Source: Zoogloea sp. (GTDB lineage: Bacteria > Pseudomonadota > Gammaproteobacteria > Burkholderiales > Rhodocyclaceae). Taken from it: 43,306 nucleotides of DNA. This document shows positions 1 to 43,306 of this stretch, in pieces. The stretch covers positions 1-43,306 of the forward strand of contig NZ_JAFLDT010000030.1 in NCBI RefSeq assembly GCF_017302315.1, given 5' to 3'. Both the position numbers and the translations under genes were made by a program. The stretch's first letter is position 1; each line of letters opens with the position of its first letter. Under the pieces are notes generated by a model, which was given only the letters and a program-made list of their open reading frames with translations, was not told where the DNA came from and made no database searches.

Positions 1-1141
1 GGCGGTAAAGGCGGTCGAAGGTGTCGGGGTACTTGGCGGACAGCCAGGCCATGTCTTCGTCGGAGGGCAGCCACACGTGGAAGGCCGTTGCGCCTGAGAA
101 GTTGTAGAAGGCATTCCAGGTCTGGTGGGACAGGTGTTCGGCCTCGGCGACGCTCTGCTCCCAGTACTTGGGCATGCGCAGGCCGTAGCGGCTGAGGTCG
201 TTAAACAGGGAGCCGCCGTTCTGCACGAAGTAGATCTCCCAGGCTTCCTTCCAGGACATGACCTTCTTGGGCAGCATGTAATCCAGCATCATCGAGACCA
301 GGCCCAGCACCTTGTAGCCGCGCCAGAACCATTTGTCGAGGTAGCGCTGGATGATCTCCACGTTGCCCGGGTCCTGCTCCAGCACGAACTTGATGCACTC
401 CAGGCCCAGGGTCATGTGGCGGGCCTCGTCCGATTGGGATGAGAAGCCGAAGGTCACCGTGGCCATGTCGCCGTTGTAGGCGGCGCCGGACATGAAGGGC
501 ATGAACACCAGGTTGGTGAGCAGGTACTCCAACGCGAAGGAGATGGCGATGATCTGCTCGAAGGGCCCGGAGGAGATGGCATCCTCGAAGAAGGACTTGG
601 GCACCGACAGGTACCACAGGCGGTCGTTCATCACGCTGTGGTCGTGCAGGCCGTTGAAGTACTTGTTGTACTGGCTGATGCTGTGGATCTGGGTCTGCAC
701 GTGGCGCAGTTCGTCCACCGCCTGCATCTGACAGGCGATCGCCGCGCCGGCGCCGGGAAACTGCCGCCCGAGCATGGCGAACAGGCGGTGGGCGTTGTAC
801 TCCGCCGGCGTGATGCCGGTGAAGAAGAGCTTGAGGGTGTTGACGTAGCGGGCGTCGGAGATGTTGAGGTGCCCATTGTTCTGCTGGAAGGCGTCCAGCA
901 CGGCGTAGAGTTTGCGCTCCTTCTCGGCCTGGTACTTCCAGTAGGCGTCCATGGTCATGCGGAAGGGGTCTTCCCACTTGTCCCAGTCATGGATCTTGAT
1001 GCCCTCGAGGCCGAGCTGGTCGAAGACCTTGTCCATCGGCTCGTAAGTGGTGTCCCAGCCCAGGTTGCGGGTCATCAGGGCGTATTTTTCCTTGAGGCTC
1101 AGCTTCTTGCCGGCGGGCTTGGCGGTGTTCGGTGTGTTCAT
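1..1141 (-). CDS. dmpN: Phenol hydroxylase large (alpha, P3/DmpN-type) subunit, 3' end cut by window edge
   Basis: Alpha subunit of a soluble multicomponent phenol hydroxylase, which hydroxylates phenol to catechol at a carboxylate-bridged diiron centre. The reading frame opens with ATG at 1141..1139 (MNTPNTAKPAGKK) and is still open at base 1, so about 380 residues are present of a family that is usually about 500 or more. Two diiron ligand motifs are visible: DELRH with Glu144 and His147, and DEARH with Glu239 and His242, the E-x-x-H pairs of bacterial multicomponent monooxygenases. A Shine-Dalgarno AAGGAG lies just upstream. It is the fourth gene of a dmpK-L-M-N order, 14 bp after dmpM. 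The reductase (dmpP) and P4 (dmpO) genes would be expected to the left, outside the window. Family assignment is firm; substrate range (phenol or methylphenols) is inferred. Confidence 0.93.
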   Translation of the reverse strand, partial: MNTPNTAKPAGKKLSLKEKYALMTRNLGWDTTYEPMDKVFDQLGLEGIKIHDWDKWEDPFRMTMDAYWKYQAEKERKLYAVLDAFQQNNGHLNISDARYVNTLKLFFTGITPAEYNAHRLFAMLGRQFPGAGAAIACQMQAVDELRHVQTQIHSISQYNKYFNGLHDHSVMNDRLWYLSVPKSFFEDAISSGPFEQIIAISFALEYLLTNLVFMPFMSGAAYNGDMATVTFGFSSQSDEARHMTLGLECIKFVLEQDPGNVEIIQRYLDKWFWRGYKVLGLVSMMLDYMLPKKVMSWKEAWEIYFVQNGGSLFNDLSRYGLRMPKYWEQSVAEAEHLSHQTWNAFYNFSGATAFHVWLPSDEDMAWLSAKYPDTFDRLYR

Positions 1142-1155
1142 GGGGTGTCTCCTTG

Positions 1156-1437
1156 TCAGCGGTTCCACTGCAGAATCATTTCGTCCTCGGTCTCCTCGAC
1201 GTTGCCGGACAGGGAGATCAGGTTGAGGTTGATCTCCTGGAGGTCCCAGGCCTGGCCAAGGATCTCCTCCACCGTGCTGCGCTTGAGGACCAGTCGCCCC
1301 GGGGCGTCGATCTTGACCATGGCGGGCAGGCGGTTGACCACTGCGTGGGGGTTGTCGCGCTGCAGCGCTTCGATGATGGGGCGGGTGTCGTCATTGGTCT
1401 GGAGGGCCATGAAGACGGTGCTCTGGATTGTGCTCAT
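1156..1437 (-). CDS. dmpM: Phenol hydroxylase effector/coupling protein (P2, DmpM/MmoB family)
   Basis: A 93-residue cofactor-free regulatory protein of the MmoB/DmpM family. These bind the diiron hydroxylase and are needed for efficient turnover. The start MSTIQSTVFMALQTNDDTRP and the segment VNRLPAMVKIDAPGRLVL match the DmpM pattern, and the length is typical (about 90). It lies 11 bp after dmpL and 14 bp before dmpN on the same strand, so it is surely co-transcribed. No cysteine or metal-binding motif is present, as expected. Confidence 0.93.
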   Translation of the reverse strand: MSTIQSTVFMALQTNDDTRPIIEALQRDNPHAVVNRLPAMVKIDAPGRLVLKRSTVEEILGQAWDLQEINLNLISLSGNVEETEDEMILQWNR

Positions 1438-1448
1438 GGGTTCTTTCC

Positions 1449-2450
1449 TCAGGCCTGGGCGAGGCCCAGCTTGCGGATCCGTTCATCGAGGGCCGCGCGT
1501 ACTGCGGCCAGGTGAGCATCGCCGCTGCCGTCGCTGAAGCGTGCGGCGATGGGGGCCAGCGCCTCGGCGGCCCGCGCCGTCCAGGACGCCGCCCAGCCGG
1601 CCAGCAGGCGGCGGTTGTCGGCGGATTCAGCGGCGGCGACTTTGAGGGAGGCATCCACCCACTTCACGTTCTCGGCGAACCATTCGCGGATGAAGTCGGT
1701 GAGCATGCCGAGGATGGCGCTGCCGGCCTCTCCGGCCCGGGCCTGGAAGCGAGCGTGGAGGAGGGGATGGATGAGGCCGTCCAGCACCAGGTTCTGGGCG
1801 ACCAAGACCTCGAACCAGTCCTTCTGCACCAGGCAGTGCTCCAGCAGGCGGCGCAGGGGCTGCCAGGCTGGGTCGTGGAGCCAGCTCTCCTTGGCGGCGG
1901 CCAGGGATTGGCCGGAGTTGCCGTCGATCAGCAGGCCGATGCGCGACAGGTACTGGGCAATGCCCAGCCGGTCGTTGGTGTTGTACATGGCGCCCTGGGC
2001 CATCGGGCTGCCGTAGCAGTAGGCGGCGATGAAGCAGTTGTTGAGGTTGGCCGCCCATTCCACGTGGCGCAGGGGCAGCAGGATGCTGTCCAGCTCCTGG
2101 CGCGTGGTCGCCGGCAGGCCCGCCATCAGCCCGTTCTTGTCGACGAACTCGAAGTTCTTCTCCGCGCTCTCCTGCATGCGGGCGCGGTTGATGACGTAGG
2201 TGGCGTAATAGAACTGGCGCGGGTCGCGGAACTCATCCCAGTCCGCCATCACGATGGCCGTGCGGCCGCGGTCGTAGATGTCGCGCTGAGGGTCCCACAC
2301 AGGGCGGTAGTGGAAGTTGTCCCGCGGCTGCAGGTCGAAGCTGGCCTCCTGGTAGCGGCTGGCGGGCTTGTCGGCGCCGAAGCGGCGGGCCGTGCGGGCA
2401 AAGGTCTGGCGTATCGGGTCGATGCTGGCGACCCGGATCTCGACGCTCAT
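1449..2450 (-). CDS. dmpL: Phenol hydroxylase beta subunit (P1, DmpL-type)
   Basis: A 333-residue structural subunit of the hydroxylase (alpha-beta-gamma)2 core, of the ferritin-like fold family but without the diiron ligands. Its length is close to the usual 331 for DmpL. Recognisable segments include FDLQPRDNFHYRPVWDPQ near residue 40 and the run FYYATYVINRARMQESAEKN, typical of phenol and toluene monooxygenase beta chains. The start ATG at 2450 is only 3 bp after the dmpK stop, and its Shine-Dalgarno (AGGAG) lies inside the end of dmpK, suggesting translational coupling. The gene order K-L-M-N matches known phenol hydroxylase operons. Confidence 0.93.
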   Translation of the reverse strand: MSVEIRVASIDPIRQTFARTARRFGADKPASRYQEASFDLQPRDNFHYRPVWDPQRDIYDRGRTAIVMADWDEFRDPRQFYYATYVINRARMQESAEKNFEFVDKNGLMAGLPATTRQELDSILLPLRHVEWAANLNNCFIAAYCYGSPMAQGAMYNTNDRLGIAQYLSRIGLLIDGNSGQSLAAAKESWLHDPAWQPLRRLLEHCLVQKDWFEVLVAQNLVLDGLIHPLLHARFQARAGEAGSAILGMLTDFIREWFAENVKWVDASLKVAAAESADNRRLLAGWAASWTARAAEALAPIAARFSDGSGDAHLAAVRAALDERIRKLGLAQA

Positions 2451-2453
2451 GGT

Positions 2454-2756
2454 TCAAGTCTCCTGATGGTTGTTGTAGGTGTTGCTGTGGGAAAGCGGTG
2501 CTTCGGCAGGACCGTAGAGGTAGGACTGCTGCCGCTGGAAGGCACGGGCAGCGGCGTCCTCACTCATCCGCTCGATGCCGGGCTGGCTTGCGAAAGTCTC
2601 GAAAGCCGCCCGCGGGAGGATGAGTTCGACGCAGAGTTCGGCGTCGCCAATGGCGAAGTCGAACTCGACAAAGCCGTCACTGCGTAACTGGCGTACGCGG
2701 ATAAGACGGCGTGAAGGATTGAATGAGCCCGCAGGCTCGGGGATGTCCCTTTGCAT
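2454..2756 (-). CDS. dmpK: Phenol hydroxylase assembly subunit (P0, DmpK-type)
   Basis: A 100-residue protein matching the P0/DmpK family, the small first-gene product of phenol hydroxylase operons; in characterised systems it is not part of the active enzyme and helps produce active, iron-loaded hydroxylase. Typical sequence includes RQLRSDGFVEFDFAIGD and FQRQQSYLYG. The start at 2756 is set by a good AGGAG seven bases upstream. It is the first gene after the sigma-54 promoter at 2817..2802, leaving a leader of about 35 nt. The family is short and poorly conserved, so position in the operon is part of the evidence. Confidence 0.88.
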   Translation of the reverse strand: MQRDIPEPAGSFNPSRRLIRVRQLRSDGFVEFDFAIGDAELCVELILPRAAFETFASQPGIERMSEDAAARAFQRQQSYLYGPAEAPLSHSNTYNNHQET

Positions 2757-2801
2757 GTATGTCTCCTGTGGGGCGTTCTGACGACGCCGTGGGAAAGACA
2801 G

Positions 2802-2817
2802 TGCAATGGGTGTGCCA
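2802..2817 (-). promoter_or_regulatory. Sigma-54 (RpoN) promoter of the phenol hydroxylase operon
   Basis: Read on the minus strand the site is TGGCAC-ACCCA-TTGCA, a full match to the sigma-54 consensus TGGCAC-N5-TTGCW, with GG (2816/2815) and GC (2804/2803) at the required 10-base spacing. Transcription should start near 2791, about 35 nt before the dmpK ATG. Sigma-54 promoters need an enhancer-binding activator; for phenol hydroxylases this is normally a DmpR/MopR/PhcR-type phenol sensor. No such gene lies in this window. Confidence 0.9.
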
Positions 2818-2980
2818 GGTCTGCCAGAGGAATTGAAGGAGGCCGGATTTTGTTTTTACTGAATTGATTTCAATGGGTATTTTTATGACGGCGAAAATGC
2901 CCTGATATGCGACGGATCCATTGCGAACCCACTGGTCTTCTCTATTTCTTAAATTCCGTGCCTGGGAGGTGGAGGGTCGA

Positions 2981-2996
2981 TTCAGAAAATGATCAA
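2981..2996 (-). promoter_or_regulatory. Candidate upstream activating site for a DmpR/XylR-type activator
   Basis: On the minus strand the 16 bases read TTGATCATTTTCTGAA, resembling the XylR/DmpR-type inverted repeat (TTGATCAATTGATCAA class); the left half is intact and the right half is degraded. It sits about 190-205 bp upstream of the predicted start, slightly farther than classical sites. A second short inverted repeat, ATTGA-TT-TCAAT at 2863-2874, lies between it and the promoter. Binding is inferred from similarity only. Confidence 0.4.
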
Positions 2997-3059
2997 TTCG
3001 CCCGCGAACCGTCCTGTTGCGCATGGAAATCCGGCTGGCTTCTGCCGACCCGACACGCC

Positions 3060-3655
3060 CTACAGGGGGTTTGGGCGAGTTGTGCGTAATTCGATGGGCA
3101 GGAAATCGACGAAAGCACAAACCGGTGCGGACAGGTGCCGGTTCTGCGGGTAGAGGACGGAGAATGGGCGGCTGCCGCCGCCGAAGTCCTGCGGCACCTC
3201 AACCAGATCGCCGCGGGCGACGAGTGGCGCGGCGATGAAATGGTCGATCTGGAATAGCTCGCCGTAGGCGAAGCCCTAGCTGATGCAGCCCCGCGCATCG
3301 TCGAGGATGCGGAAGCGGTTGGGTACGGTCATCTCCAAGTCCTGTCTGCGGGTATCGCGGAGGATCCAGGGCATCGGGTGGCCGCTGGTGGGTAAGGATG
3401 AACTTGAGGCAGTCGTGCACGGTTAGGTCCGTCAGGTTGCGGGATGTGCCGTGTCGGGCCAGGTAGTCCGGCGTGGCGAGGATGCCTACGCTGACGTCCT
3501 CGAGGCGATGGGTGATAAGGTGCGAGTCGCGGGGCTCGCCGAGGCGGATGGCCATGTCGAAGCCCTCATCCACGAAGTCGATGACCCGATTCGACCGGCT
3601 CAGCTCTAGGTCAATCTGTGGGTAGGCCGTTGTGAAGCGTGGCTGCCGGCAGTAC
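3060..3655 (-). pseudogene. LysR-type regulator, headless and frameshifted remnant
   Basis: Only the C-terminal effector-binding half of a LysR-type regulator remains. It begins near RFTTAYPQIDLELSRSNR and runs through FDMAIRLGEPRDSHLITHRL and ILATPDYLARHGTSRN. The helix-turn-helix half is missing where the insertion element abuts at about 3656. The frame shifts near 3381-3388, after LKFIL; homology continues in another frame as GHPMPWILRDTRRQDLEM. That frame meets an in-frame TAG just before GFAYGELFQIDHFIAAPLVA and ends at a TAG at 3062..3060 (FVDFLPIELRTTRPNPL). It is therefore non-functional by at least three lesions. It was probably an independent LysR gene and is unlikely to have been the phenol regulator, which is usually sigma-54 dependent. 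Confidence 0.85.
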
Positions 3656-3747
3656 TTAGGGAACCACTGTTTTATTCCCCGCCCACCCCGGCCTGCAAGC
3701 ACACGCGAGGTAATCTCCCCGCCCCCTCTCGCACGAGCCCCTGACCG

Positions 3748-4624
3748 ATGCAATCGAGCTTTTCTCACCTGGAGTACGCCGCCAAGAAGAAGCTGAAACG
3801 GCGCGACAGCTTTCTTGCCGGGATGCACGCTGCCACGCCTTGGGCGGCGTTGTAGTTGGAGATCGAGCCGTTCTACCCCAAGGGCGAAGACCGGGGGCGT
3901 CCGCCGATTGGCCTGTCGCGAATGCTGCGTATGTATGTGGTTTGTCAATGCCGACTGAAAACTGACACGCTTTTTCAGTGGTCACCGATTTAAAACTGAT
4001 ACACCCCCAAAGGCTGGCTCACCAGCGAGGCGATCAACGCCTGATCCTGCGTGAAGGGACCATCGTCGATGTCACACTGATCGCGGCTCCGCCCTCGACA
4101 AAGAACAAAGCCAAGGCGCGCGACCCGGAGATGCACCAGACGAAGAAGGGCAACAACCGGCACTTCGGCATGAAGGCGCACATCGGAGTCGATGCCCAGT
4201 CGGGCCTGGTGCATACCGTGGTCACGACGGCCGCCAACAGCAGCGACGTGAGCCAAACCCACGCCCTGCTGCATGGTCAGGAGCGCACGGTGTTTGGTGA
4301 TGCGGGCTACCAAGGCGTCAAGAAACGTCCCGAGAACCAGGGCAAGACCGTTGAATGGCTGTGGCGATGAAGCGTAGCGTGCGCAAGGCCTTGCCAGCGG
4401 ATGAACTGGGCCGGCTGCAGGATCGGTTCGAGAGACTCAAGGCGAGCATCCGGGCGAAGGTCGAGCATCCCTTTCATGTGATCAAGAACCTGTTCCGCCA
4501 TCGCAAGACCCGCTACCGTGGGCTGGCGAAGAACGAGGCGCAACGGCTCTCGCTGTTTGGCTTCGCCAATTTGGTGCTTGCCAACAGGCGCATGCCGGCA
4601 ATCCATAGCCGAGGTGCGTCCTGA
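3748..4624 (+). pseudogene. IS5-family transposase, broken by a stop, an internal replacement and a frameshift
   Basis: The N-terminus (MQSSFSHLEYAAKKKLKRRD, then EIEPFYPKGEDRGRPPIGL and RMLRMYVV) is the usual IS5-family start, but codon 36 is TAG (3853-3855). After 3942 the frame is replaced by unrelated sequence until about 4035. Homology then resumes with [20 protein letters not shown] and [19 protein letters not shown] (DDE catalytic region) to VFGDAGYQG. Near 4355 a one-base slip shifts the frame; the C-terminus continues as [33 protein letters not shown] and RYRGLAKNEAQRLSLF, ending at TGA 4622-4624. It cannot encode an active enzyme. Confidence 0.85.
3943..4006. mobile_element. Relic resembling an IS21-type terminus inside the IS5 remnant
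   Basis: The sequence opens TGTCAATGCC and holds two related short units, GACTGAAAACTGACAC (3953-3968) and CGATTTAAAACTGATAC (3986-4002). Repeated tgaaaactgac-type units starting with TGTCA are the hallmark of IS21-family ends. No istA or istB gene accompanies it, so this would be a solo end left after deletion. The stretch replaces roughly 60-70 residues of the transposase. The identity rests on motif memory only. Confidence 0.4.
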
Positions 4625-4747
4625 GGGAGGGGGGCGAGGGTAAATGCCTTCGAAAATCGAGTTTTATGACTGAAGAGGCACTTTCTAGGATATTCGGGGA
4701 AAGAGCCCGCAGGCGACAAGCTGAAGGGTGATTTGTTCAGTGTTTCC

Positions 4748-6166
4748 CTAAAGGCACCAAAGGGCGTTGCGCTCAGGGCGGCCGTCAAAGTCTGGCGTGG
4801 CAGCAGGAATCCGCACATAAAACCCTGCGCCACGGCCATCCAGGCCGGGCCCCAGGTTCACGTGGCCGCCCAGTCGTCGGGCTGCCTGCCGCACAATGGC
4901 CAGACCCAGCCCGGTGCCTGGCTGGGTCTGGTCACTACCCCTCACGAATCGTTCGAAGATGTGAGCCTGCTCAGCGGTGGGGATGCCCGGTCCGTCATCG
5001 GCTACGCACAACAGCAGTTCGTTGCCGTCGAGGCACAGACTTACCGCCACGCGGCCACCGCGGGCGCCGTAGCGTAGGGCATTGTCCAGCAGGTTTTGCA
5101 GCGCAGACTGGAAGGCTGCCTGCTCCAGTTCCAGGACAAGGCTGTCCGGCCCGTCCAGAGACAGCTCCTGGCCTCGTTCCTGGGCAGCCGGCACCGCCTG
5201 GGCCAGCAGGCTTTGACTCAGGGCTGCGACATCCACGGCTTTGGGCTTGGGTGGCCGGGCTTCATCCAGGGCAGCCAGGGCTAGCAGTTGCTGGGACAGA
5301 TGGGAAGCGCGTGCCAGGGCAGCATCCATTGCGGCTTCCGCCTGTTGTCGGTCGGTGTCTTCGACGGCGCGGGCCAGCACATGGGCTTGGGCGGAAATCA
5401 CCGCCATGGGGGTACGCAGTTCGTGGGCGGCGTCGTGTACGAAGGCCCGCTCTCGCTGCACGGTGTCGTGCAGACGCTGAAGCAGGGCATTGAAGGCGTC
5501 GATCACCGGGCGCAGCTCGGCATACTTGAGATCAACGCCCAGAGGGGACAGATCGTCCGGTGCGCGCCCGGTGAGGTGATGGGCCAGTTGCTGGACGGGC
5601 TTGATGCCTTGACGCACCGCCAGCCAAACGGGCAGCAGTATGAATGGAAAGGCCAGCAGGAGCGAGGGTGCCAGCTCCCGGCCCAGGTAGCTGATGATCG
5701 TGCCATCGCTCGGCTCGGGCTCGGCCAGGCCGATCTGCCATGAACCCCTGTCGGCTCGTGCCACATGGTATGGATGGCCCTGGATAAGCTGCAGAACCGG
5801 CTTGCCGGTTGCTTCGCCAAGCGGGGGCGCGCCTTCGCTGGCGTAGATCAGGCTACCGTCCTGTCGGCGCAGCTCAAACAACAAGGGGGGCGCGCCCAGG
5901 CTGTCCTGACGGGAGCGATTGGTCTGGCGCTCCAGTGTCTGCATCAGTTGGGAAGCCGTGGTGGCGTCGGTGCTGGTGGCCAGCAGATCGGCCATCTGAG
6001 CAGCGGCATTTTGCAGCGCGGCCTGTTCGTCGCGGAGGTGCCGAAAGTCGGTGTAGTCCTTGGTGATGAGAACCATGGCCACGAGGGCGAAGGCCAGCAC
6101 CACTGCCACCACCATACGTCTCACCAGACTGGGCTGATGCCACTTTGCCTTTCGTTCCGGGCTCAT
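4748..6166 (-). CDS. Two-component sensor histidine kinase (QseC/TctE-like)
   Basis: A 472-residue membrane kinase. TM1 spans about residues 17-36 (MVVAVVLAFALVAMVLIT) and a periplasmic sensor region about 37-160. TM2 spans about 166-185 (LAPSLLLAFPFILLPVWLAV) and is followed by a HAMP linker. The H-box is HDAAHELRTPMAV with phospho-acceptor His248, followed by the N-box QNLLDNALRYG (about 357-367), the G1 box DDGPGIP (about 391-397) and the G2 box GTGLGLAI. The ATG overlaps the response-regulator stop by 4 bp (ATGA), so the two are translationally coupled. The last residues and the TAG stop (4750..4748) coincide with the right inverted repeat of the IS remnant, so the native C-terminus may have been altered, although all catalytic boxes are intact. 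The signal is not deducible. Confidence 0.9.
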   Translation of the reverse strand: MSPERKAKWHQPSLVRRMVVAVVLAFALVAMVLITKDYTDFRHLRDEQAALQNAAAQMADLLATSTDATTASQLMQTLERQTNRSRQDSLGAPPLLFELRRQDGSLIYASEGAPPLGEATGKPVLQLIQGHPYHVARADRGSWQIGLAEPEPSDGTIISYLGRELAPSLLLAFPFILLPVWLAVRQGIKPVQQLAHHLTGRAPDDLSPLGVDLKYAELRPVIDAFNALLQRLHDTVQRERAFVHDAAHELRTPMAVISAQAHVLARAVEDTDRQQAEAAMDAALARASHLSQQLLALAALDEARPPKPKAVDVAALSQSLLAQAVPAAQERGQELSLDGPDSLVLELEQAAFQSALQNLLDNALRYGARGGRVAVSLCLDGNELLLCVADDGPGIPTAEQAHIFERFVRGSDQTQPGTGLGLAIVRQAARRLGGHVNLGPGLDGRGAGFYVRIPAATPDFDGRPERNALWCL

Positions 6167-6837
6167 GCTTGGGGAGATTCCCTGACTTCCAGCCGGTAGC
6201 CCACGCCACGTACGGTGTGGATGCGTTCCGCACCGATCTTGCGCCGAAGATTGCTCAGGTGAACTTCCAAGGCGCCAAAATCGAGCGGATCGCCCAGGGG
6301 CTGCAGGCGTTGCGCCAGTTGCGCCTTGGGCTGTACCTTGCCCGGCTCCCGCGCCAGTTCTAGCAGTAGCTGGAACTCCCGTGGCGACAGGGGCAGGACC
6401 TCGCCTTGCACGCGTACTTCATGGCGGCGGGGTGAAATGAGCAGATCGCCTACAGTCCATTCTTCGCTGGCCTGACGCACCGAGCGCCGCAGTACGGCGT
6501 GGAGCCGTGATACCAGCTCGGCGATGGCGAAGGGTTTGATCACGTAGTCGTCAGCCCCACCGTCGAGCCCGGCGAGACGATCCTCAAGGGCGCTGCGGGC
6601 AGTGATGACGACGACGGGCAGGGTCACGCCGTTACGGCGCCAACGGGCCAGCAGATCCAAGCCTTCGCCGTCAGGCAGCCCCAGGTCGAGGAGGGCCGCA
6701 TCCGCCAGGCTGGCGGCTGGGTCGCGGGGAGCGTCTCCGGCCCGGCGCAGCCATTCGCTGGAGATTCCTTCCGCCTTGAGGGCGTGCTGGAGCGCCCGGC
6801 CGAGATCGAGGTCGTCTTCGATGATCAGTAGATGCAT
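6163..6837 (-). CDS. OmpR-family response regulator (QseB/TctD-like)
   Basis: A 224-residue DNA-binding regulator. The receiver domain (about 1-115) has the acidic pocket EDD at 7-9, phospho-acceptor Asp51 (ALLDLGLPDGEG), Thr79 and Lys101 (VIKPF). A winged-helix effector domain (about 128-218) contains LSPREFQLLLELAREPG and the wing segment RIHTVRGVGYRLE. It precedes its kinase in the operon with a 4-bp overlap. It is divergent from dcd, and the 197-bp gap should hold promoters for both. The target genes are unknown. Confidence 0.93.
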   Translation of the reverse strand: MHLLIIEDDLDLGRALQHALKAEGISSEWLRRAGDAPRDPAASLADAALLDLGLPDGEGLDLLARWRRNGVTLPVVVITARSALEDRLAGLDGGADDYVIKPFAIAELVSRLHAVLRRSVRQASEEWTVGDLLISPRRHEVRVQGEVLPLSPREFQLLLELAREPGKVQPKAQLAQRLQPLGDPLDFGALEVHLSNLRRKIGAERIHTVRGVGYRLEVRESPQA

Positions 6838-7034
6838 GGGAGCCTGATGCGGATATGTCAGCCGGGGACCCGGGTTTGCCCTTGGCGCACGCCGGATCTT
6901 GTGCTCACCTCGGTGATTGGCTGCACGAAGCCCTTCGCGCAGTGGGTTGGCAGCGGACGTCTTTGGCAGTCTTAGCTTACACGCCAGGCTCCGTCCTTGG
7001 GTAGAATGCTCCCCTTTCGCAATCGAGGCCCAGC

Positions 7035-7604
7035 ATGAGCATCAAATCGGACCACTGGATTCGCCGCATGTCGGAAGGCGACGCGCGAATGATCGAACCC
7101 TTTGCCCCCGAACTGGTGCGCCAGAACGAGGGCGGCAAGATTGTTTCCTACGGTACGTCGAGCTACGGCTACGACGTGCGGGTGGCCAACGAGTTCAAAA
7201 TCTTCACCAACATCAACTCCACCATCGTGGATCCGAAGAACTTCGACGAGCGCAATTTCGTCGACTTCGTCGGCGATGTTTGCATCATCCCGCCGAACTC
7301 CTTCGCCCTGGCCCGCACCGTGGAGTACTTCCGCATCCCGCGCAGTGTGCTGACCGTATGCTTGGGCAAGTCGACGTATGCGCGTTGCGGCATCATCGTC
7401 AATGTCACCCCCCTCGAGCCCGAGTGGGAAGGCCATGTGACGCTGGAGTTTTCAAACACCACGCCACTGCCGGCAAAGATCTACGCCAACGAGGGCGTCG
7501 CCCAGATGCTGTTCTTTGAGTCCGACGAGGTGTGCGCTACCTCATACAAGGACCGGGGTGGCAAATATCTGGGGCAGACTGGCGTAACCCTGCCGAAAAT
7601 CTGA
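7035..7604 (+). CDS. dcd: dCTP deaminase
   Basis: Converts dCTP to dUTP, feeding dUMP to thymidylate synthase. At 189 residues its length is close to the E. coli enzyme. The catalytic region [20 protein letters not shown] places the general-base glutamate at Glu138, the same number as in E. coli Dcd. Other family segments are [11 protein letters not shown] near the N-terminus and [11 protein letters not shown]. The start ATG at 7035 has GAGG seven bases upstream. A TAGAAT -10-like box lies at 7002-7007 with only a weak -35, so the promoter is tentative. thyA and folA, which use the product pathway, lie 3 kb downstream on the other strand. Confidence 0.97.
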
Positions 7605-7632
7605 AATACTTGTCAGCTACAGTTTGAATGAC

Positions 7633-7675
7633 GGGCGGACCGTGCGCAGCCACGCAGGTCCGCCCAAAGCTTTTT
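7633..7675 (+). terminator. Probable terminator hairpin after dcd
   Basis: A perfect 9-bp stem, GGGCGGACC (7633-7641) with GGTCCGCCC (7657-7665), is followed after five bases by T5 (7671-7675). The gap before the T-run weakens it. It could alternatively be a leader structure for the decarboxylase gene that starts at 7719. Confidence 0.5.
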
Positions 7676-7718
7676 GTTGATCCGCCCGCACTGAACATCG
7701 GGCATCGAGGAGTCGAGC

Positions 7719-9962
7719 ATGCGCTTCAATTTTCCGGTCATCGTCATCGACGAGGACTTCCGTTCGGAAAACACGTCGGGGCTGGGCATCCGTGCCCTGG
7801 CTGAAGCCATCGAGAAGGAGGGCCTCCAGGTGCTGGGGGTGACCAGCTATGGTGACATGGCCTCTTTTGCCCAGCAGCAGAGCCGTGGCTCCGCTTTCAT
7901 CCTGTCCATCGACGACGAGGAGTTCTCGTCGCCCGAGGCTGCCGCCAAGGCCATCGCCGACCTGCGCGCCTTCGTCAGCGAGATCCGGGCTCGCAATGCC
8001 GACATCCCCATCTTCCTGCACGGTGAGACCCGCACTTCCCGCCACATTCCGAATGATGTGCTGCGTGAGCTACATGGTTTCATTCACATGTATGAAGACA
8101 CGCCTGAGTTCATCGCCCGCAACGTGGTGCGTGAGGCCAAGGCCTACCTTGAATCCCTGCCGCCGCCCTTCTTCCGGGCGCTGACCCATTACGCCTCGGA
8201 CGGCTCCTATTCGTGGCATTGCCCGGGCCATTCGGGCGGCGTTGCTTTCCTGAAAAGCCCGGTCGGCCAGATGTTCCACCAGTTTTTCGGCGAGAACATG
8301 CTGCGTGCTGACGTCTGCAATGCGGTCGAGGAGCTCGGCCAGCTGCTCGACCACACCGGCCCGGTGGCGGCTTCCGAGCGCAACGCGGCGCGCATCTTCA
8401 ACTGCGATCACTTGTACTTCGTCACCAACGGCACGTCCACGTCCAACAAGATCGTCTGGCACTCCACCGTGGCACCGGGCGACATCGTGGTGGTGGACCG
8501 CAACTGTCATAAGTCGGTGCTCCACGCGATCATGATGACCGGCGCGATCCCGGTCTTCCTGATGCCGACCCGCAACAACTTCGGCATCATCGGCCCGATC
8601 CCCCGCAGCGAATTCGACTGGGAGAGCATCCAGCGCAAGATAGCCGCCAACCCCTTCATCTCCGACAAGACCGCCAAGCCGCGGGTGTTGACCATCACCC
8701 AGTCCACCTACGACGGCGTGCTCTATAACGTTGAGGCCATCAAGGACGAGCTGGACGGCAAGATCGACACTCTGCACTTTGATGAAGCCTGGCTGCCCCA
8801 CGCAGCCTTCCACGATTTCTATGGCGACTACCACGCCATCGGCGCCGACCGCCCGCGCTGCAAGGAGTCGATGATCTTCTCGACTCAGTCCACTCACAAG
8901 CTGCTGGCCGGGCTGTCCCAGGCTTCGCAGATCCTGGTGCAGGACGCTGAACAGCAACGCCTCGACCGGGACGTGTTCAACGAGGCCTACCTCATGCACA
9001 CCTCCACCAGCCCTCAGTACGCGATCATTGCGTCCTGCGACGTGGCGGCGGCGATGATGGAGGAGCCCGGCGGCACGGCGCTGGTGGAGGAATCCATTGC
9101 CGAAGCCCTGGATTTCCGGCGTGCCATGCGCAAGGTGGACGAGGAGTGGGGGGCCGACTGGTGGTTCAAGGTGTGGGGCCCGGACGATCTGTCCGAAGAA
9201 GGCATAGAGGAGCGTGACGCCTGGATGCTCAAGCCCGGCGAGCGCTGGCATGGTTTCGGCAATCTGGCCGAAGGCTTCAACATGCTCGACCCGATCAAGG
9301 CCACCATCATCACCCCGGGCCTGGACGTGGATGGTGAGTTTGCCGAGCGGGGCATCCCCGCCGCCATCGTCACCAAGTACCTGGCCGAGCACGGCGTGAT
9401 CGTCGAGAAATGCGGCCTGTACAGCTTCTTCATCATGTTCACCATCGGCATCACCAAGGGCCGCTGGAACAGCATGGTGACAGAGCTGCAGCAGTTCAAG
9501 GACGACTACGACAAGAACCAGCCCCTGTGGAAGGTGCTGCCCGAGTTCGTCCAGAAGAACCCGCGCTACGAGCGGGTGGGCCTGCGTGACCTCTGTCGTG
9601 ACATCCACGCGGTGTATCGCGCCAACGACGTGGCGCGCCTGACCACCGAGATGTACCTGTCCGACATGATCCCGGCCATGAAACCGGCGGATGCCTTCGC
9701 CAAGATGGCTCACCGCAAGATCGACCGGGTGTCCATCGATGAGCTGGAAGGACGAGTCACCAGCGTACTGCTGACGCCCTATCCGCCGGGCATCCCGCTG
9801 CTGATTCCGGGTGAGCGTTTCAACCGTACCGTGGTGCGTTACCTGCAGTTTGCCCGCGAGTTCAACGAGCGCTTCCCGGGTTTCGAGACCGACGTGCATG
9901 GCCTGGTGAAGGAAGCCCGTGATGGCCGCATCCACTACTTCGTGGATTGCGTGAAGGACTGA
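7719..9962 (+). CDS. PLP-dependent Orn/Lys/Arg decarboxylase (fold-type I, large)
   Basis: A 747-residue amino acid decarboxylase of the LdcI/AdiA/SpeC family, which makes cadaverine, agmatine or putrescine and consumes a proton. An N-terminal wing (receiver-like) domain spans about residues 1-140. The PLP-binding domain follows (YSWHCPGHSGGVAFLKSPVG near 165-185), with the Schiff-base lysine at Lys394 in STQSTHKLLAGLSQ, and then the C-terminal domain (LLTPYPPGIPLLIPGERF near 688). Family length is 710-760. GAGGAG six bases before the ATG fixes the start. The substrate cannot be settled by eye: annotators usually call this betaproteobacterial type arginine/lysine/ornithine decarboxylase. It is a single gene with its own terminator. 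Confidence 0.9.
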   Translation: MRFNFPVIVIDEDFRSENTSGLGIRALAEAIEKEGLQVLGVTSYGDMASFAQQQSRGSAFILSIDDEEFSSPEAAAKAIADLRAFVSEIRARNADIPIFLHGETRTSRHIPNDVLRELHGFIHMYEDTPEFIARNVVREAKAYLESLPPPFFRALTHYASDGSYSWHCPGHSGGVAFLKSPVGQMFHQFFGENMLRADVCNAVEELGQLLDHTGPVAASERNAARIFNCDHLYFVTNGTSTSNKIVWHSTVAPGDIVVVDRNCHKSVLHAIMMTGAIPVFLMPTRNNFGIIGPIPRSEFDWESIQRKIAANPFISDKTAKPRVLTITQSTYDGVLYNVEAIKDELDGKIDTLHFDEAWLPHAAFHDFYGDYHAIGADRPRCKESMIFSTQSTHKLLAGLSQASQILVQDAEQQRLDRDVFNEAYLMHTSTSPQYAIIASCDVAAAMMEEPGGTALVEESIAEALDFRRAMRKVDEEWGADWWFKVWGPDDLSEEGIEERDAWMLKPGERWHGFGNLAEGFNMLDPIKATIITPGLDVDGEFAERGIPAAIVTKYLAEHGVIVEKCGLYSFFIMFTIGITKGRWNSMVTELQQFKDDYDKNQPLWKVLPEFVQKNPRYERVGLRDLCRDIHAVYRANDVARLTTEMYLSDMIPAMKPADAFAKMAHRKIDRVSIDELEGRVTSVLLTPYPPGIPLLIPGERFNRTVVRYLQFAREFNERFPGFETDVHGLVKEARDGRIHYFVDCVKD

Positions 9963-9984
9963 AGCGTACCGATGCGCATGCGAC

Positions 9985-10020
9985 AACAAAAAACGCCGCA
10001 GATCTGCGGCGTTTTTTGTT
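9985..10020. terminator. Bidirectional intrinsic terminator between the decarboxylase gene and folA
   Basis: A perfect 36-bp palindrome: each arm is AACAAAAAACGCCGCAGA or its complement, with a GC core flanked by A/T tracts. It therefore gives a stem plus U-run on both strands and serves the two convergent genes. Confidence 0.95.
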
Positions 10021-10036
10021 GGATGCCTGCCGGGCT

Positions 10037-10533
10037 TCAGCGCCGCCGTTCGTAGGTGACGAAGGCGAAGGGCAGGCCGGTGGCAGACTGCTGGGGAAGG
10101 CGGCTGGCTTCAGCCCACTCTTCCGGGCTGAAGGCCGGGAAGAACGCGTCGCCCGGGTAGTCCTGATCGATCTCGGTGAGGATCAGGCGGTCGGCCAGAG
10201 GCAGGGCCTGACGATACAGCTCGGCACCACCGATCACATAGGCGATATCCGCATCACCTGCAGCGCTCAGTGCCTCCGGCAGGCTACCAACGACGGTTCC
10301 GCCCGTTGCCCGAAAACCAGCATTGCGGCTGACCACGATGTTGAGCCGGCCCGGCAGCGGCCGGAAGGCCTCCGGCAGGGATTCCCAGGTCTTGCGCCCC
10401 ATGATCACCGGCTTGCCGCGAGTGGTCTCTCGGAAGAACTTCATGTCTTCCGGAAGGTGCCAGGGCAGGCGGTTATCGATGCCGATCACGCGGCCCCGCC
10501 CGCAGGCGGCGATCAGGGCCAGCACGGGCCTGC

Positions 10534-10537
<4 letters not shown>
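10037..10537 (-). CDS. folA: Dihydrofolate reductase
   Basis: Reduces dihydrofolate to tetrahydrofolate with NADPH, regenerating the cofactor oxidised by ThyA. It has 166 residues against 159 in E. coli. Active-site segment [12 protein letters not shown] gives Asp31 as the equivalent of E. coli Asp27; the NADPH-binding segments [12 protein letters not shown] and [14 protein letters not shown] are present. The start is ATG at 10537, where ATGA overlaps the thyA stop by 4 bp. A longer open frame upstream is only the antisense-free extension through thyA. Operon thyA-folA. Confidence 0.97.
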
Positions 10538-11328
<791 letters not shown>

Positions 11329-11518
11329 GGGGCTTGTCGGCAAAAGCCATCAGTTTACCCGATCGGCGGCCGGGAAGCGTCCGGCGGCATGTGACGCAGT
11401 TTGTGTCCGGCGTGTGTCGCCGCTCGGCTGCCCGAAGTTGCCGATGTTCCTTTGTGCTACCATCGGCACGCGTAAAAATACGTTTCAGTCACGCTGTCGT
11501 GGAGGCGCAGGGTTCGAT

Positions 11519-12982
11519 ATGGGGGGTGGCTCGGTGGTTCAGAATGCGCATCCGCTCCTGCATCCTGACGCGCTCGCGCAAACCCTCACCGACATTGCCA
11601 CCAACGCGGCGCCCACGGCCATCGTTGAGCTCATCCGGTGGCTGGACTCCTTCCACTACGAAGCCGAGTTGCCCGTTTCCGAGCTTGCCCGGCTGGTGGT
11701 CACCCTGGATGAGGCTGCCCAGCCCCAGTTGCGTCAGGCGGCCGGTCTATATCTTTCAAATGCCTTCGGGTCCCGGAGTGTGCGTTACAAGGCGCTGGGC
11801 CGGGATTTCCACGCCAGCCTCGGGCGAGCATATGATCTCGTGCTCGCGAGCTTGCATGGTGATGCGGCGCTTGCCCCGGGGGGCGCGCTGCGAACGGAGA
11901 TCCTGCTGCGTTCGGTGCGCAGTGCCGCCGGGGAAATGAAATGGGCGGCCTTCGACTATCAGGGCCTGGCGCCGGAGGTATGGCTGCGTGCGGGCGGTGC
12001 CTTTCGTTCGGCCAGTGCCACTGGAGAGCTCAATACGCCCGTCGCCATCCGTGAGGGCAGGGAGACGCGTTCGACCATCGGCCGCGAATTCGTCCGTCTT
12101 GTGGCCTTGCAGTGCGCCAGCCTCGATCAGTTGTCTCCGGAGCGTATTGAGGCCACCGACAAGCTTGTTCGGTACCTGCAGCACTCGCTCGAGCTGAGTA
12201 GCGTACCGGTCCAGGGCGGCTTGTTCGCCATTGATCTGGACACCCTTGGGCCTCCGCGGCGTTGCCTGAGCGTGCCCGAAGCCCCTTCAGCGGCCTTGCG
12301 TTTCTTCCGTCCAGCCGATGCGGTATCGATGCTCGACGAGCTGCAACAAACCCTCGTGGAGGCCGCCAGTGCACCTGCATTTGCGGGCTTGAGCCTGCCG
12401 TCCGTGACGGCCACCATTCGCCACCTGTCACGGCAATGGGGGCCCCAGCCGCCGATGCGCCAATACCGGCGGCATGCCGTACAAGGGCAACTGGCGCTCG
12501 CAACGGGGCTGGGCTTCATCCGGTCATTGCTGTCGGGAGAGGCGCAGCTTCGGCCGGCCGCGGCGTGGTCGCTGATGGATGCGAGTCGAAACGGCTTTGG
12601 TGTCGCCTCTTCAATGATGGACCCGGAAGTATGCCGGGTGGGGGCGCTGGTGGGCGCCCACGTCGGTGAGACCGGGCGCTGGATTCTTGCGCTGGTGCGC
12701 CGGGTTCGCTTCAGCGACCACACCGGTGCGGCCGTAGGCCTGCAGACCATTTCCAGTGATCCGCAGCAGGTTGTTCTTGATGATGGTAGCCGTAGCTGGA
12801 GCGGCATCCTGTGCGATCCGGTGGTGCGCGGACGTGGCGTCAGGGTCGTATGCGAGCCGGGTTTCATGCGTTCCGAAGGGCAGGTCTTTGCCCGGCTTGG
12901 CCCGCGCATGGTCAAGTTGGAGCCCGGACGTGTGCTGGCGGGGGGGCCGGGCTACCAGATCATCGGCTGTAACGTTGCATAG
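11519..12982 (+). CDS. Unrecognised 487-residue protein with a PilZ-like C-terminal segment
   Basis: I do not recognise the full-length family. The N-terminal two-thirds (about 1-330) is predicted mostly helical, without signal peptide or membrane segment, for example AIVELIRWLDSFHYEAELPV and LVRYLQHSLELSSVPV. The C-terminal 110 residues look like beta strands: WSLMDASRNGFGVASS, VGALVGAHVGETGRWILALV, RRVRFSDHTGAAVGLQTIS. The pattern D-x-S-x-x-G plus a later RR resembles PilZ-type barrels, but the RxxxR c-di-GMP signature is not evident. The start ATG at 11519 follows GGAGG by 13 bases; a GTG about four codons later is an alternative. It is divergent from thyA and upstream of the leu leader. 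Confidence 0.7.
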   Translation: MGGGSVVQNAHPLLHPDALAQTLTDIATNAAPTAIVELIRWLDSFHYEAELPVSELARLVVTLDEAAQPQLRQAAGLYLSNAFGSRSVRYKALGRDFHASLGRAYDLVLASLHGDAALAPGGALRTEILLRSVRSAAGEMKWAAFDYQGLAPEVWLRAGGAFRSASATGELNTPVAIREGRETRSTIGREFVRLVALQCASLDQLSPERIEATDKLVRYLQHSLELSSVPVQGGLFAIDLDTLGPPRRCLSVPEAPSAALRFFRPADAVSMLDELQQTLVEAASAPAFAGLSLPSVTATIRHLSRQWGPQPPMRQYRRHAVQGQLALATGLGFIRSLLSGEAQLRPAAAWSLMDASRNGFGVASSMMDPEVCRVGALVGAHVGETGRWILALVRRVRFSDHTGAAVGLQTISSDPQQVVLDDGSRSWSGILCDPVVRGRGVRVVCEPGFMRSEGQVFARLGPRMVKLEPGRVLAGGPGYQIIGCNVA

Positions 12983-12994
12983 CGGATGAGTATC

Positions 12995-13012
12995 GCGTCA
13001 ATTGTTTGACGC
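12995..13012. promoter_or_regulatory. Inverted repeat overlapping the leu-leader promoter (operator candidate)
   Basis: GCGTCAA-TTGT-TTGACGC is a perfect 7-bp inverted repeat; its right arm contains the -35 hexamer TTGACG. There is no T-run, so it is not a convincing terminator for the gene ending at 12982, and a regulator-binding site is more likely. Confidence 0.5.
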
Positions 13013-13034
13013 GGTGTCGCCAAGCTGCTAATTT
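13006..13034 (+). promoter_or_regulatory. Sigma-70 promoter of the leucine leader/leuA
   Basis: TTGACG (13006-13011), 17-bp spacer, TAATTT (13029-13034). The predicted start is about 13040-13042, which is at or next to the A of the leader-peptide ATG (13041). Confidence 0.65.
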
Positions 13035-13040
13035 CCGTCC

Positions 13041-13112
13041 ATGACCTCCAGGCAACAGACCACGCTTCTCTCCCTACTGGCCCTCCCCGGGCTGGGTCTG
13101 CTGCTGCCCTGA
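13041..13112 (+). CDS. Leucine-rich leader peptide (attenuator-type, LeuL-like)
   Basis: A 23-residue ORF with nine leucines, at positions 9, 10, 12, 13, 15, 18 and 20-22, encoded by a mix of CTT, CTC, CTA and CTG. Such a leader reports charged tRNA-Leu in classical leu attenuation: ribosome stalling on Leu codons changes the fate of the downstream mRNA. It lies 230 bp before leuA. Its promoter predicts an mRNA with almost no 5' leader, so translation would begin on a leaderless AUG; no Shine-Dalgarno is visible. A short hairpin TGCCC-TGAC-GGGCA covers the stop codon. I do not see a hairpin plus T-run terminator before leuA, so control may be Rho-dependent or translational. Confidence 0.7.
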   Translation: MTSRQQTTLLSLLALPGLGLLLP

Positions 13113-13203
13113 CGGGCACACATCTATTCCCCTTCCTGTTGTCGTAAACGTCGCCCTTGCCGGCGAAATGCGTCATTGAACGCGCCCTCCACGGAGCCTC
13201 ACC

Positions 13204-13350
13204 ATGTTCACGCTGAACCCTGTCCTGCCGTCCCTACGACTGCGTCCCGGTTGCCAGGCCACGAGCCCGCGGCAGTCTGGCAGCCCCGCGTCCGCATCCG
13301 AACACCCGAACCGTTTCCGACGAAAGCAAAGGACAAGATCATCATGTTGA
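13204..13350 (+). CDS. Small ORF (48 aa) overlapping the leuA start; possible coupling ORF
   Basis: ATG at 13204 preceded by CGGAG at good spacing; it starts [16 protein letters not shown], is rich in Arg, Ser and Pro, and ends with TGA at 13348-13350, seven bases past the start of the leuA ATG (13344). The overlap would let ribosomes finishing this ORF restart on leuA. No homology is recognised; it may be a regulatory uORF rather than a functional protein. It runs in a different frame from leuA. Confidence 0.4.
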
Positions 13351-15035
13351 AGAACCCGAACACCAAGTATTCCGCCTTCCCTCCGGTCGCCCTCACCGAC
13401 CGCCAGTGGCCCAGCCGCACGATCACCCATCCGCCGATCTGGATGAGTACCGATCTTCGCGACGGCAATCAGGCGCTCTTCGAGCCCATGAACCCCGCTC
13501 GCAAGTTGCAGATGTTCCGCAAGCTCGTGGCCATCGGTTTCAAGGAAATCGAAGTGGCCTTCCCTTCGGCGTCCCAGACCGACTTCGACTTTGTGCGCAA
13601 GCTCATCGAGGAGAACGAGGTTCCCGATGATGTGACCATCGAAGTCCTCAGCCAGGCTCGCGAGCACCTCATCCGCCGCACCATGGAGTCCCTCAAGGGG
13701 GCCCGTCGCGCCATCGTCCATATCTACAACGCCACCTCGCCGGTCTTCCGCGAGACGGTGTTTGGCATGAGCAAGGACGAGGTCAAGGCGCTTGCCGTGG
13801 ATAGCGTGACTCTCGTCAAGCAGCTCGCCGCCGAGCAGCCGGAGACCGAGTTCATCCTCGAGTACAGTCCGGAGACCTTCACCGCCACCGAACTCGCCTT
13901 CGCCAAGGAGGTGTGTGATGCCGTGGTGGCCGCCTGGGATCCGCAGCCGGGCGAGAAGGTCATCATCAACCTCCCTTCCACCGTTGAGGTTGCCGGCCCG
14001 AACGTTTACGCAGACCAGATCGAGTGGATGAACCGCAACCTTGCCCGGCGCGAGCAGATCGTCCTCAGCCTTCACCCCCACAATGACCGGGGCACGGCTG
14101 TGGCTGCGGCAGAGCTTGGCATGCTTGCGGGTGCTGACCGGGTCGAGGGCTGTCTCTTCGGTAACGGTGAGCGAACCGGCAACGTGGACATCGTGACCCT
14201 TGCCTTGAACATCTACACCCAGGGCATTCATCCGGGCCTTGATTTCTCCGACATCAACGATGTGGCCCGGGTGGCGGAGGAGTGCACCCAGTTGCCCATC
14301 CATCCGCGTCACCCGTATGTGGGCGATCTCGTGTTCACGGCTTTCTCGGGCTCTCACCAGGATGCCATCAAGAAGGGCTTCGAGGTGCAGCGTACCGACG
14401 CCCCGTGGGCGGTGCCCTACATGCCCATCGATCCCCTCGACGTGGGGCGTACCTACGACTCGGTGATCCGCGTGAACAGCCAGTCGGGCAAGGGGGGTGT
14501 AGCCCATTTGCTCCAGGCCCACTACGGCCTCGTGATGCCACGGCGGATGCAGGTGGAGTTCAGTGCCGCGGTGCAGCGGCTCACCGACGAGACCGGCCAG
14601 GAAGTGGATGCCCATCAGTTGTGGACCCTTTTCGGTCGTGAATACCTTGAGGCCGATGCGCCGATCCGTTACGTCACCCATCACCTCTTCGAGGCCGGCA
14701 GCCGCCAGGGCATCCGCATCGAGGCCGAGGTGAAGGGACGCACTGTGGAGTTCGTCGGCGAAGGCAATGGCCCGGTGGAGGCGGCGGTGGCGGCTATCGG
14801 CGTGCCGATCCGTGTGCAGAGCTTCGAGGAGCGCTCGATGGGCGAGGGGGCTGATGCGGCGGCCATGTGCATCGTCGAGGTGGCCATGGACGGCATGGCG
14901 GGCAGCCGCTTCGGTGCGGGCATGCATCGCAACACCGTGACGGCGTCGGTGCGGGCGATCATTAGCGCGGCGAATCGCGCTGGCGTCCATGTCGAGCCCG
15001 TTGCCGCGGAAGATGCGGTGGGCTGCACGGCCTGA
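13344..15035 (+). CDS. leuA: 2-isopropylmalate synthase (type-2, long form)
   Basis: Condenses acetyl-CoA with 2-oxoisovalerate, the first step of leucine synthesis, with leucine feedback through the C-terminal domain. It has 563 residues. The N-terminal TIM barrel shows the metal/substrate motif STDLRDGNQ (Asp37, Arg39) and the metal-binding HPHND (His244, His246), then [13 protein letters not shown]. The C-terminal regulatory domain covers about 430-560 ([17 protein letters not shown]). The start [14 protein letters not shown] matches the usual start of this class; the frame is open further upstream to a TTG at 13176 but that part is not conserved leuA sequence. AAAGGA lies upstream. It is preceded by the leucine leader and followed by a bidirectional terminator. 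Confidence 0.96.
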
Positions 15036-15056
15036 TTCCTGATGGTGGTCTGAAAT

Positions 15057-15089
15057 GAAAAACGCCGGATTTGAGATCCGGCGTTTTTC
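15057..15089. terminator. Bidirectional intrinsic terminator between leuA and metY
   Basis: A perfect 14-bp stem, GAAAAACGCCGGAT (15057-15070) and ATCCGGCGTTTTTC (15076-15089), with loop TTGAG. T-runs on both strands serve the convergent genes. Confidence 0.95.
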
Positions 15090-15108
15090 TTTGGTGGTGC
15101 AGGGGCGA

Positions 15109-16392
15109 TCAGACGGCCGCTAGGGCCTGGTCCAGGTCGGCCAGGATGTCGTCAATGTGCTCGATGCCGATGGACAGGCGCACCATGTCTTCCGACACAC
15201 CGGCCTTCTTCATCTCTTCCGGCGAGAGCTGGCGGTGGGTGGTGGACGCCGGGTGGCAGGCCAGGCTCTTGCTGTCACCGATGTTCACGAGGCGGGTCAC
15301 CAGCTTGAGTGCGTCCTGGAAGCGGCCGCCGGCCGCCTGGCCGTTGCCATCGGCGCTCTTCACGCCGAAGTTGAGGATGCCGGAGGCGCGGCCGCCCATG
15401 TACTTCTGCACCAGCGCGTGGTCGGGATGGTCGGGCAGGCCGGCGTAGTTGACCCACGCGACCTTGGCGTGCCCCTTCAGGAACTCGGCCACCTTCAGCG
15501 TACTTTCGCAGATCCGGTCCATGCGCAGGGCCAGCGTTTCGACGCCCTGCAGGATCAGGAAGGCGTTGAAGGGGCTGATGGCGGCGCCCATGTTGCGCAG
15601 GGGGACGACACGGGCGCGGGCGATGTAGGCCGCGGGGCCGAGGGCTTCGGTGTAGACCACGCCGTGGTAGGAGACGTCCGGCTCGTTCAGGCGGCGGAAG
15701 CGCTCCTTGTGCTCGGCCCAGGGGAATTTGCCGCTATCGACGATGATGCCGCCGATGGAGGTGCCATGGCCGCCGATGTACTTGGTGAGCGAATGCACCA
15801 CGATGTCGGCGCCGTGCTCGATGGGGCGGCACAGGTAGGGCGAGGGCACGGTGTTGTCCACAATCAGCGGAATGCCGTGGGCGTGGGCGATGGCCGCCAG
15901 CGCTTCGAAATCGGTGATGTTGCCCAGCGGGTTGCCAACCGATTCGCAGAAGATGGCCTTGGTGCGGGCGTCGATCAGCGGGGCGAAGGAGGCCGGGTCG
16001 CGGTGGTCGGCAAAGCGCACGTTGATGCCGATCTGCGGCAGGGTGTGGGCGAACAGGTTGTAGGTGCCGCCGTAGAGCGTGGAGGCGGAGACGATGTTGT
16101 CGCCGGCTTCCGCGATGGTCTGGATCGAGTAGGTGATGGCGGCCATGCCGGAGGCCAGGGCCAGGCCGGCAATACCGCCTTCCATGGCTGCCACCCGGGC
16201 TTCGAGCACCGCTTGGGTGGGGTTCATGATGCGAGTGTAGATGTTGCCCGCCACCTTCAGGTCGAACAGGTCGGCTCCGTGCTGGGTGTCGTCGAAGGCA
16301 TAGGAGGTGGTCTGGTAGATGGGAACGGCCACGGCCTTGGTGGTCGGGTCCGGGCTGTAGCCGCCGTGTACTGCCAGTGTCTCGATTTTCAT
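15109..16392 (-). CDS. metY: O-acetylhomoserine sulfhydrylase (aminocarboxypropyltransferase)
   Basis: A PLP enzyme of the Cys/Met metabolism family that makes homocysteine directly from O-acetylhomoserine and sulfide. Its 427 residues are typical of MetY and longer than MetB/MetC/MetZ (380-400). The start MKIETLAVHGGYSPDPTTKA, the phosphate-cup ASGMAAI and the PLP lysine Lys204 in HSLTKYIGGHG are clear. It also has the MetY-type insert region KGHAKVAWVNYAGLPDHPDH. A Shine-Dalgarno GGAGAAA precedes the ATG. It is monocistronic and convergent with leuA. Distinguishing acetyl- from succinyl-homoserine use is by family length and motif only. Confidence 0.92.
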   Translation of the reverse strand: MKIETLAVHGGYSPDPTTKAVAVPIYQTTSYAFDDTQHGADLFDLKVAGNIYTRIMNPTQAVLEARVAAMEGGIAGLALASGMAAITYSIQTIAEAGDNIVSASTLYGGTYNLFAHTLPQIGINVRFADHRDPASFAPLIDARTKAIFCESVGNPLGNITDFEALAAIAHAHGIPLIVDNTVPSPYLCRPIEHGADIVVHSLTKYIGGHGTSIGGIIVDSGKFPWAEHKERFRRLNEPDVSYHGVVYTEALGPAAYIARARVVPLRNMGAAISPFNAFLILQGVETLALRMDRICESTLKVAEFLKGHAKVAWVNYAGLPDHPDHALVQKYMGGRASGILNFGVKSADGNGQAAGGRFQDALKLVTRLVNIGDSKSLACHPASTTHRQLSPEEMKKAGVSEDMVRLSIGIEHIDDILADLDQALAAV

Positions 16393-16587
16393 TGGTGTTT
16401 TTCTCCGGTTGAAATGCGTTCGGGCCGATGGGAAGGTGTCTTGCGTCCGGGTTTTCCCTGATCTGCTTCCGGGAATGGCCCTCTCCCAATCGTGGGTTTA
16501 TTGGTCGATAATAAACAAAGTGTCGCGGAAAATGCCCGGATTATGCTGTTTCCTGCAGACACGTCAAAAAAATAATGGAGGGGACAA

Positions 16588-17004
16588 ATGGAACTCAAGG
16601 GACGCAATGCGACCTGGCTTGAACTCGCTGTTGCACCGCTCTGGCGCCTGGGGCAAACCCAGGTGCGTCTGCATGCGCTGAACGGCGGGCGGGAATGCTG
16701 TGTGGGTATTACCGTGGATGACCGATGGCTTTGTGCCAATGATGGCAGGCTCACTGTTTTTGGGTGTCGGGACTCGGCCGTTCGCTTTCTCGAACTGCTG
16801 CGGATAGATCACATGGAAGAGGGTGAGCCGGCAGATATGTCGGCAGATTGCGGTTGTGAGAAAGTCCAATGCCTACGTCTTGGAAGTCGTGGCCTCAGGG
16901 AGTGTGACGGCAGCAATCTCCGTCCTGCTCCCTCGGGCCCAAGACGAATCGTCATTCAGTCACGTCCCCGGCGAGCTTCCTTCGGTAGCGATTTCATGCG
17001 TTGA
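16588..17004 (+). CDS. Hypothetical small protein (138 aa)
   Basis: No family recognised. A strong GGAGGGG Shine-Dalgarno lies just before the ATG, and a terminator hairpin follows the stop, which supports a real gene. The first 75 residues look protein-like (LHALNGGRECCVGITVDDRW, FGCRDSAVRFLELLRIDHM); the Arg/Ser-rich tail after about residue 95 looks less natural, so a frameshift or a late stop is possible. It contains seven cysteines, without a clear metal motif. It is divergent from metY with a 195-bp gap in which no clear promoter stands out. Confidence 0.5.
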   Translation: MELKGRNATWLELAVAPLWRLGQTQVRLHALNGGRECCVGITVDDRWLCANDGRLTVFGCRDSAVRFLELLRIDHMEEGEPADMSADCGCEKVQCLRLGSRGLRECDGSNLRPAPSGPRRIVIQSRPRRASFGSDFMR

Positions 17005-17034
17005 GCTCGCTTCGCTGGTTTTGGTTTTTCCTTG

Positions 17035-17061
17035 CGCCTCGGCCTCTCGCCGGGGCGTTTT
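17035..17061 (+). terminator. Intrinsic terminator upstream of the parA-like operon
   Basis: CGCCTCGGC (17035-17043) pairs with GCCGGGGCG (17049-17057) with one G-U pair, loop CTCTC, then TTTT. It ends transcription of the small gene before it and insulates the ParA operon. Confidence 0.75.
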
Positions 17062-17163
17062 GCTATGTGGGTGCCGGGGGCAGGTTCTCCATCCCCTGCC
17101 TTGTGTTTCACCTGTATTTTCTTCTCCGTGCCGTCCGCTATCCGCTCAGCCCCTTGCGATAGC

Positions 17164-17203
17164 TTGTGTTGCGCGCAGGTTTTAGTAAAATAATACGGTA
17201 TTA
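17164..17203 (+). promoter_or_regulatory. Promoter with palindromic operator candidate ahead of the ParA/RHH pair
   Basis: A promoter TTGTGT (17164-17169), 16-bp spacer, TAAAAT (17186-17191) is overlapped at its start-site side by TAATAC-G-GTATTA (17191-17203), a perfect 13-base palindrome. A second overlapping palindrome, GGTA-T-TACC, lies at 17197-17205. This is where an autorepressor would bind; the RHH protein encoded downstream is the natural candidate by analogy with ParG-type systems. Confidence 0.55.
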
Positions 17204-17218
17204 CCTATTGGAGGCGTT

Positions 17219-17881
17219 GTGGGAAGAGCCAAGGTTGTGACTGTGCTGTCCCAGAAGGGCGGTGCCGGGAAGTCCACACTGACCATGCAACTGGCTGGTG
17301 GTTTGGTGCGCAAGGGGCTGAGGGTGGTTGTGATCGATCTCGATCCTCAGGAGACAGCCTTGCGGTGGTCCCACGCGGCGCCAGAGGGTACGCCCTTCCC
17401 GGCAACGGTGATCCAGCTTGGTACGGCCATTGATGGGCTCGGAGGATGCTTGCGTAAGATCGTCCGGGAGGGGGGCATTGTGCTGCTCGACTGTCCGCCT
17501 TCCATCGAGCACCCGGCTACCGTTGCCGCCCTGCAGGAGGCCGACGTGGCTTTGGTGCCTGTGGTGCCCAGCCCGGCGGACCTATGGTCGACGAAAGGCG
17601 TTGAGCGCCTGATCCTTCAGGTTCAGGCCAGTCGCAAGGGGCTGCGCGCCGCGCTGGTGCCGAACCGTGTGGTACGGACGAATCTGGCCTGGGATGTTCT
17701 CGAGGTGATGCGAGACTTTTCCTTGCCCGTCCTGGGGGCTGCCTTGTCCCAACGAAATGCCTTCGCCCAGAGTGCCGTCATCGGTGGAACCGTTTACCAA
17801 CTAGGCCGCGGAGGGGCGGATGCCGCCCGTGAAGTGGACAAACTGGTTGTTGAAGTACTGAAACTGACAGGAGAGAAATGA
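17219..17881 (+). CDS. ParA/MinD-family ATPase, short type Ib-like (ParF-like)
   Basis: A 220-residue deviant-Walker ATPase. The Walker A box SQKGGAGKST at 11-20 has signature Lys13 and Lys18, the A' box is IDLDPQ (40-44) and the Walker B box VLLDCPPS has Asp91. There is no N-terminal helix-turn-helix, so it is the short class used by type Ib plasmid partition and by chromosomal orphan ParAs that position large cargoes. It starts with GTG at 17219, supported by TTGGAGG just upstream. The stop overlaps the next gene's ATG (ATGA), implying tight coupling to the RHH partner. No parB, rep or plasmid genes are nearby, so the cargo is unknown. Confidence 0.9.
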   Translation: MGRAKVVTVLSQKGGAGKSTLTMQLAGGLVRKGLRVVVIDLDPQETALRWSHAAPEGTPFPATVIQLGTAIDGLGGCLRKIVREGGIVLLDCPPSIEHPATVAALQEADVALVPVVPSPADLWSTKGVERLILQVQASRKGLRAALVPNRVVRTNLAWDVLEVMRDFSLPVLGAALSQRNAFAQSAVIGGTVYQLGRGGADAAREVDKLVVEVLKLTGEK

Positions 17882-18597
17882 TGAACACCAAGACCAAGTC
17901 TGCCCTGCGTTCCACGCTGCAGAAAGAAAACGAAGCCCTTGAGGCTCGTTTGCCCGATCCGGTTCAGGACGCCGCGGGCGCCCCGACCCCGGCACCCGCT
18001 GACCCGGTGGCGGTTGAGGCGGTTGCGCCGTCCATCGCTGCCGAGCCTGTTGCTGTCGCCGCGCAGACGCCTGCGAAGCCGGCCACCGCGCCGAAAGCTG
18101 CGAAGCCCGCAGCTTCACCGAAGCCTGCCAAGCCTGCCGTGTCACCGAAGCCTGCGAAGCCGGCTGCCGAATCCAAGCCTGCCGGTGGCGCTGAGAAGGT
18201 GACTGCCCCGGCCGTCAAGAAGGCCGCCGCCACGCCTGCTGCGCGCAGCAAGGCGGTTGCGCCCAAGCCTGCGCCAGCGGCCAAGGCCGAGAAGCCGCCG
18301 AAAAGCGTCAAGCTCGAGAAGGCGGAGAAGCCCGTCAAGGCAGAGAAGGCCGTGAAGGCTGACAAGCCGGTGAAGGCCAGCCGTGAGAAGGTTGTGAGGG
18401 ATTCCTTTTCGATGCCGAAAAGCGAGCATACCCAACTCAAGCAGCTACGTGAGACCCTGGCCAAGGCCGGACGGATCTGCACCAAGTCTGAGCTGTTGCG
18501 CGCCGGCGTCCAGCTTCTGCTGAAAGAGGACGTGACGGGTATCCGGACACTCGTCGAGCGTCTGGTCGTGGTACCCAAGGGCAAAGGCGCAAAGTAA
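17878..18597 (+). CDS. Ribbon-helix-helix protein with long Lys/Ala/Pro-rich arm; probable ParA partner
   Basis: 239 residues in three parts. First is a short basic helix (NTKTKSALRSTLQKENEALE), of the kind that activates ParA ATPases in ParB/ParG proteins. Second is a low-complexity arm of about 130 residues built on AKPA, KPAA and KPVKAEK repeats, like histone-H1-like or AlgP-type tails, which should be disordered and DNA-binding. Third, about 170-220, is a ribbon-helix-helix-like segment: RDSFSMPKSEHTQLKQLRE, AKAGRICTKSELLRAGVQLL. The start is either ATG 17878 or ATG 17881; AGGAG spacing favours 17881. It lies directly behind, and coupled to, the ParA-like gene. The partner role is inferred. 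Confidence 0.75.
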   Translation: MMNTKTKSALRSTLQKENEALEARLPDPVQDAAGAPTPAPADPVAVEAVAPSIAAEPVAVAAQTPAKPATAPKAAKPAASPKPAKPAVSPKPAKPAAESKPAGGAEKVTAPAVKKAAATPAARSKAVAPKPAPAAKAEKPPKSVKLEKAEKPVKAEKAVKADKPVKASREKVVRDSFSMPKSEHTQLKQLRETLAKAGRICTKSELLRAGVQLLLKEDVTGIRTLVERLVVVPKGKGAK

Positions 18598-18608
18598 GGC
18601 CGGATCGT

Positions 18609-20399
18609 TCAGGTTGACGTGGGGGGCTGCTCCGCGGTCTCAAGCCGCACGCGGATCAGGCCCCTCAGGCCGTTGCCCATGAACAGGGCGTCAGCCCGCA
18701 GGAGGTCGTCCATCCTCAGGCGGGCCTCCATCGCTTTGCCTTCCTTGAGCAGACGCTGACGCAGCACGCCGTTGAGCAGACCCGCCTCAAGCGGGGGGGT
18801 CAGCAATACACCCTTCTTTTCCACGAAGAGATTGCTTCGTGCGCCTTCCGTGAGTTCGCCCTTTTCATTCATGAACAAGGCGTCGAAGTGCCCCAGTGCG
18901 GTGACACGCGCAAGTTCGGCATCGTAGAGTGCGCGGGCGGTGGTTTTGTGCCGAAAGAGGGGCTCACCGCTATGGGTGAGCAGGGTTGACAGCACGATGC
19001 TCGGATCGGAGCCCGGTGCGCCATGCTCCAGGCGGGCGGTCTCCAGTGTGAAGTCACCCGCCTGCCCCAGGGTGACGCGAACGCGCGAAGCTTCGCCGGC
19101 GACGACGCTGTCGAGCAGATCGAGAAATCGGGGTTCATCAAAGGGGAATCCGAAAGTCCGTGCGGACGCCCGGATTCGCGCCAGGTGCTCGGGCAGGAAG
19201 GGGAAGGGCGTTTCTCCAGGTGTGTAGCGAAGGGTTTCGATGAGGCGAAGCCCTTTCGGCAGTTCGGTCAGAAAACGCGACTTCAGATGGCATTCGGTCC
19301 ACTCCGCGGCGGGGAGGGAGTCATGGACCACGCCACTGCCGACGTTCAGACGGGCCTGACCGGACGGCTCCACCAGCAGGGTGCGAATCGGCACACTGAA
19401 GCGGAAATCACCCCCCGGGCGTATCCATCCGAGGGCGCCGCAGTACAGGCCGCGGGGCTCGGGTTCCAGTTCTCGGATGATCTCCATGGCACGGATCTTC
19501 GGTGCGCCGGTGATCGAACCGCAGGGGAAAAGGGCCGCGAAGATCTTGTCGAGGCTCGCCGTGACCGGTTCCGCAATGACCCGCGATGTCATCTGCCAGA
19601 CGGTCGGGTAGGGATCGACGCGGAAGAGGTCTTCGACGCGGACGCCACCCGGTGGTGCCAGGCGCCCCATGTCATTGCGAATCAGGTCCACGATCATGAC
19701 GTTTTCGGCCCGGTCCTTCGCCGAATCCGCGAGGACGTCAGGCGTGACGTGACGCGGTGCTGTGCCCTTCATGGGCTGGCTGCTCAGGGTGTTTCCCCGG
19801 CGCTCCAGGAAGAGTTCGGGCGATCGCGACAGGATGACGCCGCCGGGATGGCTGATGAACGCACCGTAGCGTACCGGCTGGGCTCGGCGGAGCGCCCGGT
19901 AAAGACTGGCGGGATCGCCAAACGTGCGACCCGACAAGGGAAAAGTGAAGTTGACCTGGTAGCAGTCACCCTCCTCGATGTATTTGCGAATCCGCGTAAT
20001 GCAGGCCAGATACTCATTTTCAAGGATGTGCGCTTCCAGTTGGCTGGTGCCACCCGCTACCGTTATTGCACGGGCGGTAAGCCAGGCATCGCAGGCATCG
20101 TCACTGAGCCACTCGCCATGCTCGAAGATCCAGCCCGTGAATAGGGGCGAACCGTTGGTGGGGGGGAGCAGGGGCCGCAGGCGGGGTTCGATCAGGTAAC
20201 CGAGTTCGTAGGTGGCCGCAAGGGCTACCCAGGCGCCGTTGCGGGCGGCCTCTTCGAGGCGCAGCAGGGTGGCCTGCCAGTCATCGGTGTGTCGGCAGAC
20301 GACACTCTCCCTCAGTTCGGTGAGGAGCCAGGTTCCGCTTGTATCGGGGCCGTCGAGATTGTTGTCGAAAAGGGCGAAGGTGGGGGGCTGGGCGTTCAC
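18609..20399 (-). CDS. pabB-pabC: Aminodeoxychorismate synthase component I fused to 4-amino-4-deoxychorismate lyase
   Basis: A 596-residue two-domain enzyme for p-aminobenzoate (folate precursor). Residues 1-375 are a PabB/TrpE-type chorismate domain: the PMKGT motif with Lys211 is the aminodeoxychorismate-synthase lysine, followed by DLIRNDMGRL and GSITGAPKIRAMEII. Residues about 380-590 are a branched-chain-aminotransferase-fold lyase (PabC) with the PLP lysine Lys485 in FRHKTTARALYD and MNEKGELTEGARSNLF. Fusions of this kind are common in betaproteobacteria. The glutamine amidotransferase PabA is not in the window. It converges on the ParA/RHH operon with only 11 bp between stops and no visible terminator. 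Confidence 0.93.
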   Translation of the reverse strand: MNAQPPTFALFDNNLDGPDTSGTWLLTELRESVVCRHTDDWQATLLRLEEAARNGAWVALAATYELGYLIEPRLRPLLPPTNGSPLFTGWIFEHGEWLSDDACDAWLTARAITVAGGTSQLEAHILENEYLACITRIRKYIEEGDCYQVNFTFPLSGRTFGDPASLYRALRRAQPVRYGAFISHPGGVILSRSPELFLERRGNTLSSQPMKGTAPRHVTPDVLADSAKDRAENVMIVDLIRNDMGRLAPPGGVRVEDLFRVDPYPTVWQMTSRVIAEPVTASLDKIFAALFPCGSITGAPKIRAMEIIRELEPEPRGLYCGALGWIRPGGDFRFSVPIRTLLVEPSGQARLNVGSGVVHDSLPAAEWTECHLKSRFLTELPKGLRLIETLRYTPGETPFPFLPEHLARIRASARTFGFPFDEPRFLDLLDSVVAGEASRVRVTLGQAGDFTLETARLEHGAPGSDPSIVLSTLLTHSGEPLFRHKTTARALYDAELARVTALGHFDALFMNEKGELTEGARSNLFVEKKGVLLTPPLEAGLLNGVLRQRLLKEGKAMEARLRMDDLLRADALFMGNGLRGLIRVRLETAEQPPTST

Positions 20400-20569
20400 G
20401 CGCCGCAGTTTAACTGTTCGCTACGGATTGGCGTAGTGGCGGAGCCGGAAAGGGGGCATGTGAGCGAGAACCGCATCCGGATCGGGGGAGCCCTGGCGCC
20501 GCCCGGAGGATCCGTGGCGGCGCCAGTGCCCTCCGGGCCGTGGGTGGCACGCCGGAGGGGCTTGAAGCG

Positions 20570-21727
20570 TTACAAGAGGGGGCTGCCGGCGTGTTCCCCG
20601 CGCTCGTACACCACGTGGGCACGACCGACCAGCAAGGGGTCCAGGGGGCCGATGTGCTCAATCTCCTTGTTCGTGTAGGGGAGCTTGTGGAGGATGTAGC
20701 GCATGGCGTTCAGGCGTGCCCGTTTCTTGCAGTCCGACTTGATCACCGTCCAGGGCGCGTCGGCCGTGTCGGTGTGGAAGAACATCGCTTCCTTGGCCTT
20801 GGTGTAGTCATCCCACTTGTCGAGGGAAGCAAGGTCAATGGGGCTGAGTTTCCACTGCTTGAGTGGGTGAGCCTCGCGTTCCTTGAAGCGGCGGCGCTGC
20901 TCTTCACGACTGACGGAAAACCAGAACTTGATGATGTGCACACCGCTACGGACAAGGTGACGTTCAAACTCGGGGGTCTGGCGCATGAACTCAAGGTACT
21001 CGTCCGGCGAGCAGAAGCCCATTACACGCTCCACGCCTGCCCGGTTGTACCAGGAGCGGTCAAACAGGGCGATCTCGCCGGCGGTGGGCAGATGCTGCAC
21101 GTAGCGCTGGAAGTACCACTGGCCGCGTTCCGTTTCGGTGGGTTTTTCGAGGGCCACCACCTTGGCGCCCCGGGGGTTGAGGTGCTCCATGAAGCGCTTG
21201 ATCGTACCGCCTTTGCCGGCGGCGTCCCGACCTTCAAAGAGGATGACCACCCGCTGCCCCGTCTCTTTGACCCACGCCTGGAGTTTGAGTAGCTCGACCT
21301 GAAGCCGGTACTTTTGCTTCTCGTAGGCCTTGCGGGACATCAGGTTTTTGTAGGGATAGGCGCCTTCCCGCCAGCCTTCGGCGAGTTCGTCATCGGGATG
21401 GGAAGGCAGCTTTTTGTAGACGGCTTCGTCCTCAGCGAGCAGGGCCTTGCGCAGAATGTTGGCGTCGTCGGGTGAGGCGCCGGCCATGATGGCCTGCAGG
21501 GTTTCGGCAATACTGTGGGTGTCGTGACGGGCCAGGGTGGCGACGATGTCGCTGACAGCGGAGAGCTTGGCATCCCGGGCGGCATCAACGGCCTCGTTGA
21601 CCTCGAAATTCTCAATGGCGTCAGGCGTGTCCTTCGGTGCGGTGTCGCCCGAACTGGTGCGCCGGGCCGTCGGCTTGCGCGGCGCCTTGACTGGGGGTTG
21701 AGGGGCAGCGTCCGGTTTAGCGCTCAT
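20570..21727 (-). CDS. ppk2: Polyphosphate kinase 2 (PPK2 family)
   Basis: Transfers phosphate between polyphosphate and nucleotides (GDP/ADP to GTP/ATP or NMP, by class). 385 residues: a charged Ala/Pro/Lys-rich tail and helical extension (1-115), then the PPK2 core with Walker A GRDAAGKGG at 166-174 (Lys172), PRGAKVVALEKPTE, and the Walker B/lid motif FDRSWYNRAGVERVMGFC starting at Asp223. The start MSAKPDAAPQ has GGAAG upstream. It is probably its own unit on the minus strand. The nucleotide specificity class (I, II or III) cannot be fixed by eye. Confidence 0.93.
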   Translation of the reverse strand: MSAKPDAAPQPPVKAPRKPTARRTSSGDTAPKDTPDAIENFEVNEAVDAARDAKLSAVSDIVATLARHDTHSIAETLQAIMAGASPDDANILRKALLAEDEAVYKKLPSHPDDELAEGWREGAYPYKNLMSRKAYEKQKYRLQVELLKLQAWVKETGQRVVILFEGRDAAGKGGTIKRFMEHLNPRGAKVVALEKPTETERGQWYFQRYVQHLPTAGEIALFDRSWYNRAGVERVMGFCSPDEYLEFMRQTPEFERHLVRSGVHIIKFWFSVSREEQRRRFKEREAHPLKQWKLSPIDLASLDKWDDYTKAKEAMFFHTDTADAPWTVIKSDCKKRARLNAMRYILHKLPYTNKEIEHIGPLDPLLVGRAHVVYERGEHAGSPLL

Positions 21728-21864
21728 GGCTTTTCTTCCTTCTTCTTGGTGATTGCGGTCGGCGGGGGCTCGTCACCGCAAATCGAAGAGCGGCCTTGGC
21801 GAGCATGAGGTGTTCATCCGTCATTCTCTGGGAAGCGGCAATTCCCTGCAACGGCTATGGTTTT

Positions 21865-22788
21865 TCAGAGGGCGGAACGGGCTGCCCGTCGGGCGCAGCG
21901 CTCGGCATAGGCCCTGCAGCGTGCGATGTACTCGGTTGCACTCTTTGGCATGGGGGTGCGTGCCCGAGTGATGTAGCTCACCAGGTCGCGTCCCTGCTCA
22001 ATGAGCAGGCGGCCGTCGGCAACGAGGTGCTGTTCCTCGAGATTGACCGGCATTGCGTCAGTGTTGAAGTGGCCGCACATGCGTTCGGCTGCGGTGACGA
22101 AACTGGTCCAGATGTCGAAGATGTCCGGATCGGTACGCAGGGTTTCGGTCTTGATCTTGGCAGCGCCGGCGAACTCATGGACGTGGGGCTCAACACCCTT
22201 GAAACAGGGCAGAGGTTCGAAGGTCTCGACCATCGCCTCCGCCAGCAGATCAATGTCGCGTAGTGTCATGGCGATCTTGACGTAGCGACTCTCGTAGAAA
22301 TCCTCGAGGGGGATTGAGAACGCCTTGAAGGGCTCGCCCCACAGTTCATCGATGCCTTCTTCACCCGAACGGTGCAGCACCAGGCGGCCCAGACCCAGGG
22401 CTTCTTGCAGACAACGCCCGCATTCGCGCATCAGGGCATTGTCGGACTGGATCTCGATGCCCACGCTCTGCAACTCCACCAGCTTGGTGAAGATGTCTGC
22501 GGCCCGATTGAACAGGGCGCCTGCCAGCATGGCACCCTTGACACGGCGACGGTCGGAATCGGCTTCTTCCTCGTAGCTTTTTCGCGCCTCATTTAGACGG
22601 CTGCCGGGAATGTTGAGGCCGTGCTCCACATGATTGAAGAGACGGCGGGTCAGGGCGCCGATCAACTTACGCTTGGCCTGCAGGGTGTCTTCGGGAACCT
22701 TGTAGGTCTTGACCCAGTATCCTGAGTAAAAAACCCGTTCCCGCCCGTTGATGATCTGCTTGGTGCCTTCCGGAACGTCGTTGTCCAT
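21865..22788 (-). CDS. Conserved-looking hypothetical protein (307 aa)
   Basis: I do not recognise the family. It is soluble, mixed helical and rich in charged residues, with no signal peptide or membrane segment. The start MDNDVPEGTKQIINGRERVF is followed by WVKTYKVPEDTLQAKRKL. Potential metal ligands occur (ECGRC at about 122-126, HVHEF at about 205-209) but do not form a known motif. It ends with an Arg/Ala-rich tail. It lies between ppk2 (137 bp downstream) and moaA on the same strand, and codon use matches its neighbours, so it is likely a genuine chromosomal gene. Confidence 0.7.
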   Translation of the reverse strand: MDNDVPEGTKQIINGRERVFYSGYWVKTYKVPEDTLQAKRKLIGALTRRLFNHVEHGLNIPGSRLNEARKSYEEEADSDRRRVKGAMLAGALFNRAADIFTKLVELQSVGIEIQSDNALMRECGRCLQEALGLGRLVLHRSGEEGIDELWGEPFKAFSIPLEDFYESRYVKIAMTLRDIDLLAEAMVETFEPLPCFKGVEPHVHEFAGAAKIKTETLRTDPDIFDIWTSFVTAAERMCGHFNTDAMPVNLEEQHLVADGRLLIEQGRDLVSYITRARTPMPKSATEYIARCRAYAERCARRAARSAL

Positions 22789-22971
22789 GGTCCGCTCTTG
22801 GCTAAGGTTGGGGGGGCGGCTTGGCCAGCTAATGGCTTTGTATCAATTTGCTGCAACACGAAATTTTGCACCATATCCGACCTGCTGACGCGGTCGACCA
22901 ACAAATTCACCCTCGAAATGGGTAGCGTGTCACAGCTTGGCGGGCACTCCGCGCCTACGAGGGGGCCGGGT

Positions 22972-24060
22972 TCAGCCGCCGATATAGGACATTTCGATCT
23001 TGCGCAGGGCGGCTGTCTCCGCTGTGCGGATTTCGGAGTAGCGGTCGATGCGCTGGCGCCAGATGAGCCCGATGGCGGCCGAGATCTCGGCATCGCTGCG
23101 GCCCTCACGCATCAGGCTGCGAAGGTCGTGGCCACTTTGGGCGAAGAGGCAGGTGTACAGGCTTCCCTCCGTCGAAAGACGGGCCCTCGTGCACGTGGAA
23201 CAGAAGGCCTGGGTAACCGAGGAGATGACGCCTATCTCGCCGCTGCCGTCAGCGAAGCGCCACCGTTCAGCTACTTCTCCGCTGTAGTTGGGATCAATCG
23301 GCTCAAGGGCATGTTTTTCGTGGATGCGTCGCACCACTTCGGCGGAGGGCACGACATCGTCCATTCGCCAGCCGTTGGAGCTCCCCACGTCCATGAACTC
23401 GATGAAGCGCAGGATATGCCCGGTACCCCGGAAGCGCTCGACCATGGGCAGGATTTCCTGATCATTGAGGCCCCGCTTGACCACCATGTTGATCTTGATG
23501 GGTCCGAGCCCCACTGCCTCGGCGGCCGCAATGCCCTTGAGAACATCCGCGACGGGCACATCCATGTCGTTCATGGCACGGAAGATCGTGTCGTCCAGGG
23601 AATCCAGGCTGACGGTGACGCGTCGTAATCCGGCTGCTTTCAGCATGCCTGCCTTTTTGGGTAGCAGGACGCCGTTTGTTGTAAGTGTCACCTCCATCTG
23701 CGGGATGGAGCCCAATTGGCTGATCAGCTGCTCCAGATTGCGCCGCAGCAGGGGCTCGCCGCCTGTCAGGCGTATCTTGGTGACCCCGTGGGCGGCGAAC
23801 AGCCTCGCCAAACGGGTGATTTCCTCGAAGGACAACAGCGACTGGCGGGGCAGGAAGGCATAGTCCTTGTCGAATACCGATTTGGGCATGCAATACACGC
23901 AACGGAAGTTGCAGCGATCGGTCACCGAGATCCGCAGATCCCGCACGGGGCGTCCCCTGCTGTCCAGGAGCATGCCAGTGGCCGCGCTGAGTTCGGCCGG
24001 GATCGCCGGCTGTTGCCGGAGTTGGCGCTCGTCGGCCAGGGGAATCACGCGCTGGGTCAT
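22972..24060 (-). CDS. moaA: GTP 3',8-cyclase (molybdenum cofactor synthesis)
   Basis: A radical-SAM enzyme that, with MoaC, turns GTP into cyclic pyranopterin monophosphate. 362 residues; the N-terminal [4Fe-4S] cluster motif is C50-x3-C54-x2-C57 ([12 protein letters not shown]), a GGEPL motif follows, and the second cluster motif [14 protein letters not shown] then YTC lies near residues 285-310. The chain ends in the catalytic GG (EMSYIGG). An N-terminal extension of about 30 residues precedes the conserved region, so the true start may be slightly later. No other moa/moe genes adjoin. A terminator-like hairpin sits in its leader. Confidence 0.96.
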
Positions 24061-24131
24061 CGTGGTGTCGGGTGGGGCTGCACAGCGGATCTTATAGGCC
24101 GGTACGCCGAGGGAGCACCTTGTTCCGTGCT

Positions 24132-24192
24132 AAAAAACGCCCGCCTTTGTCGAAAATTATGGGGGCTGCCATGGCGAAGGGCAAGGCGGGCG
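24132..24192 (-). promoter_or_regulatory. Hairpin plus T-run in the moaA leader (attenuator or second terminator)
   Basis: On the minus strand CGCCCGCCTT (24192..24183) pairs perfectly with AAGGCGGGCG (24147..24138), followed by T6 (24137..24132), 72 bases before the moaA ATG. The loop is long (35 nt) and contains a GCCATGGC palindrome. Upstream, 24223..24209 forms GCCGCA-GAA-TGCGGC. Either this is a backup terminator for the xrtH unit or a conditional terminator for moaA. Confidence 0.45.
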
Positions 24193-24242
24193 GGGTGAGG
24201 GTGACAGAGCCGCATTCTGCGGCCGTGTTCTTGCGAGGGGCC

Positions 24243-24275
24243 GGAAAAACAAAAATGCCCACCGAGGTGGGCATT
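24243..24275 (-). terminator. Intrinsic terminator of the xrtH/IPTL-CTERM unit
   Basis: On the minus strand AATGCCCACC-TC-GGTGGGCATT (24275..24254) is a perfect 10-bp stem followed by TTTTTG and TTTTT. It lies 22 bp past the substrate gene stop. Confidence 0.95.
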
Positions 24276-24296
24276 CATCAGGGCTTCAGGTGTGGA

Positions 24297-24800
24297 TCAG
24301 CCCTGCTTGCGTCGCATCATGACCAAGGTGCTGGCAGCCATCAGGCCGGACAACAGGATCATGCCCCATTCGTTGAGGGTGGGGACGGATGTGGTGGTGG
24401 CAGTGGTCGTGCCAGGCGCCCATGTGAGGGTGCTCGCACCGTAGGTCGCGGTGTAGGGCGCGAGGCCTGAGAATGAAGTTGTTCCGTTGTTGCAACCGAA
24501 ATTAAGATCCAGTGCAAAGTTCGGCGTGGAGTTGGCGGCCAAAAACGTACATTGAGCCTTGGTAAAGCTTTGGCCGGCGCCGGCTACGCCACCGGTGATG
24601 GTGATGGAGATGGATGTGGCATTGGCCAGCGAGAGCGTATTGCCTGACGCGGTGACAGTGTCGTCCCAGACCAGGGTGCCGCCACCGGTTTCACCGCCAG
24701 TGCCGGTGACAGTGAAGGTATGGGTCTGGATGGCGGCAAGGGCCGGCATGGAGATGGCTGCGACAGAGGCAACGATCGCCGATTTGAGCATTTTTTTCAT
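24297..24800 (-). CDS. IPTL-CTERM (exosortase H substrate) secreted protein
   Basis: A 167-residue exported protein. A signal peptide occupies 1-23 (MKKMLKSAIVASVAAISMPA then LAA). The mature part is Thr/Gly/Ser-rich and probably beta-structured, with two cysteines (QCTFL, FGCNNG). The C-terminal sorting tripartite signal starts with VPTLNEWG, followed by a hydrophobic helix (MILLSGLMAASTLVMM) and basic RRKQG, a clear variant of the IPTLxxWG motif recognised by XrtH. The start is ATG 24800; an internal ATG three codons later is possible, and no strong Shine-Dalgarno is seen for either. It is the last gene of the xrtH unit and its probable dedicated substrate. Confidence 0.88.
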   Translation of the reverse strand: MKKMLKSAIVASVAAISMPALAAIQTHTFTVTGTGGETGGGTLVWDDTVTASGNTLSLANATSISITITGGVAGAGQSFTKAQCTFLAANSTPNFALDLNFGCNNGTTSFSGLAPYTATYGASTLTWAPGTTTATTTSVPTLNEWGMILLSGLMAASTLVMMRRKQG

Positions 24801-24889
24801 TTGAGATTTTGTGCAAGTGAGGACTGCATATTTATAGCCGAGTTTACATTTTGTATCAAATGTTCTTCGGGTAGATGTTGATGCGGGTT

Positions 24890-25489
24890 TCAGTGTTTGC
24901 CCGACAGGCTGCCCTCGAGCAGCACCGTTGCCATCAATCTGCGGTCGAGGGCCAGCCACACCAGCACCGGGGCCAGGGCGGGAAAGATCAGGTAGCCGAA
25001 CTGGTAGCCCGCCGCCACGAGGTTCATGCCCATGGCCGAGAAGCCCGCCTCACTGGCAACCTGGGGACCGGCCTGGACCGCGACTTGAAGCAGCCACGCA
25101 AAGGCGATGCTCCAGGCCTGGAACGGAATAAGAAGGGTCAGGCCCGCGGGCAGTTTCCACCATAGCTTGCGGGCTTGGCCACCCAGTAACAAGGCAGGCA
25201 GGAGGGCCGACCCATAGCAGTAGCTCAGCGCACGTATCTCGGGCGTCAGTTCGCCGACCTGGCGGTTTGGGGTGACGACCTTAAGGTTTGTGAGCAGGGC
25301 ATGGTGAAGGCCCTCTCTTTCGATACCCAGCACCCAGGATGGAAACTGAAACTGCAAAGCCTTTCCGGCAAGCCAGGCAGGAGGCGCGACGACCCATTCG
25401 CGCGCCCAGTACCACAGGGCCAGCATCGGAATGAGCAGAAGTAAGGTGCGCAGGAAGAAGCCGCCGATGATGCTGAAGTGCTTCTCCAT
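24890..25489 (-). CDS. Exosortase H-associated membrane protein
   Basis: A 199-residue multi-pass inner-membrane protein. Hydrophobic segments lie near 7-25 (IIGGFFLRTLLLLIPMLALW), 85-105, 118-140 and 165-190 (GYLIFPALAPVLVWLALD). Position directly behind xrtH, and its overall shape, match the membrane protein that usually accompanies XrtH; its function is not established. ATG 25489 is four bases after the xrtH stop; a TTG at 25507 overlapping xrtH is an alternative start. Confidence 0.75.
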   Translation of the reverse strand: MEKHFSIIGGFFLRTLLLLIPMLALWYWAREWVVAPPAWLAGKALQFQFPSWVLGIEREGLHHALLTNLKVVTPNRQVGELTPEIRALSYCYGSALLPALLLGGQARKLWWKLPAGLTLLIPFQAWSIAFAWLLQVAVQAGPQVASEAGFSAMGMNLVAAGYQFGYLIFPALAPVLVWLALDRRLMATVLLEGSLSGKH

Positions 25490-25493
25490 GCTC

Positions 25494-26015
25494 TCAGGCC
25501 TCGGCAACCAAGGGTGTGGAAGGGGGGGGTGGAAGCGTCCGCTGCGCCACGATACGGATCCAGACCAACCATACGATCAGCACGTCCAGCATGATTAGGG
25601 CCTGCCACAAATACAGGTGGGCAAACTCAAAGAAATCCTTGTCCCATCTTGCGAGATAAAACAGGGAGATGACTCGCAGGACGTTCACGGCCTGCACGGC
25701 CACACTGCCACCGAGTATGCCCAGCAGTTTGAGCTTCCACGGTGCGGGATAGGCAAGCATGGCGGCAAGCAGGATGATGCAGGCTTCGACGCCGTTGCAG
25801 CCTGCCTCCACAGAGACGCCTATACCGCTCCGTGTGTCCAACAGGATCTTGCCGTAAGACATGGCATTGGCGTCGAAGGCGCTCAGGAGAAAGGCGGTGA
25901 TCCTGGTGAGTAGCGAAGTCCAAGGGAGGACAAACCACTGCTGGGCCGGTGCGGTGAGCTCCAGCACCATCAGGACGGGCAGCAGAAGCATGAAGACGAG
26001 AAGGAAGCGGGTCAT
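25494..26015 (-). CDS. xrtH: Exosortase H (IPTLxxWG-CTERM-specific)
   Basis: A membrane transpeptidase of the exosortase/archaeosortase family that cleaves C-terminal sorting signals. 173 residues with about five hydrophobic segments. The catalytic triad of the family is present: Cys73 in EAGCNGVEA, Arg114 in NVLRVISLFY and His133 in FEFAHLYLWQA. The start ATG at 26015 (MTRFLLVFMLLLPV) gives a normal first membrane helix; the open frame continues upstream without conserved sequence. It is first gene of a three-gene unit with an associated membrane protein and an IPTL-CTERM substrate. Confidence 0.9.
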   Translation of the reverse strand: MTRFLLVFMLLLPVLMVLELTAPAQQWFVLPWTSLLTRITAFLLSAFDANAMSYGKILLDTRSGIGVSVEAGCNGVEACIILLAAMLAYPAPWKLKLLGILGGSVAVQAVNVLRVISLFYLARWDKDFFEFAHLYLWQALIMLDVLIVWLVWIRIVAQRTLPPPPSTPLVAEA

Positions 26016-26134
26016 TGCAAGCGCGGGTCCTGGGGGAAGGGCACGGAGAGTCTTCGCTCCTTGGTGCGGGAATCCGGAGAAGGATGCCCCAGCCTTGCCG
26101 CCCGCGCAAGGCTGGCCGCGTGCCACTGGGAGGC

Positions 26135-26173
26135 GCAAAACAAAAGGGCCAGCCCTTTACGGGTTGGCCCTTT
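26135..26173 (-). terminator. Terminator of the downstream tRNA-Asn copy
   Basis: Minus strand: AAAGGGCC (26173..26166) pairs with GGCCCTTT (26150..26143), with an inner stem around loop GTAAA, followed by TGTTTTG. It begins 9 bp after the tRNA CCA end. Confidence 0.85.
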
Positions 26174-26181
26174 GCTTGTCT

Positions 26182-26257
26182 TGGCTCCTCGACCTGGGCT
26201 CGAACCAGGGACCTACGGATTAACAGTCCGGCGCTCTACCGACTGAGCTATCGAGGA
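26182..26257 (-). tRNA. tRNA-Asn (GTT), copy 2
   Basis: A 76-nt cloverleaf on the minus strand: acceptor TCCTCGA/TCGAGGA, D-arm AGCTCAGTCGGTAGAGC, anticodon loop CTGTTAA with anticodon GTT, T-arm around GGTTCGAGCC, discriminator G and an encoded CCA. It is identical to the copy at 26600-26675. It has its own TTGACT-17-TATAAT promoter and terminator. Confidence 0.97.
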
Positions 26258-26269
26258 ATTGAGTCAAAT

Positions 26270-26298
26270 ATTATAGACATGGAGCCCCTTGCAGTCAA
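26270..26298 (-). promoter_or_regulatory. Sigma-70 promoter of tRNA-Asn copy 2
   Basis: Minus strand TTGACT (26298..26293), 17-bp spacer, TATAAT (26275..26270), near-perfect consensus. The start would fall 5-8 bp before the mature tRNA 5' end at 26257. Confidence 0.88.
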
Positions 26299-26550
26299 CA
26301 TCATTGGGGCGTTGTGCCGCGTCTCAAGCTTGCTGGCCTGGGGCCGGTTGATCGTCGTGTGTCGGTCGTAAAGATGGCGGGCGGCTGGTGCGCAGGGCTT
26401 GCCATTGCTTTCCCGCTGGCTTGAAGCCGCTGAAGCGCGTTCTGCCCCTCGTCTGTGGGTTCGTGTCTTGGAGGGGGGAATCCGGTATCGGGTGTGGCCG
26501 TCGTCTCGCGAGCGGCCATGGTGGACGGAGACGGTCTTACGGACGAGGGG

Positions 26551-26592
26551 AAAAAGCAAGAGGCCAACCCATAAAGGGGTGACCTCTTGCTT
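26551..26592 (-). terminator. Terminator of tRNA-Asn copy 1
   Basis: Minus strand AAGCAAGAGG (26592..26583) pairs with CCTCTTGCTT (26563..26554), followed by T5. The inner part (CCAACCC/GGGGT) is clearly related to the terminator after copy 2. Between this and the copy-2 promoter, about 250 bp hold no gene I can support. Confidence 0.88.
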
Positions 26593-26599
26593 GGATCTT

Positions 26600-26675
26600 T
26601 GGCTCCTCGACCTGGGCTCGAACCAGGGACCTACGGATTAACAGTCCGGCGCTCTACCGACTGAGCTATCGAGGA
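26600..26675 (-). tRNA. tRNA-Asn (GTT), copy 1
   Basis: A 76-nt tRNA including encoded CCA, identical in sequence to copy 2. Anticodon GTT, discriminator G73, acceptor TCCTCGA/TCGAGGA. It is preceded by a TTGACG-17-TAAAAT promoter with a GC-rich discriminator (GCGCGCC) as found at stringently controlled stable-RNA promoters. Confidence 0.97.
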
Positions 26676-26687
26676 ACAGAGGCGCGC

Positions 26688-26716
26688 ATTTTAGTTTCGA
26701 AGGTTGATGACGTCAA
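26688..26716 (-). promoter_or_regulatory. Sigma-70 promoter of tRNA-Asn copy 1
   Basis: Minus strand TTGACG (26716..26711), 17-bp spacer, TAAAAT (26693..26688), then GCGCGCC. The mature tRNA begins at 26675. Confidence 0.85.
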
Positions 26717-26766
26717 GGCTGGAAGCATGATTTTTTCAACATCAACCCGGAATGGCGCAGTGGCCG

Positions 26767-27975
26767 TCAGGCTTTGATCACGGCCGCAATGGCGTCGGCC
26801 ACGTAGTCGAGGTTCTTGGTGTTCAGTGCAGCCAGGCAGATGCGGCCGGTGCCGACGGCGTAGATACCGAACTCGTCCTTCATGCGCTCTACTTGGGCGG
26901 TGGTGAGGCCGGTGTAGGAGAACATGCCGCGCTGCTTGATCACGAAGGAGAAGTCCTGATCCACCTTGCGGGCTGCCAGTTGTTCGACCAGGCCGGTGCG
27001 CATGGCGCGGATGCGGTCACGCATGCCGGCCAGTTCGGTCTCCCACTCCTGGCGCAGGGCCGGGGTGGACAGCACGGCAGCCACAATCGCGCCACCGTGG
27101 ATCGGCGGGTTGGAATAGTTGGTGCGGATCACGCGCTTGAGCTGGGACAGCACGCGGGCGGACTCGTCCTTGCTTTGGGTGACGATGGACAGGGCGCCGA
27201 CGCGTTCGCCATAAAGCGAGAAGCTCTTGGAGAAGGAGCTGGACACGAAGAAGGACAGACCGGAGGCCGAGAACAGGTTCACCGCCACGGCGTCGGGTTC
27301 AATGCCGTCAGCGAAGCCCTGGTAGGCCATGTCGAGGAAGGGAATCAGGCCACGGTTGGCACAGGCCTTGACCACGTCGGCCCACTGGGCTTCGGTGAGG
27401 TCGGCGCCGGTGGGGTTGTGGCAACAGGCGTGCAGCACGATCACCGAACCGGCGGGCAGGGTGTTGAGCTTGGCGATCATCGCCTCGGCGTTGGCGCCGC
27501 GGGTTTCCGGGTTGTAGTAGGGGTAGGTGTCCACCGGGAAGCCGGCAGCCTCGAACAGGGCGCGGTGGTTTTCCCAGGAGGGGTCGGAGATGTAAACAGT
27601 GGCGTCCGGAACCACGCGCTTGATCAGGTCGCCGCCGATGCGCAGGGCACCGGTGCCGCCGAGGGCCTGGGCGGTGACGACGCGGCCGTCACGGATGATG
27701 GCGCTGTCGGCGCCGAACAGCAGGTTCTGCACAGCGTTGGCGTAGGCGACGGGGCCTTCGATGGGTTGGTAGCCACGGGGAGGGGCCGCTTCGAGGCGGG
27801 CCTTCTCGGCGGTCTTGACGGCGCCGAGCAGGGGGATCTTGCCGTTGTCGTCGAAGTAAACGCCAACGCCGAGGTTGACCTTGGTGCTGCGGGTATCCGC
27901 GTTGAAGGCTTCATTCAGGCCGAGAATCGGATCGCGGGGGGCCATTTCCACCGCAGCAAAGATCGAAGAGCTCAT
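26767..27975 (-). CDS. tyrB: Aromatic-amino-acid/aspartate aminotransferase (class I)
   Basis: A PLP aminotransferase of the AspC/TyrB subfamily, 402 residues. The PLP lysine is Lys250 in [18 protein letters not shown]; other marks are [13 protein letters not shown] (about 182-194), DMAYQGF (about 215-221) and the domain-closing segment [10 protein letters not shown]. Class Ia enzymes of this length interconvert aspartate, tyrosine and phenylalanine with their oxoacids. Whether AspC or TyrB is the better name is uncertain; betaproteobacterial annotations usually use aromatic aminotransferase. It is divergent from uvrB across 119 bp and ends 50 bp from the tRNA-Asn copy 1 promoter. Confidence 0.92.
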
Positions 27976-28094
27976 GGGGTCTCCAAAAGGGGCGAAGGGT
28001 GCGGGGCGCTTTATGCTTGCCGCTGGGCGATAATGCGGGGTTGCCCGAAACTGGGTCCGGACTTCACCGACTGACTGGAATTCGAAATTTTATC

Positions 28095-30173
28095 ATGGCC
28101 GATCAATCCGACAGCGGGCGCGTAGTGCTTTTCGACGGGAGCCCGTTCCGGCTCCATCAGCCGTTTCAGCCCGGCGGCGACCAGCCTGAGGCGATCCGCA
28201 AGCTGGTGGAGGGCATCGACGACGGTCTGATGTTCCAGACCCTGCTGGGCGTGACCGGCTCCGGCAAGACCTACACCATGGCCAACGTGATTGCCCGCTG
28301 CGGGCGTCCGGCCCTGGTGCTGGCCCATAACAAGACCCTGGCCGCACAGCTGTATTCCGAGTTCCGGGAGTTCTTTCCAGAGAACGCGGTGGAGTACTTC
28401 GTCAGCTACTACGATTACTATCAGCCGGAGGCCTACGTGCCGTCCCGCGATCTGTTCATCGAGAAGGATTCGGCGATCAACGAGCACATCGAGCAGATGC
28501 GCCTGTCGGCCACCAAGAGCCTGATGGAGCGGCGCGACGTGGTGATCGTGGCCTCGGTATCGTGCATCTACGGTATCGGTGATCCGGGCGACTATCACAG
28601 CATGGTCCTGCATCTGCGGGAGGGCGAGAGGCTTGTCCATCGGGAGCTGGTGCAGCGCCTGGTGGCGATGCAGTACACCCGCGCCGATGTGGATTTCAAG
28701 CGCGGCACCTTCCGCGTGCGGGGTGACGTGATCGACATCTTTCCCGCAGAAAGCGCTGAGCACGCCCTGCGGGTGGAGATGTTCGACGATGAGATCGAGC
28801 ACCTGACCCTGTTTGACCCCCTTACCGGCCATCTCAAGCAGAAGCTCGCCCGCTTCACCGTCTACCCGTCCAGCCATTACGTCACGCCCCGGGCGACGGT
28901 GTTGCGTGCCGTCGAAGCCATCAAGGATGAGTTGCGCCTGCGTATCGAGACCTTCCAGAAGGCTGGCAAGCTGGTGGAGGCCCAGCGCATCGAGCAGCGC
29001 ACCCGCTTCGACCTGGAGATGCTCAACGAGCTGGGCTTCTGCAAGGGTATCGAAAACTATTCCCGCCACATGTCAGGGCGGAATGCCGGCGATGCACCAC
29101 CGACCCTGATCGATTACCTGCCCAAGGACGGGCTGATGTTCATCGACGAGTCCCACGTGTCCATCGGGCAGGTGGGGGCGATGTACAAAGGTGACCGCTC
29201 GCGCAAGGAAAATCTGGTGGAGTACGGCTTTCGTCTGCCTTCGGCCCTGGATAACCGGCCCCTCAAGTTCGAGGAGTTCGAGCGCTTGCTGCCCCAGACC
29301 GTGTTTGTCTCCGCGACACCGGCCGCCTACGAGAAGGCGCACCAAGGGCAGGTGGTGGAGCAGGTGGTACGCCCGACCGGTCTGGTGGATCCGATCATCG
29401 TCGTGAAGCCAGCCACTACCCAGGTCGACGATCTGCTGGGTGAGATCAAGCTGCGTCTGGCGGTCCAGGAGCGGATCCTGGTGACAGTGCTGACCAAGCG
29501 CCTGGCCGAGGATTTGACCGAGTACTTGGCCGAGAACGGAATCCGGGTGCGCTACCTGCATTCGGATATCGATACCGTTGAACGGGTGGAGATCATCCGG
29601 GATCTGCGCCTGGGCGAGTTTGACGTGCTGGTGGGTATCAATCTCTTACGCGAGGGGCTGGATATTCCTGAGGTGTCCCTGGTGGCCATCCTGGATGCGG
29701 ACAAGGAGGGCTTCCTGCGTTCGGAGCGCTCCCTGATTCAGACCATCGGCCGTGCGGCGCGACATCTGCATGGCACGGCGATTCTTTACGCCGACCGTAT
29801 CACCGATTCGATGAAGGCGGCCATGGGCGAAACGGAGCGCCGTCGCGAAAAGCAGCTCGCCTTCAATGCGGCTAACGGAATTACACCCAAGTCCGTGACA
29901 AAACGCATAAAGGACATCATCGATGGTGTCTATGATGCAAATTCAGGGGATGCTGTCGTCAAGGCCGACGAGGCCCGTGCCCAGTACGAGGTGCTGGACG
30001 AGAAGGCGCTGGCCAAGACCATCCGTCAGCTCGAGAAGGAAATGCAGGAGCACGCTCGCAACTTGGAGTTTGAAAAGGCCGCCTCCGCGCGCGACAGGCT
30101 TTTCCGCCTGCGTCAGCAGGCGTTTGGAGCAGATGGGCATGATGCATCCGCGTCACCCGATGTCACTGACTGA
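28095..30173 (+). CDS. uvrB: Excinuclease ABC subunit B
   Basis: The damage-verifying helicase-like subunit of nucleotide excision repair. 692 residues from ATG 28095 ([10 protein letters not shown]); the frame is open upstream but not conserved. Walker A GVTGSGKT is at 52-59, the beta-hairpin [12 protein letters not shown] is near 105-116, and the DESH box reads [12 protein letters not shown]. The C-terminal helicase half shows TIGRAARH, and a UVR coiled-coil motif ([20 protein letters not shown]) lies near 650-670. No LexA-type operator is obvious in the 119-bp upstream gap. Confidence 0.98.
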
Positions 30174-30254
30174 AAGAATCTGAAGAAATTGGTCCTTGAG
30201 CTTGTACGTTCCGCCCGCCGGCTGCTTAAATTACCGGTAGGAGGGACACCCATA

Positions 30255-30746
30255 ATGAAAATACTGTTCGTGTGCACCGGCAATATCTGCCGGTCACCCA
30301 CGGCTGAGGGCGTGGCGCGCCGCTGGCTGGCCATGTCGGGCCTGGAGGAGGTGGTTGGTGTTGATTCAGCCGGCACCCAGGGCTACCACACCGGGGAGGC
30401 ACCGGATCCCCGGGCGCAGACGGCTGCGCTCAGGCGGGGTTATGACCTGTCGCGGCTGCGGGCGCGCAAGGTTCAGCCCAAGGATTACGCCGATTTTGAC
30501 CTGCTATTGGCCATGGACCGGGACCATTTCAACTACCTGCGGGACCGGGCTCCCGATGGCTGCAAGCACAAGGTGCGGATGTTCATGAGTTTTGCCCGCC
30601 GGTTTCGCCGCGACGATGTGCCCGATCCCTACTATGGCGGGGCTACGGGTTTTGATGCGGTCCTCGACCTGTGCGAGGATGCGGTGCAGGGGCTGATCGA
30701 GGACATCCTTCCGGAGGTGAATCGGAGGCGCCAGTCGGTGAGCTGA
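30255..30746 (+). CDS. Low-molecular-weight protein-tyrosine phosphatase
   Basis: A 163-residue cytoplasmic phosphatase. The P-loop C-x5-R is VCTGNICRSPTAEG with Cys7 and Arg13; the general-acid loop is DPYYGG (Asp124). ATG 30255 is preceded by AGGAGG, and a weak promoter (TTGTAC-18-TTAAAT, 30202-30231) lies upstream. Bacterial members dephosphorylate tyrosine kinases of exopolysaccharide export, but no such cluster is here, so the substrate is unknown. It follows uvrB by 81 bp and ends at a bidirectional terminator facing rne. Confidence 0.95.
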   Translation: MKILFVCTGNICRSPTAEGVARRWLAMSGLEEVVGVDSAGTQGYHTGEAPDPRAQTAALRRGYDLSRLRARKVQPKDYADFDLLLAMDRDHFNYLRDRAPDGCKHKVRMFMSFARRFRRDDVPDPYYGGATGFDAVLDLCEDAVQGLIEDILPEVNRRRQSVS

Positions 30747-30782
30747 TGGATCGGGTTTGCCCTCGTGGGGCAGAATCAATGC

Positions 30783-30812
30783 AAAAGGCCAGTCCCGCGG
30801 GACTGGCCTTTT
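30783..30812. terminator. Bidirectional intrinsic terminator between the phosphatase gene and rne
   Basis: AAAAGGCCAGTCCC-GC-GGGACTGGCCTTTT, a perfect 14-bp stem with A/T tracts on both sides. Confidence 0.95.
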
Positions 30813-30829
30813 ACTTGTCGTGCTGTTGC

Positions 30830-33826
30830 TTACTTTTGGGTTTCCACCTGGACCAGGGCTTCCTCTACAACCGGTGCGGCACTGCGGGTGCGACGACGGC
30901 CAAGGGGTTGGGATGGCTCTGCAGGAATCGCCGCCTGGGCAGCGATTACAGACTCGGCCCGGGTCTCGATCATCACCAGCCCGCTGGCTTGCAGGTCAGG
31001 CAGTGTGATGGGGGCGGACGCGGCCTTGGTGGCGACCTCGATGCTCCTTGATGCGTCGGGCTCGGCCTGGGCTGCCGGAGCGGATGCTTCCACCGGGGCC
31101 TCGGCGGCGACGGGCTCAGTCGGCGTCGCCTCGACAACTTCCACGGTGGGGGGCGCCACTTCGACCGGGGCCGCGATGCTTTCCTCGACGACACTTGCCG
31201 TGACAGGCGCTTCAACTGCCGGCTCGATGACGGGCTGAAGGCTGGCGGCCACGGCCTGCTCAATGAGGTCAAGGTCGGCGGTCTGCACTGCGGCAGGGGC
31301 CGCCTGGGCGACTTCCGGGACGGCTGCAGCCACCTGAGTCGGCACAGCTACAGCCGGTGCGGCTTCGGGTGTCGATTCGCTTGCTGCCGGTTCCGCCACT
31401 GCGGCAAGCACGGGTGCTTCCGCCGGTGCAGACTCGGCTACCGGTTCGGGAGCCGGAACCGGAGCAGCGGCTTCGGTGGCGACAGCGACCACCTCGGCAG
31501 CCGTGCTGGCTGCGGCTTCTGCGGCCTGAGCCTGCTCGCCCATCTCCAGCTCGCCCTGGGCGGCGGCTTCGGTGCTGCCGGTCTCGTCATTGCGACGTCC
31601 GCCACGACGACCACGACGGCTGCGGCGACTGCGCTCGGCACCCGCTTCGCCTTCGACGGGAGGCACCGCTTCCGGGGGGGTGATGGCTGCAGCGACGGCA
31701 ACGGCGCTCAGTTGCTCGGTGGCCACGAGGGCTTCGGTCTCGACCGGCTTGGGGGTCTGGGCGTTGCGGTTACGGCCGCGTTCACCGCGTTCGCTCCGCT
31801 CGCCGCGTTCCGCCTTGTCACCGCGTTCGGCACGCTCCGTGCGCTCGCCGTTGCGGCCTTCCCGCTCCTGGCGCTCGCCACGTTGACGCTGGGGCTTTTC
31901 GCGGGCCTCAGTCTGGGCTTCGGGGGCATTGCGATTGCCATTGTCCCGGGCTTCACGGTTGTCGCTGCGTTCGCCGCGTTCTTCACGCTGGCCGTCACGG
32001 CGACCGCGACCTTCACGGCCCTCACGACCTTCACGACGCCCGCGTTCGTTGCGCGGACGGGATTCGCGACGGGGTGTTTCCGGCTGGACGACGACCGGGG
32101 CGGGTTCGGGCTGCTTCTCGCCCCGGAAGAAGGCGAAGATGCGTGCCAGCAGGCCGGGCTGGCTTTCCGGTACGGGCGCGGGGGCCGGTGCAGCCTTCGC
32201 TTCCACGATGGGGGCGGGCTGATCCGGCGTGATGCCCTTGACCGCGGCTTCCTGGCGCACCGGGCGATCAGTGCTGGCCGAGGGCGGGGAGTAGGATTCG
32301 TCGGCCGGCTTGGTGGCCATGCGGTAGCTCGGCAGGACGCTGTCTTCCTGGTTGAGCTGGTCGTGGCGCAGGCGGACGATCTCGTGCTGGGGCGTCTCGA
32401 GGTGGCGGTTGGGGATCAGCACCAGGCCGACCTTGTGGCGCACTTCGATCTTGGCGATGTCGTCGCGCTTCTCGTTGAGCAGGAAGGTGGCGACGTCCAC
32501 CGGGACCTGGCAGTGCAGGGCACCGGTGTTGTCCTTCATCGCCTCTTCTTCGAGGATGCGCAGGATGTGCAGGGCCGAGGATTCGGTGCTGCGGATATGG
32601 CCGGTGCCGTTGCAGCGCGGGCAGGGGATGTAGCTGGTCTCGGCCAGGGCCGGGCGAAGGCGCTGGCGGGACAGTTCGAGCAGGCCGAAGCGGCTGATCT
32701 TGCCTGTCTGGACGCGGGCGCGGTCGTAGCGCAGGGCGTCACGCAGGCGGTTCTCGACCTCGCGCTGGTTCTTCTGGGACTCCATGTCGATGAAGTCGAT
32801 GACGATCAGACCGCCCAGGTCGCGCAGGCGTAGCTGACGGGCCACCTCGTCGGCGGCTTCGCAGTTGGTCTTGAAGGCGGTTTCCTCGATGTCTGCACCA
32901 CGGGTGGCGCGACCGGAGTTCACGTCCACGGAGACCAGGGCTTCGGTGTGGTCGATCACGATGGCGCCGCCAGAGGGCAGGCTGACCTGGCGCGAGTAGG
33001 CCGACTCGATCTGATGCTCGATCTGGAAACGCGAGAACAATGGCACGTCGTCGTGGTAACGCTTCACGCGGTTCACGTTCTGCGGCATCACGTGGGCCAT
33101 GAACTGGCGGGCCTGCTCGTACACGTCGTCGGTGTCGATCAGGATCTCGCCGATGTCGGGCTGGAAGTAGTCGCGGATGGCACGGATGACCAGGCTGCCT
33201 TCCTGGTAGATCAGGAAGGCGCCGTCCTGGGACTGGGCGGCACCGTCAATGGCGCGCCACAGTTGCAGGAGGTAGTTCAAGTCCCATTGCAGTTCTTCGG
33301 CGTTGCGGCCGATGGCGGCGGTACGGGCGATCAGGCTCATGCCACCGGGTACTTCGAGCTGGTCCATGACGTCACGCAGTTCGGCGCGCTCGTCACCCTC
33401 GACGCGACGGGATACACCGCCGCCGCGGGGGTTGTTGGGCATCAGCACCAAGTAACGGCCGGCCAGGGAAACGAAGGTAGTAAGGGCTGCACCCTTGTTA
33501 CCCCGTTCGTCCTTCTCGACCTGGACGATCAGCTCCTGGCCTTCCTTGAGGGCTTCCTTGATGGAGGCACGGCTGGCTTCCACGCCAGGCTGAAAGTAGG
33601 AGCGGGAGATTTCCTTGAACGGCAGGAAGCCGTGGCGCTCGGCGCCATAGTCGACAAACGCGGCTTCGAGGCTGGGCTCAATGCGCGTAATGACGGCTTT
33701 GTAGATGTTGCTTTTGCGTTGTTCCTTGGCGGCCGATTCAATGTCGAGGTCAATCAGCTTCTGACCGTCGACAATGGCAACGCGGAGTTCCTCGGCTTGC
33801 GTCGCGTTGAAGAGCATGCGCTTCAT
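30830..33826 (-). CDS. rne: Ribonuclease E
   Basis: The endonuclease and scaffold of the RNA degradosome. 998 residues from ATG 33826 (MKRMLFNATQAEEL), the conserved start; the frame extends 8 codons further up but MPRGRRRR is not conserved. The catalytic half (1-510) contains an S1 domain (about 35-120), the DNase-I-like site with Asp301 (VSVDVNSGRATRG) and Asp344 (IVIDFIDME), and the Zn-link CPRCNGTG (Cys402, Cys405). The C-terminal half is disordered: an Arg/Glu/Gly-rich block about 580-720 (repeats such as GREGREGRGRRDG and ERGDKAERGERSERG), a second basic block RSRRSRRGRRGGRRN, then an acidic Ala/Pro/Val-rich stretch of about 220 residues. It ends in GRRRTRSAAP plus a short acidic tail. 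It is divergent from rluC, as in many proteobacteria. Confidence 0.97.
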   Translation of the reverse strand: MKRMLFNATQAEELRVAIVDGQKLIDLDIESAAKEQRKSNIYKAVITRIEPSLEAAFVDYGAERHGFLPFKEISRSYFQPGVEASRASIKEALKEGQELIVQVEKDERGNKGAALTTFVSLAGRYLVLMPNNPRGGGVSRRVEGDERAELRDVMDQLEVPGGMSLIARTAAIGRNAEELQWDLNYLLQLWRAIDGAAQSQDGAFLIYQEGSLVIRAIRDYFQPDIGEILIDTDDVYEQARQFMAHVMPQNVNRVKRYHDDVPLFSRFQIEHQIESAYSRQVSLPSGGAIVIDHTEALVSVDVNSGRATRGADIEETAFKTNCEAADEVARQLRLRDLGGLIVIDFIDMESQKNQREVENRLRDALRYDRARVQTGKISRFGLLELSRQRLRPALAETSYIPCPRCNGTGHIRSTESSALHILRILEEEAMKDNTGALHCQVPVDVATFLLNEKRDDIAKIEVRHKVGLVLIPNRHLETPQHEIVRLRHDQLNQEDSVLPSYRMATKPADESYSPPSASTDRPVRQEAAVKGITPDQPAPIVEAKAAPAPAPVPESQPGLLARIFAFFRGEKQPEPAPVVVQPETPRRESRPRNERGRREGREGREGRGRRDGQREERGERSDNREARDNGNRNAPEAQTEAREKPQRQRGERQEREGRNGERTERAERGDKAERGERSERGERGRNRNAQTPKPVETEALVATEQLSAVAVAAAITPPEAVPPVEGEAGAERSRRSRRGRRGGRRNDETGSTEAAAQGELEMGEQAQAAEAAASTAAEVVAVATEAAAPVPAPEPVAESAPAEAPVLAAVAEPAASESTPEAAPAVAVPTQVAAAVPEVAQAAPAAVQTADLDLIEQAVAASLQPVIEPAVEAPVTASVVEESIAAPVEVAPPTVEVVEATPTEPVAAEAPVEASAPAAQAEPDASRSIEVATKAASAPITLPDLQASGLVMIETRAESVIAAQAAIPAEPSQPLGRRRTRSAAPVVEEALVQVETQK

Positions 33827-34371
33827 TCGTCTTCTTCTCCCGCGCGGCACACGGGCAGGACGAAGCGCGCCACCCGCTTAACTGCGGTGACTTAGTTTGG
33901 CGTTTTCGCGACTATCCTTCATCGGGGGGAAACAAACTAAAGTGGGTGGCGGGATTCGTCTTTTGCACCCTGAACCGCGATATACGCTAGGGGGCTGCGA
34001 AGTGCCGGCTGCGTCGCCTGGTCTCGCCATTCCGGGACGGAGCGTACTCACGGGTACGACGGCGTCTCTCGTTGCGACCTCGGGCCTGCTTGCCTGGTGT
34101 GCTTCGCGGCTCCCGGTTTCAGGGCCGTCAATCTGCGTGTGCGCCTGCGCGCAATTGGTACAAGTTTATTGTCGAATACAGTACCATCGCCCTCTTTTTG
34201 TCCGGCGATGGACCTTCCTGTGATTTTCTCGGGAGCGGTGATGGCGCTGGATAGCCAGGCGTTGAGTCGCTCTGGGACGACGCGGACCGGTGTTGAAATC
34301 TGACAACACAGCTACAGGTGAGCGCGACGCATCAGGACCGAAAAAACCGTTAATTAGTATATTTCAAAAAG
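33827..34371. promoter_or_regulatory. rne-rluC divergent intergenic region (545 bp)
   Basis: No gene seen. In E. coli the long rne 5' leader mediates autoregulation by RNase E, and a long leader is plausible here. Visible elements: a plus-strand promoter candidate TTGGTA-16-TACAGT (34155-34182); immediately after it a perfect inverted repeat CCATCGCC-N12-GGCGATGG (34184-34211); and an AT-rich patch TTAATTAGTATATTTC just before rluC. No strong Shine-Dalgarno precedes rluC. Confidence 0.5.
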
Positions 34372-35328
34372 ATGGCCTTGAGTAAAGCTCCCGCAGTAAG
34401 CCATACCCGCGTGGATGAAGGCAGTGCGGGGCAGCGCATCGACAACTTCCTGGTGCGGATCTGCAAGGGGGTGCCCAAGAGCCACATCTATCGCATCCTG
34501 CGTAGTGGCGAGGTACGGGTGAATAGCCGGCGCGTCGATCAAACCTACCGCCTGCAGGAGGGAGACGAGTTGCGCATCCCGCCGATCCGCCTGGCGGACA
34601 AGCCCGCAGCGGCGGCGGTGCCGGTGGGCAAGGCTTTTGACATCGTCTTTGAGGATGAGGCCTTGCTGGTCCTCGACAAGCCGGCCGGTCTGGCCGTGCA
34701 TGGCGGGAGCGGCGTCAGTTTCGGCGTCATCGAGCAGTTACGCCGTCAGCGTCCGGAGGCGAAGTTCCTTGAGCTGGTGCATCGACTCGACCGCGAGACG
34801 TCGGGCCTGTTGATCGTCGCCAAGAAACGCAGTGCCCTTACGGTGCTCCACGACATGATGCGGGAGGGCAAGGTGCAGAAGCGCTACCTGACCCTTGTGG
34901 CGGGGCGTTGGCTCAATCCGCAACAGCACGTCAGGCTGGCGCTGCACAAATATCTGCTGGAGAACGGCGAGCGCCGTGTCAGCGTGAATCCGGAGGGCAA
35001 GCCCGCCCACAGCATTGTCCGCCTGGTGAAGCGCTGGAGCGGCTACAGCCTCGTGGAGGTGGAGCTGAAGACCGGCCGGACCCACCAGATCCGTGTCCAT
35101 CTCAGTCATCTCGGGTTTCCCTTGTGTGGCGATGACAAGTACGGCGATTTTGCGTTGAACAAGCAGCTTGAAAAGGAAGGACTCAAGCGGATGTTCCTGC
35201 ATGCCGCGAAGCTGGCGTTCCGGCATCCGCTGACCGATCAGGCGATTGAACTCTCCGCGTCCCTGCCGGCCGAACTGGAGGGCTTCGTGGCCTTTGTCGA
35301 GCAGACCCGGGAGAGGGAGCATGGCTAA
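34372..35328 (+). CDS. rluC: 23S rRNA pseudouridine synthase RluC
   Basis: Converts uridines 955, 2504 and 2580 of 23S rRNA (E. coli numbering) to pseudouridine. 318 residues: an N-terminal S4 RNA-binding domain (about 18-75, QRIDNFLVRICKGVPKSHIY) and a RluA-family catalytic domain with the catalytic Asp140 in HRLDRETSGLL, plus KRYLTLVAG and TGRTHQIRVHLSHLG. The start ATG at 34372 gives the expected N-terminus despite a weak ribosome site. Its stop overlaps the next gene by 8 bp. Confidence 0.95.
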   Translation: MALSKAPAVSHTRVDEGSAGQRIDNFLVRICKGVPKSHIYRILRSGEVRVNSRRVDQTYRLQEGDELRIPPIRLADKPAAAAVPVGKAFDIVFEDEALLVLDKPAGLAVHGGSGVSFGVIEQLRRQRPEAKFLELVHRLDRETSGLLIVAKKRSALTVLHDMMREGKVQKRYLTLVAGRWLNPQQHVRLALHKYLLENGERRVSVNPEGKPAHSIVRLVKRWSGYSLVEVELKTGRTHQIRVHLSHLGFPLCGDDKYGDFALNKQLEKEGLKRMFLHAAKLAFRHPLTDQAIELSASLPAELEGFVAFVEQTREREHG

Positions 35329-35977
35329 GCGTTTCGAACTGATCGTCTTCGACTGGGACGGCACGCTGATGGATTCGGCGGCGGCCATCGTCCGCGCCAT
35401 CCAGGCGGCCAGTGCCGACCTCGGGCTCCCGGTGCCGCCGGATGCGCGGGCGCGGCACGTCATTGGGCTGGGCTTGGTGGATGCCCTGCGGCATGCGGTC
35501 CCGGAGCTGGCCGAGAAGGACTATCCGGCGATGGTGGAGCGTTATCGCCATCATTACCTGTCAGGTGATCATGAGCTTCAGCTTTTTGACGGGACTCATG
35601 CTCTGATCGAATCGCTCCATGGGCAGGGCTACAGTCTGGCGGTGGCGACTGGCAAGAGTCGCAAGGGGCTGGTGCGTGCCCTTGAGTTTTCGGGCTTGGG
35701 GCGCTTCTTCCATGCCACCCGTTGTGCCGACGAGTGTTTTTCCAAACCCCATCCGGCCATGCTCGAAGAGCTGATGGATGAACTGGGCGTGGCGAGGGGC
35801 GCCAGCCTGATGATTGGTGACACCACCCACGATCTGCAGATGGCCAGGAATGCGGGCGTGGCTGGATTGGCCGTCAGCTTCGGTGCCCATCCGGTCGAGC
35901 AGTTGCTGGCTGAGGCGCCGTTGGCGTGTGTCCATACCCCTGCGGAGCTGCGTGCCTGGCTGGAGGCGCATGCGTGA
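35321..35977 (+). CDS. HAD-superfamily phosphatase (Gph-like)
   Basis: A 218-residue HAD subfamily IA hydrolase. Motif I is FDWDGTLMDS (nucleophile Asp11, acid/base Asp13), motif II VATGKSRKG, motif III lysine in CFSKPHPAM, motif IV MIGDTTHDLQMA, with an alpha-helical cap between I and II. It resembles phosphoglycolate phosphatases but the substrate is unproven. GAGGGAG precedes the ATG, which overlaps rluC by 8 bp; its stop overlaps the Rieske start (GTGA). This rluC-HAD-Rieske order suggests one operon. Confidence 0.92.
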   Translation: MAKRFELIVFDWDGTLMDSAAAIVRAIQAASADLGLPVPPDARARHVIGLGLVDALRHAVPELAEKDYPAMVERYRHHYLSGDHELQLFDGTHALIESLHGQGYSLAVATGKSRKGLVRALEFSGLGRFFHATRCADECFSKPHPAMLEELMDELGVARGASLMIGDTTHDLQMARNAGVAGLAVSFGAHPVEQLLAEAPLACVHTPAELRAWLEAHA

Positions 35978-36300
35978 TCTGCAAGTCGGCCGATGTGCGC
36001 GAGGGGGAGGATGGCGTGCGCTTCACCGTGACGCGTGTGACGGGCGCGGAGCCCGCCTTCCTGGTGCGCTTTCAAGGGCGGGTCCATGCCTACCTCAACC
36101 GTTGTGCCCATGTGCCGGTGGAGCTGGACTGGCTGCCCGGCAAGTTCTTCGATGATTCCCGCCTCTATGTGATCTGCGCGACCCATGGCGCCATGTACGA
36201 GCCGGAGACGGGCCGCTGCGTTTCCGGTCCGTGCCGTGGTGCGCGCCTGGTGCCGCTGCAGGTCGAGGAGCGGGACGGCGGGGTCTATCTGCTCGAGTGA
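35974..36300 (+). CDS. Small Rieske [2Fe-2S] ferredoxin-like protein
   Basis: A 108-residue soluble Rieske protein. The cluster ligands are Cys44 and His46 (RCAHVPVELDW) and Cys68 and His71 (VICATHGAMYEPETGRC), followed by CVSGPCRGARLVPL, the typical second loop. It starts with GTG at 35974, overlapping the HAD stop as GTGA, so translation is coupled. No oxygenase or reductase gene is adjacent; its electron partner is unknown. Third gene of the rluC operon. Confidence 0.9.
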   Translation: MICKSADVREGEDGVRFTVTRVTGAEPAFLVRFQGRVHAYLNRCAHVPVELDWLPGKFFDDSRLYVICATHGAMYEPETGRCVSGPCRGARLVPLQVEERDGGVYLLE

Positions 36301-36329
36301 GCCCGGAGCCCGCCGGTTGGCCGGGCTCA
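36298..36329. terminator. Hairpin spanning the stop codons of two convergent genes
   Basis: TGAGCCCGG (36298-36306) pairs perfectly with CCGGGCTCA (36321-36329). The left arm begins with the TGA of the Rieske gene and the right arm ends with the TCA that is the stop of the convergent methyltransferase gene. No T-runs, so termination would be weak or Rho-assisted. Confidence 0.55.
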
Positions 36330-37040
36330 GGCGGCGAGGATCAGGAATACCGTGGGGCGCCGGGCCAGGTCCGGGGGGGAGACCTGCTTCCAGTCGGCGA
36401 TGGTGCGCGTGGAGATCTGTTCGCTTTCCAGGGTCAGGTCACGGGCCACGCACAGGCGAGTGTCGGGCCGGCAGGTGCTGCGCAGGGCCTCGAACATGCG
36501 TTCGTTGCGATAGGGCGTTTCGATGAACAGCTGAGTGCGGGCGTGGCGTGCCGACTCCGCTTCCAGTTCGCGGATGCGTTTGTTGCGCGCCTCTTCATCG
36601 ACCGGAAGGTAGCCGTGAAAGGCAAAGCTCTGTCCGTTGAGCCCCGAGGCCATCAGGGCCAGCAGCAGGGAGGAGGGGCCAACCAGCGGGACGACGGCGA
36701 TGCCCTTCTCGTGGGCGCGGCGGACGAGGAGGGCGCCCGGGTCGGCGACTGCCGGGCAGCCGGCTTCCGACATCAGCCCGGCATCGAGGCCGGCGAGCAG
36801 GGGGGCAAGGAGTCCGTCCAGATCGGAAGCGCCAGGCTTTTCCGGCAGTTCGCGGATATCCAGGTCGCGCAGCGGCGCGGGGTGTTCCAGCCGCTTCAGT
36901 TCGGCGCGGGCGGTCTTGGCGTTTTCGACGACAAAGTAATTCAGGCTGCGCGCCCGGCTTGCAACGTCGGCCGGGGTCGTCAGGCTGCTGGGGCTGGGGC
37001 CGAGGCTGACGGGGATCAGGTAAAGCGTGCCTTTGCGCAT
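36327..37040 (-). CDS. RsmI-like SAM-dependent (tetrapyrrole methylase fold) methyltransferase
   Basis: 237 residues with the tetrapyrrole-methylase fold of COG0313: GTLYLIPVSLG at the N-terminus, MSEAGCPAVADPGALLV (about 90-106), VVPLVGPSSLLLALMASGLN and QLFIETPYRNERMFEAL. RsmI (2'-O-methyl C1402 of 16S rRNA) is about 286 residues; this form is shorter and diverges at the N-terminus, so it may be a paralogue with another target. It starts 2 bp after the maf stop; two-gene operon maf-this. Confidence 0.85.
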   Translation of the reverse strand: MRKGTLYLIPVSLGPSPSSLTTPADVASRARSLNYFVVENAKTARAELKRLEHPAPLRDLDIRELPEKPGASDLDGLLAPLLAGLDAGLMSEAGCPAVADPGALLVRRAHEKGIAVVPLVGPSSLLLALMASGLNGQSFAFHGYLPVDEEARNKRIRELEAESARHARTQLFIETPYRNERMFEALRSTCRPDTRLCVARDLTLESEQISTRTIADWKQVSPPDLARRPTVFLILAA

Positions 37041-37042
37041 CG

Positions 37043-37618
37043 TCAGGGCAAAGCCAGGCCTTCGTTGCGCAGCATGCGCGCCAGGGCAATCAGGGGCAGG
37101 CCGACGAGTGCATTGGGGTCGTCTCCGCTCAGGGCGTCGAGCAGGGTAATGCCGAGCCCTTCGGATTTCGCGCTTCCCGCGCAGTCGAGGGGGCGTTCGC
37201 GCTCCACGTAGCGGACGATCTCGTCATCGGAGAGGGCACGGAAGCGGACTTCGGTGGGGATAACCTCTACCTGAATGCGGCCGCTGCGGGTGTTGATCAA
37301 GGCCAGTGCGGTGTCAAAGATGACGGTCTGCCCGCTCATCAAGCGCAGTTGCGCCACGGCCCGATCCACCGTGCCGGGCTTGCCGAAGCGCTGGCTGCCC
37401 AAACTGGCCACCTGGTCGCTGCCGATGATCAGCGCGTCGCTGAACTGCGCCGCGACAGCCTTGGCCTTTTCGATGGCAAGGCGTTCGGCGGTGGCGCGGG
37501 GCGCTTCGTCGGGCTGCGGGGATTCGTCGATATCGGGGCGGGCGATCTCGAAGGGTAGGCCGAAGCGCGTGAGCAGTTCCCGGCGATAGGCCGAGGTGGA
37601 GGCGAGAACGAGTTTCAT
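37043..37618 (-). CDS. maf: Maf/YceF-family nucleotide pyrophosphatase
   Basis: A house-cleaning nucleoside-triphosphate pyrophosphatase. 191 residues; N-terminal LVLASTSAYRRELLTRFGLP (S-x-S-x-x-R type loop), SDQVASLGSQRFGKP and the CAGSAKSEGLG segment. Location next to yceD-rpmF-plsX matches E. coli yceF (7-methyl-GTP pyrophosphatase), which favours the YceF subtype over YhdE; this is inference. It is divergent from yceD with an 86-bp gap. Confidence 0.93.
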   Translation of the reverse strand: MKLVLASTSAYRRELLTRFGLPFEIARPDIDESPQPDEAPRATAERLAIEKAKAVAAQFSDALIIGSDQVASLGSQRFGKPGTVDRAVAQLRLMSGQTVIFDTALALINTRSGRIQVEVIPTEVRFRALSDDEIVRYVERERPLDCAGSAKSEGLGITLLDALSGDDPNALVGLPLIALARMLRNEGLALP

Positions 37619-37666
37619 GAACGGGCTCGGAGGCGTCGGCGTGGTGAGCGGAGGCTTAGCAGAGTT

Positions 37667-37695
37667 TTGACACAGGCAGCCGAAAATAATATCAT
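37667..37695 (+). promoter_or_regulatory. Strong sigma-70 promoter of yceD-rpmF
   Basis: TTGACA (37667-37672, full consensus), 17-bp spacer, TATCAT (37690-37695). The start should fall near 37701-37704, directly before the yceD ATG at 37705, predicting an essentially leaderless transcript. Confidence 0.8.
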
Positions 37696-37704
37696 GCCGC
37701 GCTT

Positions 37705-38199
37705 ATGTCGCAAGAAAGCTTCGTGATTGACCTGCGGGCGCTAGCCAAAGACGGACGTCGCGTGCAGGGCGCGGTGCCGGTGGAGCGTCTCGGCCGTCTG
37801 GTCGAGTCCTTGCTGGAGCCGGTGGGTTCGGTGGAATTCGAGTTTCAAGGTGAGCGGGACGACGAAGGAAAGCTCTACGTCGAATTGCTGGCCCGGGCAG
37901 ATCTGGTCTTGCAGTGCCAGCGCTGTCTTGAGGCTCTGGTGTGGCCGTGTGAAGTCAGCAACCGTCTTCTCTTGCTGCGTGTCGGTGATGCATTGCCGGA
38001 CGATGAGCTCGAGAATGATGAAGTGGACGCCCTGGAGGTGGAGCCGCTGACTGACCTGCTTGCCCTGGTGGAGGATGAGTTGTTGTTGTCCCTGCCCCTG
38101 GTTCCGCGTCACGATGATTGCGAGCCGCCGGTGAAAACCGGCGTTGATGAAGAGATTTCGCCCTTCGCCGTTCTGCGCCAGTTGCGCGGCAAGGTTTAA
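37705..38199 (+). CDS. yceD: YceD/DUF177 family protein, large-ribosomal-RNA accumulation
   Basis: 164 residues of the YceD family, found next to rpmF in most bacteria and linked to 23S rRNA accumulation. Features: the start MSQESFVIDLRALAKDGRRV, the paired cysteines LQCQRCLEAL (about 71-80), a strongly acidic middle (DALPDDELENDEVDALEVEP) and the conserved end FAVLRQLRGKV. No Shine-Dalgarno is visible, in line with the promoter sitting right before the ATG. rpmF follows after 21 bp. Confidence 0.93.
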   Translation: MSQESFVIDLRALAKDGRRVQGAVPVERLGRLVESLLEPVGSVEFEFQGERDDEGKLYVELLARADLVLQCQRCLEALVWPCEVSNRLLLLRVGDALPDDELENDEVDALEVEPLTDLLALVEDELLLSLPLVPRHDDCEPPVKTGVDEEISPFAVLRQLRGKV

Positions 38200-38220
38200 G
38201 TATTCCTCAAGGAGTGTTTC

Positions 38221-38400
38221 ATGGCTGTCCAACAGAACAAGAAGTCCCCGTCCAAGCGCGGTATGCATCGTTCCCACGATTTCCTCGTGGCACCCCCGCT
38301 GGCCGTCGAGCCGACCACCGGTGAAGTGCATCTGCGCCACCACGTGTCGCCCTCCGGCGTCTATCGTGGCAAGAAGGTTGCCAAGGCCAAGGGCGAGTAA
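38221..38400 (+). CDS. rpmF: Ribosomal protein L32 (bL32)
   Basis: 59-residue large-subunit ribosomal protein. Starts [20 protein letters not shown], the near-universal bL32 N-terminus, and lacks the four zinc-binding cysteines of the C+ form; [14 protein letters not shown] closes the domain. AAGGAG lies seven bases before the ATG. It is co-transcribed with yceD from the promoter at 37667 and followed by an intrinsic terminator. Confidence 0.98.
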
Positions 38401-38417
38401 TCCCCCCGGTCTGGAAG

Positions 38418-38451
38418 CGGCGCGGCGCCCTCGGGCGCTCGCGCCGTTTTT
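38418..38451 (+). terminator. Intrinsic terminator between rpmF and plsX
   Basis: A GC-rich stem: CGGCGCG-GCGCCC (38418-38430) with GGGCGC-t-CGCGCCG (38433-38446, one bulged T), loop TC, then TTTTTA. It divides the conserved yceD-rpmF-plsX-fab cluster; plsX expression then depends on read-through or a promoter in the short gap (TTTTTATACATG). Confidence 0.85.
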
Positions 38452-38478
38452 ATACATGTATCCATATCACTGCGCCGA

Positions 38479-39492
38479 ATGACTGTCACCCTGTCGATTG
38501 ACTGTATGGGGGGCGATCACGGCCCCTCGGTGACCGTCCCCGCCGCCCTGCATTTCATGCGGGTCGATCGCGATACCCGGATCGTGCTGGTCGGGCGCGC
38601 CGAGGCCATCGAGCCGCACCTGGGGACGGCCCTGGCCGAGTTTGGCGAGCGCTTGCGCATCCAGCGTGCCTCCGAAGTGGTTGGCATGGACGAAGCGCCC
38701 GCCCTGGCCATGCGTAACAAGAAGGATTCTTCGATGCGGGTGGCCGTGGATCTCGTCAAGTCCGGCGAGGCCCAGGCTGCGGTGTCTGCCGGCAACACCG
38801 GGGCGCTGATGGCGATTTCCCGTTTTGTGCTCAAGACCCTGCCCGGCATCGATCGTCCTGCGATCTGCAGTACGCTGCCGACTCTGCGTGGTCAGACCCA
38901 CGTGCTTGATCTCGGGGCCAATGTGGATTGCTCTCCGGAGCATCTGCTTCAGTTCGGTATCATGGGTGCCATGCTGGTGGCTGCGGTGGAGCACAATGAA
39001 CGCCCCAGTGTCGGTCTGCTCAACATTGGTGAGGAAGAGATCAAGGGCAACGAAACCGTCAAGCAGGCGGGTGAGTTGTTGCGCAAGAGTGGTCTTAACT
39101 TCTACGGCAATGTGGAGGGCAACGACATCTACAAGGGTACGGTCGATGTGGTCGTATGCGACGGATTTGTCGGCAATGTTGCCCTGAAGACGTCGGAAGG
39201 GCTGGCCCAGATGATGGCGACCTTCCTGCGCGAGCAGTTTTCCCGCAACTGGCTGACCAAGCTGGCGGCGGTCTTCGCCATGTCCGCCTTGAAGGGGTTC
39301 AAGCATAAGCTTGATTCCCGGCGCTACAACGGTGCGGCGCTGCTCGGCTTGCGCGGCGTGGTGGTCAAGAGCCACGGCGCGGCCGATTCCTTTGCCTTTG
39401 AGCAGGCCATCTGGCGGGCGGCCGAGGCGGCCCGCAATCGACTCATCGAGCGTATCAGCGAGCGCATGGAACGAGAAAGGTCTGCCGCATGA
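38479..39492 (+). CDS. plsX: Phosphate acyltransferase PlsX
   Basis: Makes acyl-phosphate from acyl-ACP for phospholipid synthesis. 337 residues; N-terminal [19 protein letters not shown], then [12 protein letters not shown] (about 101-112), [17 protein letters not shown] and [16 protein letters not shown]. It starts at ATG 38479. The stop overlaps the fabH ATG as ATGA, giving a tight plsX-fabH pair. Confidence 0.97.
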
Positions 39493-40454
39493 TCTTTGCA
39501 CGAGTGGCCGGGACCGGGAGCTTCCTCCCCGGTGATCCTGTGACCAATGACGATCTGGTGGCGCGGGGGATCGATACCTCTGATGAATGGATCGCCGAAC
39601 GTACGGGCATCCGTGCCCGTCACCTGGCCGAGCCGGATGTCACCGCCAGTCAGCTGGCCTATGAGGCCAGCATTCGGGCCATCGAGGCCGCCGGGTGTCA
39701 GCCGTCCGACATTGACCTGATCATCGTTGCCACGTCGACGCCGGACTACATCTTTCCGAGTACGGCAACCCTGCTGCAGGCGAAGCTCGGCATCGGCAAC
39801 GGTGGTGCGGCCTTTGATCTGCAGGCGGTATGCGCGGGCTTCGCCTATGCGCTGACCACCGCCGAAAAATTCATCTGTTCGGGAAGCCACAAGCGTGCGT
39901 TGGTGGTGGGGGCCGAAGTGTTCTCGCGCATCCTCGATTGGAACGATCGCGGCACCTGTGTGCTCTTCGGCGACGGCGCCGGTGCCGTGGTTCTGGAGGC
40001 CTCCGAGGCCCCCGGCATCCTGGCGTCGGCCCTGCATGCTGATGGCAGTCACAACCCCATCCTGTGCGTGCCTGGTCAGGTCAGCCGTGGTGCGGTCACC
40101 GGTGACCCCTTCCTGCGCATGGACGGGCAGGCTGTGTTCAAGTTCGCCGTCAAGGTGCTGGCCGACGTGGCGCGTGAAGTGGCCGCGCTGGGTGGTCTTG
40201 CCCTCGACGAGGTTGACTGGCTGATTCCCCATCAGGCCAATATCCGTATCATTCAGGCCACCGGCAAGCGCCTGGGCCTGTCCATGGACAAGGTCATTGC
40301 CACCGTGGCCATGCATGGCAACACCTCGGCGGCCTCCATTCCGCTGGCACTGGATCTGGCGGTGCGGGATGGCCGAATCCAGCCGGGGCACAAGGTGATC
40401 CTTGAGGGCATCGGCGGTGGCTTTGCCTGGGGTGCTGCCCTCATTCAGTTCTGA
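39489..40454 (+). CDS. fabH: 3-oxoacyl-ACP synthase III
   Basis: Starts fatty-acid synthesis by condensing acetyl-CoA with malonyl-ACP. 321 residues; catalytic triad Cys115 ([10 protein letters not shown]), His248 (IPHQANIRI) and Asn278 (HGNTSAAS), ending with [16 protein letters not shown]. The start overlaps plsX by 4 bp. A 7-bp hairpin, GCCGGTT-CAA-AACCGGC at 40455-40471, follows the stop but has no T-run. Confidence 0.98.
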
Positions 40455-40514
40455 GCCGGTTCAAAACCGGCCCAACCCGCTTCGCTTCGCAAGCCAAAAC
40501 AAAGGTAGGGAACG

Positions 40515-41450
40515 ATGAATTTTGCTTTCGTGTTTCCGGGGCAGGGCTCCCAGTCGGTCGGCATGATGGCCGCCTATGGCGAATCCGCAATGGTCCGTCA
40601 GGCCTTCGCCGAGGCCTCCGACGCCCTCGGTCAGGATCTCTGGCAGATGGTTGCCGAAGGCCCTGCTGAAGTGCTGGCCCAGACGGTCAATACCCAGCCC
40701 CTGATGCTGACTGCCGGCGTCGCCGTGTATCGCGAATGGATCGCCCGCGGTGGTGCCGTTCCGGCCCTTGTCGCAGGTCATAGCCTGGGTGAATATTCGG
40801 CGCTGGTCGCCGCCGGCGCCCTCGGCTTTGCCGAGGCGGTCAAGCTTGTGCGACTGCGCGCCCAGGCCATGCAGGAGGCTGTGCCCCAGGGGGAAGGCGC
40901 CATGGCGGCATTGCTGGGGCTTGATGAAGCCCAGGCCATTGAGGCTTGTGCCGAGGCGGCCCAGGGGGACGTGGTGTCGGCGGCCAATCTCAATTCTCCG
41001 GGGCAGATCGTGATTGCCGGCTCCAAGGCTGCGGTCGAGCGTGCGATCGTCACCGCCAAGGCGAGAGGGGCAAAGCGCGCGGTGCTGCTGCCCGTCAGTG
41101 CGCCCTTCCATTGTGCCCTGATGAAACCTGCCGCCGAGCGTCTCCAGCAGGCCTTGGCGGGGATCGAAGTCCGTGTGCCTACCATTCCCGTACTCAACAA
41201 CGTGGATGTGGCGGTCGAGGATCAGCCGGAACGGATCAAGGATGCGCTGGTGCGCCAGGCATATTCGCCGGTGCGCTGGATCGAGACCGTCCAGGCGATC
41301 GCCGGGCGTGGTGCGACCCACGTCTTCGAGTGCGGGCCTGGCAAGGTGCTGGCAGGCATGACCAAGCGTATCGAGGCGAGCCTCCAGGGCGGGGCGATTG
41401 CCGACGTGGCCAGTCTGGAAGACATTCTCAAGATCACGGGGGAAGCATGA
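40515..41450 (+). CDS. fabD: Malonyl-CoA:ACP transacylase
   Basis: Loads malonyl groups on ACP. 311 residues; FVFPGQGSQSVGM at the N-terminus, nucleophile Ser90 in AGHSLGEYSALVAAG and catalytic His199 in SAPFHCALM. It starts at ATG 40515, about 60 bp after fabH, and its stop overlaps fabG as ATGA. Confidence 0.98.
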   Translation: MNFAFVFPGQGSQSVGMMAAYGESAMVRQAFAEASDALGQDLWQMVAEGPAEVLAQTVNTQPLMLTAGVAVYREWIARGGAVPALVAGHSLGEYSALVAAGALGFAEAVKLVRLRAQAMQEAVPQGEGAMAALLGLDEAQAIEACAEAAQGDVVSAANLNSPGQIVIAGSKAAVERAIVTAKARGAKRAVLLPVSAPFHCALMKPAAERLQQALAGIEVRVPTIPVLNNVDVAVEDQPERIKDALVRQAYSPVRWIETVQAIAGRGATHVFECGPGKVLAGMTKRIEASLQGGAIADVASLEDILKITGEA

Positions 41451-42196
41451 GTCAGGTTCTGCAAGATCAGGTTGCGCTGGTGACCGGCGCGTCCCGCGGT
41501 ATCGGTCGGGCCATCGCCCTCGAGCTGGGGCGTCTTGGGGCAACGGTGGTGGGCACTGCCACCTCCGAATCCGGTGCCGCCGATATCCAGGCCGGCCTTG
41601 AAGCCGCAGGCATCAAAGGTCGGGGGCTGGCGCTTGATGTGACCAATGCCGAAGCCTGCGATGCGGCGCTGGGCGAGATCGAGAAGACCTTCGGGGCTGT
41701 GGGCATCCTGGTGAACAATGCAGGCATCACGCGTGACAACCTCTCCATGCGCATGAAGGACGCGGAGTGGGATGCGGTTATCGATACCAACCTCAAGGCG
41801 GTCTTCCGCATGTCCAAGCTGGTCATGCGCGGCATGATGAAGGCCCGTAAGGGCCGCATCATCAACATCACCTCGGTGGTGGGCAGCTCGGGCAACGCTG
41901 GCCAGGCCAACTATGCTGCAGCCAAGGCTGGCGTGGCTGGCATGACCCGCGCCCTGGCCCAGGAGCTCGGCAGTCGCAACATTACGGTCAATTGCGTGGC
42001 GCCGGGGTTCATCGACACCGACATGACCAAGGATCTGCCCGAGGCCCAGCGCAATGAACTGGCCGGCAAGATTGCCCTTGGCCGTCTCGGCAAACCGGAA
42101 GAGATTGCAGGCGTGGTGGGCTTTCTGGCCTCCCCCGCAGCCTCCTACGTGACGGGGGCCACCCTGCACGTGAATGGCGGCATGTACATGGCGTAA
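41447..42196 (+). CDS. fabG: 3-oxoacyl-ACP reductase
   Basis: NADPH-dependent reductase of the short-chain dehydrogenase family, second reductive step partner in the elongation cycle. 249 residues; nucleotide loop TGASRGIG (13-20), NNAG (90-93), and catalytic Ser143, Tyr156 and Lys160 (YAAAK), with the C-terminus VNGGMYMA. Translationally coupled to fabD. Confidence 0.98.
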   Translation: MSQVLQDQVALVTGASRGIGRAIALELGRLGATVVGTATSESGAADIQAGLEAAGIKGRGLALDVTNAEACDAALGEIEKTFGAVGILVNNAGITRDNLSMRMKDAEWDAVIDTNLKAVFRMSKLVMRGMMKARKGRIINITSVVGSSGNAGQANYAAAKAGVAGMTRALAQELGSRNITVNCVAPGFIDTDMTKDLPEAQRNELAGKIALGRLGKPEEIAGVVGFLASPAASYVTGATLHVNGGMYMA

Positions 42197-42227
42197 ATCT
42201 CGCCGTGCTGGCGGGGGTGCGCGTTTT

Positions 42228-42236
42228 TGGTAGAAT
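42228..42236 (+). promoter_or_regulatory. Candidate extended -10 promoter of acpP
   Basis: TGG-TAGAAT (42228-42236) fits an extended -10 (TGn-TAtaaT) with no good -35. The start would be near 42243, giving a 40-nt leader with a possible TGCGGG/CCCGCA stem. A separate acpP promoter is expected because ACP is needed in far higher amounts than the enzymes. Confidence 0.5.
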
Positions 42237-42283
42237 GCGGGGGTTTTTGAATTCACCCGCACAATCTGGGAAGGAGTTATCAC

Positions 42284-42523
42284 ATGGAAAATATTGAACA
42301 GCGTGTCAAGAAGATCGTTGCCGAACAACTTGGCGTCAACGAGTCCGAGATCAAGAACGAGTCTTCCTTTGTGGACGATCTGGGCGCCGACTCTCTCGAC
42401 ACCGTCGAGCTGGTGATGGCCCTTGAAGAAGAGTTCGAGTGCGAGATCCCCGACGAAGAGGCCGAAAAGATCACCAGCGTTCAGCAGGCGATCGACTACG
42501 TCACCGCACACCTCAAGAAGTAA
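42284..42523 (+). CDS. acpP: Acyl carrier protein
   Basis: A 79-residue acidic four-helix carrier. The phosphopantetheine site is Ser37 in [12 protein letters not shown]. Strong AAGGAG (42271-42276). Sits between fabG and fabF as in most proteobacteria. Confidence 0.99.
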
Positions 42524-42541
42524 ATCCTCCCGGAGCCTGCC

Positions 42542-43306
42542 TTGACCCGTCGCAGAGTCGTCATCACCGGCCTTGGCGTTGTTTCGCCGGTCGGTAATAC
42601 CGTGTCTGAAGCATGGGACGCCATTTCCAATGGGCGTTCCGGCATCGGTGAGATCACCCGCTTCGATACCTCTTCCTTTCCGGTGAAGATAGCCGGCGAA
42701 GTGAAGGGTTTTGACCTTGGGGCCTATCTCTCGCCGAAGGAGGCGCGCCGCATGGATGGTTTCATCCATTATGGTCTCGCAGCGGGCATACAGGCTTTCC
42801 GTGATTCCGGAATCGAAGTCACCGAGGCCAATGCGGATCGCATTGGTGTCAATATCGGCTCCGGCATCGGCGGGTTGCCCATGATCGAGGATACCCACAA
42901 CGATTTCCTCGCTGGTGGTCCCCGCAAGATTTCACCCTTCTTCATCCCCGGTACGATCATCAACATGATCTCCGGCAATCTGTCGATCATGTTTGGCCTG
43001 AAGGGGCCGAACCTAGCGGTGGTGACAGCCTGTACCACCGGTTTGCATGCCATTGGTACCAGTGCCCGGATGATCGAGTATGGGGATGCCGATGTGATGG
43101 TATGCGGTGGGGCTGAATCGACTGTGACGCCCTTGGCAGTCGGGGGGTTCGCATCCGCGAAGGCGTTGTCCACACGCAACGATGATCCGGCGACGGCCAG
43201 TCGTCCCTGGGACAAGGACCGGGACGGTTTCGTGCTGGGTGAAGGGGCGGGGGTGCTGGTGCTGGAGGAGTATGAACACGCGGTGAAGCGGGGTGCCCGC
43301 ATCTAC
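42542..43306 (+). CDS. fabF: 3-oxoacyl-ACP synthase II, 3' end cut by window edge
   Basis: Elongating condensing enzyme, responsible for later and temperature-regulated elongation. 255 residues of about 410 are present. The frame begins with TTG at 42542 ([20 protein letters not shown]), preceded by CGGAG; no ATG or GTG fits the conserved N-terminus, so the rare TTG start is chosen. Active-site Cys164 lies in [13 protein letters not shown]. The His pair of the triad lies beyond the window. Confidence 0.96.

Follow-up and report, generated by a model that had tools for sequence, protein, structure and literature searches.

The two genes described here encode a short ParA ATPase and a lysine-rich partner protein, and form a type Ib-like partition pair on a bacterial chromosome that is most likely a granule-positioning system. 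They lie in a Zoogloea sp. contig (NZ_JAFLDT010000030.1) whose positions 1 to 43,306, read on the forward strand, make up the whole stretch of DNA that was analysed, hereafter the window. Gene context points to polyphosphate as the cargo, and the reading in which the ParA uses an AlgP-like adaptor to position polyphosphate granules is given close to, and slightly below, an even chance. The broader proposal is ATP-driven spacing and partitioning of polyphosphate granules by a ParF-type ATPase acting on a ribbon-helix-helix (RHH) adaptor that carries an H1-like arm and would belong to a wider betaproteobacterial family of polyphosphate-granule tethers, many of them ParA-independent; it is put forward with somewhat less than even confidence. 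An initial annotation of the locus, made from the letters of the DNA, had arrived at a similar interpretation, which is partly supported.

A promoter/operator region (17,164–17,218, + strand), delimited from the sequence 5' of the parA start, precedes the pair. The parA gene (17,219–17,881, +) has a GTG start and encodes 220 amino acids, and an ATGA overlap joins its stop codon to the start of the partner gene (17,878–18,597, +), which codes for a 239-residue protein with a pI of ~10.1. The open reading frames and a Pfam scan bear out the initial description of a short ParA without an HTH that is overlapped at ATGA by a 239-residue partner, and no HTH family is among the Pfam matches of the ParA. 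The ATPase scores 179.5 bits against the 'ParA family partition ATPase' model NF041546, just below its 180-bit cut-off, and its nearest solved structures by sequence are ParA 5u1g and ParF 4dzz, both at E ~2e-19. It therefore has the type Ib features of a short ParA that lacks an N-terminal HTH and is closest to ParF, and a KGGxGK Walker A motif places it with the ParA/MinD (deviant Walker A) ATPases. Judged by these comparisons, the ParF resemblance proposed in the initial annotation is real. Residues D40, D42 and Q44 are kept in at least 95% of 50 ParA rows; Walker A is conserved in the same rows by construction, the motif having been used to locate them.

The partner is divided into three parts. 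The first is an N-terminal helix (residues 4–24; 17,887–17,949, +), predicted with a pLDDT of ~90, which is a putative ParA-contact motif. The second is a Lys/Ala/Pro-rich arm (residues 27–168; 17,956–18,381, +), predicted to be disordered from pLDDT and composition; confidence is low from about residue 31 to 170 (block mean pLDDT <60), and K, A and P make up 68% of the arm. Its first 39 residues are acidic (net charge −5) and the next 103 basic (net +18). The Lys/Pro/Ala-rich disordered tail that marks AlgP-like proteins is thus present, in a central and not a C-terminal position. The third part is a C-terminal RHH-like domain (residues 169–239; 18,382–18,594, +), identified by structure prediction, profile and Pfam, with predicted helices at residues 181–228. 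No phasin domain was found in the partner by the Pfam scan.

Several lines of evidence bear on the identity of the C-terminal domain. Folded alone, it is predicted as an extended stretch followed by three helices with a mean pLDDT of 87.9. A profile built from the domain's family picks up RHH proteins of the ParD antitoxin type at E 3e-4 to 3e-3; hits to unrelated chains begin at E 0.005 in the same search. The Pfam ParD_antitoxin family matches 15 of 53 RHH-family members at E ≤ 0.01. Because the matches from a monomer fold search with the domain are weak and the window partner itself reaches only E 0.21 against ParD_antitoxin, under the cut-off, the domain is modelled as a probable, not a certain, RHH. 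The order of helix, Lys/Ala/Pro arm and RHH-like domain given in the initial annotation thus holds as a predicted structure; an RHH-like fold is indeed predicted, but the fold search lends it only weak matches. A toxin–antitoxin reading, raised by the ParD matches, was rejected: the adjacent genes are parA and pabB, and neither is a toxin.

Median dN/dS relative to the window is 0.12 for ParA (n = 18), 0.12 for the N-terminal helix (n = 15 of the 18 pairs, three being left out for unusable dS), 0.38 for the arm (n = 18) and 0.09 for the RHH domain (n = 18); these values are rough, with dS near or above 1 and close to saturation. By this measure ParA, the N-terminal helix and the RHH domain are under purifying selection. 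The pair could conceivably be a plasmid or integrated-element remnant without present function, ParF-like ParAs being common on plasmids (1491 PLSDB records match), but a dN/dS of ~0.1 on both folded parts, a gene order conserved in the genus, mostly housekeeping neighbours and the absence of any plasmid match at 60% identity make this very improbable, and it is disfavoured. A plasmid origin of the window copy was likewise rejected after a tblastn search of PLSDB, in which no ParA match reached 60% identity and the top match was 41.6% among the 30 of 1491 matches listed. Three plasmid ParA regions were examined: two have ParB/RepB/Spo0J partners, and the third has no partner listed directly downstream in a gene table that is incomplete. 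The RHH domain matches 11 plasmid records, mostly very large replicons; the one match examined stands beside arsenic genes, not a ParA.

The surroundings of the pair are those of a chromosome. Besides the pair and a polyphosphate kinase gene discussed below, 22 window ORFs were scanned with Pfam, from a total of 60 of at least 180 amino acids (antisense ones included) plus shorter ones, and 15 of the 22 have a match above cut-off. They are mostly housekeeping genes (LeuA, PabB, DHFR, UvrB, RNase E, FabH/FabD-type), together with a phenol-hydroxylase-type protein and a two-component pair. Neither a replication gene, as the initial annotation had stated, nor a carboxysome gene is seen among the window ORFs scanned. 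An orthologue lies on a 1.98-Mb contig, and the 52–59% relatives lie on contigs of 3.2–5.2 Mb. The pair is not assigned to plasmid type Ib partition, because the plasmid setting, a plasmid-borne pair with replication genes, is not what was found.

Among 100 relatives searched, a strong ParA orthologue (at least 338 bits, rounded) is present in 19 of 23 same-genus genomes, the window's own included. Of the genus genomes without one, three are 72–89% complete and the other, G018, carries an internally deleted parA. The partner ORF overlaps parA in 19/19 genus loci, one of them cut by a contig end, and gene order around the pair is conserved within the genus; the adjacency that the initial annotation had proposed to check is thus kept in 19/23 genomes. 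The nearest named record is Zoogloea sp., with 99% identity over the RHH domain. The initially annotated perfect palindrome, TAATAC-G-GTATTA, is present upstream of parA (17,191–17,203) and is a putative operator of the RHH protein. Shuffled versions of the window yield 0.02 palindrome matches at up to two mismatches, and a reversed control pattern occurs in 0/60 genomes. The exact palindrome occurs in 19/23 genus genomes, in single copy in each except G013 (twice), and in 1/37 other genomes searched (G071). Its carriers in the genus are 18 of the 19 genomes with a ParA orthologue, together with G018; the remaining orthologue-bearing genome, G014, has a variant of the palindrome. The single exact site is located at the parA promoter or, in G018, 5' of the parA remnant.

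A lone site of this kind could also be read as a single centromere-like site, with the RHH protein as its centromere-binding protein; the pair would then be a domesticated partition system acting on the chromosomal locus that encodes it, either to move or to anchor that locus. The ParF-like ATPase, the RHH-like partner and the occurrence of the lone exact palindrome at the promoter or the G018 remnant in 18 of the 19 genus carriers are all consistent with this; it leaves the arm, the polyphosphate context and the ParA-less relatives that keep the arm and RHH domain unexplained, and is considered unlikely. In other genera the palindrome is mostly no longer perfect, and a half-box, GTATTAC/GTAATAC, remains in most loci, so that the conservation looked for in the initial annotation holds for the whole palindrome within the genus, but beyond it mostly for the half-box only. 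The box is found in 18/18 Zoogloea loci with ParA (0.02 expected) and in 18/25 other betaproteobacterial loci with ParA (0.06 expected), and in 0/6 cyanobacterial loci with ParA.

Relatives were also sought by the RHH domain alone in one scan of named genomes, which returned 78 loci. A ParA scoring above 100 bits is nearby in 49 of these and absent in 29, of which 25 are non-Zoogloea. In the ParA-less relatives the RHH domain is retained, as is the arm in most cases, and the helix motif is lacking. With a motif model trained on Zoogloea alone and the 22 Zoogloea loci therefore left out of the count, 29/31 ParA-linked loci carry the helix motif at 3 bits or more versus 1/25 ParA-less loci; the threshold was chosen after the scores were seen, the count is tree-free, and the loci share ancestry and are not independent. 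The two ParA-linked misses are a truncated partner ORF (L095) and a divergent copy (L105), and one ParA-less locus among the 25 (L078) is cut by a contig end. The ParA-less exception (L096) is from Thauera phenolivorans (G109), a genome with an unlinked ParA of 58% identity; no RHH ORF was seen in the 2.4 kb listed around that ParA. For 20 of the 29 ParA-less loci the host genome was searched for ParA, and G109 alone has a nearly complete one at 50% identity or more. Others have ParAs of at most 38% identity over most of their length, and a different ParA might serve the RHH protein in ParA-less genomes.

Individual losses show the same association. In Zoogloea oleivorans Buc (L063, 8,681–9,515), only the two ends of parA are left and the helix motif has become shorter, scoring 29.8 bits versus 57–67 in the 18 Zoogloea loci with ParA, and the arm, RHH domain and palindrome are retained. 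Two Azoarcus loci (L081 and L082) have the gene order of two ParA-plus loci (L075 and L098); ParA and the motif are both gone, and the arm remains, with ~300 residues ahead of the RHH domain. These patterns are most simply explained if the helix serves for contact with ParA, and if the arm and RHH domain have a task for which ParA would not always be required.

The retention of arm and RHH domain in many ParA-less relatives also fits a partner that is mainly nucleoid-associated or regulatory, an RHH repressor with an H1-like tail, whose DNA binding or spread is only tuned by ParA; the operator box in 6/24 ParA-less non-Zoogloea loci, versus 0.53 expected, agrees with such a role. It is nonetheless judged improbable. 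Within the genus genomes the exact palindrome is confined to this locus and, in G013, one further place, which leaves no exact-site regulon visible, and because the helix motif tracks the presence of ParA, a dedicated helix–ParA contact is indicated. The palindrome as the mark of a regulon had itself been considered and was rejected, the exact site being essentially single copy per genus genome when exact matches are counted.

The granule-positioning system proposed here would work as follows. The RHH domain would dimerise and repress its own promoter at the palindrome. The N-terminal helix of the partner would contact ATP-bound ParA on the nucleoid and stimulate its ATPase, and the long Lys-rich arm would bind polyphosphate granules, and perhaps DNA, in the manner proposed for the KPAA tail of AlgP. 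Through release and rebinding of ParA, the granules could then be distributed over the length of the nucleoid and divided between the daughter cells. The comparisons above support the predicted domain layout, the conservation of the pair, its operator box and the association of the helix motif with ParA; dimerisation, autorepression and ATPase stimulation are what we infer, as is, from gene context, the polyphosphate cargo.

That context begins in the window. A polyphosphate kinase 2 (PPK2) gene (20,570–21,727, −; PF03976 at 1.3e-106, TIGR03707 at 395.9 bits) is a conserved neighbour on the opposite strand and does not share an operon with the pair; a single gene, pabB (18,609–20,399, −), separates it from the partner gene. 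Across the 78 RHH-domain loci, neighbouring genes were clustered blind to function and their representatives identified afterwards. Polyphosphate-type genes (PPK1, PPK2/PAP, CYTH, CHAD and PhoU) were counted within 3 kb, matches below 100 bits being excluded (one PPK2-like, in L093). Such a gene is present in 43/78 loci. In Zoogloea, PPK2 lies within 3 kb in 19/22 loci, and the other three have downstream flanks shorter than 1.9 kb. Outside Zoogloea the count is 24/56, made up of 8/31 ParA-linked and 16/25 ParA-less loci. CYTH is the sole polyphosphate-type gene in 7 of those 8 ParA-linked loci, and the CYTH family is not confined to polyphosphate enzymes.

The loci fall into about 17 arrangements, about 6 with a polyphosphate-type gene and about 11 without; both the grouping and the independence of the arrangements are the author's judgement. 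First, the Zoogloea arrangement has PPK2. Second, in a Gallionellaceae-type arrangement with PPK1 and PAP (9 loci), the RHH gene lies between the PPK1 and SixA-like/PAP genes, the SixA-like representative falling just under the NCBIfam cut-off. Third, in a Hydrogenophilales-type arrangement (3 loci), the RHH gene follows PPK1 (0.3–2.5 kb) and CYTH-CHAD (2.4–4.6 kb). Fourth, a Thauera-type arrangement has CYTH. Fifth, A. toluvorans (L094) has PPK2, divergent from parA, and CYTH. Sixth, in Paraburkholderia (two genomes), PhoU adjoins the locus in 3/3 cases and CHAD is ~2.5 kb off in 2/3. No polyphosphate gene accompanies, among others, the Azoarcus-type loci, those of cyanobacteria and several from Thauera. 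Tallies made by hand for 8 genomes, which missed a CYTH gene seen near L094, give a chance of ~1.1% per locus, or 0.18 expected in 17 groups; the corresponding Poisson probability for 6 of 17 groups, ~5e-8, assumes independent groups and evenly spread genes and is a guide only. Counting against the polyphosphate reading are the stronger context of the ParA-less loci outside Zoogloea, the predominance of CYTH in the ParA-linked ones, the separate operon of the Zoogloea PPK2, and the about 11 of 17 arrangements that have no such gene.

The same machine could instead carry PHA/PHB granules, the arm acting like the histone-like tail of PhaF/PhaM and a phasin providing the granule contact. The window genome has five phasin matches, and a phasin gene lies within 3 kb in 7/78 loci (counted with no bit-score floor, one match being weak at 65 bits). 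Passages of PMC9239181 describe the C-terminal domain of PhaF as highly homologous to that of AlgP, and in parts of PMC3783465 an HC2 histone-like protein and a CYTH-CHAD protein are reported on Herbaspirillum PHB granules; because of the latter report, gene context does not draw a clean line between polyphosphate and PHB. All seven phasin loci are of the Thauera-type arrangement, however, against six arrangements with polyphosphate-type genes, and none of the five phasin matches is on the window's contig. A PHA/PHB cargo therefore appears rather unlikely, with polyphosphate the leading candidate and PHA second among granules. The granule cargo guessed in the initial annotation, with polyphosphate or PHA as examples, thus gains gene-context support that leans to polyphosphate, but a phasin lies nearby in one arrangement only, and the cargo itself is a deduction.

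Compared with ParF–ParG of TP228, the pair has a short ParA nearest to ParF, an RHH-like partner encoded directly 3' of parA (the RHH matches by fold search and Pfam being weak) and an operator-like site 5' of it. ParG also has an N-terminal tail ahead of its RHH domain, as in the window partner, which is approximately threefold larger through its K/A/P arm. Unlike ParF–ParG, the window pair is chromosomal, has no replication genes seen beside it and has ParA-less relatives. The type Ib ParF–ParG system is mentioned in part of PMC9178275. According to passages of PMC10241942 and PMC12204374, partners of ParA/MinD proteins touch their ATPase via a positively charged or basic N-terminus. McdA–McdB is similar in that a nucleoid-type ParA would be contacted by the N-terminal helix of its partner (passages of PMC12204374); unlike that system, the window partner has an RHH-like domain and an H1-like arm, and no carboxysome gene accompanies it in the ORFs scanned.

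AlgP of P. aeruginosa, which has a KPAA-rich H1-like tail, is described in sections of PMC9239181 as located on polyphosphate granules and needed for their even spacing. The window partner shares with AlgP, likened here by description, a long Lys/Pro/Ala-rich disordered tail, a nucleoid link and a polyphosphate link, the last seen here in gene context. AlgP has an N-terminal helical domain followed by a C-terminal tail, whereas the arm of the window partner is central, an RHH-like domain follows it, and a ParA is coupled to it. Portions of a 2025 review (PMC13052382) list as unknown whether the positioning of PHB and polyphosphate granules, including that by AlgP, depends on ATP, and suggest that a mechanism like that of carboxysomes might underlie spacing. 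From the same portions, PhaF and PhaM resemble the partner through a histone-like domain, with which they bind DNA and keep granules attached to the nucleoid; unlike them, the partner has no phasin domain found and a ParA ATPase is present. In the open-licence PMC literature, none of the matches listed links a ParA to polyphosphate granules, and the search did not establish polyphosphate storage by Zoogloea. The pair is a concrete candidate for ATP-dependent granule positioning in cultured bacteria, the RHH loci including some from named Zoogloea, Thauera and Aromatoleum isolates. Natural ParA-less relatives, such as Z. oleivorans Buc and Azoarcus indigens, serve as built-in comparisons, and the pair shows how a plasmid-type partition cassette could gain an organelle role.

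Other ParA-linked genes were seen in the scanned genomes. At L024 (878–1,444, −), a more distant ParA (39%) is accompanied by a similarly organised partner, which has a basic N-terminus and a K/A arm but differs in its C-terminal part; no Pfam domain scores above cut-off there. L027 (2,118–3,218) and L028 hold other distant ParAs with short basic partners ending in HPDRVWPD, and in L027 an AAA-type ORF of CbbQ-like appearance comes next. A macrodomain-like gene, recognised by sequence, lies on the opposite strand just upstream of parA in L055, L056, L060, L061, L068, L071–L073 and L079, and upstream of the RHH gene in the ParA-less L074; it is not seen at the corresponding place in the window. 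In cyanobacterial loci L117–L120, L122 and L125, the helix motif is joined to a short linker low in K/A/P and the ParA is encoded upstream on the other strand, and A/T-rich repeats precede several cyanobacterial parA genes.

Within the window, a protein of ~306 residues (21,865–22,788, −) adjoins PPK2 and has no Pfam or NCBIfam match above cut-off; its cluster is present in 17/78 loci, 16 from Zoogloea and one from Cognatazoarcus (L074). A 138-residue ORF (16,588–17,004, +) lies 5' of parA, has no Pfam match at 1e-5 and by eye resembles a neighbour cluster present in 17/78 loci. Two tRNA-Asn genes with the same anticodon lie ~340 bases apart at 26,182–26,675 (−).
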